Shown here piece by piece: positions 1-55,239 of a stretch of DNA of 55,239 bases (position 1 is the stretch's first letter; each line of letters starts with the position of its first letter). The DNA lies in contig CAMBXL010000014.1 in the NCBI GenBank assembly GCA_945871905.1, positions 1 through 55,239 on the forward strand. The letters are read 5' to 3'. The notes beneath the pieces were generated by a model. It saw only the letters and a list, made by a program, of their open reading frames with translations. It made no database searches and was not told the origin of the DNA. The translations under genes were made by a program, and so were the position numbers. Source of the stretch: Chitinophaga pinensis (GTDB lineage Bacteria > Bacteroidota > Bacteroidia > NS11-12g > UBA955).

Positions 1-132
1 TTCTTTATGACCTACTTTTAAAATTATTGATTTTTTGGCAAATTCACGTTTTATAAGTTTAGATGAAAAGAACTCCCAATCTTTTTCAGAAATAGGAACC
101 ATTTTTTGGAAATATTTTTTTATTTCAATCAT
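1..132 (-). CDS. Crp/Fnr family transcriptional regulator, N-terminal part (cut by window edge)
   Basis: Reading the minus strand from an ATG at 132 to the window edge gives 44 open codons beginning MIEIKKYFQKMVPISEKDWE and continuing with a lysine-rich strand that runs into 'ILKVGHKE'. This is the usual opening of the cyclic-nucleotide-binding domain of Bacteroidota Crp/Fnr-like regulators: an N-terminal helix, then the first strands of the beta-roll. The DNA-binding domain lies outside the window, so neither ligand nor targets can be judged. A minus-strand -7 box at 272-279 predicts a leader of roughly 130 bases containing hairpins. The family call rests on a short fragment and is moderately sure. 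Confidence 0.6.
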   Translation of the reverse strand, partial: MIEIKKYFQKMVPISEKDWEFFSSKLIKREFAKKSIILKVGHKE

Positions 133-203
133 TTCTCGTTCTCAATTAGGCTGTTTCAAGTGAGTAGTTTTTTCTAAAGCATGACGCATAACTTGTATAT
201 ACC

Positions 204-240
204 AGCCACTTTGTGGCTCCAATCTCACCGAATTGGGTGG
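204..240. repeat. Two adjacent short hairpins upstream of the Crp/Fnr-like gene
   Basis: AGCCAC (204-209), a TTT loop and GTGGCT (213-218) form a perfect hairpin. It is followed by CCAAT (219-223) pairing with ATTGG (232-236), with an alternative CACC/GGTG pairing. On the minus strand these fall inside the predicted 5' leader of the regulator. They could be a structured leader or one of the short hairpin repeats seen elsewhere in this genome (for example 20320-20439). Confidence 0.4.
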
Positions 241-271
241 ATATAAGCCATAAATTGGTTATTGTACTATG

Positions 272-279
272 CAAATATA
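272..279 (-). promoter_or_regulatory. Candidate -7 box for the Crp/Fnr-like gene
   Basis: The minus strand reads TATATTTG, an exact match to the Bacteroidota -7 consensus TAnnTTTG. I see no good -33 TTTG at the expected distance, so this is a weak call. Confidence 0.35.
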
Positions 280-365
280 ACAGAATAAAATATAGAAATT
301 ATTTTTTAAGTTTAATTGTTTTTTGGCTTTGGATAAGTTTATATTTCTAGGTCTTGGAAATCTAT

Positions 366-373
366 TATTTTTG
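366..373 (+). promoter_or_regulatory. -7 box of the saccharopine dehydrogenase-like gene
   Basis: TATTTTTG at 366-373 matches TAnnTTTG. Only four bases separate it from the ATG at 378, so a transcript starting the usual 5-7 bases after the box would begin at or near the start codon. No clear -33 element is visible. Confidence 0.45.
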
Positions 374-377
374 AAAC

Positions 378-1697
378 ATGAACTATTTCCTACTCTTTGG
401 CGCTGGTAAAAGCAGTTATTTCTTAATTGAATATTTAAGTCACTATTGTGCCCAACATCAACTTGTTCTAAAGGTGGTCGATCGCGACATTTCTTACATG
501 TCTCCCTTTTACAGAGCCTCTTCTACAGTTCAGTTTCTAACACTTGATACCCAGGCACATGAGCAAATAAAGCCATTGATACAAAATGCGGAAATTGTTA
601 TTTCTCTGTTGCCTGCCGATTTGCATATCCACATTGCCCATTGGTGTTTGGAGTACAATCGCAATTTATGTACCGCTTCGTATGTCTCTGATGCAATGAA
701 AGCCCTGAATGAAACAGTGAAAAACCAAAACTTGGTTTTTTTAAATGAAGTTGGACTCGACCCAGGGATTGACCACATGAGCGCCATTCAACTCATTGAA
801 AAGATAAAATCTAAAGGTGGGCAAATTCAAGCTTTCAGAAGTTATACCGGCGGTTTGGTTGCCGATGAAGACGATGGTGATAATCCGTGGAAATACAAAT
901 TTACTTGGAATCCCCGTAATGTTGTATTGGCTGGACAAGGGACTCCTGCTCAATATCTGCATAACAATACCCTCAAATTATTGCCCTACCACCGTTTGTT
1001 TGAATCTGTTTTGCCTTTTTCGGTTCAAGGAATTACTCCGCTTGAAGGGTATCCTAATCGCGATTCTCTTAAGTATATCAATGCGTATGGGTTGCAAAAT
1101 GTAAATGAAATGATAAGAGGAACTCTCCGCAAAAAAGGATATTGTCAAGCTTGGCAAGTGCTAGTTAAACTAGGAATGACAGATGATTCGTTGCCCCTAG
1201 ATTTGCCTGTAAACACAAGTATCAAAGACTGGTGGACGATGTATTTGCCCTACCAAGCCTCTAAGTTCAAAGATTATTTTCAGCTCAACGATGAAATAAT
1301 TCACCAATTAGAATGGATTGGACTGATGTCTGATCATCCTCTGCCACTGTTAAAAGGGACTTCGGCGCAAATATTAGAAACTATCTTAAAGGAAAAATGG
1401 AGTTTACAGCCCGATGACAAAGATTTGATAGTCATGATTCATGAAATTGATTATGAAATAAATGGGACAATGAAAATGGCTCAGTCTGTGTTGCACTTAA
1501 ACGGAGAAAGTAATGTAAAAACAGCAATGGCAAAAACCGTTGGATTGCCATTGGCTATAGCCGCTGTAATGGTTTACGAACAAAAGGTTGAAGAAAAAGG
1601 TGTTATTATTCCCACTGATAAACATTTGGGCGCTGCCATCTTAAAGCAACTAGAAGTATTTGGTGTTGTTTTCAAAGAAACAGAATGGGAACTTTAG
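378..1697 (+). CDS. Saccharopine dehydrogenase family protein (saccharopine reductase-like)
   Basis: The 439-residue protein opens with a Rossmann nucleotide-binding strand and glycine-rich turn (LFGAGKSSYF, residues 6-15), followed by a VVDRD end-of-strand acidic residue. It carries ASYVSDAMKAL and NEVGLDPGIDHM, both characteristic of saccharopine dehydrogenase (glutamate-forming, LYS9-like). The family interconverts saccharopine and aminoadipate semialdehyde plus glutamate in lysine metabolism. No partner lysine gene is adjacent, so the exact substrate is inferred. The gene is monocistronic and converges on the ZIP transporter gene, overlapping its stop by four bases. The start is the first ATG after the -7 box. 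Confidence 0.85.
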   Translation: MNYFLLFGAGKSSYFLIEYLSHYCAQHQLVLKVVDRDISYMSPFYRASSTVQFLTLDTQAHEQIKPLIQNAEIVISLLPADLHIHIAHWCLEYNRNLCTASYVSDAMKALNETVKNQNLVFLNEVGLDPGIDHMSAIQLIEKIKSKGGQIQAFRSYTGGLVADEDDGDNPWKYKFTWNPRNVVLAGQGTPAQYLHNNTLKLLPYHRLFESVLPFSVQGITPLEGYPNRDSLKYINAYGLQNVNEMIRGTLRKKGYCQAWQVLVKLGMTDDSLPLDLPVNTSIKDWWTMYLPYQASKFKDYFQLNDEIIHQLEWIGLMSDHPLPLLKGTSAQILETILKEKWSLQPDDKDLIVMIHEIDYEINGTMKMAQSVLHLNGESNVKTAMAKTVGLPLAIAAVMVYEQKVEEKGVIIPTDKHLGAAILKQLEVFGVVFKETEWEL

Positions 1698-2524
1698 CCA
1701 AGTCCCACATCCAAAGCCATCATAACGATAAAACCGATTATAAATCCCATGGTTGCAAAGTCTGCATATTTGTCTCTTTGTGTTTCGGGAATCACTTCTT
1801 CTACCACAACATACAACATAGCGCCCGCAGCAAATGCTAATGAATAAGGAAGAATGGGTTGAATATACATTACCGCAACGGCTCCAATAACCCCTGCAAC
1901 GGGTTCTACTATTGCACTCATTTGTCCCCACCAAAAACTTTTAAATCGACTTACGCCTTGTCTTCTCAAAGGAGTGGCTACTGCTATGCCCTCAGGAAAG
2001 TTTTGTATACCGATGCCCAATGCCAATGCCATGGCTGAACCTATCGTAAAATTCGGGTCACCCAAAGCTGCTGCACCAAAGGCAACGCCTACCGCTAATC
2101 CCTCGGGAATATTGTGTAAAGTAATGGCCAAAACCAATAAGATTGTTCGGTCCCAAGTGGTTTTTAATCCCTCTGTTTCGTGCATTTCGGAGTTAATGTG
2201 TAAGTGAGGAATGATTTTATCGATGACAAAGATAAAGCCCGCACCAATTACGAATCCAATTGCAGCTGGAACCCACGACCATTGCTCTCCATAGCTTTTT
2301 ACTGACATTTCAATGGCTGGGGTAAGCAAACTCCAAAAACTAGCCGCCACCATTACACCTCCTGTAAAGCCTAATAAAAAATCGAGCCATTTGCGATTCA
2401 TGTTCTTAAAAAACAAGACTACCGATGCGCCCAAAGCGGTTAAAAACCAAGTGAATGATGTGGCTATAAAAGCCTGCAACACTGGGTCCATTTGTTTGAA
2501 TTTATCAATAATTAAGTTAAACAT
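1694..2524 (-). CDS. ZIP family metal transporter
   Basis: This 276-residue, strongly hydrophobic protein has about eight predicted membrane spans. It contains the two ZIP signature helices, HNIPEGLAVGVAFG and NFPEGIAVATPL, whose His, Asn, Pro and Glu residues line the metal path. The histidine-containing loop HLHINSEMHETEG precedes them. The family (ZupT/GufA type) imports zinc and other divalent metals through the inner membrane. It lies seven bases downstream of folP on the same strand, so the two are probably co-transcribed. Metal specificity cannot be read from the sequence. Confidence 0.88.
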   Translation of the reverse strand: MFNLIIDKFKQMDPVLQAFIATSFTWFLTALGASVVLFFKNMNRKWLDFLLGFTGGVMVAASFWSLLTPAIEMSVKSYGEQWSWVPAAIGFVIGAGFIFVIDKIIPHLHINSEMHETEGLKTTWDRTILLVLAITLHNIPEGLAVGVAFGAAALGDPNFTIGSAMALALGIGIQNFPEGIAVATPLRRQGVSRFKSFWWGQMSAIVEPVAGVIGAVAVMYIQPILPYSLAFAAGAMLYVVVEEVIPETQRDKYADFATMGFIIGFIVMMALDVGLG

Positions 2525-2531
2525 GTGTTTG

Positions 2532-3374
2532 TTATTGGTTGAAATATTGAACTAATTGTATGGTTTCTTTACAAGCTTTTACGTCGTGAACTCTTAAGAT
2601 GTTTGCTCCTTTTAATAAAGCAATCGTGTTTAGAACAGTTGTGCCATTTAATGAATCCTCGGGACTGATTTGCAGGGTTTTGTATATCATGCTTTTGCGT
2701 GAAATGCCAACTAATACGGGGACACCTATTGATTTGAATTCATCCAAATGATTCAGTAATTCAAAGTTTTCAGATTTACTTTTGCTAAAACCAAATCCTG
2801 GGTCGATGATTATTTGATTAATGCCCAATTGGTTTAATTCAATAACTTTTTGTTGCAAATGTTTTTTTACCTCGTCCACTACATTGGAATAAGAACTTGA
2901 AGAATGCATGGTTTCGACAGTGCCTTTTTTGTGCATGATAATGTAAGGGACATTAAGTTGAGCAACGGTTTCGGTCATCTTAGGGTCGTCTTCTCCTGCG
3001 CTAATGTCATTGATGATATGTGCCCCCATTTGAATGGCCGATTTTGCAACTTCACTGTGGTAAGTGTCTATGCTAATTAGTGTATCAGGAAAGTGAGAGG
3101 CGATAGATTCTAGAACGGGTGTAATTCGTTTTAATTCTTCGGTAGCGCTTATTCTATCTGAATTTGGTCTGGTGCTTTGTCCGCCTATGTCAATAATATC
3201 GGCTCCTTCAGCTATCATTTTCTCGCACTGTTGTATGGCTTGAGTCACTGAAAAGTGTTGTCCACCGTCATAAAAAGAATCAGGCGTTACATTTAAAATC
3301 CCCATAATCAATGGGCGATTGTAATGTGTTGTGCGTCCTTTTACTGTTAGCGTTAAGGTGGAATTTGTGGTCAC
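2532..3374 (-). CDS. folP: Dihydropteroate synthase
   Basis: The 280-residue TIM-barrel enzyme condenses 6-hydroxymethyl-dihydropterin diphosphate with p-aminobenzoate in folate synthesis. All family landmarks are present in order: MGILNVTPDSFYDGGQ near residue 24, GADIIDIGGQSTRP, NDISAGEDDP, IDPGFGFSKS, GISRKSM and a C-terminal RVHDV. The start is a GTG at 3374 (MTTNSTLTL), chosen because a good -7 box sits only seven bases upstream. Length is normal for FolP. Confidence 0.95.
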   Translation of the reverse strand: MTTNSTLTLTVKGRTTHYNRPLIMGILNVTPDSFYDGGQHFSVTQAIQQCEKMIAEGADIIDIGGQSTRPNSDRISATEELKRITPVLESIASHFPDTLISIDTYHSEVAKSAIQMGAHIINDISAGEDDPKMTETVAQLNVPYIIMHKKGTVETMHSSSSYSNVVDEVKKHLQQKVIELNQLGINQIIIDPGFGFSKSKSENFELLNHLDEFKSIGVPVLVGISRKSMIYKTLQISPEDSLNGTTVLNTIALLKGANILRVHDVKACKETIQLVQYFNQ

Positions 3375-3381
3375 TTTCTTG

Positions 3382-3389
3382 CAAACTTA
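3382..3389 (-). promoter_or_regulatory. -7 box of folP
   Basis: The minus strand reads TAAGTTTG, ending seven bases before the folP GTG. It matches the TAnnTTTG consensus and predicts an almost leaderless message. A convincing -33 element is not seen. Confidence 0.45.
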
Positions 3390-3586
3390 ATCCATTTTAA
3401 TGAATCTCACTCATCTATCGATTAAAAAATGTAGATTTTCGCTTAATAATTGAAAATATGAAAAAGGATTAAATCACTTTTATAATGCTAATTAGTCCAT
3501 TAAAGCCTTTCCTTTTGTGCTTGTCTGTAAAGATTCTAGCAATACATAGAAATGAGTTAGGAATACAAACCCCATTTTCGTGTTTT

Positions 3587-3614
3587 TTTGTTTAGTTAAA
3601 AAATTGTAGGTTTG
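3587..3614 (+). promoter_or_regulatory. Promoter of the biotin carboxylase gene
   Basis: TTTG at 3587-3590 and TAGGTTTG at 3607-3614 are separated by 16 bases, close to the Bacteroidota promoter layout. The ATG follows 11 bases after the -7 box. Confidence 0.55.
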
Positions 3615-3625
3615 CTTATCAAAAA

Positions 3626-5134
3626 ATGAGTCAACAAACTATCAAAAAATTATTAGTTGCCAATAGAGGTGAAATCGCCATTCGTGTGATGAGAACTTGC
3701 AGAGAAATGGGTATAAAAACAGTAGCAGTATACAGCGATGCCGACAGAAATGCTTTGCATGTAAGGTATGCTGATGAAGCGTTCCGTTTAGGTCCCCCTG
3801 CTTCCAAGGACAGTTACCTTTTGGGAGATAAAATTATAGAAATTTGTAAAGCCAATCAGGTTGATGCTGTGCACCCAGGCTATGGTTTTTTGAGTGAGCG
3901 TTCGGAGTTTGCCTCTAAGTTGGCAGAAGCCGGAATTCTATTTGTTGGTCCAAGTGCTGCAAGTATGGATTTAATGGGTAGTAAAATAGCCAGTAAACAA
4001 GCAGTTGCGGAATTTGGAGTTCCACTAGTGCCGGGGTTAAAAGAAGCTATTACCGACATTGAAGATGCCAAAAAAGTGGCGACTGAAATTGGGTTCCCTG
4101 TTTTGATAAAAGCCAGTGCAGGTGGAGGTGGCAAAGGGATGCGTATAGTAAGCAATGTCGAAGAGTTTGAGTCGCAAATGAACATGGCACAAAGTGAAGC
4201 GCTAAGTTCGTTTGGTGATGACAGCGTTTTCATTGAAAAATATGTGGCCGCCCCAAGACACATCGAAATTCAATTGATGGCAGACAATTACGGCAATGTT
4301 TGTTACTTATTCGAACGTGAATGTAGCATACAAAGACGTCACCAAAAATTAGTAGAAGAAGCGCCAAGTGCTGTGTTGACTGAAGAGTTAAGAAAAAAAA
4401 TGGGAGAGGCTGCAGTAAATGTTGCCAAAGCCGCTAAATATTCAGGGGCAGGTACCGTTGAGTTTTTGCTTGACGAGAAACTTAATTTTTATTTCCTTGA
4501 AATGAATACCAGATTACAAGTAGAACATCCTGTTACGGAGCTTATAACGGGCTTGGATTTGGTTAAAGAGCAAATTAGAGTGGCAGAAGGACATCCATTA
4601 AGCTTTATTCAAGACGATTTAAAAATAAATGGTCACGCCATTGAATTAAGAGTTTGTGCCGAAGATCCTTTAAATAACTTTTTGCCAGACATCGGAACTT
4701 TGTCAACTTACAGAGTGCCTATGGGTCCGGGAGTAAGGGTAGACGATTGTATGGAAGAGGGGATGGAAATTCCTATTTACTATGACAACATGATTGCCAA
4801 ACTAATAGTGTGGGCAGAAACCAGAGACTTGGCAATGGCGAAAATGAAACGCGCGATTACTGAATACAAAATTTCTGGTGTTGCCAATACATTGCAATTC
4901 GGTTATTGGGTAATGGAAAATGAACATTTTATCAATGGACAGTTTGATACCAAGTTTATTGACAATTACTTTAAACCTGAGGAATTAAAGGTTCCTCAAA
5001 ATCCTAAACTCGAAGAAGCGATGTCTATATTAGTCGCTCATTTGCACCACAGTAAAGGAAATTCTTCTGTTATTGCAGAACAAACCAACGAGGAAGCCTC
5101 TCAGTGGTATCAAAACCGAAGACAGATGAGATAG
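3626..5134 (+). CDS. accC: Biotin carboxylase subunit of acetyl/propionyl-CoA carboxylase
   Basis: This 502-residue enzyme performs ATP-dependent carboxylation of carrier-bound biotin. It shows the biotin carboxylase N-domain (KKLLVANRGEIAIRVMRTC), the ATP-grasp glycine loop GGGGKGMR near residue 165, and EMNTRLQVEHPVTE near residue 292 with catalytic Glu, Arg and Gln. It is about 50 residues longer than the 445-450 of classical AccC, like the biotin carboxylases that serve acyl-CoA (propionyl-CoA) carboxylases in Bacteroidota. The extra C-terminus is charged and probably contacts the carrier. No biotin carrier gene is adjacent, but a matching carboxyltransferase lies at 25169-26731. Choice between acetyl- and propionyl-CoA as final substrate is inference. 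Confidence 0.9.
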   Translation: MSQQTIKKLLVANRGEIAIRVMRTCREMGIKTVAVYSDADRNALHVRYADEAFRLGPPASKDSYLLGDKIIEICKANQVDAVHPGYGFLSERSEFASKLAEAGILFVGPSAASMDLMGSKIASKQAVAEFGVPLVPGLKEAITDIEDAKKVATEIGFPVLIKASAGGGGKGMRIVSNVEEFESQMNMAQSEALSSFGDDSVFIEKYVAAPRHIEIQLMADNYGNVCYLFERECSIQRRHQKLVEEAPSAVLTEELRKKMGEAAVNVAKAAKYSGAGTVEFLLDEKLNFYFLEMNTRLQVEHPVTELITGLDLVKEQIRVAEGHPLSFIQDDLKINGHAIELRVCAEDPLNNFLPDIGTLSTYRVPMGPGVRVDDCMEEGMEIPIYYDNMIAKLIVWAETRDLAMAKMKRAITEYKISGVANTLQFGYWVMENEHFINGQFDTKFIDNYFKPEELKVPQNPKLEEAMSILVAHLHHSKGNSSVIAEQTNEEASQWYQNRRQMR

Positions 5135-5210
5135 GTGTGGCGTATGAAGGGTTTAATTTCCTTTTTTATTGAATAAAGTTATATTTGTAATAATAATAGT
5201 CTTTTTTAAA

Positions 5211-5465
5211 ATGATAAAATTACCCTCACTAATACTGCTAACCTTGATTTCTATAATTACCATTCATGGAACAGAAGTGCCCAAATGTGTTTTGTCGGGA
5301 GAAATTAAAAATCCTGTTTCCGACTCCTTGTTTATAGAAAATGACAATGGAGAATTGGTTAAGGCAATTGGCTTGAATAAGAAAAAACATTCAGAGTGGA
5401 ATTGCAGTTGGAGGAGGGGTATTATACCATTGGAGATAATAGTGAGCATACCCAACTTTTTCTAA
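5211..5465 (+). pseudogene. 5' fragment (signal peptide part) of the frameshifted TlpA-like protein gene
   Basis: From an ATG at 5211 this frame encodes a signal peptide (MIKLPSLILLTLISIITIHG) followed by the start of an N-terminal beta domain (VLSGEIKNPVSDSLFIENDN, GELVKAIGLNKKK). It then runs out of register and stops at 5465. The reading frame of the main gene opens just after a stop at 5378-5380 and continues the same domain (TFRVELQLEEGYYTIGD). Adding one A to the six-A run at 5382-5387 would join both frames into one protein of about 458 residues. A TATATTTG box lies at 5180-5187. Confidence 0.6.
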
Positions 5466-6586
5466 GTCCCGGTTTTGATTTAAGCATTTTTATTAATACC
5501 AAATCGTTTGATGAATCAATCGTTTTTAAAGGGAAAGGAGCTGCAGAAAATAACTTTTTAGCAAAATTTTATTTGTTGAATGAAAATTTGGAAAACTTAA
5601 AATTTTACGGCTATTATGCTAAATTAAACGAAACTGCTTTTTTGAATTTAATGGATTCCATCAGGTTGATTGAAATGAATTTGTTGAATAGCAATAAGGA
5701 AATAATGTTGAGCCGTTTTTATGATATTGAGGCAATGAAAATCAATTACGATTATCGCATGAAATTGAATGAGTATGAAAGCCTGCACAGATATTTAACA
5801 GGCAATAATGACTTTAAAGTTTCTCCCCTTTTTCCTGATCCCTTTGAAGGTATAGATTTGAATAATCCTGATTGGTTTGAGATTTACGAATATACCAATT
5901 TGTTGGATGCCTATTTTAGACAATTAACAATGAAACAGTTTAATGAATATTTAGATTCAAATTATCTTTTGTTGTATTTTAAAAATATTGAATCTCAAAT
6001 TGTTTCACCCATACTAAAAGAAAAGTTTGCTTATGATATAGGTAAGTATAGTTTGATGGATATTCAAGATTTAGGAGTGGTTTATCAAAAAACAATTTCA
6101 TTGATTCAGACCCCTGAAAAGAGAAATGAAATTACAGCGATTTACAATAAAATAAAGTTATTGGAAGCCGGAAATCCATCGCCTGATTTTAAGTTCAAAG
6201 ACAAATCTGGAAAGACTTATCAGTTGTCTGATTTTAAAGACAAATACATTTACATTGATGTGTGGGCAACTTGGTGTGGTCCTTGTTTGGGCGAGATTCC
6301 TGCTTTGAAAAAATTAACAGACACTTTGGCTTCAAAAGACATTGTTTTTGTGAGTATTTGCGTCTTTGATGAAAAGGCGTCGTGGGAAAAAATGGTTGAG
6401 AAAAAGCAGTTAAAAGGCATTCAATTGTTTGCAGAACAGGGTAAAAATTCTTTTGTCGATGAATACATGATACAAGGAATTCCTTGTTTTATTTTGTTAG
6501 ATAAATCAGGTCGAATTATTAACGCCAATGCCAAACGTCCTTCAGAACCATTGTTGCTGAAAGAGTTGACAGATTTGTTGCATTAA
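5396..6586 (+). CDS. TlpA-like thioredoxin-family protein, main part of a frameshifted gene
   Basis: The C-terminal 140 residues form a TlpA/ResA-like thioredoxin fold: GNPSPDFKFKDKSGKTYQLS, then VWATWCGPCLGEIPAL with the CxxC redox pair, and the cis-proline loop IQGIPCFILLDKSGR. The middle is a helical region common in Bacteroidota TlpA-type proteins with an N-terminal DUF4369-like beta domain. Such proteins are periplasmic or membrane-tethered disulfide oxidoreductases. As written, the frame starts at a GTG (5396) inside the N-terminal domain and lacks a signal peptide, which is supplied by the upstream fragment in another frame. The catalytic part is intact. A sequencing error, recent mutation or slippage are all possible. 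Confidence 0.75.
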   Translation: MELQLEEGYYTIGDNSEHTQLFLSPGFDLSIFINTKSFDESIVFKGKGAAENNFLAKFYLLNENLENLKFYGYYAKLNETAFLNLMDSIRLIEMNLLNSNKEIMLSRFYDIEAMKINYDYRMKLNEYESLHRYLTGNNDFKVSPLFPDPFEGIDLNNPDWFEIYEYTNLLDAYFRQLTMKQFNEYLDSNYLLLYFKNIESQIVSPILKEKFAYDIGKYSLMDIQDLGVVYQKTISLIQTPEKRNEITAIYNKIKLLEAGNPSPDFKFKDKSGKTYQLSDFKDKYIYIDVWATWCGPCLGEIPALKKLTDTLASKDIVFVSICVFDEKASWEKMVEKKQLKGIQLFAEQGKNSFVDEYMIQGIPCFILLDKSGRIINANAKRPSEPLLLKELTDLLH

Positions 6587-6648
6587 GGTTTTTTGCAATT
6601 GCCACAACTGCTGTCGTTTGCAAGGGTCTTTAAATCGAACCATTTTGC

Positions 6649-6681
6649 TTGTCTAAGTGTCAACCTTTTTCTTTAAATTTG
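6649..6681 (+). promoter_or_regulatory. Promoter of gltX
   Basis: TTG at 6649-6651 and TAAATTTG at 6674-6681 are spaced by 22 bases. The gltX ATG comes seven bases after the -7 box, so the transcript leader is expected to be only a base or two, or absent. Confidence 0.5.
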
Positions 6682-6688
6682 CCCCTTT

Positions 6689-8224
6689 ATGTCAAAAGTT
6701 AGAGTAAGATTTGCCCCTAGTCCCACTGGGCCGCTACATATTGGAGGTGTTAGAACCGCTTTGTTCAATTATTTGTTTGCCAAACAAAACAATGGAGACA
6801 TGATATTGCGTATCGAAGATACCGATCAGGCTCGATTTGTAGAGGGTGCCGAACAGTATATCGTTGAGGCATTGTCATGGGCGGGAATTAAATTTGACGA
6901 AGGAACCCATGTGGGTGGTCCATGTGAACCATACAGACAGAGTGATAGAAAGGCGATGTACAGACAATATGCCGATCAACTTTTGAATTCTGGTCATGCT
7001 TATTATGCTTTCGATACTGCCGAAGAGTTAGATGAAATGAGAGAGAAGTTGAAAGCAGGAGGAATGGCGCCACAATACGATGCAGTAAGTCGTATGAGTA
7101 TGAAAAACTCATTAACCCTGTCTGAAGATGAGGTTCAAAAACGATTGGCAGCAGGGGAGCCTTATGTTATTCGTATCAAGTTGCCAAGAAAAGAAGAAGT
7201 GCGTTTCCATGACTTAATTAGAGGTTGGGTGATTGTACAAACTTCGGCAATGGATGATAAAGTGTTGTTTAAAAGTGATGGCATGCCTACCTACCATTTG
7301 GCAAATGTGGTGGATGATTACAATATGAAAATTACTCACGTTATTCGCGGTGAGGAATGGTTGCCATCGGCCCCTTTGCATGTTATGTTATATCAGTTTT
7401 TTGGTTGGTTGGATGTTATGCCTAAGTTTGCCCATTTACCTTTGATTTTAAAGCCTGATGGCAATGGTAAATTGAGCAAAAGAGATGGCGACAGATTAGG
7501 ATTTCCTGTATTCCCGCTTGAGTGGAAAGACCCAAGTTCAGGTGAAATTAGCAGCGGTTACCGCGAAAGAGGTTACGAGCCTGAAGCGGTAGTAAATATG
7601 TTGGCATTACTTGGTTGGCACACTTCGGACAATCGCGAAATATTCAGTATGGAAGAATTAATCCAATTGTTTAGTTTGGAAAAAATTAGCAAAAATGGCG
7701 CAAAATTCGACCCAGAAAAAGCCAAATGGTTCAATCACCAACATTTGTTGCTAAAAACCAATGAATCTATAGCGGAAGAAATTATAGAAGAATGTAAGGC
7801 AAATGGCATTGATACCGATGTTAACTACTTGAGTAAAGTAGTAGGATTAATGAAAGAAAAAGTGAATTTTAAGCATGAAATACTTGCAAAAGCTAAATTT
7901 TTCTTCAATGTACCTGCGGCTTATGATGAGCAAGTGGTTGCTAAAAAATGGACTGCTGCTGCGGTTGACTTTTTAGCCGATTTTGCACAAAGAATAAGTG
8001 TGTTAACCTGCCCAATGGCAACAGATTTGGAGCAAATTTTTAAAGATTTGGCCGCTGAGAAAAATGTTGGAACAGGCGCAGTAATGCAACCCTTAAGATT
8101 GGCAATAAGTGGAGAGGGAGGAGGACCGCCATTGTTTGAAATGTTAAGCTTAATTGGCGTTCAAAGTTGTGCGGAAAGAATTGGATTAGCTATTCAGAAA
8201 TTGCCCCTTAACCAAAATTCATAA
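6689..8224 (+). CDS. gltX: Glutamyl-tRNA synthetase
   Basis: The 511-residue class I aminoacyl-tRNA synthetase charges tRNA-Glu. The N-terminus has RFAPSPTGPLHIGGVRTALF with the HIGH-equivalent HIGG, and the KMSKS-equivalent loop is KLSKRDGDRLGFPVF near residue 261. The C-terminal helical anticodon-binding region ends with SGEGGGPPLFEMLSLIG. It heads a likely three-gene unit: a lipoprotein begins three bases later and the methylmalonyl-CoA mutase B12 subunit follows four bases after that. gatC elsewhere in the window suggests an indirect Gln-tRNA or Asn-tRNA route, in which case this enzyme may be non-discriminating. That is inference. Confidence 0.96.
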   Translation: MSKVRVRFAPSPTGPLHIGGVRTALFNYLFAKQNNGDMILRIEDTDQARFVEGAEQYIVEALSWAGIKFDEGTHVGGPCEPYRQSDRKAMYRQYADQLLNSGHAYYAFDTAEELDEMREKLKAGGMAPQYDAVSRMSMKNSLTLSEDEVQKRLAAGEPYVIRIKLPRKEEVRFHDLIRGWVIVQTSAMDDKVLFKSDGMPTYHLANVVDDYNMKITHVIRGEEWLPSAPLHVMLYQFFGWLDVMPKFAHLPLILKPDGNGKLSKRDGDRLGFPVFPLEWKDPSSGEISSGYRERGYEPEAVVNMLALLGWHTSDNREIFSMEELIQLFSLEKISKNGAKFDPEKAKWFNHQHLLLKTNESIAEEIIEECKANGIDTDVNYLSKVVGLMKEKVNFKHEILAKAKFFFNVPAAYDEQVVAKKWTAAAVDFLADFAQRISVLTCPMATDLEQIFKDLAAEKNVGTGAVMQPLRLAISGEGGGPPLFEMLSLIGVQSCAERIGLAIQKLPLNQNS

Positions 8225-8227
8225 ACG

Positions 8228-8746
8228 TTGAAAGGTTTTGTTTTTATATGGTTGGTATTAGGATTAAGCAGTTGTCAAATGATGCTGTTTACCGATATCC
8301 CCGGTATGAAAATGAAACAATACCCAAAAGAATTGTCAGGCACTTATCAATACATTCAAAAAGGCAAAAATCAAGCTGATACACAAATTATCACAGTATC
8401 AGAACATGCCGTTGAAATGAATATGCCTTTCATTGAGCGCTTGGTTTCGTTAAATGACACAGATGTGTTAATGAGCCATTTTGGGCATTTTTACTTCTTG
8501 AATTTCAAGAAAGATTCAATTGGTAATCAACAAGCTTGGCTTATCTATCCTTTCAAGTTTGATGAAAAGTATTTGTATATTTATCCGTTAATGTTAGACA
8601 ATAAGTCAAGCAAAAGGATGTTAAAATGTGGAATAGAGCCTGAAAAAAAAGCAGGTTTTTTTCGAATGGACAATGACGCTTTTAAACAGTATTGTCAAAA
8701 ATATTTAAAGAAACGACACGCAACCAAATTAAAAAGAATTAATTAA
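8228..8746 (+). CDS. Hypothetical lipoprotein
   Basis: A TTG start at 8228 gives a 172-residue protein with a lipoprotein signal ([15 protein letters not shown], lipobox LSSC). The mature part has alternating beta-like segments and a basic C-terminus ([12 protein letters not shown]). I recognise no domain. Its position, three bases after gltX and four before the mutase subunit gene, suggests co-transcription but gives no function. Confidence 0.7.
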
Positions 8747-8750
8747 TAGA

Positions 8751-9167
8751 ATGACTCAAAATCAAAGACCTATCAGAGTGTTAATTGCCAAAGTTGGATT
8801 AGATGGCCATGACAGAGGTGCCAAAGTTATTGCAAGCTCATTAAGAGATGCCGGTATGGAGGTTATTTATACGGGATTAAGACAAACGCCCGAAATGGTT
8901 GTTAATGCGGCCTTGCAAGAAGATGTTGATGTGATAGGAATTAGTATTTTATCTGGCGCCCACAATACAGTGTTCCCTAAAGTTATTCAAATTATGAAAG
9001 ACAAAGGTTTGAATGATGTTCTTTTGATTGGTGGAGGTATTATTCCCGACGATGACATGCATACTTTAAACCAACAAGGCGTTGCTCAACTTTTCCCTCC
9101 AGGAACCAATACTGTAGATATTGTTAGCTATATCAAAGAGTGGGTTGCCAAAAACAGGAGTTTTTAA
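8751..9167 (+). CDS. Cobalamin-binding C-terminal subunit of methylmalonyl-CoA mutase
   Basis: The 138-residue protein is a free-standing B12-binding domain. It has the base-off/His-on signature DGHDRG (DxHxxG) near residue 19, SILSG near residue 64, and a GGG turn near residue 95. Homology is to the C-terminal domain of methylmalonyl-CoA mutase, which interconverts methylmalonyl-CoA and succinyl-CoA. Because the catalytic barrel is missing, a separate large subunit must exist outside the window. A cobalamin adenosyltransferase gene lies at 36787-37332 and carboxylase subunits at 3626 and 25169, so the propionyl-CoA route is likely complete in this organism. Confidence 0.88.
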
Positions 9168-9190
9168 ATACCTAATTAGGTCTCTGTTTT
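9151..9190. terminator. Probable bidirectional terminator between convergent genes
   Basis: AAAACAGGAG (9151-9160) pairs imperfectly with CTCTGTTTT (9182-9190), enclosing the 12-base perfect palindrome ACCTAATTAGGT at 9170-9181. U-rich tracts occur on both strands. It sits at the end of the B12-subunit gene and before the convergent arginase-fold gene. Confidence 0.45.
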
Positions 9191-9204
9191 CAACAATACC
9201 GCTT

Positions 9205-10278
9205 TTATGATTTCACACTAGCACGGTACCATTTTTCGGGTACTTCTCCCATTTTTGCTATGTCGTAATCAGCCTCATTGCACCCCACAAATTTAATAAC
9301 TTTCTTCTTTTGAGGCTGTTTGTCTGGAACTTGCATCCACCATCTGCCTGTCGCTAAACTGTTTATAAACAACATGTCTTCGCCGTTTTCTCCATGACAT
9401 TTATAAACAATGAAGTTTCTACTTTTTATGTTGGGATGGTCGTTAAAACGATTGTCAATGCCGTTTAATAAATACCATATCATTTGTGCTGCTTGCATTT
9501 GGTCGGTTTCGTTTTCCTTATTCAAAATAAAGTTATTGAGAAGATAAACGCCGATGTGATTCGAAATGCCCGCATAACGGCAAATAACACATGCTTCGTG
9601 GTTTGTTAGGCCGTTTGGTAATGATTCGGTAGCCGATGCAAAATCCTTATGTGCAATAGCCCTAAAATCAAATTCAAATAAATCAGCTTGACGAAGCAAT
9701 GGTTCTGTTTCAGCAATATTGTTTCGTGTATGTCCAAGTCCCATGTTTTCGCAAAAATGGTCGGAACATTCTTGAATGCTATCCAAAGTGTTCAAAAAGG
9801 TTTGAGTGCCAATAAATGAACTGTGGAAATGTTTGTTTTTCTTAAGGAGTTGTTTGGTAATTGAGTCTGCTGTAAGGTCGATGTATGGCGACACCAATGC
9901 GTAATCGATACTGCTGAAGTTGACCCCATTCAGCAATGCACTGCTGTAATTCATGGATTCCCCTATGATAATCGGAATAACATTGTTTTCTCTTAAAATA
10001 ATAAGGCACTCTGCCAATCCAGCATTGATATTGGCAACAGTGTTTTGGTGTTTTAAATTGCCCAAATCAGCAATTTCTATTCCTGAAAATTGGAAACTGT
10101 ATTGGTATAAATGTTTTCTGATTAAATCAGCATTTGGGCCTATCCCAATTATAGCAACATCCAAGCCACTTAATGATGGAAATAAGGTCGTGTTTAGTTG
10201 GATATTGGCACTTATTATCCCTTTATTTTTCTTCTTAATCAGGGTTTTGCTAATCGGTTCAAAAAATGATTCAATCAT
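9205..10278 (-). CDS. Arginase-fold protein of the formimidoylglutamase-like family, metal motifs degenerate
   Basis: The 357-residue protein follows the Bacteroidota family usually annotated formimidoylglutamase. Features are IADLGNL, PIIIGES, a C-terminal MIWYLLNGI, a RWWMQVP segment and a terminal EADYDIAKMGEVPEKWYRA. In active ureohydrolases the metals are held by GGDH, DxHxD and SxDxD. Here the matching positions read IGES, SPYID and EFDFR, so most manganese ligands are absent. This suggests a non-catalytic or altered role. It stands alone, divergent from the SDR gene. Family membership is fairly sure; function is not. Confidence 0.7.
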   Translation of the reverse strand: MIESFFEPISKTLIKKKNKGIISANIQLNTTLFPSLSGLDVAIIGIGPNADLIRKHLYQYSFQFSGIEIADLGNLKHQNTVANINAGLAECLIILRENNVIPIIIGESMNYSSALLNGVNFSSIDYALVSPYIDLTADSITKQLLKKNKHFHSSFIGTQTFLNTLDSIQECSDHFCENMGLGHTRNNIAETEPLLRQADLFEFDFRAIAHKDFASATESLPNGLTNHEACVICRYAGISNHIGVYLLNNFILNKENETDQMQAAQMIWYLLNGIDNRFNDHPNIKSRNFIVYKCHGENGEDMLFINSLATGRWWMQVPDKQPQKKKVIKFVGCNEADYDIAKMGEVPEKWYRASVKS

Positions 10279-10329
10279 GATTTCAATATTCCAAATAAAA
10301 TGCGACTTTTGTTGTATTAAAATTTCAAC

Positions 10330-11331
10330 ATGTTTGTAGTTACAGGTGCCAATGGTTTTTTGGGGAGTTATGTCGTTTGTTCTTTGTTAGACAAAGGATT
10401 GGAGGTTATGGCATTGCGTAGAGATAAGTCGGACATGTCTGAATTTAATGACATTTTTTCTCAACAATTTGGTGTTCCCTATCAGCAACATCCCCTTTTG
10501 AAATGGAAAGAAGTTGATTTATTGGATATTTTGAGCCTCGATGAATGGCTTTTGCCTTATCATATTGTTGTTCACTGTGCCGCCCAAGTTAGTTTTTTGC
10601 CAAAAGACAAAATGGCTATGACTGTTTCGAATGTCAATGTGACTAAAAATTTGGTAGATGCTTGTATCAAAGCTTCTGTCAAAAAAATGGTTTATGTAAG
10701 TAGTACTGCCGCTATTGGACGTTCTAAGGCGTTGCAAAATATTGATGAAGACTGTTATTGGGAGGACTCTGAGTTTAATTCGGATTACGCCATTAGTAAA
10801 CACAATGCTGAACTCGAAGTTTGGCGAGGGATAGAGGAAGGGCTCAATGCAGCGATTGTTAACCCCTCTATTATTTTGGGTTATGGCAATTGGGCAAAAG
10901 GTTCTTGTGCTTTATTCAAGTCTGTAGCCTCAGGAATGAAATTTTACACCAAAGGAGTGAATGGTTTTGTTGGGGTAAAAGACGTGGCTGAACTTATTTT
11001 TATCCTCTCTCAATCTGATATTAAAGGGCAGCGCTTTATTGTCAACTCTGAAAACTGTTCTTATCAGTTTGTTTTTAATACGATGGCAAAAGCACTCGGA
11101 AAAGCAGAGCCAACATTTGAGATAAAACCACAGTATGAATGGTTTTTTAAATTAGGAATCAGGTTTATGCACTTATTTGGTGTCTCCAAAACGATTAATG
11201 CGCAAACCATCCATACTTCTTTGAATCAGTTTAACTATTCATCAGACAAAATTCGCAAACAATTGGATTACACTTTTCAGCCTATTCAAGCGGTTATTCA
11301 AGAAACGGCGCAAAAATACCAATCTAAATAA
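10330..11331 (+). CDS. NAD(P)-dependent epimerase/dehydratase (extended SDR)
   Basis: The 333-residue protein begins directly with the Rossmann motif VTGANGFLGSYVV (TGxxGxxG) and has the catalytic pair YAISK (YxxxK) near residue 156, with a serine-rich strand VYVSSTAAIG before it. The pattern NPSIILGYGNW and the C-terminal half resemble dihydroflavonol-4-reductase-like and 3-beta-HSD-like reductases. Substrate is not predictable. It is divergent from the arginase-fold gene, with about 50 bases between the two starts. Confidence 0.85.
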   Translation: MFVVTGANGFLGSYVVCSLLDKGLEVMALRRDKSDMSEFNDIFSQQFGVPYQQHPLLKWKEVDLLDILSLDEWLLPYHIVVHCAAQVSFLPKDKMAMTVSNVNVTKNLVDACIKASVKKMVYVSSTAAIGRSKALQNIDEDCYWEDSEFNSDYAISKHNAELEVWRGIEEGLNAAIVNPSIILGYGNWAKGSCALFKSVASGMKFYTKGVNGFVGVKDVAELIFILSQSDIKGQRFIVNSENCSYQFVFNTMAKALGKAEPTFEIKPQYEWFFKLGIRFMHLFGVSKTINAQTIHTSLNQFNYSSDKIRKQLDYTFQPIQAVIQETAQKYQSK

Positions 11332-11335
11332 GCGT

Positions 11336-11431
11336 TTACCAGTTTGCCTCAGGATAAGCGAGAGGTAAATATTGCATGTCGGCAAGTATATGGCCTAAAT
11401 GCTCGGTATGTATTCCTTTTTTACTTCCTGT
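11336..11431 (-). pseudogene. paaC: Remnant of the 3' end of paaC (phenylacetyl-CoA epoxidase subunit)
   Basis: The minus strand encodes about 30 codons ending in a stop at 11336-11338. The last residues read GSKKGIHTEHLGHILADMQ followed by YLPLAYPEANW. This agrees closely with the conserved C-terminus of PaaC, the structural subunit of the ring-1,2-phenylacetyl-CoA epoxidase (pattern HTEHLG-x-LAEMQ ... RAYP ... W). An in-frame stop lies just upstream at 11432-11434, and no further paaC-like sequence is visible up to creD. This is a decayed or truncated gene. Identification is by remembered family pattern. Confidence 0.6.
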
Positions 11432-11434
11432 TTA

Positions 11435-11727
11435 TATTGAGTTTACTTTCTGAATATTAAAATTTGCTGAACTCAATAGATTTGTTACCCTTGAATACTA
11501 GACTAGTATTAGCTTAATTGACGATTGCCAAAGCCAGTTTCTAAACCACTCATGGCTATTAATCTAAATCATTCAACTGCATACTAACAAATTTCGCTGT
11601 ATAAAAACTGTTAGCATTATAAAATTTGGTACAAGGGATTATTAAAAAAATCTCCCTTACAGAATTTAGTTTTTCTTTTATAATTCCAATTCTATTAATT
11701 GAAAATAATATAGGTAATAGTCAATAA
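11435..11727. other. Intergenic stretch without recognisable gene
   Basis: This AT-rich interval between the paaC remnant and creD has no open frame of coding character. The only structure noted is an imperfect AAGGGA/TCCCTT pairing around 11633-11662, which could terminate creD transcription poorly or not at all. Confidence 0.4.
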
Positions 11728-13056
11728 TTACGCTTCCTCATTTTTGTCTTTTGGAACAATGTTATACCAATCTATTTGGCGAGAGAAATACATCACTAAT
11801 CCAAGGATAATAAATATTCCAATACTGCCTATTAACAATGAGTAATCTTGCAATTGAATGATAACGAAAATAAAGGAATATAAAATAACCAAAATGCTGC
11901 TAATTAGATAAGTCAGTTTGTTCGATTTTAAAATGGCTTTTATGTATCCAGCTATGAGTAACAATGTAGATAATGCCGAAATAATAAAGGAAAAGTTGAA
12001 TTTTACATGTTCGGATATTGACAATAATAAAGTATAAAATACAATCAATGCAATACCAACTAAGATGTATTGAATTGGGTGAATAAATATTTTGTTGAGT
12101 ATTTCAATAAAGAAGAAAGTGAGGAAGGTAAATACAATGAATAAAATAGCATATTTTATTGAACGATATGATTTTTGATAGCTGTCAACAGGGAGTAGTA
12201 AGTCGATTCCAAATGCCGAAGGACTGATGCTATATTCACTGTTTAACCAAGCTTGAGGGAAGTTTCTGTTTAGGTGTAAAATATTCCAATTTGCGCTAAA
12301 TCCGGTGTCTGAAGTTGTTCTGCTATCAGGTAAAAATGAGCCATTAAAACTTGGGTTTTTCCATGAAGAACGAATGTTTACATCGGTCGTTTTTCCAAGT
12401 GGCGTAAAATATAATTTTTGACTCCCTTTTAAGTTGATATTGAAAGAAAAGTCATATTTCATGCTGTCGTCAACAGTGACTTGTATAGGAGCATTAATGC
12501 CGCTTTTTACCACATCATTGCTTATCACTCCTGGGTTGAACGAATATTCTTTGTTGTTCCAAGTCAGCTTAATTTGTTGTTCTATTCCTCTTAAGTCATC
12601 GATACCACAAGTGATGTGTGCTTCGTCCAATAATAAATTGGCCTTGTCTATATCGAAATTAGAAAGTTGAAGGTTGTCAAAACTACCCGATAATTCTAAC
12701 TTTGAATTGTAAACGACAATTTCGTAGATGCCTCTGTTTCTTTGTTCAGGTAATATTTCACCCTTTATGTTAAGTTGGTTGGGCAGTATGTGGATATAGT
12801 CTTTTACTTTTATTATTCTTTCTGCTTCTATGTTGTTTTGTTCTTTAACAAATTTGTAATAAGGAATGGTAATAATTGGTCCAGAAATGGTTTGTTCTTC
12901 ACCCCATTTTGAGCTAACCTCAGTAATGGCTTCTTCTTGTGTGGTTTCACGTTCTGTGATTAAGTTTTGTATAGATACCGTAGGTATTAATAACAAAATG
13001 ATAATAATGATAATTGAACCTATTTTGAAGTAAAGATTGCTTTTTAGACTAGACAT
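11728..13056 (-). CDS. creD: CreD family inner-membrane protein
   Basis: About 442 residues. An N-terminal membrane span (IIIIIILLLIPTVSI) is followed by the family's landmark sequence ITERETTQEEAITEVSSKWG and GPIITIPYYKF, then a periplasmic domain of about 200 residues, and about six membrane spans in the C-terminal half. This is the layout of CreD, an inner-membrane protein linked to envelope integrity whose exact activity is unknown. I chose the ATG at 13056 over the upstream TTG at 13083, because a -7 box at 13081-13088 overlaps the latter. No creBC sensor genes are adjacent. Confidence 0.88.
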   Translation of the reverse strand: MSSLKSNLYFKIGSIIIIIILLLIPTVSIQNLITERETTQEEAITEVSSKWGEEQTISGPIITIPYYKFVKEQNNIEAERIIKVKDYIHILPNQLNIKGEILPEQRNRGIYEIVVYNSKLELSGSFDNLQLSNFDIDKANLLLDEAHITCGIDDLRGIEQQIKLTWNNKEYSFNPGVISNDVVKSGINAPIQVTVDDSMKYDFSFNINLKGSQKLYFTPLGKTTDVNIRSSWKNPSFNGSFLPDSRTTSDTGFSANWNILHLNRNFPQAWLNSEYSISPSAFGIDLLLPVDSYQKSYRSIKYAILFIVFTFLTFFFIEILNKIFIHPIQYILVGIALIVFYTLLLSISEHVKFNFSFIISALSTLLLIAGYIKAILKSNKLTYLISSILVILYSFIFVIIQLQDYSLLIGSIGIFIILGLVMYFSRQIDWYNIVPKDKNEEA

Positions 13057-13080
13057 AATTGTATTGTTAAAGAATTGGAG

Positions 13081-13088
13081 CAAACATA
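13081..13088 (-). promoter_or_regulatory. -7 box of creD
   Basis: The minus strand reads TATGTTTG, matching TAnnTTTG. Transcription would start near 13075, leaving a leader of about 18 bases to the ATG at 13056 and ruling out the TTG at 13083. Confidence 0.45.
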
Positions 13089-13156
13089 AAATAAATAGAG
13101 AATGCTTAATTAAGTTTCTGATTAACAGAGTTTAATTAACGATAAATGGTTTTGGA

Positions 13157-13606
13157 TTAAGTTCTTTTCGATTGAAAAAAAGTTTGCATCAAATCTCTAC
13201 ATTCTGACTCTAAATAACCGCCTGTTATTTCAGTTTTATTAGTAAAGTTGTCAGAATTGATGTGTTTACTGTATCCTGTTTTGGGTTCGAATGCGCCAAA
13301 TACTACTTTGGAAATTCGACTGTGTTTAATAGCACCCATACACATTACGCAGGGTTCCACCGTAACATACAAAGTGCAATCATCCAAATATTTAGTGTTA
13401 AGATGGTTGGAAGCAGAAGTAATGGCAAGCATCTCGGCATGTGCGGTTACATCGTTTAATGTTTCAGTCTGGTTATGCCCTTTGCCAATAATTTGATTGT
13501 TGCAAACCACCACTGCCCCAATTGGGACCTCATCTAGGTCATAAGCTTTCTGTGCTTCAGCTATGGCCTTGTTCATAAATAAGGTGTTGTAGTCTAATAA
13601 ATCCAT
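13157..13606 (-). CDS. tadA: Nucleoside/tRNA adenosine deaminase (TadA-like)
   Basis: The 149-residue zinc deaminase shows the canonical HAE (VTAHAEMLAI) and PCxxC (TVEPCVMCMGAI) zinc-binding and proton-shuttle motifs, with VPIGAVVV before them and the GGYLESECRDLMQTFF tail. These fit TadA, which converts wobble adenosine 34 to inosine in tRNA-Arg. Closely related guanine deaminases cannot be fully excluded. The ATG at 13606 is preferred to the TTG two codons upstream. It lies upstream of creD on the same strand, with a 73-base gap. Confidence 0.85.
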   Translation of the reverse strand: MDLLDYNTLFMNKAIAEAQKAYDLDEVPIGAVVVCNNQIIGKGHNQTETLNDVTAHAEMLAITSASNHLNTKYLDDCTLYVTVEPCVMCMGAIKHSRISKVVFGAFEPKTGYSKHINSDNFTNKTEITGGYLESECRDLMQTFFQSKRT

Positions 13607-13761
13607 AGGCAATGATACAATTTTTTGTGAACTTTAATCCCGCTTAATAAAACTAAACTAAATTAATTTATTGGTTATTTGTTAATTATATTCTATAGCT
13701 ATTTTTGTTTTTAAATCAGTGAAAATTAGATAGTTTTTATTCAATTAATAAATAGATTTAG

Positions 13762-13769
13762 TATTTTTG
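13762..13769 (+). promoter_or_regulatory. -7 box of the lipoprotein gene at 13791
   Basis: TATTTTTG at 13762-13769 matches TAnnTTTG and lies 21 bases before the ATG. The -33 region is T-rich but has no clean TTTG. Confidence 0.4.
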
Positions 13770-13790
13770 TAGTGTTCAAATAAAAATAGT

Positions 13791-14633
13791 ATGAAAAAAT
13801 CAGAACTAAACTTTGTCGTTTTGCTTGGAATGATTCTCCTAGCATCTTGCAGTGGCCAAATTAGATTAACCGAGACAGAATCAATTGGTAAAGACGCAGT
13901 AAAAAATTCTGTATGTGAAAATGATGATATTAAGGTTACTTATGACATGTGGGGAGAAAATGGAATAATGTATTTCTCTTTGTATAACAAAACAGATAAA
14001 CCAATTTACATCGATTGGAAGCGTTCTGTATTTATTTATAACGATTGGAAAAACAACTATTGGGTTGAAAAAACAACAACAGAATCTTTCTTAGCGCCAT
14101 CAGTAGATGGAAGAAACATAAGGTATACTAATAAAGTATCTACTATTACTGCAGAAAGAGTAACCTTTATCCCGCCAAAAACTTATGTTTCTGTTCCTAT
14201 GACTTATGTTATTTTCAAAAACATTACCCAAGTTAATACTGCAACAGCGGGTAACAACAAAGCTTCTGTTTTAATTACAGATGATTTGAGAAATGATAAG
14301 TCTGCTGCCTTGACCAAAATACCAAGTACTACAGGAAAAGGAAGTATTAATGTGTACCAAAAAACTTATACTTCTGAGACAACACCTGCTCGTTTTAGGA
14401 ATTTTTTGACTTATTCTCCTAATGAGAATTTCTCGACTGAAAAATACATAGAGAATGAGTTTATTATTAGCAAACACACTCAAATGTCAACAAAAAACTT
14501 CTTTGGGAAACCAACTAATGTTACAATAAATACAAATAATTTTGCTTCAAAATCAAAAACTAATTTAAAGGTATATTATTCACCTTATAAAAACGGAAGT
14601 AGCTTCTACAAAACTTTAATTCAAGTGAAGTAA
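13791..14633 (+). CDS. Hypothetical lipoprotein
   Basis: The 280-residue protein has a lipoprotein signal ending LLASC. The next part (SLYNKTDKPIYIDWKRSVFI) resembles an immunoglobulin-like beta domain describing a small exported protein. The C-terminus is rich in Asn, Thr and Lys and ends in beta-like segments. No enzyme motif is present. It is monocistronic, flanked by its own -7 box and a strong terminator. Confidence 0.75.
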   Translation: MKKSELNFVVLLGMILLASCSGQIRLTETESIGKDAVKNSVCENDDIKVTYDMWGENGIMYFSLYNKTDKPIYIDWKRSVFIYNDWKNNYWVEKTTTESFLAPSVDGRNIRYTNKVSTITAERVTFIPPKTYVSVPMTYVIFKNITQVNTATAGNNKASVLITDDLRNDKSAALTKIPSTTGKGSINVYQKTYTSETTPARFRNFLTYSPNENFSTEKYIENEFIISKHTQMSTKNFFGKPTNVTINTNNFASKSKTNLKVYYSPYKNGSSFYKTLIQVK

Positions 14634-14651
14634 CACCTTTTTCTTATATTC

Positions 14652-14688
14652 AAAAAAAGAGCTTATTATTGTGATAAGCTCTTTTTTT
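14652..14688 (+). terminator. Strong intrinsic terminator
   Basis: A perfect 15-base stem pairs 14652-14666 with 14674-14688 around a seven-base loop, ending in a run of seven Ts. The A and T runs make it work in both directions. It closes the lipoprotein gene. Confidence 0.85.
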
Positions 14689-14734
14689 GTTGTTTTTTAT
14701 CTTTCTATTTTAGTTGTATTTTGCAACCTTTAAA

Positions 14735-15697
14735 ATGAATCAATCCACTAAAAATGCGTTTGTGCAATTGCACGTTGCGGTATTTATATTTGGCTTCACA
14801 GCCATATTAGGTAAAATGATTACACAAGATCATTTTACTATCGTTTGGCATCGTATGTGGATAGCAGCTTTTGGATTTCTATTGTTCCCTCAGTTTATCA
14901 AAACGCTATTTAAAACCTCTCTTAAGCATTTTGTTTATTTGCTAGGAATTGGCTGCTTGGTTGCTATTCACTGGATTACTTTTTATGGGTCTATTAAAAT
15001 AGGTGACAGTGCCTCTCTTACCCTCGGTTGTTTTGGCTTAACTAGCACTTTTACATCGATACTTGAACCCCTTATTTATCGCAAAAAATTTGAAGTTTTG
15101 GAGCTTTTGCTCGGATTAATGGCTTTAATAGGTATCGCTATTATTGCATATTTCTCTCCTGATAATGCAGGTGCTGGAAATTATCCATTGGCCATTATCG
15201 TGGGTGTCTTTTCTTCATTTGTAGCCGCCCTTTTCTCAACTATTAATTCTACTTTGGCTAATAAAATTGATACCAAAGTAATGACTTTCGCCGAACTATT
15301 GGGAGGTTTCCTTTTCCTAAGTATATTCTTGGTTTTAAGTCTAGATATTCCTAATATTCTGCCAATAGATTCGTTCATGAAAGTTCCTTTAACAGACCAT
15401 CCTATGTTTATCAATTCGCCTTACGCTGATATTGTATGGATGCTTATTCTGTCATTGGTTTGTACCAATATCGCCTTTGTTCTAAACCTAAATGCCATGA
15501 AAAAAGTTTCGGCATTTACAGCCAATTTAGCCATTAATCTAGAGCCTGTTTATGGAATCATTTTAGCCGCATTCCTACTTAAAGAACACCATTTTTTAAA
15601 TCCATACTTTTATTTTGGTGCAGGTATCATTTTATTAAGTGTACTTATTCATTCTATTGTTAAATACCGTGCTAGAAAATATCAATCAAATAATTAA
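14735..15697 (+). CDS. EamA/DMT family transporter
   Basis: About 320 residues with ten predicted membrane spans in two EamA repeats (FGFTAILGKMI near the start, and IAFVLNLNAMKKVSAFTANL with NLEPVYGIILAAFLL in the second half). These are drug/metabolite transporter superfamily exporters of amino acids or other metabolites. The ATG at 14735 is chosen over a TTG at 14714. The 3' end overlaps the nitroreductase gene, opening a run of six closely packed genes to 20167. Confidence 0.87.
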   Translation: MNQSTKNAFVQLHVAVFIFGFTAILGKMITQDHFTIVWHRMWIAAFGFLLFPQFIKTLFKTSLKHFVYLLGIGCLVAIHWITFYGSIKIGDSASLTLGCFGLTSTFTSILEPLIYRKKFEVLELLLGLMALIGIAIIAYFSPDNAGAGNYPLAIIVGVFSSFVAALFSTINSTLANKIDTKVMTFAELLGGFLFLSIFLVLSLDIPNILPIDSFMKVPLTDHPMFINSPYADIVWMLILSLVCTNIAFVLNLNAMKKVSAFTANLAINLEPVYGIILAAFLLKEHHFLNPYFYFGAGIILLSVLIHSIVKYRARKYQSNN

Positions 15698-16241
15698 AAA
15701 CAGAAGGAGCATTTACCCTCGCGAATTCAATGGCAATCCTGTTTCGGATGAAGTCATTCAAGTGCTTTTGGAAAATGCGAATAATGCACCCAATCACAAG
15801 TCCAATTACCCTTGGCGATTCGTGGTTATAACAAAAGAATATGTGCCTCAATGGATTCAAAAGGCCATTGAGATTACTAACGCTTCTGAACCCAATGTGT
15901 CAGAGCAAAAAATAAGTAAGTTGACCAATATAGCCTCTCAAATTGGTGCTTGTATCGCTATTGTTTGGGATAAGGTAGAAGTGAATAAACACGAAATTGA
16001 AGATGTGTGCGCCATAGCATGCGCTGTCCAAAATATGTATTTAAGTTTGTCGCAGTTCGAGCATGTGGGTGGATATTGGAGTACCGGTCTTGGTACATAC
16101 AATCCTTCCATGTCTGAATTTTTGAAACTAACGCCACAACAGCAGTTGCTCGGTTTTTTTGTGTTGGGTCAAGTTGACCATAAACGTACCGAAGGAGTGA
16201 AAAAAAATGTAAATCAGTTTGTGAGATATTTCAACGAATAA
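15669..16241 (+). CDS. Nitroreductase family protein
   Basis: About 190 residues from a GTG at 15669 (LENINQIIKNRRSIYPREF), overlapping the transporter gene by 29 bases. The RRSIYP start, the NAPNHKSNYPWRFVV flavin-contact region and the terminal GFFVLGQVD are typical of FMN-dependent nitroreductases. The natural substrate is unknown. The MBOAT gene starts at the very next base after its stop, so translation is probably coupled. Confidence 0.82.
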   Translation: MLENINQIIKNRRSIYPREFNGNPVSDEVIQVLLENANNAPNHKSNYPWRFVVITKEYVPQWIQKAIEITNASEPNVSEQKISKLTNIASQIGACIAIVWDKVEVNKHEIEDVCAIACAVQNMYLSLSQFEHVGGYWSTGLGTYNPSMSEFLKLTPQQQLLGFFVLGQVDHKRTEGVKKNVNQFVRYFNE

Positions 16242-17627
16242 ATGACCTTTAACTCCATTCCATTTGTTTTATTTGTTCTGCTTTTTTTTCTTGTTTGGGC
16301 AAGAATAAAGCAAAATAATACACATAAATGGTTGTGGATTGTGTTAATGTCTTCTGTGTTTTATGCATGGTGGGATTGGCGTTTTTTAATTATCCTTTTT
16401 GCTACAGGGGCTATTGATTATTACACGGGAAATAAAATTATAAAAAACCCGCAATACAAAAAAGTATGGCTGTGGGTTTCTTTGGGTTCCAATATTCTCT
16501 CTTTAGTAGCCTTTAAATACAGCGCTTGGCTTGCCGGTCTCTTTGATCAGATGTTTCATACTCAAGTTGCTCAAGCATTGCCCGAATTTACATTGGTTGT
16601 GCCCGTTGGAATTAGTTTTTATACTTTCAATTCAATGAGCTATACTATCGATTTGTACAGGGGGAAAGCAAAAACAGCAGACTCCTTGCTTCACTTTTTT
16701 GCATTTATTTCCTTTTTTCCTCATTTAGTGGCTGGTCCCATTATTCGTGCTAAAGATATTTTAGGTCAATTAAGCCGAAATGCCACCGTGAACTATTTGC
16801 AAATCCTTAATGGGGTGAAAATAATTATTTGGGGCTTTTTTCAAAAAATGGTATTGGCAGATAATTTAGCTGTTTTTGTGAATGAAAAGTTTCAAGATGT
16901 AAATGCTACAAGTGATTCACTAACTTGGTGGCTTTGTATGCTCGGCTTTACTTTTCAAATCTATTTCGACTTTAATGGTTATTCTACCATAGCACGTGGA
17001 TTGGCAAAGTGTTGCGGTATTCATTTTAAGCTCAATTTCAACCAACCTTATCTCGCTCTTTCTTTTCGTTCATTTTGGCAAAAATGGCATATTTCGCTCT
17101 CTAGCTTTTTTAAGGAATATGTCTACAAATCATTGGGAGGTAACAAAGGGAACAGGTGGCAAACCGAAATCAATAAGTGGATTACTATGCTCGTTTCCGG
17201 AATATGGCACGGAGCCAATTTAACTTTCTTGTTTTGGGGAGCTATTCACGCATTTTTTCTTACCATTGAATCTTTATTGAAAGCCAAACTTAGAATCAAA
17301 ATACCTTCTTTTTTTTCTGCCTTTGTTGTAATGCTTGGGGTTGTTTTGGCTTGGGTGTTTTTTAGAGCAAATACTTTAGGAGACGCCATTTATGTGCTAG
17401 AGAAAATGCTGATTTTTAATTCTAATATTGAGGTAAAAACAGTTCTTTTGAGCAATGTGTTTATTTGGTTAGTCGTTTCTTTGGTGGTTGTTTATGGACC
17501 TCGTAAAGTAAATGTATTTGGCTTGCAAAAACAGGTTGTTGTCCAGTCACTTTTTTGGGGACTATTATTGCTTTCATGTATTTATCTTCATGGTCCTGAA
17601 CAACAATTTATTTATTTCCAATTCTAA
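16242..17627 (+). CDS. MBOAT family O-acyltransferase (AlgI-like)
   Basis: The 461-residue protein has about eleven membrane spans. The MBOAT active-site region reads SLSSFFKEYVYKSLGGNKG and then VSGIWHGANLTFLFWGAIHA, where the His of WHG is the catalytic residue. AlgI-type proteins move acyl groups across the membrane for O-acylation of exported polysaccharides or proteins. The next gene encodes an SGNH-like protein overlapping by one base, the usual partner arrangement (AlgI/AlgJ, PatA/PatB). The acceptor is not identifiable here. Confidence 0.9.
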   Translation: MTFNSIPFVLFVLLFFLVWARIKQNNTHKWLWIVLMSSVFYAWWDWRFLIILFATGAIDYYTGNKIIKNPQYKKVWLWVSLGSNILSLVAFKYSAWLAGLFDQMFHTQVAQALPEFTLVVPVGISFYTFNSMSYTIDLYRGKAKTADSLLHFFAFISFFPHLVAGPIIRAKDILGQLSRNATVNYLQILNGVKIIIWGFFQKMVLADNLAVFVNEKFQDVNATSDSLTWWLCMLGFTFQIYFDFNGYSTIARGLAKCCGIHFKLNFNQPYLALSFRSFWQKWHISLSSFFKEYVYKSLGGNKGNRWQTEINKWITMLVSGIWHGANLTFLFWGAIHAFFLTIESLLKAKLRIKIPSFFSAFVVMLGVVLAWVFFRANTLGDAIYVLEKMLIFNSNIEVKTVLLSNVFIWLVVSLVVVYGPRKVNVFGLQKQVVVQSLFWGLLLLSCIYLHGPEQQFIYFQF

Positions 17628-18553
17628 TGAATTCAGCTCAATTCAAAATTAAACAAGCTTTTAAAACAATCTTCGGAATTGTAGTGGTGTTTGTTTTGGG
17701 AATGTTATTGCTAGTTTGGGGAGGGCCACATCAAGCTTCTAATAAAATGATGAGTGAAGCTTTTTGGGCCAATAAGTTGGTAAATGCTCCCGTGTATGAC
17801 ATAGTCGTGGTTGGGGATTCAAGAGTTTACAGAGGAATAAATCCGCAAATAATTGAACAACAATTTAAGTCGAAAGTTCGTTGTTTTAATTTTGGTTTTA
17901 GTAGTGCTGGACTAGATACGATTTTACTTAATGAAGCCTGTAAAAAACTCAAAAGCAGCGGTATGAAAACCTTGTTAATTGGCGTTTCTGTGAATAGTTT
18001 TTACCCCCATGCTTTAAAAAATCAACATTTTAAGGAGTGGCAGCACAAACCCAAAAAAGAATTGTGGATTAAGCGCCATTTATATCCGCATTTAAGTCAA
18101 CTAAGCTCTTACGCTCTCTCAGATTTGTATCATTTGGGGACTAATAACCAATATTACGAGTTTTTTAAACCCCAAAGTGGATTTGTTTATTCCTGTAAAT
18201 TACCTATCGATACCAATTCAGCCATACAACCTTACCGACAGTATTTTGAACGAACCCAATGTTCTGATATAGCGGTCAATTTGTTTATGAATAAATTAGC
18301 ACAGATGAAATTGCAAGGCTATCATATTGTTTTGTTAAGAGTGCCAGCTTCCTATACCATGTGGAATATGGAAGATGAATTTTCGGGAGATGTTATTAAC
18401 GTATTAGAAATAAAGACATCACAACTTGGTATAAATTGGATACAAACTACACCAAGTAAACATACCTACGATGGAAGTCATTTGATTGACAAAAGCACCA
18501 ATCAGTTTTCTCAATATGTAGCCAAAGAACTTATTTGTAATCTTTCAAAATGA
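17627..18553 (+). CDS. Membrane-anchored SGNH-hydrolase-like partner of the MBOAT protein
   Basis: The 308-residue protein has one N-terminal membrane anchor (TIFGIVVVFVLGMLLLVWGG) followed by an exported domain. VVVGDSRVYRG supplies the GDS-type block I serine, and YDGSHLI gives the C-terminal DxxH pair, so the Ser, Asp and His triad is plausible. By analogy with AlgJ/AlgX or PatB it would complete acyl transfer to an exported acceptor. The ATG overlaps the MBOAT stop by one base. Confidence 0.72.
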   Translation: MNSAQFKIKQAFKTIFGIVVVFVLGMLLLVWGGPHQASNKMMSEAFWANKLVNAPVYDIVVVGDSRVYRGINPQIIEQQFKSKVRCFNFGFSSAGLDTILLNEACKKLKSSGMKTLLIGVSVNSFYPHALKNQHFKEWQHKPKKELWIKRHLYPHLSQLSSYALSDLYHLGTNNQYYEFFKPQSGFVYSCKLPIDTNSAIQPYRQYFERTQCSDIAVNLFMNKLAQMKLQGYHIVLLRVPASYTMWNMEDEFSGDVINVLEIKTSQLGINWIQTTPSKHTYDGSHLIDKSTNQFSQYVAKELICNLSK

Positions 18554-19485
18554 TGAGTCCTCAAAAAAACAGTGAAACCATTAAACTAATTGCAAAACAG
18601 TTGGGATTTCACTTTTGTGGAATTTCTAAAGCTCAGTTTTTGGAAAAAGAAGCTCCTCGATTAGAAGCTTTTTTGAAACAACAATACCATGGTAAAATGT
18701 CTTATTTGGAAAATCACTTTGACAAGCGATTAGACCCGCGATTATTGCTTGATGGGGCCAAAACAGTTGTTAGTTTAATGGTGAATTACTTTCCTAGCAC
18801 AGTGGACAAAACCACTGAGTTGAAAATAGCCAAATATGCTTATGGAGAGGATTATCACGAAGTGGTAAAGGAGAAGTGTAAGCAAATGATAGAACAGATT
18901 CAAGAGCAGATAGGAGCGGTGAATGCAAGGAGTTTTGTAGACAGTGGTCCTGTAATGGAAAGAGCGTGGGCCGAAAAAAGCGGATTGGGTTGGATTGGTA
19001 AACATGGTCTTATTATTAATCCCAAAAAAGGCTCGTTTTTTTTTCTTGCTGATATTATTTTAGACTTAGAATGTCAAGAAGATGGACCAATTAAGGACTA
19101 TTGTGGCACTTGTAATAAATGTGTTGAAGCTTGTCCTACGGAGGCTATTTTACCCAATAAAACCTTGAATGCCTCCAAATGTATTTCCTATTTAACCATA
19201 GAATTAAAGGAAGAAATTCCTACAAGCTTTGCAGGGAAAATGGACAATTGGATTTTTGGTTGTGATATTTGTCAGGACGTGTGTCCGTGGAATCGCTTTT
19301 CGACCCCACACGAGGAAGTTAGGTTTCAACCAATCAAAGGGATATTAAACAATGAAGAAAAAGATTGGATGCAAATGGAAGAGGAGGTGTTTAAGCAAGT
19401 GTTCAAAAAAAGCCCAATCAAACGAACAAAATTGAACGGAATTAAACGAAATGTAATTTTTATAAAAAATAAAAACAATGAATAA
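18550..19485 (+). CDS. queG: Epoxyqueuosine reductase
   Basis: The 311-residue enzyme carries out the last step of queuosine synthesis in tRNA, using cobalamin and two [4Fe-4S] clusters. It has the first cluster motif CGTCNKCVEACPTEAI near residue 190, the second CDICQDVCPWN near residue 237, and the conserved RSFVDSGPVMERAWAEKSGL containing the catalytic Asp. It overlaps the preceding gene by four bases. This is another B12-dependent protein in the window. Confidence 0.94.
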   Translation: MMSPQKNSETIKLIAKQLGFHFCGISKAQFLEKEAPRLEAFLKQQYHGKMSYLENHFDKRLDPRLLLDGAKTVVSLMVNYFPSTVDKTTELKIAKYAYGEDYHEVVKEKCKQMIEQIQEQIGAVNARSFVDSGPVMERAWAEKSGLGWIGKHGLIINPKKGSFFFLADIILDLECQEDGPIKDYCGTCNKCVEACPTEAILPNKTLNASKCISYLTIELKEEIPTSFAGKMDNWIFGCDICQDVCPWNRFSTPHEEVRFQPIKGILNNEEKDWMQMEEEVFKQVFKKSPIKRTKLNGIKRNVIFIKNKNNE

Positions 19486-20167
19486 CTATGTATCAATTAA
19501 AAACTGGAAAGAAGACGAAAAACCAAGAGAAAAATTACTAAAGCACGGTAAGCAAGCCTTATCAGATGCTGAACTAATTGCTATTTTATTGGGGACAGGA
19601 ACCAAAGAAAAGTCTGCTATTGACTTAGCTAGGGCTTTGCTGCTTTTGGGGCAAAACAATCTCAATGAATTAGCGCGACTGAGTGTAAAGGATCTTTGCA
19701 AAGTGAATGGTATCGGTCCTGCCAAAGCCATTACAATTATAGCAGCCATAGAGTTGGGCGCACGCAAACAACACCTTGCAGCGGTAGAAAGACCCCAAAT
19801 TAGGTCGAGCCGAGAGGCTTATTTGGTGATGAAATCAAAACTCGAAGATTTGAGTCATGAAGAATTTTGGGTTCTTACATTAGATAGAAAAAATTCAGTA
19901 ATCAATACTTACCGAATAAGTGAAGGTGGAATAACAGGAACAGTCGTAGATATTAGAAAAATTCTAAAAATAGCACTCGATGACAAAAGTACAGGTATAA
20001 TGCTTTTTCACAACCATCCTTCAGGTAATTTAAACCCGAGTGATGCCGATATTCAGCTTACTAAGAAAATGGCAGAAGCTGGAAAAATCATGGATATTAC
20101 GGTATTAGACCATCTCATCATCACCCAAACAAGCTATTTTAGTTTTTCTGACGAAGGTCGACTGTGA
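19478..20167 (+). CDS. radC: RadC family protein (JAB domain)
   Basis: The 229-residue protein has an N-terminal helix-hairpin-helix (CKVNGIGPAKAITIIAAIEL) and a C-terminal JAB/MPN domain with the metal motif FHNHPSGNLNPSDADIQLT (HxH ... D). It is named DNA repair protein RadC, but a direct repair role is doubtful in model species. It overlaps queG by eight bases and ends the packed run that started with the transporter. Confidence 0.93.
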   Translation: MNNYVSIKNWKEDEKPREKLLKHGKQALSDAELIAILLGTGTKEKSAIDLARALLLLGQNNLNELARLSVKDLCKVNGIGPAKAITIIAAIELGARKQHLAAVERPQIRSSREAYLVMKSKLEDLSHEEFWVLTLDRKNSVINTYRISEGGITGTVVDIRKILKIALDDKSTGIMLFHNHPSGNLNPSDADIQLTKKMAEAGKIMDITVLDHLIITQTSYFSFSDEGRL

Positions 20168-20460
20168 AAGGATTGTTGCTTAGAATAATTGTTTAGTTGT
20201 TTCACGCCGTTCAGCGTGATTGTTGAGTTGTTGAGTGGGTTTAAATTGTTTAAAGGGTTTAAATGGTTGAAAGGGGTGAATTGTTTCTCGCCATGCAGCG
20301 TGATTGATGAACTGTTGTCACCCACTAGGTTGAGCCTAGTGGGTCCTCGAAGGGTGTAAAGGTGTTGAATTGTTTAGGCGTTAAGTTGTTTAATTGTCAC
20401 CCAGAGTGGACGCCTTTGGCGGCTGTACCCATGGGTGACCAACTCAGTGAGTTTAACACA
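20168..20460. repeat. Island of hairpin-forming intergenic repeats
   Basis: Two related copies of a repeat lie at about 20197-20231 and 20281-20315 (84-base spacing), each containing GCAGCGTGATT or TCAGCGTGATT with an internal hairpin. A perfect ten-base hairpin spans 20320-20344 (ACCCACTAGG, TTGAG loop, then its complement). GTCACCCA at 20396-20403 pairs with TGGGTGAC at 20432-20439, enclosing CGCC-TTT-GGCG at 20411-20421. Short GTTTAAA runs repeat between them. No coding gene is supported here. Confidence 0.6.
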
Positions 20461-20486
20461 ATACAGCGTAATTTTTAAAGTGTTGA

Positions 20487-20681
20487 ATAATTCGACAGTC
20501 AATCAAGTTCAGGACAGGTCTCAGTATCTTTAAAGGCTTTCTTATTGCCGACAATGGAGGTCTCTCAGTTTTCATTGAAAAGCTTTCAAGAAAAGAAGAT
20601 TTCAACATCGACATGTCTACAAAACATACTTTATTCTTAATTAAAGGCTATTTTGACCATAGTTCGTTAATCTCAAAATGA
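20487..20681 (+). pseudogene. Start-less ORF relic
   Basis: An open frame without an early start codon runs to a TGA at 20679-20681. Its central part (GFLIADNGGLSVFIEKLSRK, then EDFNIDMSTKHTLFLIKGYF) has codon use like real genes here. I do not recognise the family. It may be the end of a gene whose upstream part has been replaced by the repeat island. It could also be chance. Confidence 0.3.
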
Positions 20682-20759
20682 CAAAATAGTTGATTCGAAA
20701 TTAAAAATATAAAAAAACAAAAAATCTACAAGAGTTCAAGAACGACGACTGTGATATTT

Positions 20760-20792
20760 TTTGAAAAAAATGGATAAAAATACTTACATTTG
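20760..20792 (+). promoter_or_regulatory. Promoter of the bamD operon
   Basis: TTTG (20760-20763), 21 bases, then TACATTTG (20785-20792): a full match to the Bacteroidota promoter. The bamD GTG lies 19 bases after the -7 box. Confidence 0.65.
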
Positions 20793-20811
20793 CAGATTGT
20801 TTTCAATTTAG

Positions 20812-21618
20812 GTGAATAGACTTTTAGCCATACTGACCATATTTATTTTTGTTTCTTGTAGCGAATACGGGGAAGTTCTTAAAAAAGGAACACTGACGCA
20901 AAAATATGATTATGCCGTAAAAGCATATCAAAAGAAAGACTATGTCAGAGCGCTTCCATTGTTCGAAGAATTACTAGCCGCTTACCGTGGTCAGCCTAAA
21001 AGCGAAGAAATCTATTTTTATTATTGCTATTGTTATTTCGGTCAAGGTCAATATGAATTAGCAGCCTACCATTTCAAAAATTTTACTGAAAATTATTACA
21101 ACAGTAAACACATGGAAGAATGTGCTTTTATGTACACCAAGTGTTTATACAAAGATGCCTTACCTTATTTCTTAGACCAAACCAATACTGAAAAAGCCAT
21201 TTCTGAAATTCAAGCTTTTTTGAATATTTATCCTAATTCAAAATTTAAGGATGAGTGCAATACTCAAGTGGAGTCTCTAAGAAAAACTTTGCAGAAAAAA
21301 GCATTTGAAAATGCTCTATTATTCTACAAAGTCGAAGATTATAATGCTGCTGTTATAAGTTTCAAAAATGCAATTAAATCATACCCCGATATCGAGAATA
21401 AAGATTATATCGAATTCTTAATATTGAAGTCCTCTTATTTGCTAGCCAAATACAGTGTAGATGAAAAACTAGTTGATAGATACAATTCTGTTTTCAAAGA
21501 GTACACCCACTTTGTTAAATACAACAAGGGTTCTAAATATTCCAAACAAGCCACTGAAATTAACGAAAAAGCGGCAGACGAACTTAACAAATACAAAAAA
21601 ACAAACAACCTAATATAA
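20812..21618 (+). CDS. bamD: Outer-membrane assembly lipoprotein BamD
   Basis: The 268-residue protein starts at GTG with a lipoprotein signal (LLAILTIFIFVSC) and is built from TPR repeats (YDYAVKAYQKKDYVRALPLF; GQGQYELAAYHFKNF). BamD is the essential lipoprotein that works with BamA to insert beta-barrels in the outer membrane. Bacteroidota proteins of this length and start (SEYGEVLKKG) are BamD/YfiO. It heads a six-gene run with overlapping ends: rpoZ, coaC, coaB, DUF4835, aroB. Confidence 0.88.
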   Translation: MNRLLAILTIFIFVSCSEYGEVLKKGTLTQKYDYAVKAYQKKDYVRALPLFEELLAAYRGQPKSEEIYFYYCYCYFGQGQYELAAYHFKNFTENYYNSKHMEECAFMYTKCLYKDALPYFLDQTNTEKAISEIQAFLNIYPNSKFKDECNTQVESLRKTLQKKAFENALLFYKVEDYNAAVISFKNAIKSYPDIENKDYIEFLILKSSYLLAKYSVDEKLVDRYNSVFKEYTHFVKYNKGSKYSKQATEINEKAADELNKYKKTNNLI

Positions 21619-21944
21619 TGAAAGAATCAAAATTATCTCCAAGTGCAGAAGCTAGAAACCTAAGTGATTTAGAAGCAAAATCAGGGAATCTATACCTTTC
21701 TGCAGTAGTTATTGCTAAAAGAGCTAATCAAATTTCTCAACAGATTAAAGAAGAATTAAGTTCTAAGCTTTCTGAATTTGCATCTGAGCACGATAACTTA
21801 GAAGAGATACACGAAAACAGAGAGCAAATTGAAATTAGTGCTGCATACGAAAAAATGCCAAAACCAACGATTTTAGCTTCTCAAGAGTTTTTGGACGATA
21901 AAATCTACTACCGTTTGCCAAGTGATGATGGCGCTGAAGGATAA
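21618..21944 (+). CDS. rpoZ: RNA polymerase omega subunit (Bacteroidota type)
   Basis: A 108-residue protein between bamD and coaC. The segment SGNLYLSAVVIAKRANQISQ matches the RPB6/omega pattern (start helix followed by AKRARQI). This is the position and length of the divergent Bacteroidota omega subunit, which assists RNA polymerase assembly. Its ATG overlaps the bamD stop by one base. Confidence 0.82.
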   Translation: MKESKLSPSAEARNLSDLEAKSGNLYLSAVVIAKRANQISQQIKEELSSKLSEFASEHDNLEEIHENREQIEISAAYEKMPKPTILASQEFLDDKIYYRLPSDDGAEG

Positions 21945-22473
21945 GCATATTCTTATTGGCGTTTCGGGAAGTATTGCAGCCTACAAAACTGCATTTTTAG
22001 TCAGACTTTTGGTCAAAGAAAAAGCGCAAGTCAAAGTAATTATGACCAACGCTGCTAAGGAATTTATTGCCCCTGTTACCCTTTCTACTCTTAGTAAAAA
22101 TCCTGTGTTGTCCGACTTTTACAAATCGGATAATGGGGAATGGAACAACCATGTTGAACTTGGAATGTGGGCAGATGTTATGCTTATTGCTCCCGCCTCT
22201 GCCAATACCATCGCCAAAATGGCTCACGGACTTTGTGATAATTTACTCTTAGCAACTTACCTCTCCGCTAAATGTAAGGTTATGTTCGCACCCGCCATGG
22301 ATTTAGACATGTACCGTCACCATGCAGTGCAATCCAATATTCAAAAATTAGTAGAGTATCAAAATATTCTTATTGATGCTGAAGAGGGTGAACTCGCTAG
22401 TGGTCTCAACGGAAAAGGAAGAATGGCTGAACCTGAAAAGATTGTTGAAATCCTAAAGAATCATTTTGCCTAA
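21928..22473 (+). CDS. coaC: Phosphopantothenoylcysteine decarboxylase (CoaC half of CoaBC)
   Basis: About 181 residues of flavoprotein fold. ILIGVSGSIAAYK binds the FMN phosphate, the catalytic His is in NNHVELGMWAD, PASANTIAKMAHG follows, and the substrate clamp is APAMDLDMY. It decarboxylates 4'-phospho-N-pantothenoylcysteine in CoA synthesis. GTG/ATG/ATG are in tandem at 21922, 21925 and 21928; I chose the last because MALKDKHILIG is the usual start. In most bacteria this is fused to CoaB. Here the frame ends at 22473 and CoaB opens eight bases earlier in another frame. Confidence 0.88.
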   Translation: MALKDKHILIGVSGSIAAYKTAFLVRLLVKEKAQVKVIMTNAAKEFIAPVTLSTLSKNPVLSDFYKSDNGEWNNHVELGMWADVMLIAPASANTIAKMAHGLCDNLLLATYLSAKCKVMFAPAMDLDMYRHHAVQSNIQKLVEYQNILIDAEEGELASGLNGKGRMAEPEKIVEILKNHFA

Positions 22474-23125
22474 TTCTTATTTTCAAAATAAAAAGATTTT
22501 AGTTACCGCAGGACCAACCTACGAGAAAATAGACCCAGTAAGATTTATTGGGAATTTTTCGACAGGGAAAATGGGGATAGAAATTGCCCTTAAATTAGCA
22601 GAAAATGGGGCTCAAGTTGACTTAGTAATCGGCCCAACTTGTTTGTCTGTCAATCATCCCAATATCAATGTACATCATGTTGTGTCTGCACTCGAAATGA
22701 AGGACGCTTGTATGAAGTACTTCCCAAATTGCGACATGGCTATTCTATCTGCGGCTGTAGCGGATTACCGACCCGCAGAATATCAAACCCAAAAAATAAA
22801 GAAAAAAGAAGAAACCTTCTCAATTCAACTTACCAAAAATCCAGACATATTTAAAACATTAGGGGAACTTAAACAAAACCACCAAAAAATTATTGGTTTT
22901 GCTCTGGAAACTCAAAATGAAATTGAAAATGCCAAACAAAAGCTTATAATTAAAAATGGGGATGCCATCGTTTTAAATTCATTGAATGATGAAGGGGCAG
23001 GTTTTGGAAAACCAACAAATAAAATTAGTGTAATTCTAAAAAATGGTCTTATTTTTGACTATTCTTTAAAAGAAAAATCAGAAGTAGCCAAAGATTTATT
23101 AAAATGTATTTCGGAAAATTTATAA
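22466..23125 (+). CDS. coaB: Phosphopantothenate-cysteine ligase (CoaB half of CoaBC)
   Basis: This 219-residue ligase starts at a TTG overlapping the end of coaC. It carries KKILVTAGPTYEKIDPVRFI, GNFSTGKMGIEIA, the AAVADYRP loop and the NKISVI tail of the CoaB domain, which joins cysteine to 4'-phosphopantothenate. The usual CoaBC is one polypeptide. Adding one T to the four-T run at 22464-22467 would fuse the two frames as NHFLPNSYFQNKK. So this is either a split, translationally coupled pair or a single-base frameshift. Confidence 0.88.
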   Translation: MPNSYFQNKKILVTAGPTYEKIDPVRFIGNFSTGKMGIEIALKLAENGAQVDLVIGPTCLSVNHPNINVHHVVSALEMKDACMKYFPNCDMAILSAAVADYRPAEYQTQKIKKKEETFSIQLTKNPDIFKTLGELKQNHQKIIGFALETQNEIENAKQKLIIKNGDAIVLNSLNDEGAGFGKPTNKISVILKNGLIFDYSLKEKSEVAKDLLKCISENL

Positions 23126-24015
23126 AGTTAAGTGTTTTTGTTTTATTGCTCCTCACATCAGCTTATACTAAAGCGCAAGATGTAGAAGTAAAAGTGAGTG
23201 TTATTCATCCCAAAGTACAAATTTCAAACACCCAAATATTTACATCTCTCAAAAGTTCTATCGAACAGTTTGTAAACCAACGGTTGTGGTGTAACGATAA
23301 ACTAACCACTGTAGAAAGATTTAAAGTTAACTTTTTAATAGACATTACTAAGTATGAATTAAACTCCAATCAATTTGAAGGAACTATCCAAATTCAAGCC
23401 ACCCGACAAGTTTTTGGAAGTACTTATTCTACAGTTATTTTCAACCAATTGGACAATGAATTCATTTTTCAATACCAAGAATTTCAAGCCATGGAATTTC
23501 AGCCCAATGCCAATGTTTATAACCTAACAGGTGTTTTGGCGTTTTACGTAAATGTCATTGTTGGTATGCAATATGATACTTATTCTTTGGAAGCAGGAAC
23601 GCCTTATTTTGTTAAAGCCAGAGAAATATTGAACGCTAGCCAGTCTATTCCAGGTTGGAGGCCCGGAGATGGACAAAGTTTGAAAAACAGATTTTACCTT
23701 ATCGATAATTTGACTAGTGAAAGATATGCCTTAATGCGCAAAGCTTATTATAATTACCATCTTAATGGTTTGGATTACATGCACAAGGATGTTAATAAAG
23801 GAAGAGATGAAGTGTTTAAAGCAATGGCAAGTTTTGAAGATTTAACCAGAACTTTTCCAAATTCTATGCTTATTAAAGTGTTTTTTAATGCTAAATACAG
23901 GGAATTAATTGAGATTTTTAAAGGAGCCCCCGCTGCTGACCAACAAAAAGCAATCGAATTATTCTCAAAAATGGATCCTGCCAACCGCTCGTTTTACGAA
24001 ACTATAAAAACGTAA
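23104..24015 (+). CDS. DUF4835 family exported protein
   Basis: The 303-residue protein has a signal peptide (LSVFVLLLLTSAYTKAQ) and the family's hallmark AFYVNVIVGMQYDTYSLEAG and IPGWRPGDG. DUF4835 is a Bacteroidota-specific family of unknown function, regularly found next to coaBC. The start overlaps coaB by 22 bases. Confidence 0.85.
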   Translation: MYFGKFIKLSVFVLLLLTSAYTKAQDVEVKVSVIHPKVQISNTQIFTSLKSSIEQFVNQRLWCNDKLTTVERFKVNFLIDITKYELNSNQFEGTIQIQATRQVFGSTYSTVIFNQLDNEFIFQYQEFQAMEFQPNANVYNLTGVLAFYVNVIVGMQYDTYSLEAGTPYFVKAREILNASQSIPGWRPGDGQSLKNRFYLIDNLTSERYALMRKAYYNYHLNGLDYMHKDVNKGRDEVFKAMASFEDLTRTFPNSMLIKVFFNAKYRELIEIFKGAPAADQQKAIELFSKMDPANRSFYETIKT

Positions 24016-24031
24016 AAACCACATTTGCAAA

Positions 24032-25054
24032 ATGAGTACCCATTTACCTCTTCTGTTTTCCTCATCGATACGTGAAGATTTTTGGAATTATTGTCATGTT
24101 AATACAATAGAAAAGCCTATAATTTTATGTGACACCAATACACTAAGAGATTGTTTGCCATTATTGGGGAATCAGAATTTATTCAGGTTGATTTGCATCC
24201 CTGATGGCGAAATAAACAAATCATGGGAACAGCTAAATGAATTGTTACAGCAACTTTTGGTGCTAAATGTTCATAGAAATGAAACCCTTTTTATTTTAGG
24301 CGGAGGTGTGTTAACGGATATAGGTGGATTGTCTGCTGCATTGTATCAAAGAGGAATCCCCCATGTAAATATACCAACCACTTTAATGGGAATGGTAGAT
24401 GCCGCTATAGGTGGAAAAACAGCCATTGATTTTGCAGGGATTAAGAATTTTGTAGGGATTGTTAAACAACCCGAAACTTGTATTATCGCCCCCATTTTCT
24501 TAAAAACTTTACCTGAAATTGAATACCAAAGTGCTTGGTCAGAAATTGTAAAAGTCGCCATCATTGATAGTAGAGAATTGTGGGAATTGATACATACGGA
24601 TGCCAGTATAGAAACAATCATTCCTTTTTGTGCCCATCATAAATATGACCTAGTTCAGCAAGATGAGCACGACAAGTCTATCAGACAGTTGCTCAATTTT
24701 GGTCATACTATCGGTCACGCCATCGAAGCTTTTTATCTTAGCAAAAATAAACCCGTAACCCACGGTTATGCCATTGCCAAAGGAATGCTTTTTGAGCTTT
24801 ATTTGGCGCATTATATACAGAGTATTTCAAGTGATGAATTGGCGCAAATGAAAGCTATTGTTTTGACAAACTTACTGAACAATGACAATAGTCTGGGAAT
24901 TGAACTTTCTGAGTTAAAAGAAACCATGTTTCACGACAAAAAAAAGACTGGAACCTCACTTCGGTTTTCACTTCCAATCACCGTAGGCAAAGGAAAGTGG
25001 GGCGTTGAAATAGAATGGGATACATTGCTCAAAGTGTATTCTATTTATTATTAA
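24032..25054 (+). CDS. aroB: 3-dehydroquinate synthase
   Basis: The 340-residue zinc enzyme of the shikimate pathway converts DAHP to 3-dehydroquinate. Key stretches are LFILGGGVLTDIGGLSAALY, NIPTTLMGMVDAAIGGKTAI and the zinc-ligand helix LLNFGHTIGHAIEAFY. The gene follows DUF4835 with 16 bases between and may belong to the bamD operon. A near-consensus CACATTTG box is seen 12 bases upstream of the ATG. aroK lies separately at 46509. Confidence 0.92.
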   Translation: MSTHLPLLFSSSIREDFWNYCHVNTIEKPIILCDTNTLRDCLPLLGNQNLFRLICIPDGEINKSWEQLNELLQQLLVLNVHRNETLFILGGGVLTDIGGLSAALYQRGIPHVNIPTTLMGMVDAAIGGKTAIDFAGIKNFVGIVKQPETCIIAPIFLKTLPEIEYQSAWSEIVKVAIIDSRELWELIHTDASIETIIPFCAHHKYDLVQQDEHDKSIRQLLNFGHTIGHAIEAFYLSKNKPVTHGYAIAKGMLFELYLAHYIQSISSDELAQMKAIVLTNLLNNDNSLGIELSELKETMFHDKKKTGTSLRFSLPITVGKGKWGVEIEWDTLLKVYSIYY

Positions 25055-25168
25055 AAGCATCATTTTTATTGTTGGTTTTAAACAAGACCTCACTTGCTTT
25101 TTTCATTTAGTAAATAGCATTTATTTTTTAAGTAAACATTCGTTAATTTGCAACCCAAATAATACAGA

Positions 25169-26731
25169 ATGAGTACACAATCTCAACAACCTATGAATAA
25201 AAGAGAAATTCTTGAAAGAAAAAAAGCGGAGAGCCTAGTTGGTGGAGGTGAAGACCGAATAAAATCACAACATAGTAAAGGTAAGTTAACCGCAAGAGAA
25301 CGTTTGCATTTTTTATTAGATGAAGGGAGTTTCAACGAAGTTGGGGCTTTTGTAATGCACCGTAGTAATGATTTCGGCATGGAAAAACAACGTTTTTTAG
25401 GCGATGGTGTGGTTACAGGTTACGGAACAATTAATGGTCGTTTGGTTTACGTTTTTTCTCAAGATTTTACTGTTTTTGGTGGTTCATTGAGTGAAACACA
25501 CGCTGAAAAAATTTGCAAAATAATGGATTTAGCACTCAAAAATGGTGCTCCTGTTATTGGGTTGAATGACAGTGGTGGTGCAAGAATTCAAGAAGGTGTG
25601 GTTTCTTTGGGTGGTTATGCTGATATTTTTTATAGAAACACCATTGCAAGTGGCGTAATTCCTCAGTTATCTGCTATTATGGGTCCATGTGCAGGTGGGG
25701 CTGTTTATTCGCCCGCTATTACCGATTTTATTGGAATGGTGGAAAATACAAGTTACATGTTTGTAACAGGTCCTAACGTAGTGAAAACTGTTACCAATGA
25801 AGAGGTAACAAGCGAACAATTGGGCGGTGCTTCGGTTCATTCAAGTAAATCAGGAGTGTCTCATTTTTCTTATGCCAATGAGATAGAATGTTTATCAGGG
25901 TTAAAAGCCTTGTTGAGTTACATGCCTCAAAATTGCGAGGAAAAAGCACCTGCATTGAATTACCAAATGGCAGATGAAAAAAGAGAGGTTTTGAAAGATA
26001 TAGTTCCAGATAATGCCAATCAACCTTATGATATGAGAGAGGTTATTGATGGAATCGTGGATGAAGGTTCTTTCTTAGAAGTTCATAAAAATTTTGCAGA
26101 AAATATAGTCGTTGGTTTTGCTAGACTTGCAGGAAGAAGTATCGGTATTATTGCCAATAATCCTGCCTTTTTAGCTGGTGTTTTAGATGTACATTCATCA
26201 ACCAAAGGTGCCAGATTTGTTAGATTTTGCGATGCCTTTAATATTCCTTTATTGGTTTTAGAAGACGTCCCAGGTTTTTTGCCAGGAACGGATCAGGAGT
26301 GGAATGCCATTATTACCAATGGGGCTAAATTGCTATATGCTTTTAGTGAAGCAACCGTTCCACGAGTTACCGTAATTACCCGTAAGGCCTACGGTGGTGC
26401 TTATGATGTGATGAATAGTAAACACATTGGCGCCGATATGAATTTTGCATGGCCTGGAGCTGAAATTGCGGTAATGGGTGCCAAAGGTGCTGCTGAAATT
26501 ATTTTCAAAAAAGAAATTACAAATGCCGAAAATCCAGAATTGGCTTGGAAAGAAAAAGAAGCAGAATATGCTGAAAAATTTGCTAACCCATACCGTGCCG
26601 CTGAAAGAGGATTTATTGATGAAGTAATTATGCCAGAACAAACGCGTCAAAAATTGATTTCATCTTTCAAAATGCTTGAAAACAAAGTAGCTAATTTGCC
26701 TAAAAAGAAACATGGAAATATTCCATTGTAA
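25169..26731 (+). CDS. pccB: Acyl-CoA carboxylase carboxyltransferase subunit (propionyl-CoA carboxylase beta type)
   Basis: The 520-residue protein has both crotonase-fold halves. The N-half contains [13 protein letters not shown] and [12 protein letters not shown] (oxyanion hole glycines). The C-half contains [16 protein letters not shown] and [18 protein letters not shown]. It moves the carboxyl from carboxybiotin to acyl-CoA. The Asp in YGGAYDV (residue about 413) is the residue that favours propionyl- over acetyl-CoA in studied PccB proteins. It should work with the biotin carboxylase at 3626, although 20 kb away. The glycosyltransferase gene begins eight bases downstream. Confidence 0.92.
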
Positions 26732-26739
26732 TAACTGAA

Positions 26740-27684
26740 ATGACTAAACTTATTTCCATAATTGTTCCTTGTTTTAACGAGCAAGAAGTGTTTGTAGAAA
26801 CCAATCGCCGTCTAAAAGCGGTGATGTCTCAACTCCCTATTGAACAATATCAATATGAAATAATTTATGTCAATGATGGAAGTGTCGACCAAACCCTTCC
26901 ATTAATTAAACAAGCCCTAACGGAAGACAAACATTTAAAGTGTCTTTCTTTCTCTCGAAATTTTGGACATCAAATCGCCATTACTGCTGGTTTGGATGCC
27001 TGCAAAGGAGACGCCGCTGTTGTAATTGATGCCGATTTACAAGATCCCCCTACTGTTATTTTGGAAATGATCAGTCTGTGGGAAAAAGGCTATGATGTTG
27101 TATTTGGTAAAAGGAAAGATAGGGTAGGGGAAAGTTCTTTCAAGCTCTTAACTGCCAAATATTTTTACAAACTCATCAACCGATTAAGCGATGTAGATAT
27201 TCCTCGCGATACCGGTGATTTCAGACTTATGGACCGAAATGCGCTCAATCAATTTTTGCTAATGCGAGAATCTTATCGATTTGTCAGAGGTATGGTGGCG
27301 TGGATTGGGTTCAATCAAACCTTTGTAGAATACGACCGCGAAAGTCGTTTTGCTGGTCAAACCAAGTACCCACTCAAAAAAATGCTGCGTTTGGCAAGTG
27401 ATGCCATCTTGTCATTTTCTAATACTCCCCTTAAAATTGCAACTTTTGTAGGGTTTATAACCTCTATAGCCGCTTTTATTGGAATTGTCTATTCCCTTTA
27501 TGTCAGATTATTTACCAAATCTTGGGTTGAGGGATGGACCTTTTTGATGATTGCCATTTTATTAATTGGCGGAATAATATTGCTCGTGTTAGGAATAATT
27601 GGAGAGTATGTTGGTCGAATCTATGGTGAAATCAAGCAAAGACCTCTTTATATCGTGAAAGATAAAATGGGGTTTGATGATTAA
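26740..27684 (+). CDS. Family 2 glycosyltransferase (polyprenyl-phosphate glycosyltransferase type)
   Basis: The 314-residue protein starts with a GT-A fold (SIIVPCFNEQEVF), has the DXD-like DADLQDPP, and the RDTGDFRLMDR acceptor-loop motif. Two C-terminal membrane spans (ATFVGFITSIAAFIGIVYSL; LIGGIILLVLGIIGEYVGRI) give the GtrB/DPM1-like layout. These enzymes load sugars onto undecaprenyl phosphate for envelope glycans. The sugar is unknown. Confidence 0.88.
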   Translation: MTKLISIIVPCFNEQEVFVETNRRLKAVMSQLPIEQYQYEIIYVNDGSVDQTLPLIKQALTEDKHLKCLSFSRNFGHQIAITAGLDACKGDAAVVIDADLQDPPTVILEMISLWEKGYDVVFGKRKDRVGESSFKLLTAKYFYKLINRLSDVDIPRDTGDFRLMDRNALNQFLLMRESYRFVRGMVAWIGFNQTFVEYDRESRFAGQTKYPLKKMLRLASDAILSFSNTPLKIATFVGFITSIAAFIGIVYSLYVRLFTKSWVEGWTFLMIAILLIGGIILLVLGIIGEYVGRIYGEIKQRPLYIVKDKMGFDD

Positions 27685-27816
27685 TTTATCGATTAATTGT
27701 CATTTTAATCTCATTTTTACTATTTAGCTGAAACGTTTTTTAGTCTTCTTGTGTCTAATATTTTAATAAGGCACAATAATTGAATAGATTATAGTGTTAT
27801 TAAACCTAACAAAGTG

Positions 27817-27924
27817 ATGAATACACTTAAAAAATATGAAAAAGTAAAAAGTCGTAGACGTGCTGTTGAAAAACCAATTCGCAAAAATGGCGATGGAATT
27901 AAACAAGGCCCTGCTGGTGTATAG
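27817..27924 (+). CDS. Possible small basic protein of 35 residues
   Basis: A short ATG-initiated frame encodes MNTLKKYEKVKSRRRAVEKP and then IRKNGDGIKQGPAGV. It is highly basic and its codons look like those of neighbouring genes. It sits alone in the 316-base gap between the glycosyltransferase and prfA. I found no TAnnTTTG box or clear ribosome binding site. I do not recognise the family; a small nucleic-acid-binding or ribosome-associated peptide is only a guess. Confidence 0.35.
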   Translation: MNTLKKYEKVKSRRRAVEKPIRKNGDGIKQGPAGV

Positions 27925-28000
27925 TTATGCTGAGCTAAACGACTTCTTTATATTATTTTAGATTGTTTGAAAAAACAAACTTATAGAATCTGTTGCTGTA

Positions 28001-29074
28001 TTAATTTCCTGATCCCTCCTGCATTCTCTCTGCATTCTCAGCTACTTTCAATGAATCTATCATTGGTTGGATGTCTCCGCCCAAAAAGTTGTCTAATGAA
28101 TAAATAGTCATGTTGATTCTGTGGTCGGTTACTCTGCCTTGAGGAAAGTTATAAGTTCTGATTTTAGCACTTCTGTCACCACTAGCAACCAATGTTTTTC
28201 TGGCACTTGCAATTTTTGAATTGTGTTCCTCTAAAGCTATTTCATAAAGTTTCGTTCTCAACATCTGCATCGCTCTTTCTCTGTTCCCAAGCTGTGAACG
28301 CTCTATTTGACACACGACTACAATCCCCGAAGGACGGTGGGTTAATTGCACTTTTGTTTCAACTTTGTTTACGTTTTGTCCACCTGCACCACCACTTCGA
28401 GAGGTTTGCATGTCAATGTCCGCTGGATTTAAATCCACGTCTACTTCCTCTGCCTCAGGCAACACCGCAACTGTTGCTGCCGAAGTATGAACTCTTCCCG
28501 CACTTTCAGTTTTGGGAACACGCTGTACCCTGTGAACGCCACTTTCATATTTTAAATCACCATAGACATTGCTACCAGTAATTTCCATTATAACCTCTTT
28601 ATAACCACCCGCTGTTCCTTCGTTTTCGTCAAGTATTTCAACTTTCCAACCACGGTTTTCGCAATAACGGTAATACATTTTCATTAAATCACCTGCAAAT
28701 AAACTTGCTTCATCACCACCCGTTCCTGCACGTATTTCAATAATTGCATTTTTGGCATCTTCAGGATCTTTGGGGATTAATAAAATTTTAATTCGTTCCT
28801 CCAATTCAATCACCTTTGCTTGCATTTCATCTGCTTCCTCTCGAGCCATTTCACGCATTTCAGCATCTTTCTCGTTTGCCATCAAGTCCTTGGCTTGTTG
28901 AAGGAAATTCAAAGCTTCTTTATATGAATTGGTTACCTCTACCATCTCTTTCAATTCACTGTACTCTTTGTTCAACTGTGCAAAACGCTTCATGTCTTGC
29001 ATGGTATCGGCACTACTCAACAATAATTCTACTTCTCTAAAACGGGCTTCTATCGCATCTAATTTATCTAACAT
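28001..29074 (-). CDS. prfA: Peptide chain release factor 1
   Basis: The 357-residue class I release factor has the universal GGQ tripeptide near residue 230 inside [18 protein letters not shown], preceded by [18 protein letters not shown] and [13 protein letters not shown]. It triggers peptide release at UAA and UAG. RF1 rather than RF2 is indicated by overall length and lack of the RF2 frameshift leader. It is the last gene of a minus-strand unit: lpxH, then the 29093-29896 gene, then prfA 18 bases later. Confidence 0.95.
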
Positions 29075-29092
29075 CGGGTAATCTTTGTTTTT

Positions 29093-29896
29093 TTACAAGG
29101 CCTGCAAAATTACATATTCATCTGTTAAGATGTATACTCTTTCTTTTTCAATTCGGATGTTTTTTATTTGAGGGATTTCCGAAACTATCATTTCTGTCAT
29201 TTCAAACAGTTTGGTGTTGTAAAAAAACAACTTGCCTTGGTGGTAAAAGCGAATGATATTGTTGTTAAACTGATAGTTGGAAAGTAAACTGTCTTCTAAA
29301 ATAATGTTGTGATAATTGCCGAATATATCAAATTGCAAAACCTGCTTGTCATTGAGAACCTGAACCGCGGAACTGATATCGAGAATTTGCTTGATTTGAA
29401 AACTGTGTTTGATGGGCAATAAATTAAATGGCGCACTTGAATAAATTAACGTTAAATCCAATTGGTATTTTTTGAGTTTCAAATCCGCTAAATCATACAA
29501 CCATATCTGATTGTCAAAGCTCCGAGCCATACACCCAACTTGTGAAATATTGGCCGACTCCAAGTCAACCGTGTTTAGAATGTTGAGGAGATTGTCTAAT
29601 ACAATAATTTTGTTTTGGTCGCGGTAAAAAACAAAAATCATAAAGGGATTACTCACGTCGATACTCGCTATTTTGCCATATATTTTAAAATTAGCATTGG
29701 CAATTAATAGGCCATCTCTGTTGTATTTTATAATATCGTTGGTAGGAGTAATAATGTATAAATGGCCCAAATGATCAGTGCTTATTTCACTGTCTTTGCT
29801 TATTTTGATGGAATCAATGTGTTTTAAAGTGCTGTTTTGTGCCTTTATTGTTTGATTTCCTAAAAGGATAAGTATGGCAACAATCAGATTTTTCAT
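29093..29896 (-). CDS. Hypothetical exported protein, propeller-like
   Basis: The 267-residue protein starts with a signal peptide (MKNLIVAILILLGNQTIKAQ). The mature chain consists of repeated beta-strand segments of the type DHLGHLYIITPTNDIIKYN and DNQIWLYDLADLKLKKYQ, resembling NHL- or beta-propeller-like repeats. No catalytic motif is seen. It overlaps lpxH by four bases. The first ~85 bases of the gene also occur, decayed, in the duplicated block at 31133-31225. Confidence 0.68.
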   Translation of the reverse strand: MKNLIVAILILLGNQTIKAQNSTLKHIDSIKISKDSEISTDHLGHLYIITPTNDIIKYNRDGLLIANANFKIYGKIASIDVSNPFMIFVFYRDQNKIIVLDNLLNILNTVDLESANISQVGCMARSFDNQIWLYDLADLKLKKYQLDLTLIYSSAPFNLLPIKHSFQIKQILDISSAVQVLNDKQVLQFDIFGNYHNIILEDSLLSNYQFNNNIIRFYHQGKLFFYNTKLFEMTEMIVSEIPQIKNIRIEKERVYILTDEYVILQAL

Positions 29897-30630
29897 GGTT
29901 TAAATACCTTTAGCTCAATTTGCGTGCCATCAAACACTGCATAAGTGAAATCGCCAACCCATTCGCCCAAATTGATATATCGTGAATTGGTTTTTAATTC
30001 AAGGTTTAACGGCAAGTGCCTGTGTCCACAAATGAAATAATCGTAATGGGTATGTTTCAGCGTTTCATTGCAAAATTGTGTGATAAATTCTTTGTCATCG
30101 CCCAAGTAGATTTTGTCTGAATTGCCTTTCCCTATTCTACTTTTTTGGGAAAGATATTTGGCCAAGCCAGCGCCCAAACGTGGGTGTAAAAAGCCAAACA
30201 ATCGAACGGCAAAAGGGTGTCTGAAAATGTGTTTAATGAATTTGTAGCCATTGTCGCCTGGGCCTAATCCATCGCCATGGTGCAAGAAAAACTTTTTGCT
30301 GTTACGCTCAATCACCAACTCATTGGAAATAACAGTAACTCCCAATTCTTGTTCCAAGTAGCCAAAAGTCCACATGTCGTGATTGCCCTTAAAAAAAGTG
30401 ACTTTAATGCCTGCATCAGTTAATGAAGCAATTTTTCCCATGAATCTCGAAAATCCTTTCGGAATCACATCGCGGTATTCAAACCAAAAATCAAAACAAT
30501 CGCCCATCAAATAGATTTCTTTTGCATCGACACTGATTTGGTCGAGCCACTTACAAATTAGTTTTTCCCTTTTGAGCGAAGCTTCAAAATTGGGAACACC
30601 TAAATGAAAGTCGGAAGCAAAATAAATCAT
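29893..30630 (-). CDS. lpxH: UDP-2,3-diacylglucosamine diphosphatase
   Basis: About 245 residues of calcineurin-like metallophosphoesterase: SDFHLG (DxH), GDCFDFWFEY (GDxxD), KGNHDMW (GNHD), HHGDGLGPGDNGYKF and CGHRHLP (GHxH). These match LpxH, which cleaves UDP-2,3-diacylglucosamine in lipid A synthesis at the inner membrane surface. The ATG at 30630 (MIYFASDFHLG) is preferred to a TTG two codons upstream. A diverged, internally deleted second copy lies at 31226-31558. Confidence 0.9.
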   Translation of the reverse strand: MIYFASDFHLGVPNFEASLKREKLICKWLDQISVDAKEIYLMGDCFDFWFEYRDVIPKGFSRFMGKIASLTDAGIKVTFFKGNHDMWTFGYLEQELGVTVISNELVIERNSKKFFLHHGDGLGPGDNGYKFIKHIFRHPFAVRLFGFLHPRLGAGLAKYLSQKSRIGKGNSDKIYLGDDKEFITQFCNETLKHTHYDYFICGHRHLPLNLELKTNSRYINLGEWVGDFTYAVFDGTQIELKVFKP

Positions 30631-30649
30631 CAACAAATATTTTAAACTT

Positions 30650-30657
30650 CAAACTTA
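30650..30657 (-). promoter_or_regulatory. -7 box of lpxH
   Basis: The minus strand reads TAAGTTTG about 20 bases upstream of the lpxH ATG, matching TAnnTTTG. No good -33 element was found. It lies between the XRE gene and lpxH, so lpxH can be transcribed separately. Confidence 0.4.
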
Positions 30658-30680
30658 CTGAATTCTTAACTTATTTTTGA

Positions 30681-31034
30681 TTATTTGTTCAAGCTAACTT
30701 GTTTTTCTTCAAGAAGTTTTATTTTGTCTTCAAGAAGTTTTATTTTGTCTTCATACAATTGTTGTAGTTCAATAGGGAAGTTGTATGCTCCAATCTGTTG
30801 TTCAATGGTATTGTTAAAGTTATTAAAAGCAATTTTTTTTTCAAAACCAATTAAGTTTTCAATATTAACTTTTAGAATTTCAGAAATTTTCAAAAGTTTT
30901 TCATAATTTAGACTTAATTCGTTTCGTTCTATTTTGCTATAACCTGTTAGAGATAAACCAAGTTCATTTGCCATTTTTTCTTGACTTAATCCCTTCAATT
31001 CTCTAATTTGTCTGATTTTTGTTCCAATTTCCAT
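30681..31034 (-). CDS. XRE-family helix-turn-helix regulator with C-terminal coiled coil (copy A)
   Basis: The 117-residue protein has an HTH_3 domain (residues 6-60: IRQIRELKGLSQEKMANELG, then YSKIERNE) and a C-terminal coiled coil made of the repeated heptad KIKLLED. The repeats are encoded by an almost perfect 21-base tandem repeat near 30710-30755. A paralogue with the same layout is at 31612-31959. It is on the same strand as, and directly upstream of, lpxH. Self-regulation is likely for this family but the target is unknown. Confidence 0.82.
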   Translation of the reverse strand: MEIGTKIRQIRELKGLSQEKMANELGLSLTGYSKIERNELSLNYEKLLKISEILKVNIENLIGFEKKIAFNNFNNTIEQQIGAYNFPIELQQLYEDKIKLLEDKIKLLEEKQVSLNK

Positions 31035-31064
31035 TTTAAACAGTTTTTTAAATTAAAAATTAAG

Positions 31065-31072
31065 CAAAATTA
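31065..31072 (-). promoter_or_regulatory. -7 box of XRE copy A
   Basis: The minus strand reads TAATTTTG, matching TAnnTTTG, about 30 bases upstream of the ATG at 31034. Confidence 0.35.
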
Positions 31073-31113
31073 ATATTTTTTAATTAATATAATTAAGATT
31101 TTAAAAATAAAAG

Positions 31114-31129
31114 TAAGTATTTTTACTTA
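31114..31129. promoter_or_regulatory. Inverted repeat upstream of XRE copy A, possible operator
   Basis: TAAGTA (31114-31119), TTTT, TACTTA (31124-31129) is a perfect six-base inverted repeat located about 45 bases upstream of the -7 box of the regulator gene. A related palindrome lies upstream of copy B (32022-32033); both contain the core TTACTT. Confidence 0.3.
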
Positions 31130-31132
31130 ATT

Positions 31133-31558
31133 AAATGGGATCAATGCGCTATTAAGCGTTGTTTTGCGCCTTTATTGTTTGATTCTTTAAAAGTATTAAG
31201 TATAGCAAAAATTAGTTTTTGAATGTTATAAATTCCATTAGTTCATTTTGCGTGTCCATCATAATACTTCTTTAGTAAAATCGCTAACCCATTCGCCAAA
31301 ATTAATATACCGTAAGTTTTTTTAATTCAATACATTAAAGCAGCTACCTATACCCACAAACTAAACAATCGAAGTGAATATGGTTTAGTGATTTATTGCG
31401 AAACAATGTTATGAACTCTCGAACTCTTAGTTAATTTCCAAATAGATTTATTTATTGACACATTTTTAGAAGAGCCACTTACAAATTTGCTTTCCCTTTT
31501 GAGAAAAACTTCTAAATTAGGGTCTCCCAAATGATAGTCGGTAGTGAAATTAAATCAT
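31133..31558 (-). pseudogene. Decayed second copy of lpxH plus the 5' end of the adjacent gene
   Basis: This interval aligns by eye with 29808-30630. Positions 31137-31225 match the first ~85 bases of the 29093-29896 gene, including its TTTATTGTTTGATT stretch. Positions 31226-31558 match the 3' end and the 5' end of lpxH, with roughly 400 bases missing from the middle and no open frame left. A tandem duplication of the XRE-lpxH block followed by decay explains it. No protein is expected. Confidence 0.75.
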
Positions 31559-31611
31559 CGACTATATTTTAAATTTCAAAAATATTGAATTCTTAGTTTA
31601 TTTATTGGTTG

Positions 31612-31959
31612 TTAAAGCTTGTTTATTTTTTCTTCAAGAAGTTTTATTTTTTCTTCAAGAAGTTTTATTTTATCTTCATATAATTGCTTTAATTCAATAG
31701 GGAAGTTGTATGTTGCAATTTGTTGTTTAACTGTATTATTATAATTATTTAAAGCTAAATTATTGTCGAAACCAATTAAATTTTCAACCGTAACTCCAAG
31801 AACTTCTGAAATTTGTAAGAGCCTATCATATTTTACACTTACTTCATTTCGTTCTATTTTGCCATAACCTGTTACAGATAATCCAAGTTCATTTGCCATG
31901 TTCTCTTGGTTTAATCCCTTCAAGTCTCTAATTTGTCTGATTTTTGATCCTATTTTCAC
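31612..31959 (-). CDS. XRE-family helix-turn-helix regulator with C-terminal coiled coil (copy B)
   Basis: 115 residues from a GTG at 31959, about two-thirds identical to copy A by eye. It has the same HTH_3 domain (IRQIRDLKGLNQENMANELG, YGKIERNE), the same linker NFPIELKQLYED and a coiled coil of KIKLLEE heptads. It has stayed open while the adjacent lpxH copy decayed, suggesting selection. It may regulate itself, copy A or lpxH; nothing in the sequence decides this. Confidence 0.8.
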   Translation of the reverse strand: MKIGSKIRQIRDLKGLNQENMANELGLSVTGYGKIERNEVSVKYDRLLQISEVLGVTVENLIGFDNNLALNNYNNTVKQQIATYNFPIELKQLYEDKIKLLEEKIKLLEEKINKL

Positions 31960-32001
31960 TTAAAAATAATAATAGTAAAATATTTTTAATATTTACGTTT
32001 G

Positions 32002-32009
32002 CAAAAATA
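32002..32009 (-). promoter_or_regulatory. -7 box of XRE copy B
   Basis: The minus strand reads TATTTTTG, matching TAnnTTTG, about 42 bases upstream of the GTG at 31959. The perfect palindrome GTTAC-TT-GTAAC at 32022-32033 lies just upstream, in a -33-proximal place suited to an operator. Confidence 0.4.
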
Positions 32010-32021
32010 TAAATTTGATTA

Positions 32022-32033
32022 GTTACTTGTAAC
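32022..32033. promoter_or_regulatory. Palindrome upstream of XRE copy B, possible operator
   Basis: GTTAC-TT-GTAAC is a perfect five-base inverted repeat with a two-base centre, about 13 bases upstream of the copy B -7 box. An autoregulatory site is inferred from position only. Confidence 0.3.
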
Positions 32034-32183
32034 ATTTTTTTTGTAAAATTAACCAATAGATTTAAAATATTAACTATTGGTGTTTTAATGTTAACTGAAA
32101 GTTTTAGTTGTTTAAGTATCTATCTATTTAATTTGTTATTAATTTTATAGAAAAATAAAATAATTTTTTTACTTAAATAGACA

Positions 32184-32780
32184 ATGACAAATAAAGAAAA
32201 TAAAAAAAAAGGAATAACGCCAAGTATATCAGAAAGTTTTAATGCGTGTATAATCGATGAATCAAATATATTCGCTTTGGGATTAAAAAATACATTAAAA
32301 AGAAATAATCAATCCAATAAACCAACTTGTGTCTTTATCTATGAAAACATAATTGATATTGTAGTTGATGATAGTAATCCAATTGATTTGTTTTTTATAG
32401 AATATACCCTGCTTTTAAAACCAAATTTTAATTCTAAGTTTTCTCTTTTAAAGAAAAATAATCCCAACATAAAATTAATTGTTTATGCAAATGATTTGTT
32501 GAAAGTTGATTTTGTTAAATTATATTCTTTTAATATTAATGGTTTTTTTTCAACAAGATTAACAATAAAGTCATTTAATTCATATCTTAAAAAAATAATG
32601 ATCCAGAATGTTTATATAGACCATTACAGTATAAGTCATTATGTTAATGTTGAAAAAAAACAGAAATTAAAATCATACTATAAGTCTGTCTCATTAAATA
32701 ATTTTGAAATGATAATAAATGATTCGGAAAATCAAACAATTTATAATGTTGATAGGGGAGTTTTGGATTATTCAATTTAA
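32184..32780 (+). CDS. Degenerate response-regulator receiver-like protein without output domain
   Basis: The 198-residue protein follows the strand-helix order of NarL-type receivers: ACIIDESNIFALGLKNTL (normally acidic pair plus GLK), DLFFIEYTLL where the phospho-acceptor Asp is expected but Glu is found, NIKLIVYAND, and GFFSTRLTIKSFNSYLKKI where GxxxK is usual. No LuxR HTH follows; the last 40 residues are unlike any output domain I know. It is very AT-rich and Asn/Lys-rich, unlike conserved neighbours. The call is inference from fold pattern. Confidence 0.5.
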   Translation: MTNKENKKKGITPSISESFNACIIDESNIFALGLKNTLKRNNQSNKPTCVFIYENIIDIVVDDSNPIDLFFIEYTLLLKPNFNSKFSLLKKNNPNIKLIVYANDLLKVDFVKLYSFNINGFFSTRLTIKSFNSYLKKIMIQNVYIDHYSISHYVNVEKKQKLKSYYKSVSLNNFEMIINDSENQTIYNVDRGVLDYSI

Positions 32781-32879
32781 TGGGTAGGCCATATTGAGTA
32801 AAATTAACTAGATTAATACATTGTATGAAGTATTATATGGCTTGAAAAGACAGGATGGGTTTTCTATAACTCCCAATAA

Positions 32880-33371
32880 TTATTTTTTCTTAACTCTCTC
32901 GTAAATATTGACCATTTGCAAACTCGACTGAAGGTGTTTCATTACAATTTCATCTTCTTTTTTAAGGTATTCTATGTTGTAGTTAAAAGAAGATTGGGAC
33001 GTATTACTTAATATTATTTTACTATCCACCATTTGGTAGTGCACAGGATTTTGATTTTGCTTGCTAGTACTGTTGTTGTCGTAAGGCTGAATTTGTGTTG
33101 AGGTAATTTTGAGTTTCATTCCAGCAAAAGACTGATAAAGTGTTATTGATTTTTTCTCAATTTCTTGCAAATAAGCCTCACTAGTATCGCCGTTACTCAA
33201 GTTTTTTTTGTAATATACAATCGTGTATTCAGGTTTTGATAGCAAGAAAATGGTGTCATTTTTGAGTAACATCAATTTCATTTGCCAATCACCAATATAA
33301 GGATTTTTTTCTTTGTGGGTAAAAGAAACCAAGAGGCTACAAACGCCTAAAAATAGAATAGTTAATCTCAA
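32880..33371 (-). CDS. Hypothetical exported protein
   Basis: From a TTG at 33371 the product is about 163 residues with a signal peptide (LRLTILFLGVCSLLVSFTHK). The frame stays open upstream to 33500, but the extra 43 residues look unlike a protein start, so I prefer the TTG. The mature part (NPYIGDWQMKLMLL ... YNIEYLKKEDEIVMKHL) has the strand pattern of a lipocalin-like or small beta-barrel domain ending YERVKKK. No motif is recognised. Confidence 0.55.
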   Translation of the reverse strand: MRLTILFLGVCSLLVSFTHKEKNPYIGDWQMKLMLLKNDTIFLLSKPEYTIVYYKKNLSNGDTSEAYLQEIEKKSITLYQSFAGMKLKITSTQIQPYDNNSTSKQNQNPVHYQMVDSKIILSNTSQSSFNYNIEYLKKEDEIVMKHLQSSLQMVNIYERVKKK

Positions 33372-33567
33372 TGATTGAAAGGGTAAAATCAAAGCGCAAT
33401 TTAAGTATTTTTTTGATTGTAAAGAAATCCTTTGATTTGTAAATGTATTAATCCAAAATATAAATGAGGAATTGATTATGCTTATTTTACACTTAAACAT
33501 TTTGTATTTTTCAAACCTATTAATTGTTATACTTGTAAGACTAAATCATAAAAAATAGTAATTTTTT

Positions 33568-33684
33568 CCTGTGGTTGGTCTGAAGTGGAGCTTTTTGTTG
33601 GGGTGACCACCCACTATGATCTGTTATTTTCCCTGTGGTTTGTCTGAAGTGGAGCTTTGTGTTGGGTCGACCAACCACTATGAT
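33568..33684. repeat. Two tandem copies of a 53-base repeat (period 64) beside tRNA-Cys
   Basis: Unit 1 (33568-33620) and unit 2 (33632-33684) share CCTGTGG, GTCTGAAGTGGAGCTTT and end in CCACTATGAT. Each begins with GTGGTT and ends with a complementary ACCACCCAC or AACCAC, so each folds as a hairpin. Unit 1's left arm GTGGTTGGTC is the exact complement of unit 2's right arm GACCAACCAC. Confidence 0.65.
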
Positions 33685-33692
33685 ATGAAAAA

Positions 33693-33725
33693 CAAAAAAC
33701 CCCGACTTAAATTAAGTCAGGGTTT
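33693..33725 (-). terminator. Intrinsic terminator of tRNA-Cys
   Basis: AAACCC-c-GACTT pairs with AAGTC-a-GGGTTT around an AAATT loop (33697-33725). On the minus strand the stem is followed by a T run (33699-33694), as expected just downstream of the tRNA. Confidence 0.75.
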
Positions 33726-33740
33726 CTGTTGTTTTATTGG

Positions 33741-33811
33741 AGGTCGGAACCGGATTCGAACCGGTGTAGAGGGTTTTGCAGACCCGTGCCTAGCCTCTCG
33801 GCCATCCGACC
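33741..33811 (-). tRNA. tRNA-Cys (anticodon GCA)
   Basis: The minus strand gives acceptor GGTCGGA pairing with TCCGACC, a D-arm, an anticodon loop CTGCAAA on a GGGT/ACCC stem with anticodon GCA, and a TPsiC arm with GGTTCGAATCC. 3' CCA is not encoded. Own promoter and terminator flank it. Confidence 0.93.
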
Positions 33812-33827
33812 TTTTTTAAACGAAGTG

Positions 33828-33858
33828 CAAAAATAGGGGTTTATAAGGAATAAGCAAA
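33828..33858 (-). promoter_or_regulatory. Promoter of tRNA-Cys
   Basis: On the minus strand TTTG (33858-33855), 19 bases, then TATTTTTG (33835-33828): an exact Bacteroidota promoter ending about 16 bases before the tRNA. Confidence 0.7.
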
Positions 33859-33875
33859 AAATGTTTTTAAAACAT

Positions 33876-34421
33876 TTATGCCATCTTACGGATAGTGCCT
33901 ACCGATTTACCTTTGCTTTTGGAATCACCTTTTACTGCTGTGTTTTTAACAGTTTTTGGTTTTATCTCAGCTTTAGGTTTTGAATCCGCTTTTACATCAG
34001 CACTGTTTTCTTCTTCTGTGGTTTTTTTAATGGCATCAAAATCGATTTTCTCTTTTAATAAACCATACCAAGTAGCTAGTTTTTTCATGTCTGACAAATA
34101 AATACGCTCATTGTCATAATTGGGAAGAACATCGCCTAAAAATTGAGAGAATTCTTTGTCTTCCGATTTTTTATCAGGAACTACCAAGCCAGTCGTTTCT
34201 TTTTCTTTAATACGTACAAGAATATCTGCTAATTTTTCTTCACCTTCTAAAGTAAACATAGCAATATCACTCAATATAGACACTTTTGTGGTGGGAGCCG
34301 TAGGGAATTTTTTACCAGAACCATCTAAAGCTTCCACAATTAAGCCGTTTTTTCTTTGTCCAATTACATGGTATAAGCCAGGCATCCCTGAAATAGCAAC
34401 AATATCTTTTAATTCTAACAT
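33876..34421 (-). CDS. DUF5606 family protein
   Basis: About 181 residues from the ATG at 34421 (MLELKDIVAISGMPGLYHVI); a TTG three codons upstream is less likely. The N-terminal 130 residues match the Bacteroidota-specific DUF5606 family (GLIVEALDGSGKKFP, YDNERIYLSDMKKLATWYGL). The C-terminus is a lysine- and alanine-rich, disordered tail. Function is unknown. It is divergent from the DUF4199 gene. Confidence 0.8.
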   Translation of the reverse strand: MLELKDIVAISGMPGLYHVIGQRKNGLIVEALDGSGKKFPTAPTTKVSILSDIAMFTLEGEEKLADILVRIKEKETTGLVVPDKKSEDKEFSQFLGDVLPNYDNERIYLSDMKKLATWYGLLKEKIDFDAIKKTTEEENSADVKADSKPKAEIKPKTVKNTAVKGDSKSKGKSVGTIRKMA

Positions 34422-34479
34422 ACCTTGCAAATTTCTAACTATTTTTGATAAAACAAAACGTTATCTATTATTTTTGTCA

Positions 34480-34487
34480 TAGTTTTG
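34480..34487 (+). promoter_or_regulatory. -7 box of the DUF4199 operon
   Basis: TAGTTTTG at 34480-34487 matches TAnnTTTG, 27 bases before the ATG at 34515. A second match, TATTTTTG, lies at 34469-34476, so the active one is uncertain. Confidence 0.4.
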
Positions 34488-34514
34488 TAAACTTTTTAAA
34501 AACGATTCAAATCA

Positions 34515-35036
34515 ATGAGTAAAAAACTTCTTATCTATGGACTTGCTTTTGGTAGTGCATGTGCCGCCATCAGCTTTGTGTATTTCTCTGCTGCGGTCTA
34601 TAAACAACCCCTCTTTATTCAGTCTATTTTTATTATTTCTGAATGGTTGCTCTTGCCAATTATTGCCATTTCTTTGTTTTTCAGGTCTATTAAACAAATG
34701 AATACTGAGTCTTTTACTATGGGAAGAGCCGTTTTTACAGGTTTTCTTTTAAGTATTATTATGTCTGCTGCCGTCTCTTTGGTGTTTACATACATCTTAC
34801 AATTCAAACCTGAACTTATTGCTCAAATTATTGATTACAAAAATGGGTTGATACTCATTAAAGCAAAACAGTTAAACAGAACACCTGAAGAAATCAAAAA
34901 TGCTTTAGATAATATTAAATTTGCTTACAACTCAAGTGCACAATTTATCAATCAAATATTTTTAGGAGCTTCCCGTGGTTTGTTTTTTAGTGCCATCATT
35001 GCTTATATTATGAAAGCCAAGATTAATAGAGATTGA
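34515..35036 (+). CDS. DUF4199 family membrane protein
   Basis: The 173-residue protein has four predicted membrane spans, with the first at residues 5-27, the second at 35-56, the third at 72-95 and the last at 147-165. A soluble loop with LNRTPEEIKNALD lies between the last two. This is the layout of DUF4199, common in Bacteroidota, function unknown. The stop overlaps the start of the acyltransferase gene by four bases. Confidence 0.78.
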   Translation: MSKKLLIYGLAFGSACAAISFVYFSAAVYKQPLFIQSIFIISEWLLLPIIAISLFFRSIKQMNTESFTMGRAVFTGFLLSIIMSAAVSLVFTYILQFKPELIAQIIDYKNGLILIKAKQLNRTPEEIKNALDNIKFAYNSSAQFINQIFLGASRGLFFSAIIAYIMKAKINRD

Positions 35037-35755
35037 AAAAGATAGTATCGCATATTTTCTTTGTTTGGTTTGCGCTTTGCTTTGCAGGACTTTTTCTTGC
35101 ATTCTATCCCTTGTTTTTAATTTTTTTAGCACATCCGTTCCTTTATCCTGTTGCCAATGTGTTAAGGAAAATATGGGCTTGGTTGGTTTTGTTTTTAGGA
35201 TTTAGTTTCCCCTTTTATAAACGCTATAAGGCTCATGTAAGTCAACCTTGTATTTATGTGGCAAACCACAGTTCTTATCTTGATATTGTTGCTTTTGGTT
35301 TATTTTTTCCCCTCAAGTCATGTTTTATGGCAAAAGCAGAATTGGCAAAAATTCCTTTGTTTGGTATTTTTTTCAGAACAGTGGATATCGCTGTAGAAAG
35401 ACAAAGTATAAGAGGTTCACACCGTTCATTTGTTTCGGCAGCCCAAAGGCTCGACCAAGGTTACAATGTTATCGTATTTCCCGAAGGAACTATTTCTTCG
35501 CATGCCCCACAAATGAAATCTTTCAAAAATGGTGCTTTTAAATTGGCAATCGAAAAGGGAGTTTCTATTGTTCCTGTTACGTTTTATAATAATTTTAAGA
35601 TACTGCCTGATGAAAAGTTTGAGTTTTATCCTCAGTTTTTGAAGTTCAAAATTCATCGTCCTATTTCCACCAATCATCTAAATATAGAACAAGCAGATGA
35701 GCTTAAAACTAAAATTTATCGTATTATTGAAGACGATTTAAACTCTATAAAATAA
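35033..35755 (+). CDS. Lysophospholipid acyltransferase (PlsC-like)
   Basis: The 240-residue protein starts at a TTG within TTGA and has an N-terminal membrane hairpin. It carries the acyltransferase motifs NHSSYLD (NHxxxxD), FFRTVDIAVER, FPEGTIS (FPEGT) and VPVTFYN. It adds an acyl chain to lyso-phosphatidic acid or a similar acceptor at the inner membrane. The exact acceptor is not certain. Confidence 0.88.
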   Translation: MKKIVSHIFFVWFALCFAGLFLAFYPLFLIFLAHPFLYPVANVLRKIWAWLVLFLGFSFPFYKRYKAHVSQPCIYVANHSSYLDIVAFGLFFPLKSCFMAKAELAKIPLFGIFFRTVDIAVERQSIRGSHRSFVSAAQRLDQGYNVIVFPEGTISSHAPQMKSFKNGAFKLAIEKGVSIVPVTFYNNFKILPDEKFEFYPQFLKFKIHRPISTNHLNIEQADELKTKIYRIIEDDLNSIK

Positions 35756-35759
35756 CAGT

Positions 35760-36056
35760 ATGCAAATTACAGACGAAAAAATAAATCAATTGGCACATTT
35801 GTCTCGCTTAACGTTTGATAATAATGAAAAAGCAAAAATTAAGCAAGATTTGGAGCGAATTTTAGAGCTTTGTGAAAGTCTTAATAAAATTGATACAGAG
35901 GGTGTTGAACCCCTTATTCACATGACCAATTCTGTGAATATTGTGAGAGAAGACAACCCTCATCAGGAATTTAGTCGTGAAGAGTTGTTGAAAAATGCCC
36001 CTAAAAAAGATTCGGATTATTTCAGAGTGCCAAAAGTAATAGAACAAGCCAAATAA
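35760..36056 (+). CDS. gatC: Asp-tRNA(Asn)/Glu-tRNA(Gln) amidotransferase subunit C
   Basis: The 98-residue protein has [35 protein letters not shown], and [20 protein letters not shown] with a final YFRVPKVI. These are the hallmarks of GatC, which stabilises GatAB in converting mischarged Glu-tRNA(Gln) or Asp-tRNA(Asn). gatA and gatB are not in the window. The gene sits between the acyltransferase and the ABC ATPase with small spacings. Confidence 0.93.
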
Positions 36057-36766
36057 TGTCACACTTAATTGACATAAAAGGCGTTCAAAAGGTTTATAAG
36101 CTGGGTACAGAACTGGTTTATGCCCTCAGGCACATTGATTTGAATGTTGTCAAAGGGGAGTATATAGCCTTAATGGGGCCCTCTGGTTCGGGTAAGTCAA
36201 CTTTAATGAATATTATTGGTTGCTTGGACACTGCGTCGAGCGGAACTTATATTTTAAATGGTACGAATGTTAGCCAAATGACTGAACAACACTTGGCTGA
36301 AATACGAAACAAAGAAATTGGTTTTGTCTTCCAAACCTTTAATTTAATGCCTAGAATGTCTGCCATTGAAAATGTGGCGTTGCCTTTGATTTATGCAGGC
36401 GTTTCCAAAAAAGAAAGACTTCTCAAAGCCGAAGAAGTTTTAATAAAAGTAGGACTCAAAGACAGGATGTTTCACAAGCCAAATGAATTGTCGGGCGGAC
36501 AAAGACAGCGTGTTGCCATAGCAAGAAGTTTGGTTAATAATCCAAGTATTTTGTTGGCAGATGAACCTACGGGGAACTTGGATTCCAAAACATCAGTTGA
36601 AATTATGACCCTGTTTGAAGAAATCCATCAGAACGGAAATACAGTCGTTCTAGTAACGCACGAGGAAGATATTGCAGCTTATGCCAAACGAATAGTTAGA
36701 CTGAGAGATGGAAAAGTTGAATTAGATGAACAAAATTTGAAACCAAACTCAAATTTAATTGTTTAA
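36056..36766 (+). CDS. ABC transporter ATP-binding protein (MacB/LolD type)
   Basis: The 236-residue ATPase has Walker [10 protein letters not shown], the Q-loop VFQTFNLMP, the signature [15 protein letters not shown], Walker [12 protein letters not shown] and the H-loop VTHE. NLD after Walker B and length fit the MacB/LolD/FtsE cluster, which drives lipoprotein sorting or peptide export together with a FtsX-like permease. The permease is not adjacent. Its ATG overlaps the gatC stop by one base. Confidence 0.9.
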
Positions 36767-36786
36767 TCAAATTAGTTTTATAGAAA

Positions 36787-37332
36787 ATGAAAATTTATAC
36801 CAAAAAAGGCGATCAGGGTTCCACTTCATTAATAGGTGGTGACAGAGTTTTAAAATCACACGTTAGGATAGAGGCATACGGAACGATTGATGAACTGAAT
36901 TCACACATTGGTATATTAAGGTCTTTTGTAAATGACGATATTAATCCGTTTATTTTAAAGGAATTACAAGATAGATTGTTTACAATAGGAAGTATTTTGG
37001 CTTCTGCACCGGACAGTAAAATGGTTGTGCCTGATTTGCACACCACTGACACCGAAATGTTAGAACAAGCTATTGATAAAATGAATGAGGAATTACCAGT
37101 ATTAAGAACATTTATATTGCCAGCAGGTAGTATGCACATAGCGCAATGTCACGTGGTGAGATGTGTGTGTAGACGCGCCGAAAGATTAGTAGTGAATCTT
37201 AACGAAATGGAACCAATTGATGAGTTGATATTACAGTATTTAAACCGTTTATCGGATTATTTATTTGTACTAGCAAGGTACATTGCTTTTGCCAATAAAA
37301 TTGAAGAAGTGTCTTGGTTACCAAGAAAATAA
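36787..37332 (+). CDS. ATP:cob(I)alamin adenosyltransferase (PduO type)
   Basis: The 181-residue enzyme has the start KIYTKKGDQGSTSLIGGDRV, AYGTIDELNSHIG and the C-terminal CHVVRCVCRRAERLVV, with YLNRLSDYLFVLARY. These are hallmarks of the PduO/MMAB family, which makes adenosylcobalamin. That is the cofactor of methylmalonyl-CoA mutase, whose B12 subunit is at 8751. It follows the ABC ATPase with 20 bases between. Confidence 0.92.
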   Translation: MKIYTKKGDQGSTSLIGGDRVLKSHVRIEAYGTIDELNSHIGILRSFVNDDINPFILKELQDRLFTIGSILASAPDSKMVVPDLHTTDTEMLEQAIDKMNEELPVLRTFILPAGSMHIAQCHVVRCVCRRAERLVVNLNEMEPIDELILQYLNRLSDYLFVLARYIAFANKIEEVSWLPRK

Positions 37333-37342
37333 GGTTTTATCC

Positions 37343-38026
37343 TTATTCTTTTCCTGTTAATTTATTTTTGTAATACATCGCCTCTTGGTAGTCAGGATTA
37401 ATTGCTAATGCTGAATCTAAGAAAGGGATGACTGCACTTTTGTTAAGTGTTGTTTTTGCTTTGTCTAAGTAGCAAAGCGATTTGATATCAACCATTTGGG
37501 TGTTGTTTTCATCAACATTAACCTCTACCAATTCTGGTTTAGTTGATGGATTATATAAAATGCTATTTGCAACTTTACTGTATTCCTCAATATTTCCCTC
37601 AGAGGCATAAGTGGTTGCATACATGTACAAGTGTTTGTTTAGTCCTGATATTTTGTGGGCTTTCAAAAGGTGTTCTCTAGACTCATTGATTTTGCCTTGA
37701 GCGCTCAGAAATACACTTTTATATTCTAGTAATTGTGCTTTGTTTGGATTGATTTGAAGTCCTTTTTCAACGATTTTCTCACCAGCAGAAAAATTTCTTA
37801 GTTTCTTAATATAAAAGAAAGACAAACTGTCGTAATAAGCTTCAATATTGGAAGTGTCCTCAATTATCAAATGATTAAGGGCTACCACTGCGGTCATGTA
37901 ATCATTGTTGATTAATGAATTTTGGTAAACGGTACTCCATTGCTTGTTTGCAGAAGTAGAAGGAGAATTACAGTTGCTTAGTACCAAAGAAGCAACTATT
38001 GAGAGAAAAAGGAGTCTATAAGTCAT
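37343..38026 (-). CDS. TPR-repeat lipoprotein
   Basis: The 227-residue protein has a lipoprotein signal (LLFLSIVASLVLSNC, lipobox LSNC) and several helical repeats of TPR type, for example EKGLQINPNKAQLLEYKSVF and LDSALAINPDYQEAMYYKNK. It probably acts as a scaffold in the periplasm or outer membrane. It converges with the adenosyltransferase gene, with an ATAAGG/CCTTAT hairpin between the stops (37328-37345). It is divergent from the T9SS protein. Confidence 0.78.
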   Translation of the reverse strand: MTYRLLFLSIVASLVLSNCNSPSTSANKQWSTVYQNSLINNDYMTAVVALNHLIIEDTSNIEAYYDSLSFFYIKKLRNFSAGEKIVEKGLQINPNKAQLLEYKSVFLSAQGKINESREHLLKAHKISGLNKHLYMYATTYASEGNIEEYSKVANSILYNPSTKPELVEVNVDENNTQMVDIKSLCYLDKAKTTLNKSAVIPFLDSALAINPDYQEAMYYKNKLTGKE

Positions 38027-38052
38027 ATTGGGTATAATATCTTAATTTTGGG

Positions 38053-38060
38053 CAAATGTA
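38053..38060 (-). promoter_or_regulatory. -7 box of the TPR lipoprotein gene
   Basis: The minus strand reads TACATTTG, matching TAnnTTTG, 26 bases before the ATG at 38026. It is back to back with the promoter of the T9SS protein gene. Confidence 0.45.
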
Positions 38061-38069
38061 GTAAAATTG

Positions 38070-38100
38070 TTGTAAAAACCATGTCATAATATTATTTTTG
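38070..38100 (+). promoter_or_regulatory. Promoter of the large T9SS protein
   Basis: TTG (38070-38072), 20 bases, then TATTTTTG (38093-38100). The TTG start codon follows after only eight bases. Confidence 0.6.
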
Positions 38101-38108
38101 TAGAGTAT

Positions 38109-41100
38109 TTGAAAGTTAAAATTTATCATATCGTTCTCGTTTTGTTATTGTTTATAATGGGCAATAAATTGCAAGCACAATGTGGTTCGATTTATATTTC
38201 TGCCACTGATACTGCTTTTTGTTCACCTAAAGCTGTTACATTTACAGTGGTTAACTATCCCAACAATACTACATTTGAGTGGGATTTTGGATCGGGATTT
38301 GTTAGTGGTCCAGCGTCCTATTCAAAATTGTATTCAACAAGTGGTTTTTTTGATGTTAAAGTCAAAATGACTTTTCAGGATGGAAGTAACTGTACTTTAA
38401 ATTATGCTAGATTTATTAACTCTCGTCCAAACCCAATTCCTCAATTTTCAGCTTCTAGGCTGTCAATGTGTAATAATTTAGACAGTATTATAATCCTAGA
38501 CGTCACGCCCAATACGGCCAAAAGAGACTGGTTAATAGAGAATAATGCTTATAACAGTACAGGCGTTTCAATTGTTGAAAGATTAACATTTCCTTATGGT
38601 TATAAAAACATGACCATGTTTGTAGAAGACAAGTTTGGTTGTAAAGGCAAAAGAAAGTTTGACAGCGCGTTTTATTTGCCACCACCTATTCAAGTAGATT
38701 TTGAAGCATCAAGAACTACGGGTTGTGTTCCTGCTTCTATCAATTTTACTAACAGGTCTGTATTAAACGGAAATGCCATGTCATCTTGGAATTGGTCTTT
38801 CCTGGGAGCTGCAAACCCAAGTTCAAATTCATCCAATCCTTCGGGAGTGCTTTATAATGCTGTTGATACATACAGTGTTAAATTAATTGGTACTACTATT
38901 TATGGTTGTAGTGATACCATTGTAAAGCGTAACTATTTTAGTTTTGGGCAAAGCGTAAATATAGTTGCGACTTTATCTACCAATAATATGTGTGCTAGTT
39001 CAGTGCTTAATTTGTCGCATACTAACATCCGCAATCCGAGTCCAGTTCTAAATATTACACCAGCAACCTTCACGGTTTTAAGTTCAAATGCCAATAACAG
39101 TTTAATTAAGTTTAACGAACCTGGGATATACAGCATAGAAATTACCGATGAAAAATTCACCTGTGTATCGCGCCGAAATTTGGTTGATGCCATAACTATT
39201 AATGGCCCAGTGGCTAGGTTTAGTCTCAACGAAAATAAAAGTTGTGTCAAACCAGATACATTTATTGCGGTCAATAGCTCTAGCCTACAGCCTGGCTCAA
39301 CAGCGAATGTGAGGTGGGAGTTAAGTTATGATTCATTGCCTAATTTAGTCATTCAAAGTGGTACAGGCGATACTATCAAATTGATAGGAACTGTTTTAGC
39401 AATATACAGAGTTAAGCAGGTTTTGACAGGTTCTAATGGATGTTCGGACAGTATTATCAGGCCTAGTGCATTTGAAATACAAAAAATGTTGCCGGCTTTT
39501 GATTGGGCTACACAACCATCCTGTCCAGGAGAATTGGTTAGTTTTATCAATCAAACTGCTCCAGGGACGTCAAAAATCAAAAACCGTTATCAATGGACTT
39601 TTTATAATTTAAATCAATCAGTTATAAAAAGGGACACGGCCAAAAATCCGAGATTGGCATTCCCTTCACCGGGAAGGTTTAAAGTGAAATTGCTGGCATT
39701 TAATAATTTGGGTTGTCGCGATTCTATATCCGTTGATACAGTTAAAATAATCGATCCAACGCCTCAGTTTACAATTTCAGATACCAATATTTGCTTCACT
39801 CAAAATAGATCTAGTAGAATTAAGTTTTCTGCGATTTATCCGGATTCAGTTTCTAGAAAAAAATATGTGCATCTTTGGAGCTTAGCCCATCAAGATTCAA
39901 GTAAAATAGTTTACACCGTTGGAGGTGACACCGCTAATTTTTGGGGAATGTTGCCTGGAGTTTACAATGTGTATTATTGGCGATTTTCAAATTTAACAGG
40001 AGCCTGTAGGGATACTTTTTTCTTGCAACAAAAAATCAGAGTAAGTGGCGTATCTTATAAACTCTCTCTAGATTCAATCCCTAATTGTTATCCATTTGTG
40101 GCAGACCTCAGTGCCACTCCAATGTTTAATTACAATTTCAAAAACTCCTTAGGGAAAAGTTCATTCGTTAAGTGGATTAATTATTATGACACTAGTTTGG
40201 TTTCTATTCGTTTGCCCAATCAAGAAAATACCAAAGCTTATGTTAAAAAAGCAGGAAATTTTCGTTTTGACCTTAATGTAAATCATGCTTCAGGTTGTTC
40301 CGAACGATTTAGTTCGCCAACTATTTATGCGGGCTTAGTGGCAAGCTTCAATACAAGTAATCGTTGGAACTGGGCTTGTAAAGGGAAATCAATTGATTTT
40401 ATAAATATATCAGACCAACGATTTACAGGTTATAAATGGCATGTCGTTGACACCAATAATCAACACAGCATTTTCCCTAATGACACGGCCAAAAATGTAA
40501 AAATGGTATTTACTCGAAGAGGTTTTTTTAGCGTTCATTTGATAGGTTATGGCAATGGAAATTGCAATGATACTTTTAAGTCTGGCGTTTATGTAACAGA
40601 TGCTTTAGCAAGTTTTACAAGCAGTGATACCAATACGTATTGCGCGCCCTCTTTGGTGAGATTGTCTGCTAAGCAATCCAATGAAATTATTTATTACAAA
40701 TGGATGGTTGATGGCGATACATTATACAACCGTCAACCAAATATTGGATATGTAATTAACAGCAATACAGGACTTGATGGGCTGCCTGTGTCATTGATGG
40801 TTAGCAATAGAGCTTGTAATGATACATTGGAAATTAAAGATTTCTTTAAAGTGATTGGACCAATACCAAAATTTAGTTTGTTAAACAATGTGGGTTGTGA
40901 ATTGCTAAACGTTCAATTTGTTAATGAAAGTAAATATTTTAGCACTTTTAATATAGAATATGGCGATGGTTCTGCTCTTGACTCTAGCAGTATAAGTAGT
41001 CACAAATATAGTATATTCGACCGTGCATTGCCTTCGCAAAAATACAAACCTATACTGTCTACAGTTGATTCATTTGGTTGTATAGCCAATTACTCATCTC

Positions 41101-43034
41101 CCGAAGTTACGGTTTACAGAGCCCCTGAAGCTAGATTTACAATTGACAGAGACAGTGGTTGTGCTGATTTAGATGTTAAATTTAGGAATGTTTCCATAAG
41201 TGCTGTTAATTTTAGGTGGGATTTTAATAGCGATGGGGTTGTAGATAATACACAGTTTGCTCCTAATCATCAATATACTGCGGGTTTTTATCGACCAACA
41301 TTAGTGGCACTGTCGGCTAATGCGTGTTCAGATACTTTCAAATATGCATCAGATATTAAAGCTTTTGCAAATCCGAATGTTACTATATCTAGTTCAAAAG
41401 ATACTATTTGCTATAACAGTAATGTTTCTTTTGCTGCATCGGTTCTTAGTACCCACTCAAAAGTGAAAAAATGGAAATGGGATTTTGGGAACCACATGTT
41501 GCAAAATGATACCTCTACGACACAAAATCCTAATTATACTTTTGTAAGAACCCGTTTGAATATGGTTTCCTTATTGGTGGAGGATAATAATAAGTGTTTT
41601 GATACCATAGAGAAATTTATATATGTTCACGACACCACTGGTCCCAAATCTGAACCTATGCATTTTGTAAGTGTAGTAAATACTACTGGCATTCATATTC
41701 AATGGACTAAGTCATTAATACCTAATTATTTAGGTTATAAGCTTTATCGAGATAATTCAGGTCTTTCATTAGTGTATTCAACAAATAACAGAAACGATAC
41801 TTTACGAACAATTACCAATGGTGTTGATGTTGGGAATAGTCGTTATTGTTATGCTATTAGAACACAAGATTTGTGTACTCACATAGGTAAACCAAACTAT
41901 CCTCATTGTACTATATTGTTGCAAGTAGCAGATTCTATCAATAAATTGGTGTTAAGTTGGTTGCCTTATGAAGGTTGGGGTAATGGAATGGTAGAGCGTT
42001 ACAGGATTTATAAAAAAGAATTAAATGGTACCTTCAAACTAGTGGATTCAACCACAAGAACAACTTATGTTGATGACAGATTGTGTCCTAAATCTTATTG
42101 TTATTATGTTGTAGCTGTTCAAAAAAATGGCAGATGGACCTCAACCAGTAATGAAGTTTGTAAAACATCCAAATACATTAAACCTTTACAGGCGGTAAAA
42201 ACAATAAAAACTACAGTTTTAAACAATGGAAATACCTACACACATTGGGAGCCGTACAAATTTTCTAAGCATATTAACAGATATGTTATTTCAAGGTACG
42301 ATGATGGTTTAGGGAAATACAGTACTTATGCTTTGGTCGATTCTACTGGTTATATTGATGACAATTCAAATTTATATACGAATATCAATGCTTACACTTA
42401 TTGGGTTAGGGTTGAAGATCATTGTGGAAATTTGTCTCCGGAGAGTAAGCCTAATACAACCGTTTTATTAAAAGGTAAGTCGGTAGATTTTATTGCTAAA
42501 ATCAATTGGTCTCCCTATCAAAAATGGGAAAGTGGGGTTAAGCAATACGATATTTTATTCAGAGACAATGGCGGATTTAAATTAGTCGGTTCTGTAAGTG
42601 GTTCTGCTCCTTCACTTGAGTTTGATTACAAGGATAAGGAGATGGATGATTCACTGTGTTTTAAAATTAGAGCTATTAAGGATACAAGTATCAATGTTGA
42701 AAGTTTGTCAAACATAGTATGCTTTATCTCTGATCCACAAATGCATGTGCCAAATGCTTTTACGCCAAACGGGGATTATATTAATGATGTCTTTATTCCA
42801 AGGTCAATTTTGATATTCAATCAAACAGGAAATCCTATTTTGGATTATCATTTAGAAATTTTTAATCGTTGGGGACAAAAGGTGTTTGAAACCGACGATG
42901 TTAGAAAAGGGTGGGATGGAACCTATATGGGTTCACCATGTACAGAAGGTGCTTATATTTACAGGTTAAGAGGGCTAGGACTTGATGGAATTACTAGATT
43001 TAATCTACAAGGCAATGTTACACTTTTGAGATAA
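38109..43034 (+). CDS. Very large secreted PKD-type protein with T9SS type B sorting domain
   Basis: The 1641-residue protein starts at TTG with a signal peptide (KIYHIVLVLLLFIMGNKLQAQ). Roughly residues 25-1200 form many PKD-like beta domains, recognised by repeats such as FEWDFGSGFVSGP, FRWDFNSDGVVD and WKWDFGNHMLQND. Residues 1200-1540 look like fibronectin type III-like units (IQWTKSLIPNYLGYKLYRD, LSWLPYEGWGNG). The last ~90 residues (VPNAFTPNGDYINDVFIP, FNRWGQKVFET, GWDGTYMG, EGAYIYRLRG) are the type B gliding-motility-associated sorting domain. It is probably an adhesin or matrix protein exported by type IX secretion. Ligand unknown. Confidence 0.92.
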   Translation: MKVKIYHIVLVLLLFIMGNKLQAQCGSIYISATDTAFCSPKAVTFTVVNYPNNTTFEWDFGSGFVSGPASYSKLYSTSGFFDVKVKMTFQDGSNCTLNYARFINSRPNPIPQFSASRLSMCNNLDSIIILDVTPNTAKRDWLIENNAYNSTGVSIVERLTFPYGYKNMTMFVEDKFGCKGKRKFDSAFYLPPPIQVDFEASRTTGCVPASINFTNRSVLNGNAMSSWNWSFLGAANPSSNSSNPSGVLYNAVDTYSVKLIGTTIYGCSDTIVKRNYFSFGQSVNIVATLSTNNMCASSVLNLSHTNIRNPSPVLNITPATFTVLSSNANNSLIKFNEPGIYSIEITDEKFTCVSRRNLVDAITINGPVARFSLNENKSCVKPDTFIAVNSSSLQPGSTANVRWELSYDSLPNLVIQSGTGDTIKLIGTVLAIYRVKQVLTGSNGCSDSIIRPSAFEIQKMLPAFDWATQPSCPGELVSFINQTAPGTSKIKNRYQWTFYNLNQSVIKRDTAKNPRLAFPSPGRFKVKLLAFNNLGCRDSISVDTVKIIDPTPQFTISDTNICFTQNRSSRIKFSAIYPDSVSRKKYVHLWSLAHQDSSKIVYTVGGDTANFWGMLPGVYNVYYWRFSNLTGACRDTFFLQQKIRVSGVSYKLSLDSIPNCYPFVADLSATPMFNYNFKNSLGKSSFVKWINYYDTSLVSIRLPNQENTKAYVKKAGNFRFDLNVNHASGCSERFSSPTIYAGLVASFNTSNRWNWACKGKSIDFINISDQRFTGYKWHVVDTNNQHSIFPNDTAKNVKMVFTRRGFFSVHLIGYGNGNCNDTFKSGVYVTDALASFTSSDTNTYCAPSLVRLSAKQSNEIIYYKWMVDGDTLYNRQPNIGYVINSNTGLDGLPVSLMVSNRACNDTLEIKDFFKVIGPIPKFSLLNNVGCELLNVQFVNESKYFSTFNIEYGDGSALDSSSISSHKYSIFDRALPSQKYKPILSTVDSFGCIANYSSPEVTVYRAPEARFTIDRDSGCADLDVKFRNVSISAVNFRWDFNSDGVVDNTQFAPNHQYTAGFYRPTLVALSANACSDTFKYASDIKAFANPNVTISSSKDTICYNSNVSFAASVLSTHSKVKKWKWDFGNHMLQNDTSTTQNPNYTFVRTRLNMVSLLVEDNNKCFDTIEKFIYVHDTTGPKSEPMHFVSVVNTTGIHIQWTKSLIPNYLGYKLYRDNSGLSLVYSTNNRNDTLRTITNGVDVGNSRYCYAIRTQDLCTHIGKPNYPHCTILLQVADSINKLVLSWLPYEGWGNGMVERYRIYKKELNGTFKLVDSTTRTTYVDDRLCPKSYCYYVVAVQKNGRWTSTSNEVCKTSKYIKPLQAVKTIKTTVLNNGNTYTHWEPYKFSKHINRYVISRYDDGLGKYSTYALVDSTGYIDDNSNLYTNINAYTYWVRVEDHCGNLSPESKPNTTVLLKGKSVDFIAKINWSPYQKWESGVKQYDILFRDNGGFKLVGSVSGSAPSLEFDYKDKEMDDSLCFKIRAIKDTSINVESLSNIVCFISDPQMHVPNAFTPNGDYINDVFIPRSILIFNQTGNPILDYHLEIFNRWGQKVFETDDVRKGWDGTYMGSPCTEGAYIYRLRGLGLDGITRFNLQGNVTLLR

Positions 43035-43055
43035 GCGTAACATCCCCTATCTTTG
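43025..43055 (+). promoter_or_regulatory. Promoter of ffh
   Basis: TTTG (43025-43028), 19 bases, then TATCTTTG (43048-43055): an exact match, with its -33 part inside the last codons of the T9SS protein gene. The ATG of ffh follows 21 bases later. Confidence 0.65.
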
Positions 43056-43056
43056 C

Positions 43057-43072
43057 GAGGTATTTTTACCTC
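43057..43072 (+). repeat. Inverted repeat just upstream of the ffh start
   Basis: GAGGTA (43057-43062), TTTT, TACCTC (43067-43072) can form a six-base hairpin ending four bases before the ATG at 43077. It occupies most of the predicted short leader, where a ribosome would bind. Confidence 0.45.
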
Positions 43073-43076
43073 AACT

Positions 43077-44375
43077 ATGTTTGAAAATTTAAGTTTAAAA
43101 ATTGAGAAGGCCATTAAAAACCTTAAAGGTCAAGGAAGAATTTCCGAGATAAATGTTGCAGAAACTACTAAAGAGATTAGAAAGGCGCTTGTAGAAGCCG
43201 ATGTTAACTATAAAATAGCCAAAGAATTTACCGATGTTGTAAAGGAAAAAGCAATAGGACAAAATGTTTTAACAAGCATTTCACCGGGACAATTGCTTGT
43301 AAAGATTGTTAACGATGAGTTAATTCAATTGTTAGGTGGCGAACAGCAAGACATAAATATTACAGCAAATCCCTCCATTTTTTTAATTGCAGGTTTGCAA
43401 GGTTCAGGTAAAACCACATTTTCGGGAAAATTAGCAAAGCACATTAAGTCCAAAGGAAGAAATCCTTTGTTAGTTGCTTGTGATGTATACAGACCTGCGG
43501 CAATCAATCAATTAAAAGTTTTGGGAGAGTCTATTGGTGTGGCGGTGTATGCTGATTTGGAGAATAAAAACCCGGTTGATATAGCCACTAAAGCAATTAC
43601 TTTTGCTAAACAAAATCATCACAATGTAATTATTGTCGATACTGCAGGTAGGTTGAGTATTGATGAACAAATGATGAGTGAGATTTATGAGATTAAACAA
43701 GCCATACGTCCTACGGAAACGTTGTTTGTTGTGGATTCAATGACGGGGCAAGATGCTGTAAATACCGCTAAGAACTTTAATGATAGATTGGATTTTGATG
43801 GTGTGGTGTTAACGAAATTAGATGGTGATACCCGTGGTGGTGCGGCATTGTCTATTAAAGCAGTCGTAAATAAGCCAATTAAATTTGTAAGTAATGGTGA
43901 AAAATTAGATGCTTTGGAGTTGTTTTATCCAGACAGGATGGCGGGCCGTATCTTAGGTAAGGGTGACGTCGTTAGTTTGGTAGAAAGAGCACAGTCTGTT
44001 TTTGATGAAGAAGAGGCTAGAAAAATAAGCAAGAAAATAAGTAAGAATAATTTCGACTTAGAAGATTTCTTAAGCCAACTTCAGCAGATTAAGAAAATGG
44101 GAAATGTAAAGGATTTAATGTCCATGATTCCCGGTGTTGGTAACAAGATAAAGGATTTGGACGTTGATGAAAATGTGTTTAAGAATATTGAATGTATCAT
44201 TCAATCCATGACACCACAAGAGCGACAAGATCCTGATTTGATAAATAATTCAAGAAAAGCAAGGATTGTAAAAGGAAGCGGAAAATCCATACAAGAACTT
44301 AATAAACTTCTTACTCAGTTTAACGACATGAAAAAGATGATGAAAAGTATGAATGGTATGAAAATGAAACGATAA
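43077..44375 (+). CDS. ffh: Signal recognition particle GTPase Ffh (SRP54)
   Basis: The 432-residue protein has an N domain, a GTPase domain with AGLQGSGKTTFSGKLA, DVYRPAAINQL, DTAGRL and TKLDGDTRGG, and a methionine-rich M domain ending KKMMKSMNGMKMK that binds SRP RNA and signal sequences. It targets nascent membrane proteins. The ATG at 43077 is chosen over an in-frame TTG at 43053, which lies within the promoter. DUF1599 begins 15 bases downstream. Confidence 0.96.
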   Translation: MFENLSLKIEKAIKNLKGQGRISEINVAETTKEIRKALVEADVNYKIAKEFTDVVKEKAIGQNVLTSISPGQLLVKIVNDELIQLLGGEQQDINITANPSIFLIAGLQGSGKTTFSGKLAKHIKSKGRNPLLVACDVYRPAAINQLKVLGESIGVAVYADLENKNPVDIATKAITFAKQNHHNVIIVDTAGRLSIDEQMMSEIYEIKQAIRPTETLFVVDSMTGQDAVNTAKNFNDRLDFDGVVLTKLDGDTRGGAALSIKAVVNKPIKFVSNGEKLDALELFYPDRMAGRILGKGDVVSLVERAQSVFDEEEARKISKKISKNNFDLEDFLSQLQQIKKMGNVKDLMSMIPGVGNKIKDLDVDENVFKNIECIIQSMTPQERQDPDLINNSRKARIVKGSGKSIQELNKLLTQFNDMKKMMKSMNGMKMKR

Positions 44376-44390
44376 TTTTAATAAATAAAC

Positions 44391-44924
44391 GTGGAACAAA
44401 CTATCAATCAATACAACCGTGAAATAAGTAAGTGCCGTCAGTTGTTTGAATCAAAGAACAAAGATTACGGAACCTCTTGGCGCATACTTCGTCCAACAAG
44501 TATTACGGATCAAATAATGATCAAAGCCTTGCGTGTAAGAAGTATAGAAGAAACCAAGGAAAATAAAGTGGGAGAGAGTGTCGAAGATGAGTTTATTGGG
44601 ATCTATAATTATTCTATTATTGGGTTAATGCAACTAAAGCATTGGAATAATTCAACCAATTTTTCAGTTGATGAAATTATGCGTTTGTATGATGAAGAGA
44701 TGGAAGCAACTAAACATCTGATGTTGAAAAAAAATCACGATTATGGAGAAGCTTGGAGAGAGATGAGAGTTAGTAGTTTCACAGATTTAATCTTAATGAA
44801 AATTAACAGAACAAAACAAATTGAAGACAATAAAGGTCAAACAATAGTGAGTGAAGGGATAGATGCCAATTATAAAGATATGATGAATTATGCTATCTTT
44901 GCTTTAATAACACTTAATAATTAA
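44391..44924 (+). CDS. DUF1599 domain protein
   Basis: The 177-residue protein starts at a GTG and contains two copies of a roughly 70-residue unit: SKNKDYGTSWRILRPTSITD with an IMIKALRVRSIEE helix, and LKKNHDYGEAWREMRVSSFT with LILMKINRTKQIE. The duplicated KN(K/H)DYG pattern defines DUF1599, found in Bacteroidota; function unknown, perhaps nucleotide related. It lies between ffh and the BT_3928-like gene. Confidence 0.85.
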   Translation: MEQTINQYNREISKCRQLFESKNKDYGTSWRILRPTSITDQIMIKALRVRSIEETKENKVGESVEDEFIGIYNYSIIGLMQLKHWNNSTNFSVDEIMRLYDEEMEATKHLMLKKNHDYGEAWREMRVSSFTDLILMKINRTKQIEDNKGQTIVSEGIDANYKDMMNYAIFALITLNN

Positions 44925-44932
44925 TTTAAAAT

Positions 44933-46474
44933 ATGAAGATTTTAACATCTATTTGTCGGATTTTAGTTGGGTTATTGTTTATTTTCTCAGGAGTTATAAA
45001 AAGTAATGATCCCAAGGGTACTGCTATTAAGTTAAATGAATATTTTGATGTTTTTGCCAAAGATGTTCAAGTGGAGCAAGATTCAATTTTGTATTCCATT
45101 ACCGATAATTTAGGAACTAATGAACAAAGCTCTTTTTCTTTGATGCCATCAGATTCTATCAAAACAATTGAAATTGTTCAGTCGGGTATTAGAAAGATTT
45201 ATTACGAAGATGAAGAAACCCAAGATTCATTTTTAGGTTCTGATGTATACGTGCTAGCCAATAATCAAATTATTTACGAGGCTGAATATATTTTAGAAGA
45301 TACCACTGAACCTATTTTGTTTAATGTAAATATTAAAACTGGTTCAAAAGAAGTTTTGCTTGACAAAAAATTGCAACTTTCATTGAATACCAAACATGAG
45401 ATTAAAGAAATACTTCCACTTTATAAATATGTAAAACAAGAAAGTGTATGGGTGGGTTTCTTTAGGGGCTTAAGACCTTATGCCATTCATTTTTCTATTA
45501 TCATGTGTATATTAGAAATTGTATTTGGTTTTGGTATATTGATAGGTTGGAAACCTAAACTAATATCATGGTTGACTCTTTTAATGATATTGTTTTTTAC
45601 ATTCTTAACATGGTACAGTGCCTATTTTAATAAAGTAACAGATTGTGGATGTTTTGGAGATTTTATTAAATTAGAACCTTGGACTTCTTTTTATAAGGAT
45701 ATAGTATTGTTGGTTTTAATATTAGTCATTTTTGCAAGAAGAAATAAAATAGTTCCTTTGTTTTCAAAGCTCTTCGGTTGGAATGCAATGTTAGTAGTGG
45801 TTATTTCCTCTTCTGTTTTTGCCATTTACTCCAATATGTATTTACCAGCTTGGGATTTTTTACCTTATAAAATTGGAAATAATGTAAAGAAACTAATGAT
45901 TAGACCATTAAGCGCTAGAGCGGTAGATTCTATTGAAACGAAATTATTGTATGAGAAAAATGGCAAAGTAGATACTTTTGGCATAATGGATTACCCAAGA
46001 ACAGAAGATTGGAAATACGTTAATACGATTAATAAGATTATAGCACCTGCTTGGAAATCATCGGTTCATGGATTTGAGTTTTCAACAAGGTCTGAAATAA
46101 ATAATGAAAACATCAAAGACACGTTATTGAACAGTCGCACATACACCATTTTATTGGTTAGTACACATTTGGACAAGAGTTATGAAAAATCTTGGGCCAA
46201 AATAAAAGCTTTGGTAAATGGGTTAAAAACACAGAATGTTCATTTTTATGCAGTCACTGCAACTTCATTGGACAATGCAGATGCCTTCAGAACAGAAATG
46301 CAGTTGCCTTTTTATTTCAATAATTCAGATGAAACTTTGTTAAAAACGGTGGTTCGATCTAATCCAGGTGTTATGTTGTGGAAAGAGGGAGTGGTTATAG
46401 ACAAATGGAGCTGCCGAAGTATTCCTTCTATAGACAAAATTGTAAAAATAATTTCCAAGAAGAAAGACAAATAG
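44933..46474 (+). CDS. BT_3928-like membrane protein (DoxX/MauE-like plus thioredoxin-like domain)
   Basis: The 513-residue protein begins with a membrane span (ICRILVGLLFIFSGVIKSNDP, DoxX/MauE-like), has an extracytoplasmic insert of about 130 residues, then four more spans including KVTDCGCFGDFIKLEPW with a CGC pair. The C-terminal 170 residues resemble a thioredoxin fold without CxxC. This layout is that of the Bacteroidota BT_3928 family, thought to act in quinone or redox processes by analogy only. It follows DUF1599 eight bases later, a conserved pairing as far as I recall. Confidence 0.82.
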   Translation: MKILTSICRILVGLLFIFSGVIKSNDPKGTAIKLNEYFDVFAKDVQVEQDSILYSITDNLGTNEQSSFSLMPSDSIKTIEIVQSGIRKIYYEDEETQDSFLGSDVYVLANNQIIYEAEYILEDTTEPILFNVNIKTGSKEVLLDKKLQLSLNTKHEIKEILPLYKYVKQESVWVGFFRGLRPYAIHFSIIMCILEIVFGFGILIGWKPKLISWLTLLMILFFTFLTWYSAYFNKVTDCGCFGDFIKLEPWTSFYKDIVLLVLILVIFARRNKIVPLFSKLFGWNAMLVVVISSSVFAIYSNMYLPAWDFLPYKIGNNVKKLMIRPLSARAVDSIETKLLYEKNGKVDTFGIMDYPRTEDWKYVNTINKIIAPAWKSSVHGFEFSTRSEINNENIKDTLLNSRTYTILLVSTHLDKSYEKSWAKIKALVNGLKTQNVHFYAVTATSLDNADAFRTEMQLPFYFNNSDETLLKTVVRSNPGVMLWKEGVVIDKWSCRSIPSIDKIVKIISKKKDK

Positions 46475-46508
46475 GCTTTAATAACATCTTTTTATACCCC
46501 CCAACAAT

Positions 46509-47039
46509 ATGCGAGTATATATTATAGGAATGCCTGCATCGGGCAAATCGCTTTTAGGGAAACAGTTGGCTTTGTCTTTAAATTTGAAATATATTGACTT
46601 GGATAATCAACTTGAAAAAATTGAAGGTTGTTATGTCCGTGATATAATTGCAAGTAAAGGATATCAGTATTTTAGAGAGAGGGAAAGGGACTGTTTACAC
46701 ACTATATTAAATGAGCGACACATAGTGGTATCCTGCGGTGGAGGCACTCCTATGTTTTATGATAACATAGAAAAGATGAAAAAATCAGGAATTGTAATCT
46801 GGTTAAATGTAGATTTAAGCCTGATTTCCAAGCGAATTAAACAAAATATAACACGCAGACCCTTGTTTTCAGAGCTAAATGAACAAGAAATTGATGCAAA
46901 AGTTAGAGAATTATATCAAGATAGAGAAAAAAAATATAAATTATCAGATATTAAAATCTTCATTAATGAACGTTCTAAAAATACATTATCATCTGTAATT
47001 CAGCAAGTTGTTAAATTCAACAAACGCAAATTTTTATAA
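46509..47039 (+). CDS. aroK: Shikimate kinase
   Basis: The 176-residue P-loop kinase phosphorylates shikimate at O3. It shows Walker A GMPASGKSLLGKQLA, the substrate-binding DLDNQLEK, FRERERDCL (where FRxxE is usual) and the VSCGGGTPMF glycine loop. It belongs to the same pathway as aroB at 24032. The gap to the preceding gene is 34 bases. Confidence 0.92.
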   Translation: MRVYIIGMPASGKSLLGKQLALSLNLKYIDLDNQLEKIEGCYVRDIIASKGYQYFRERERDCLHTILNERHIVVSCGGGTPMFYDNIEKMKKSGIVIWLNVDLSLISKRIKQNITRRPLFSELNEQEIDAKVRELYQDREKKYKLSDIKIFINERSKNTLSSVIQQVVKFNKRKFL

Positions 47040-47088
47040 TATGTTGATTTTGTGTTAATATATTCTTTTAAAAAAAATGTGTAACCCC

Positions 47089-47118
47089 TTGGTTTTATTA
47101 AACTTTAAAATACTTTTG
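47089..47118 (+). promoter_or_regulatory. Promoter of the HU gene
   Basis: TTG (47089-47091), 19 bases, then TACTTTTG (47111-47118). The predicted leader is about 35 bases, longer than for most promoters here. Confidence 0.65.
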
Positions 47119-47160
47119 ACATCACATTTATCAACAAAAATTTTTTAATTAGTTTTAATT

Positions 47161-47433
47161 ATGAACAAATCAGATTTAATCAGCAAAATGGCAACTGACG
47201 CCAAAGTAACAAAAGCACAAGCGCAAGCAGCTTTAAACTCATTCATCACTGCAACTACAGATGCATTAAAAAAAGGTGACAAATTAATTTTAGTAGGTTT
47301 TGGTACTTTCTCAGTAACAAAAAGAGCTGCTAGAACTGGTCGTAACCCACGTACTGGAAAAGAAATTAAAATAGCAGCTAAAAAAGTTGTTAAATTTAAA
47401 GCAGGTGCAGACCTTTCTACAAAAGTTAAATAA
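47161..47433 (+). CDS. HU family DNA-binding protein
   Basis: The 90-residue protein has the complete HU fold: NKSDLISKMATDAKVTKAQA, LVGFGTFSVTKRAARTGRNP with the DNA-intercalating loop, and KTGKEIKIAAKKVVKFKAG (conserved RNP motif at about residue 61). HU bends and compacts DNA in the nucleoid. It has its own promoter and terminator. Confidence 0.95.
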   Translation: MNKSDLISKMATDAKVTKAQAQAALNSFITATTDALKKGDKLILVGFGTFSVTKRAARTGRNPRTGKEIKIAAKKVVKFKAGADLSTKVK

Positions 47434-47452
47434 TTTATTTATTGCTTTTAAT

Positions 47453-47488
47453 AAAAATCCCTTTACTCAAAAAGTAAAGGGATTTTTT
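47453..47488 (+). terminator. Terminator of the HU gene
   Basis: A perfect 15-base stem pairs 47453-47467 with 47473-47487 around a five-base loop, followed by Ts. Its right arm overlaps the -7 box of the next gene. Confidence 0.85.
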
Positions 47489-47495
47489 ATTTTTG
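47488..47495 (+). promoter_or_regulatory. -7 box of the aminotransferase gene
   Basis: TATTTTTG at 47488-47495 matches TAnnTTTG. It begins inside the T tail of the HU terminator and the ATG follows after nine bases. Confidence 0.4.
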
Positions 47496-47504
47496 TAAGC
47501 TCTT

Positions 47505-48710
47505 ATGCATTCACTCAAAAGGAATTTTTTACAATACATTGCCCAAACTTCTGATTCGCCTTTAGCAATTCAAATTGAACGTGCTGAAGGTGTCTTTATG
47601 TATGACATTAACAACAAAGCCTATATTGATTGTATCTCAGGAATTTCAGTCAGTAATGTCGGGCATTCCAACCCAATGGTGAATGAGGCTGTTAAAAAAC
47701 AGCTCGACCAACATTTGCATTTGATGGTTTATGGAGAAATTATTCAAAAACCTCAAGTTGAATTAGCCCAAAAGCTAAGTACTCTTCTGCCAGAGGAGAT
47801 GGATTCTGTTTATTTTGTTAACTCAGGAAGTGAAGCAGTGGAAGGTGCTATGAAATTAGCAAAACGCTACACAGGTAAAAGCCGTTTTGTTGCCTTAAAA
47901 CATGCTTACCACGGTAGTTCACATGGCGCACTAAGCTTAATGAGTGATTCTTACTTTACAGATGCTTTTGCCCCATTGTTGCCTGGGATTGATTTTATTA
48001 ATCAAAATAACCATGAGGAAGCTCTCAATGCTATTGATTGCGATGTAGCTGCAGTCTTTATGGAACCTATAATGTCGGAAAAAGGATATATGCCTTGTAC
48101 CGATGATTTTATACAACTAGTTGCTAGTCGATGCAAACAAGTGGGTGCACTTCTTGTGTTCGACGAAATACAATCAGGAATGGGTAGAACAGGGCGTTTT
48201 TTAGCCTTTCAACATACCAATGTTAATCCTGATATAGTGTTAATGGCAAAAGCATTTGGAGGAGGATTGCCTTTGGGTGCTTTTGTGGCCTCCAAAAACA
48301 CGATGCAAGTATTGATGGATAATCCTGTTTTGGGACATATTACCACTTTTGGTGGACATCCTTTGTCATGTGCAGCCTCATTAGCTGCTATAAACTATAT
48401 TTATGACAATGATTTGATGGGCGCCATTCCCGAAAAAGAACAATTATTTAGAAGTATACTAGTGCATCCATTAATAAAAGAAATAAGTGGAAAAGGTCTT
48501 ATGTTGGCGATTTCTTTCGACAATAAACAGTTTGCCAGGCAAGTTATTGACCAGTGTGTTCAAGATGGTTTATTAATCGATTGGTTCTTGTTTGCTGAAG
48601 ATAAAATAAGACTATCGCCGCCATTAATTATTGAAACAACTGAAATCAAAGAAATTTGTCGCATTATTTTGAAAAATATCAATCAAGTATCACTTATATT
48701 TGCTCATTAG
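47505..48710 (+). CDS. Class III (ornithine-type) aminotransferase
   Basis: The 401-residue PLP enzyme has the class III signature: DEIQSGMGRTG, followed by DIVLMAKAFGGGLPLGAF with the PLP lysine in MAKAF, and NSGSEAVEGAMKLAKRYTG. Members act on acetylornithine, ornithine, 4-aminobutyrate or similar amines. The sequence gives no sure substrate and no arginine or GABA gene is adjacent. The ATG lies nine bases after the -7 box. A lipoprotein gene begins three bases after its stop. Confidence 0.87.
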   Translation: MHSLKRNFLQYIAQTSDSPLAIQIERAEGVFMYDINNKAYIDCISGISVSNVGHSNPMVNEAVKKQLDQHLHLMVYGEIIQKPQVELAQKLSTLLPEEMDSVYFVNSGSEAVEGAMKLAKRYTGKSRFVALKHAYHGSSHGALSLMSDSYFTDAFAPLLPGIDFINQNNHEEALNAIDCDVAAVFMEPIMSEKGYMPCTDDFIQLVASRCKQVGALLVFDEIQSGMGRTGRFLAFQHTNVNPDIVLMAKAFGGGLPLGAFVASKNTMQVLMDNPVLGHITTFGGHPLSCAASLAAINYIYDNDLMGAIPEKEQLFRSILVHPLIKEISGKGLMLAISFDNKQFARQVIDQCVQDGLLIDWFLFAEDKIRLSPPLIIETTEIKEICRIILKNINQVSLIFAH

Positions 48711-48713
48711 AAA

Positions 48714-49568
48714 ATGAAAAAGATTATTTTTTTAGTCCCTATATTGTTTTTATTCGCTTGTAATAAAGAGAAAAAAACTACAGTAGAAAGTGTAATCTCG
48801 GCTAAAGACCATTCAACCATAGAATCAGAGTTTTCATCAATATTTGATGTTGCCGAAGATTTTAATTCAAACGACCGCCGTGTAAGAAGTGGACAAACGA
48901 TTCTGCCATCTTCTGCTTTGGTTACCTTTCAGGATAGTAGTTTTTCCGATGGAGATGGGATTGAGTGTGCCATTGATTTTGGACCAATAAAAACGACTTC
49001 ACCCAAAGGTGTTTTATGTTTGGATGGCAGATACAGAGCAGGTGTATTGCATCTTAAAATGAATAAAAGATATTTTCAAGACAGTTTTGAATGTGTAATT
49101 TGGGCTGAGGAGAGTGATGCATACTATGCCGGAAATGATGGATTTAACTTGTCTTCTATCTCTGGCACTATGACTGTTTTAAAGCTTAATTTGAGTATTT
49201 TTAAAATTACAGTTTCAAATGCAAAATTGAGTAATGAAAACGGAACAATTACATGGCAGTCTAGCCGAATCATTGATAAAAAGGTAGATAACTCTGAAGG
49301 AATTTTAGGCGATGAATATTCCATTACCGGAAATGCCTCTGGAGTCAACAGAAAAGGGGAGCCTTTTGAAGTGAGTATAAAAGAACCATTGTATAAAAAA
49401 ATACAAATGGGTTGTGCGCGTACTTTTACGCAAGGAGTGTTAGAATTGATTAATGTTTCAAGCCAAGAAAAAATTTTACTAGACTATGATCCTTATAACA
49501 ATAATGCTTGTGATTTAATAGCCAAAGCTACCATTCGCAGTAAAGAGTTTATTTTCACGGTTAGATAA
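48714..49568 (+). CDS. Hypothetical lipoprotein
   Basis: The 284-residue protein has a lipoprotein signal (KKIIFLVPILFLFAC) and a mature part of beta strands (SGQTILPSSALVTFQD, CAIDFGPIKTTSPKGVLC) with paired cysteines. No family is recognised. It is likely co-transcribed with the aminotransferase (three bases upstream) and the serine hydrolase (eight bases downstream). Confidence 0.75.
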   Translation: MKKIIFLVPILFLFACNKEKKTTVESVISAKDHSTIESEFSSIFDVAEDFNSNDRRVRSGQTILPSSALVTFQDSSFSDGDGIECAIDFGPIKTTSPKGVLCLDGRYRAGVLHLKMNKRYFQDSFECVIWAEESDAYYAGNDGFNLSSISGTMTVLKLNLSIFKITVSNAKLSNENGTITWQSSRIIDKKVDNSEGILGDEYSITGNASGVNRKGEPFEVSIKEPLYKKIQMGCARTFTQGVLELINVSSQEKILLDYDPYNNNACDLIAKATIRSKEFIFTVR

Positions 49569-49576
49569 AGATAAAC

Positions 49577-50695
49577 ATGTTTCGCGAAGCTTTTGTAATT
49601 CTTTTGGTTTTGTCTGTATTGGTTTCATGTCAACAATCTCCCAAACAACATCTTTCTCACTCAACAGTACAAGATTCTTTTTACAGTTATCCCAAAACGT
49701 TTTATTCTTTCAAGAAAAAAGACCAAACTTTCTTTTCTTCTTGTTTTGAAAAGGATTTTAATGGGTCGATTTTGGTTTATAAAAAAAACAAACTATACAA
49801 AAGTGTGAAAGGTTACAACGACCTGAACAAGCAACAAAAGTTGGATATTAATGATGTTTTTCAAATGGCATCGGTTTCCAAAACTATTACCTCAATAGCG
49901 ATTCTTCAATTACATCAAAATGGTGTAATTCACTTGGATAGTCAAGTTTCTAAATATTTAAAAGAATTAAATTACCCTCATGTAACTGTTCGTCATTTAT
50001 TGTCACATCGTAGCGGATTGGCAAACTATATGTACTATACTGATACTTTTTGGAAAAACAAATTGAAAGTGATGAACAATCAGGACTTGTATCATTTTTT
50101 TATAAAATCTAAGCCTAAAGTGTACACTGCTCCCGATGTGAGTTTTAGTTACAATAACACCAATTTTGCATTATTGCCAATACTTTTGGAACGGGTTACA
50201 GGACAAAAATTTCCGGCCTATGTTGAAGATAGTATTTTTAAAGTAGCAGGAATGCGAAATAGTTTTTTTTATGGACATCAGCCTTCACGTATTCAATCAA
50301 CATTACTTACCGGTCGATTTGTTAATGAATTGTATGAGCCCAATTACTACTTAAATGGGATATTAGGCGACAAAAGTTTTTTCAGTTGTGTAGAGGATAT
50401 GTTTATGTTTTATGATGCCTTGAAAGAAGGGCGATTGTTGGATAAGTCAATCCAGGATGTTGCTTTTCAGGAAACGTATAAACCCAATGTGTATGGCGGT
50501 TCTTATGGATTAGGATTTCGTATAAAATACATAGAGGGTGAAAAATGGGTGTATCATAACGGATGGTGGAAAGGTTTTTGGACTTTCTTTTGGACTAATA
50601 TTGAAAAAGATATTTGTTTAGTGGTGTTAACAAATAATAAAAAAAGCAGTAGGTTTAAATTATATGATCTATTGACAAACCTAAATAATCTATAG
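49577..50695 (+). CDS. Serine hydrolase of the beta-lactamase/DD-peptidase family (lipoprotein)
   Basis: The 372-residue protein has a lipoprotein signal (VILLVLSVLVSC). It carries the three active-site motifs of the class C beta-lactamase-like fold: SVSK (SxxK) near residue 99, YNN (YxN) and HNG (HxG) near the end. These proteins are esterases, DD-peptidases or peptidases of the cell wall; resistance to antibiotics is not implied. Substrate unknown. Confidence 0.85.
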   Translation: MFREAFVILLVLSVLVSCQQSPKQHLSHSTVQDSFYSYPKTFYSFKKKDQTFFSSCFEKDFNGSILVYKKNKLYKSVKGYNDLNKQQKLDINDVFQMASVSKTITSIAILQLHQNGVIHLDSQVSKYLKELNYPHVTVRHLLSHRSGLANYMYYTDTFWKNKLKVMNNQDLYHFFIKSKPKVYTAPDVSFSYNNTNFALLPILLERVTGQKFPAYVEDSIFKVAGMRNSFFYGHQPSRIQSTLLTGRFVNELYEPNYYLNGILGDKSFFSCVEDMFMFYDALKEGRLLDKSIQDVAFQETYKPNVYGGSYGLGFRIKYIEGEKWVYHNGWWKGFWTFFWTNIEKDICLVVLTNNKKSSRFKLYDLLTNLNNL

Positions 50696-50750
50696 CCATT
50701 TAATGATTAAAAAAAAAGTTAAATTAATTTCCGTTTTAATTAAAATCGTT

Positions 50751-50758
50751 TAATTTTG
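50751..50758 (+). promoter_or_regulatory. -7 box upstream of the DUF349 gene
   Basis: TAATTTTG at 50751-50758 matches TAnnTTTG. The predicted leader is about 127 bases, unusually long here, with no clear secondary structure by eye. Confidence 0.35.
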
Positions 50759-50891
50759 CATTCCTATCAATTTTAAAAATTAGTGAGTTTTCTACCTATA
50801 TACCGATTACTATAGACATTCAAGTATGAAATAATTATTCAATTTACTTTCCAATAAACATTCACTTACATACACATTTTTTTATTGCCCC

Positions 50892-52784
50892 ATGAACCCT
50901 ACTAGAGATGAAGATTCATTTGATGAATCTAAAAACAATTTAACGCCAGACGAAAAAGCGATTGAATCTACCCTAATTGATTTGGAGAAAAAAGGAGATT
51001 CTGATGAGCATGATGATGAGTTAGATATTGAAGAAGAACGTAAAGATACAATCGATTATTCTGCTTTTTCAAAAGATGATTTTATCAAAAAGGCGGAAGA
51101 ATTGATATTTTCAACAAACATCAAAGAAACGCACGATACGTTCAAAAAAATCAGACTTTTATTTGACGATTTAGTGAAAGCGGATAGGACTGTGTTGATA
51201 AAAGAATGGGCCGATTCAGGAAATGATGTACGTGAGTTTAAACCTCCTTACGATGAAAAGAAAGATAAGTTTTACAAAGTATATGCTTCTTTTTTAGAAA
51301 AGAGAGCCGAAGAGAAAAGATTGGCAGAGGAAGAAAAGCAAAAAAATTTAAAAGCCAAACGTAAGTTAATCGATGAGTTGAAAGAATTGTCAACCAAAGA
51401 TGAAACAGAGGCAGTATTTTCAGAGGTTTTGGAAATTCAGAAAAAATGGCGTCAAATTAGAACAATTCCCCGTCAACACATGCAAGAATTGTGGGACAAT
51501 TACCGTTTTTATTTGGACAAATTTTATGACAATCATTCTATCAACAATGAACTGAAAGAAAAGGACAGACAAAAAAATCTGGAATTTAAAATTGAGTTAT
51601 TAAAAAGAGTTGATTTACTCAAAGAAGAAAAATCAATTAAGAAAACACATATTCTTTTAAATAAATACCACGAAGAGTTTAGAAACACGGGTCCTGTTCC
51701 ATCCATAGAAATGTCAGAAGATATTTGGAAACGTTTTAAAGAAGCTTCAGATGAAGTATTGAAAATAAAAAGAGACCAATTGGATTCTATCAAAGTAAAA
51801 AGAAATCAGAATTATGAGTTGAAAAAATTGCTTTGTGAAAAAGTAGAAACCATTAATCAAGTACCAGTTGAATCTATTAAATTGTGGAAAGAGAAAGCGG
51901 ATGAAATTGCTTTAATATTTAATGAGTGGAAAACCATTGGACCTGTTCCTGAAAGTGTAAACGATCAAATATGGAAACGTTTTAGAGAGGCACAAAATGT
52001 TTTTAATCACAATAGAAAAGTTTATTTCGATCAATTGAACAAAGGGAAAGATGTAAACTTAAAAATGAAAATAGAATTGTGTGAAAAGGCTGAAAAAATA
52101 AGTGAATCAACTCAGTTTGATAGTGGTGCCAAAGAGTTGATTTCCCTTCAAGAAAAATGGAAATCGATTGGACCAGTTTCTGAAAACATGAACGAAAAAA
52201 TATGGTTGCGTTTCAGAACTGCTTGCGATAAGTTTTTTAATCAACGCAACGAGTTTTATAAACATAAAAATGTAGAGGAAAAGAACAATCAAACCGAAAA
52301 AGAGACTATTATTAATTCTATACAACAATTGTTAGATTCAGAGGATGTTTCTTATGTGTTTGAAGAGTTAAGGAAATTGCAATTACAATGGAATCAAATA
52401 GGTTATGTGCCTATTAAAGTAAAGCAAGATTTAGCCCAAAACTACAGTAAAGCGGTTGATGCACTCTATAAAAAATTCAAACAAGCAAGTGAGGAAAACA
52501 AACAATTGCGCGTTAAGGAGCATTTTGAATTGTTGGCAAGTTCACCCAATGGTGCCGATAAATTAAAACACGAAGAAAGACAGTTGTTGGATAAAATTCG
52601 TTTGCTTAAAGAAAATGTAGAAACGCTGAATAATAATATCGGGTTCTTTGCGAAATCAAAAAAAGCGGATGAGTTTAAATTGCAAATTGAGCAAAAAATA
52701 AACACAGCAAACTCACAAATCGAAAAATTACAAGCTGATTTAAAAGTTTTAAGAACTTTGAAAAGTGCAGATAATAGAAAGTAG
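50892..52784 (+). CDS. DUF349 repeat protein
   Basis: The 630-residue, highly charged protein is built from about five copies of the DUF349 unit, recognised by repeated W-K-x-IGPVPE-x-(M/V)-N-x-x-IWKRF motifs (for example EWKTIGPVPESVNDQIWKRF and KWKSIGPVSENMNEKIWLRF). Long helices and a final coiled coil complete it. DUF349 proteins are common in Bacteroidota and of unknown function. It heads a short unit with the methyltransferase and YihY genes. Confidence 0.88.
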   Translation: MNPTRDEDSFDESKNNLTPDEKAIESTLIDLEKKGDSDEHDDELDIEEERKDTIDYSAFSKDDFIKKAEELIFSTNIKETHDTFKKIRLLFDDLVKADRTVLIKEWADSGNDVREFKPPYDEKKDKFYKVYASFLEKRAEEKRLAEEEKQKNLKAKRKLIDELKELSTKDETEAVFSEVLEIQKKWRQIRTIPRQHMQELWDNYRFYLDKFYDNHSINNELKEKDRQKNLEFKIELLKRVDLLKEEKSIKKTHILLNKYHEEFRNTGPVPSIEMSEDIWKRFKEASDEVLKIKRDQLDSIKVKRNQNYELKKLLCEKVETINQVPVESIKLWKEKADEIALIFNEWKTIGPVPESVNDQIWKRFREAQNVFNHNRKVYFDQLNKGKDVNLKMKIELCEKAEKISESTQFDSGAKELISLQEKWKSIGPVSENMNEKIWLRFRTACDKFFNQRNEFYKHKNVEEKNNQTEKETIINSIQQLLDSEDVSYVFEELRKLQLQWNQIGYVPIKVKQDLAQNYSKAVDALYKKFKQASEENKQLRVKEHFELLASSPNGADKLKHEERQLLDKIRLLKENVETLNNNIGFFAKSKKADEFKLQIEQKINTANSQIEKLQADLKVLRTLKSADNRK

Positions 52785-52802
52785 TTAACCCAAGGTTTAT
52801 TT

Positions 52803-53588
52803 ATGTTAAATCAAGTTAATTATATTGTCAACTACCTGCTTTATTTTTTTACATCTCAAACCAAATACGATATTCATTCGCCATTTGTGTTTGACTTTAT
52901 TGTGAATGTTCTGAATGTAAGAAAACAAAAACCTTACTACCATACTATTGAATTATTGCGCTCGAATATGCTGAAAAGTACAGCGCAAATAAAACTAAAA
53001 CCTTTGGGTGCCAAACCGTCAAGTTTCGAAACCACACAAGTGGTTAGTGAAGTATGTAAACGAACCTCAAAATCGGCCAAATATGCTGAATTATTGGAGC
53101 GCATTTGCCATTATTACCAACCACAGTTTGCCATAGAATTAGGAACATCTTTAGGGGTATCAACGCTATATCAAGCTTCAGGTATTGCCAATGGCGTTCT
53201 TTATACTATTGAAGGAAATAAAGACAGTGTTAAAGTTGCAAGGTTTAATGCAGAACAGGCTCAGTTGGAAAATATTCAGTTTATAGAAGGTGATTTTCAA
53301 ACAGAGTTACCAAATTTGTTAGCTGAATTGCCCATGTTAGATTATGTGTTTTTTGATGGCCACCATGCATTAGAACCTACATTGAATTATTTTGAATTGT
53401 GCTTGAAAAAAGCGCATAATTCGAGTATTTTTGTGTTTGACGATATTCGTTGGAGTGATGAAATGAAATTGGCTTGGGAAAAAATAAAAAACCATCCTAA
53501 GGTAAATGTGACAATAGATTTGTATACGATGGGGGTGGTTTTTTTCAGGAAAGAACAAGAAAAAGAACACTTTGTGTTAAGGTATTAA
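52803..53588 (+). CDS. SAM-dependent class I methyltransferase (O-methyltransferase type)
   Basis: The 261-residue protein carries the SAM-binding motif AIELGTSLGVSTLYQA near residue 110, an acidic strand TIEGNKDSVKVA, and DYVFFDGHHALEPTLNYF as motif post I. These fit class I O-methyltransferases of the Methyltransf_24 type. The N-terminal 90 residues are helical and family-specific. Substrate unknown. Confidence 0.82.
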   Translation: MLNQVNYIVNYLLYFFTSQTKYDIHSPFVFDFIVNVLNVRKQKPYYHTIELLRSNMLKSTAQIKLKPLGAKPSSFETTQVVSEVCKRTSKSAKYAELLERICHYYQPQFAIELGTSLGVSTLYQASGIANGVLYTIEGNKDSVKVARFNAEQAQLENIQFIEGDFQTELPNLLAELPMLDYVFFDGHHALEPTLNYFELCLKKAHNSSIFVFDDIRWSDEMKLAWEKIKNHPKVNVTIDLYTMGVVFFRKEQEKEHFVLRY

Positions 53589-53601
53589 TGACAGCGAAAA
53601 A

Positions 53602-54561
53602 ATGAAGTTGGTTAAAGTTATATCACAATCTCGGCCAGTTTTATCGGCAGTGAATTATTTGGATGGTATTATACCTCCAGGATTTCAGGGAGCCTCGCTT
53701 TATTCCGTATTGCGATTTTTTGTTAAAGGGATTATTAGTCCCAAGTTCAATTTGTACGCAGGGTCATTGTCGTGGAATTTCTTTTTAGCTATTTTCCCCT
53801 CCCTTATTTTTTTGTTTACCCTGATTGCTTATATTCCTGGTTTGAATTTGCAAAAAATAATTCTCAATCAAATGGATTTTATATTGCCAAGTGGTGCATA
53901 TAAAATAATCCGAACTACTGTTAGAGACATTGTTCAAACTCAAAGATCAGGATTATTGTCATTGGGTTTTTTGTCAGCTTTATATTTTGCTAGCAATGGA
54001 GTGTTTTCAATGATGTTGGCGTTTGATAGTAATTTTAATGATTCCGAAAAAAGGAAAATTAACTTTTTCCAAAAAAGAGCAAAGTCAATTTTCTTAACCA
54101 TATTAATTACCTTGTTGATTGTAACATCACTGATTGTTTTGATATCAGGTAATTTATTGTCTTCCTATATTATCAAAGAGAAAATTATTAATAAATCAGT
54201 GGTGTTGTTTGTGGTTGAGTTGATACAATTGGCAACCTTAAGTGCTTTGGTATTTTTTATTATGAGCACTCTTTATTATTACGGAACCTCCTCCAAAATA
54301 AAGTGGCGATTTTATTCGCCAGGGGCAATTGTGGCAACTATTTTGTCTTTATTATCCACTTATTTGTTCTCTTCTTATGTCGAAGATTTTAACAGTTATA
54401 ATAAGTTGTACGGAAGTATTGGGGCTGTAATTGTATTAATGCTAATTATCTATTTTAATTCATTGTGCATTTTGGTAGGTTTTGAACTTAACAAGAGTAT
54501 TACAAGTGTAGTGAAAATTCAGCAAGAGGAAAGGAAATTGAAAAATCGTTTTATCTCATAA
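53602..54561 (+). CDS. YihY/virulence factor BrkB family membrane protein
   Basis: The 319-residue protein has six membrane spans, with the family's LYAGSLSWNFFLAIFPSLIF near residue 51 and YNKLYGSIGAVIVLMLIIYF near residue 276. The family was once annotated RNase BN; it is now of uncertain, possibly transport-related, function. It starts 13 bases after the methyltransferase gene. Confidence 0.9.
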   Translation: MKLVKVISQSRPVLSAVNYLDGIIPPGFQGASLYSVLRFFVKGIISPKFNLYAGSLSWNFFLAIFPSLIFLFTLIAYIPGLNLQKIILNQMDFILPSGAYKIIRTTVRDIVQTQRSGLLSLGFLSALYFASNGVFSMMLAFDSNFNDSEKRKINFFQKRAKSIFLTILITLLIVTSLIVLISGNLLSSYIIKEKIINKSVVLFVVELIQLATLSALVFFIMSTLYYYGTSSKIKWRFYSPGAIVATILSLLSTYLFSSYVEDFNSYNKLYGSIGAVIVLMLIIYFNSLCILVGFELNKSITSVVKIQQEERKLKNRFIS

Positions 54562-54578
54562 ATTCAGTTAAATTTTAT

Positions 54579-54608
54579 TTTGTTTTTGGATAAATTAGTT
54601 TATTTTTG
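54579..54608 (+). promoter_or_regulatory. Promoter upstream of the tRNA-Ser region
   Basis: TTTG (54579-54582), 18 bases, then TATTTTTG (54601-54608). It could drive the tRNA-Ser transcript. The interval from 54609 to 54737 shows nothing else recognisable. Confidence 0.5.
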
Positions 54609-54737
54609 CAAACCCAATTAAAAAATGATAAATTATTTTTTTAAATAATTGGCAATAAGTTCTTAAATAAATCTGATGACTACTATCAACCAGTAACATT
54701 AGATAAAAAACCAGATAACTTTTTTATAAAGCTACTG

Positions 54738-54785
54738 ATAAGATATACGGAGAAATGGCAGAGCGGTTGTCCCGAAGCATCGGGA
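54738..54785 (+). repeat. Duplicated 5' end of tRNA-Ser with a hairpin in place of the rest
   Basis: The 32 bases 54738-54769 are identical to 54833-54864, that is, the leader plus the acceptor and D-arm strand of tRNA-Ser. After the shared GCGGTTG the copy continues with TCCCGA-AGCA-TCGGGA, a perfect hairpin at 54770-54785, and not with an anticodon arm. It is thus a truncated tRNA copy with no anticodon or TPsiC arm. Confidence 0.75.
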
Positions 54786-54843
54786 GCGTCAGTCAAAAAG
54801 AGATAGGAAAGGTGTTATTAGAAATAAGTAACATAAGATATAC

Positions 54844-54928
54844 GGAGAAATGGCAGAGCGGTTGAATGCGGCAGTCTTGAAAACTGTTTTAGTGAAAGCT
54901 AACGGGGGTTCGAATCCCTCTTTCTCCG
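54844..54928 (+). tRNA. tRNA-Ser (anticodon TGA)
   Basis: 85 bases: acceptor GGAGAAA pairs with TTTCTCC, D-arm, anticodon loop CTTGAAA on a GCAGT/ACTGT stem with anticodon TGA, a long variable arm as in all tRNA-Ser, and a TPsiC arm with GGTTCGAATCC. Discriminator G; 3' CCA not encoded. Confidence 0.94.
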
Positions 54929-54938
54929 CAGACAGATT

Positions 54939-55109
54939 GTCTAAAACAGTCTAAAAGCGTGTAAAATCAAGGTTTTGCACGCTTTTTTTATGTTCTTCAA
55001 ATTCTAAAAAAGTCTAGGTTTGTCTATACTTTTGGTTTCTTAGCGGGTTTCTTTTTTTTGAAGCCAAAAAAGAAACCAAGCAAGTAGACGCTAATAGACA
55101 TAATAAGAC
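54939..55109. repeat. Array of GTCTA motifs at 10-bp spacing in two opposite sets
   Basis: GTCTAAAA occurs at 54939 and 54949. Then TTCTA, GTCTA and GTCTA occur at 55002, 55012 and 55022. On the other strand TAGAC occurs at 55085 and 55095, and AAGAC at 55105. All sets have exactly 10-base spacing. The last two sets are mirror-like about 55055, where GGTTTCTTTTTT (55038-55049) pairs with AAAAAAGAAACC (55067-55078). This is a plausible multi-site protein-binding region. Confidence 0.6.
54953..54989 (+). terminator. Terminator after tRNA-Ser
   Basis: AAAGCGTG-t-AAAA (about 54954-54966) pairs with TTTT-g-CACGCTTT (54973-54985) around a six-base loop, followed by a T run to 54989. Confidence 0.8.
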
Positions 55110-55239
55110 TGAAAAACAATGAGTTAGGCGACTATTTTCCTCTTTGGAAACGTACATTTGTAAAACATTTAAAGGGGGGCACAACGTAAAAAATTAGTGC
55201 CAAATGTCGTCAAGTCAAAAATCAAACTTCTCGCTGGTT
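55110..55239. other. Right-end non-coding stretch with a -7-like box
   Basis: TACATTTG at 55153-55160 matches TAnnTTTG, followed by GGCAC (55178-55182) pairing with GTGCC (55197-55201). This looks like the start of a transcription unit whose gene lies beyond the window. No coding frame is identified. Confidence 0.35.

Follow-up and report, generated by a model that had tools for sequence, protein, structure and literature searches.

Why does a small regulator gene of the XRE family occur twice beside lpxH, with an intact lpxH next to one copy and the remains of an lpxH next to the other? The locus lies in a window (the whole stretch of DNA analysed) of 55,239 nucleotides. The original prediction for it held that an XRE-lpxH block had been tandemly duplicated, that the second lpxH had decayed while the regulator stayed open, and that the regulator had its own function, possibly control of lpxH or dosage. 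Our preferred explanation, to which we give a probability of about 0.8, is that a stand-alone XRE gene in the slot between tRNA-Cys and lpxH was duplicated with lpxH as a passenger, after which the lpxH copy decayed and both XRE genes were kept.

Organization of the locus

Read along the minus strand, on which all of these features lie, the order is XRE2, an lpxH remnant, a remnant of the 29093 gene, XRE1, lpxH, the 29093 gene and a release-factor gene that is prfA-like by Pfam (29074-28001). The 29093 gene (29093..29896; 267 aa) is intact and has no Pfam or NCBIfam match; the duplicated unit begins on its left side with the first ~90 bp of this gene. The intact lpxH (29893..30636) was assigned to the UDP-2,3-diacylglucosamine diphosphatase family by NCBIfam models NF003743 (9.1e-25; 87.2 bits, curated cut-off 134) and TIGR01854 (1.4e-21; 76.9 bits, curated cut-off 190.35), and because both scores fall under the cut-offs and the name rests on the best match, the product is best called LpxH-like. 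It carries DFH at residue 9, GD at 45, GNHD at 84, HGD at 120 and GHRH at 204, all of which we take to be metal-site motifs of the LpxH family.

XRE1 (30681..31034) encodes a 117-aa HTH_3 regulator (Pfam, 7.6e-13) with a long C-terminal helix, and together with lpxH and the start of the 29093 gene makes up block A. Block B consists of XRE2 (31612..31959), an open reading frame for a 115-aa HTH_3 regulator with 72-73% identity to XRE1, and two remnants delimited by alignment: the lpxH pseudogene (~31217..31560) and the 5' end of the 29093 gene (~31133..31216). XRE2 begins with GTG, which may mean weak translation. In 500-base steps, GC content is 20-30% across 30500-33499 and 31-43% elsewhere in 24000-37999.

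Evidence for a tandem duplication and its age

Direct repeats D1, D2, D4, D6, D9 and D10 show that blocks A and B are collinear and on the same strand, and a local alignment of the blocks begins at the XRE start, spans lpxH and ends within the initial ~90 bp of the 29093 gene. Counting only its portion outside the XRE genes, the score was 284, and none of 200 dinucleotide-preserving shuffles exceeded 58.5, which bears out the predicted duplication of the XRE-lpxH block. The repeat itself stood up to scrutiny, but its proposed left edge at 29808/31133 did not, as ungapped similarity is already present from ~29795/31122. The right edge is upstream of XRE2 and may extend to ~32180, on weak, AT-rich evidence; aligning the DNA before XRE1 with that before XRE2 gave a score little better than that of shuffles (reached by 6 of 300), so that this edge and the microhomology are tentative. 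A T/A-rich stretch is common to the unit ends, occurring within the 29093 gene as TTTGCTTATTTT, at the junction as TTTACTTAATTA and before ORF 32184 as TTTACTTAAATA, and copying via short homology is likely on this pattern. Bacterial tandem duplications with 9-bp microhomology borders are exemplified in PMC11111574; the present duplication resembles the short-homology duplications treated there in its head-to-tail copy and in the short similar stretch at three ends, but differs in being natural, old and partly decayed, with a homology that is AT-rich and inexact.

The remnant is 70.0% identical to the lpxH of its own genome (231/330), whereas the best of 19 other lpxH genes, 15 from the genus and 4 from the family, reached 60.8% (202/332). 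At columns where the own lpxH and that of the relative G001 (L034) differ, the remnant agreed with the former at 60 and with the latter at 20; at a further 19 it matched neither. In a phylogeny of 28 XREs (the window pair, 16 chosen loci and 10 further XREs), XRE1 and XRE2 formed a sister clade supported at 97/91, which disfavors independent origins of the two. The synonymous divergence (dS) of the XRE pair was 0.45 by NG86, 0.55 by YN00 and 0.21 by LWL85, and the remnant differed from its own lpxH by 21.7% in a gappy pairwise alignment (Jukes-Cantor 0.26), a figure that rose to 30% in the multiple alignment (Jukes-Cantor 0.38); judged by these distances, the two halves of the duplication appear similar in age. 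For comparison, pairing the own lpxH with its counterparts in L034, L035 and L036 gave dN of 0.16-0.20 and, by NG86, no dS. Since the remnant is 30% off its own lpxH over 330 columns, the event is old.

An old event leaves it conceivable that XRE2 and an lpxH fragment came by transfer from a donor nearer than all the genomes sampled, such as an unsampled sister species, instead of arising by duplication in this genome. We consider such a transfer improbable, because the own lpxH is the nearest to the remnant among the 20 compared, the remnant sides with it at most of the informative columns, and the two XREs are sisters. Head-to-tail copies, a sister relationship and parts similar in age were all found, and we read the sequence record as that of one duplication event within the lineage.

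Decay of the second lpxH

The predicted decay of the second lpxH was confirmed. About 400 bp are gone from its middle in gaps of 70, 10, 67, 139 and 111 bp plus small ones, although the placement of the large gaps is uncertain because only tiny islands align between them. Stops and frameshifts accompany the losses: seven short gaps break the frame in 387 aligned bases, and on either strand between the XRE genes (31041-31611) the longest stop-free stretch is 53 codons. Differences from the intact gene fall at codon positions 1, 2 and 3 in 28/111, 27/109 and 44/110 cases, respectively (chi-square p = 0.06). By its sequence, we regard this copy as dead.

Candidate promoters and operators

The main sigma factor of flavobacteria uses TAnnTTTG as its -7 box (PMC9723704). 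Among nine chosen XREs, TANNTTTG occurs at most 60 bp from the start in eight (the window pair, L067, L068, L069, L070, L071 and L122) and is missing from L073, compared with a mean of 0.5 and a maximum of 3 in 500 Markov simulations. The candidate boxes in the window, all on the minus strand, are TAATTTTG for XRE1 (31065..31072), 38 bp upstream of its start codon; TATTTTTG for XRE2 (32002..32009), 50 bp upstream; and TAAGTTTG for lpxH (30650..30657), located downstream of XRE1 and 30 bp upstream of codon 4. In the nearest relative, L034, lpxH has TATGTTTG at 29 bp, resembling TAAGTTTG. Confidence in the lpxH box is lower than in the XRE boxes, since among the 16 lpxH genes from the genus only 4 have TANNTTTG within 60 bp (simulations: mean 0.65, maximum 3). 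We infer that the candidate boxes are used.

Two inverted repeats are candidate operators to which no strand is assigned. TAAGTA-TTTT-TACTTA (31114..31129) lies upstream of XRE1 at the duplication junction, and at least one such site, with one mismatch allowed, arose in 20 of 100 window shuffles. GTTAC-TT-GTAAC (32022..32033), between XRE2 and the divergent ORF 32184, is the sole perfect copy in the window; with two mismatches there are 10 matches versus 6.4 expected. The two repeats differ in sequence and are weak evidence as operators.

lpxH loci of relatives

The further suggestion that the XRE protein controls lpxH, with lipid A control or XRE dosage as the reason for retaining the duplication, draws on XRE1 and lpxH sharing a strand, with 44 bp from the end of XRE1 to lpxH, so that read-through or an operon is possible. 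The relatives do not bear it out. No XRE match was found in the available DNA upstream of lpxH in 15 relatives of the genus (with ~350 bp of upstream DNA in L038 and ~840 bp in L039), or in 13 stretches upstream of lpxH, 11 of them with longer upstream DNA. All 15 genus loci have the order lpxH, 29093 gene, prfA; a sixteenth relative (G004) offers just an lpxH piece at a contig end. Upstream, g33876 and tRNA-Cys are placed as in the window in 6 of the 13 stretches, with different or no 90-aa ORFs between tRNA-Cys and lpxH, and the slot between these two genes is variable among relatives.

Conversely, lpxH, the 29093 gene and prfA were found in none of 112 XRE loci (1.5-5 kb per side, less at contig ends), some of which overlap or were seen twice and 111 of which show the XRE at 1e-6; the sole other window gene with a counterpart there is the glycosyltransferase-like 26740 gene, a relative of which is in L025. 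A literature search returned no paper joining the XRE family with lpxH in Bacteroidetes and, among the papers listed, nothing on an XRE-lpxH arrangement. Given this lack of linkage, and an lpxH with its own candidate -7 box downstream of XRE1, we rejected control of lpxH as the main reading; that XRE2 was kept though only a dead lpxH lies downstream also counts against it, and we hold it to be unlikely. Regulator dosage is a possible reason for the second XRE.

Retention of both XRE genes

As predicted, the second regulator gene is still open beside the dead lpxH, and dN/dS between the XRE copies was 0.30 by NG86 (bootstrap 0.15-0.54, 500 resamples). YN00 gave 0.24 and LWL85 gave 0.45, the latter meaning weaker constraint. 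Differences fall at codon positions 1, 2 and 3 in 18, 6 and 32 of 114 codons each (chi-square p = 1e-4). At the protein level, 29 of 111 compared residues differ (start codon read as M); helix 29-36 accounts for two of these (out of 8 positions) and residues 88-111 for another two (out of 24). Comparison of the window XREs with those of L067 and L068 gave dN of 0.23-0.32 and dS of 1.0-2.1, so a constraint like that of the pair is common among its relatives. Polarized residue changes are about even, with 10 in XRE1, 13 in XRE2 and 10 assignable to neither, so that at most 23 (13 + 10) can be assigned to the XRE2 branch.

Neutral simulations were compared with this maximum. The frame stayed open in 84, 37 and 19 of 2000 runs at branch lengths of 0.13, 0.18 and 0.22, respectively, and 23 or fewer residue changes were seen in 151, 0 and 0 of 2000. 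When the frame-breaking gap rate of the remnant was added, 0 of 3000 runs stayed open at each of four branch lengths. The runs at 0.13 tell against constraint; taken together, these comparisons argue that both XRE copies are constrained by purifying selection. That XRE2 is open by chance and heading for decay, as its GTG start and the open runs at the shortest branch might allow, is improbable, set against an upper dN/dS bound of 0.54, the even split of polarized changes, the nearly unchanged helix 88-111 and the failure of every run at the remnant's gap rate. Because XRE2 was kept beside a dead lpxH, the function of the regulator does not depend on lpxH copy 2, and to that extent the original prediction that the XRE protein has its own function holds. 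Such selective retention suggests that the regulator was kept for its own sake.

Fold and family of the XRE proteins

Both proteins belong to PF01381 (HTH_3), at 48.7 bits for XRE1 and 44.6 bits for XRE2 (cut-off 23), and no NCBIfam cut-off was reached by either. Scores for the RstR phage repressor (NF041951; 45.9 and 45.6 bits, curated cut-off 80) and the HipB-type antitoxin (TIGR03070; 31.7 and 34.4 bits, curated cut-off 71.65) fell short. The AlphaFold2 model of XRE1 (mean pLDDT 82.9, pTM 0.54, 10 sequences; residues 72-82 below 50) has helices at 3-14, 18-25, 29-36, 44-53 and 58-62, a five-helix lambda-repressor-like fold, followed by a single long C-terminal helix at 88-116. The top Foldseek matches were DdrO (6rnz, TMt 0.88), SinR (3zkc, TMt 0.83) and CapH (7t5u), with P22 c2, C.AhdI and C.BclI lower down and a probability of 1.00 to SinR and P22 c2; a sequence search of solved structures gave no match at 1e-5.

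In the predicted model, the five-helix HTH domain, with its Pfam HTH_3 match above cut-off, is that of the SinR, P22 c2 and C-protein repressors, whereas the C-terminal part is one long helix with a 7-residue repeat, and no partner gene was recognized beside the window XREs. ORFs 32184 and 32880 had no Pfam, NCBIfam or PHROG match, and no toxin was recognized beside the XREs, although one of an unfamiliar kind may be encoded there. The PADLOC matches at 1e-3 (10 for XRE1 and 8 for XRE2; HTH_VI, control proteins, CapH, RmrA and similar) reflect general HTH similarity, and as no defence genes were recognized nearby, a defence regulator was rejected. PHROG matches were other XRE regulators. Helix 29-36 would be the recognition helix, and XRE1 and XRE2 may pair with each other via the C-terminal helix. 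The two would be dimeric repressors of the SinR/P22-c2 kind, acting on their own promoters and perhaps on that of the divergent ORF 32184.

XRE genes in other genomes

At 1e-8, 16 of 58 relatives have an XRE match (17 of 59 if the own genome is counted); at 1e-20, one of 69 does (G019; 2 of 70 if the own genome is counted). The closest counterparts discussed here are stand-alone XREs of ~115-130 aa from Bacteroidota MAGs, namely those recorded as Chitinophaga (L067), Sphingobacteriia (L068) and Saprospiraceae (L122). They resemble the window XREs in identity (58-65% over the best segment) and in layout, with a -7 box 12-25 bp before the start; no neighbor gene is common to all three and, unlike the window, none has a recognizable duplicated neighbor (longest repeat 33 nt, 73%). 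Clustering of 185 ORFs from 37 loci, the window and 36 chosen XRE loci, gave no conserved partner, as no non-XRE family occurs in more than four loci. Phage and plasmid origins were rejected: XRE1 has no match in 50,697 phage records at 1e-5, and none of seven matching plasmid records covers 80% of the query. Two IMG/VR loci match the XRE only at residues 7-38.

Repeats around XREs occur in two other genomes. In G025 (L161), from a different genus within the family, the repeat takes in a distant XRE (35% identity) and the 3' end of its neighbor, at 96% over 617 columns, and one of the two XRE copies has an early stop. G030 (L164) has two XREs (31% and 37% identity to XRE1) flanked by collinear similar stretches, an upstream one of 434 bp (83%) and a downstream one of 43 bp (88%), and is a possible third duplication case. 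Its upstream stretch forms the terminal part of large genes of secreted type, and the repetition there may have another cause. The XRE pairs of G012 and G015 show no repeat of at least 40 nt, and the further pairs are too few for a rule. A broader view, in which stand-alone XREs are minimal wanderers in intergenic slots, recurrently duplicated with their surroundings and kept as mutually pairing regulators, is speculative and, in our estimate, doubtful.

Conclusions

For the window, the preferred sequence of events is as follows. A small stand-alone XRE gene with its own promoter would have entered the variable tRNA-Cys-lpxH slot in this lineage, which its relatives place in Bacteroidota, presumably by horizontal arrival. 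A later tandem duplication copied XRE, lpxH and the first ~90 bp of the 29093 gene, probably by way of a short T/A-rich homology that the 29093 gene has with the DNA upstream of the XRE. The new lpxH, a redundant passenger, decayed, with both XRE copies staying under purifying selection. Duplication, loss of a redundant passenger and retention of a regulator is an ordinary gene-duplication outcome, real and well supported here. The locus is a natural experiment, in which one duplication of two genes of similar age left one dead and one constrained, and it separates the regulator from its neighbor gene. It also serves as a warning against inferring the target of a regulator from gene adjacency in Bacteroidota genomes.

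The lpxH family and the adjacent variable region

The intact lpxH gene (29893-30636, minus strand) scores well under the curated LpxH cut-offs. A full copy of it is present in 15 of the 16 genus relatives at 67-80% identity, and the gene and these counterparts constitute a divergent LpxH-like family. The stretch between lpxH and tRNA-Cys (33738-33811, minus strand) is variable across the genus; a 61-nt tandem repeat (89%) lies a short way 3' of tRNA-Cys, at 33563-33687.

XRE regulator genes

The C-terminal helix of the duplicated XRE regulators carries a 7-residue (21-nt), EDKIKLL-like repeat at 30711-30752 and 31636-31677, which is also found in the Saprospiraceae XRE locus L122 and is likely a slippage site. 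XRE genes also occur in pairs in other genomes. In G025, which belongs to a different genus, an XRE gene and the 3' end of its neighbor are duplicated (locus L161, 3875-4489 and 5644-6255), with an early stop in one of the two XRE copies. The XRE pair of G030 (locus L164, 1-434/6032-6460 and 2632-2902/7240-7523) displays similar stretches that are collinear on its upstream and downstream sides, and possibly represents a further segmental duplication.

A lineage-specific gene family

The ORF at 32184-32780 (plus strand, 198 aa) is very AT-rich and had no family match in Pfam, NCBIfam, PHROG or PADLOC. Paralogues occur in its own genome at C5:44907 (46%) and, as two pieces with a stop, at C2:96729-97270; among 58 relatives, it was matched only in G001 (34%). 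Together, the ORF and its paralogues form a lineage-specific family.
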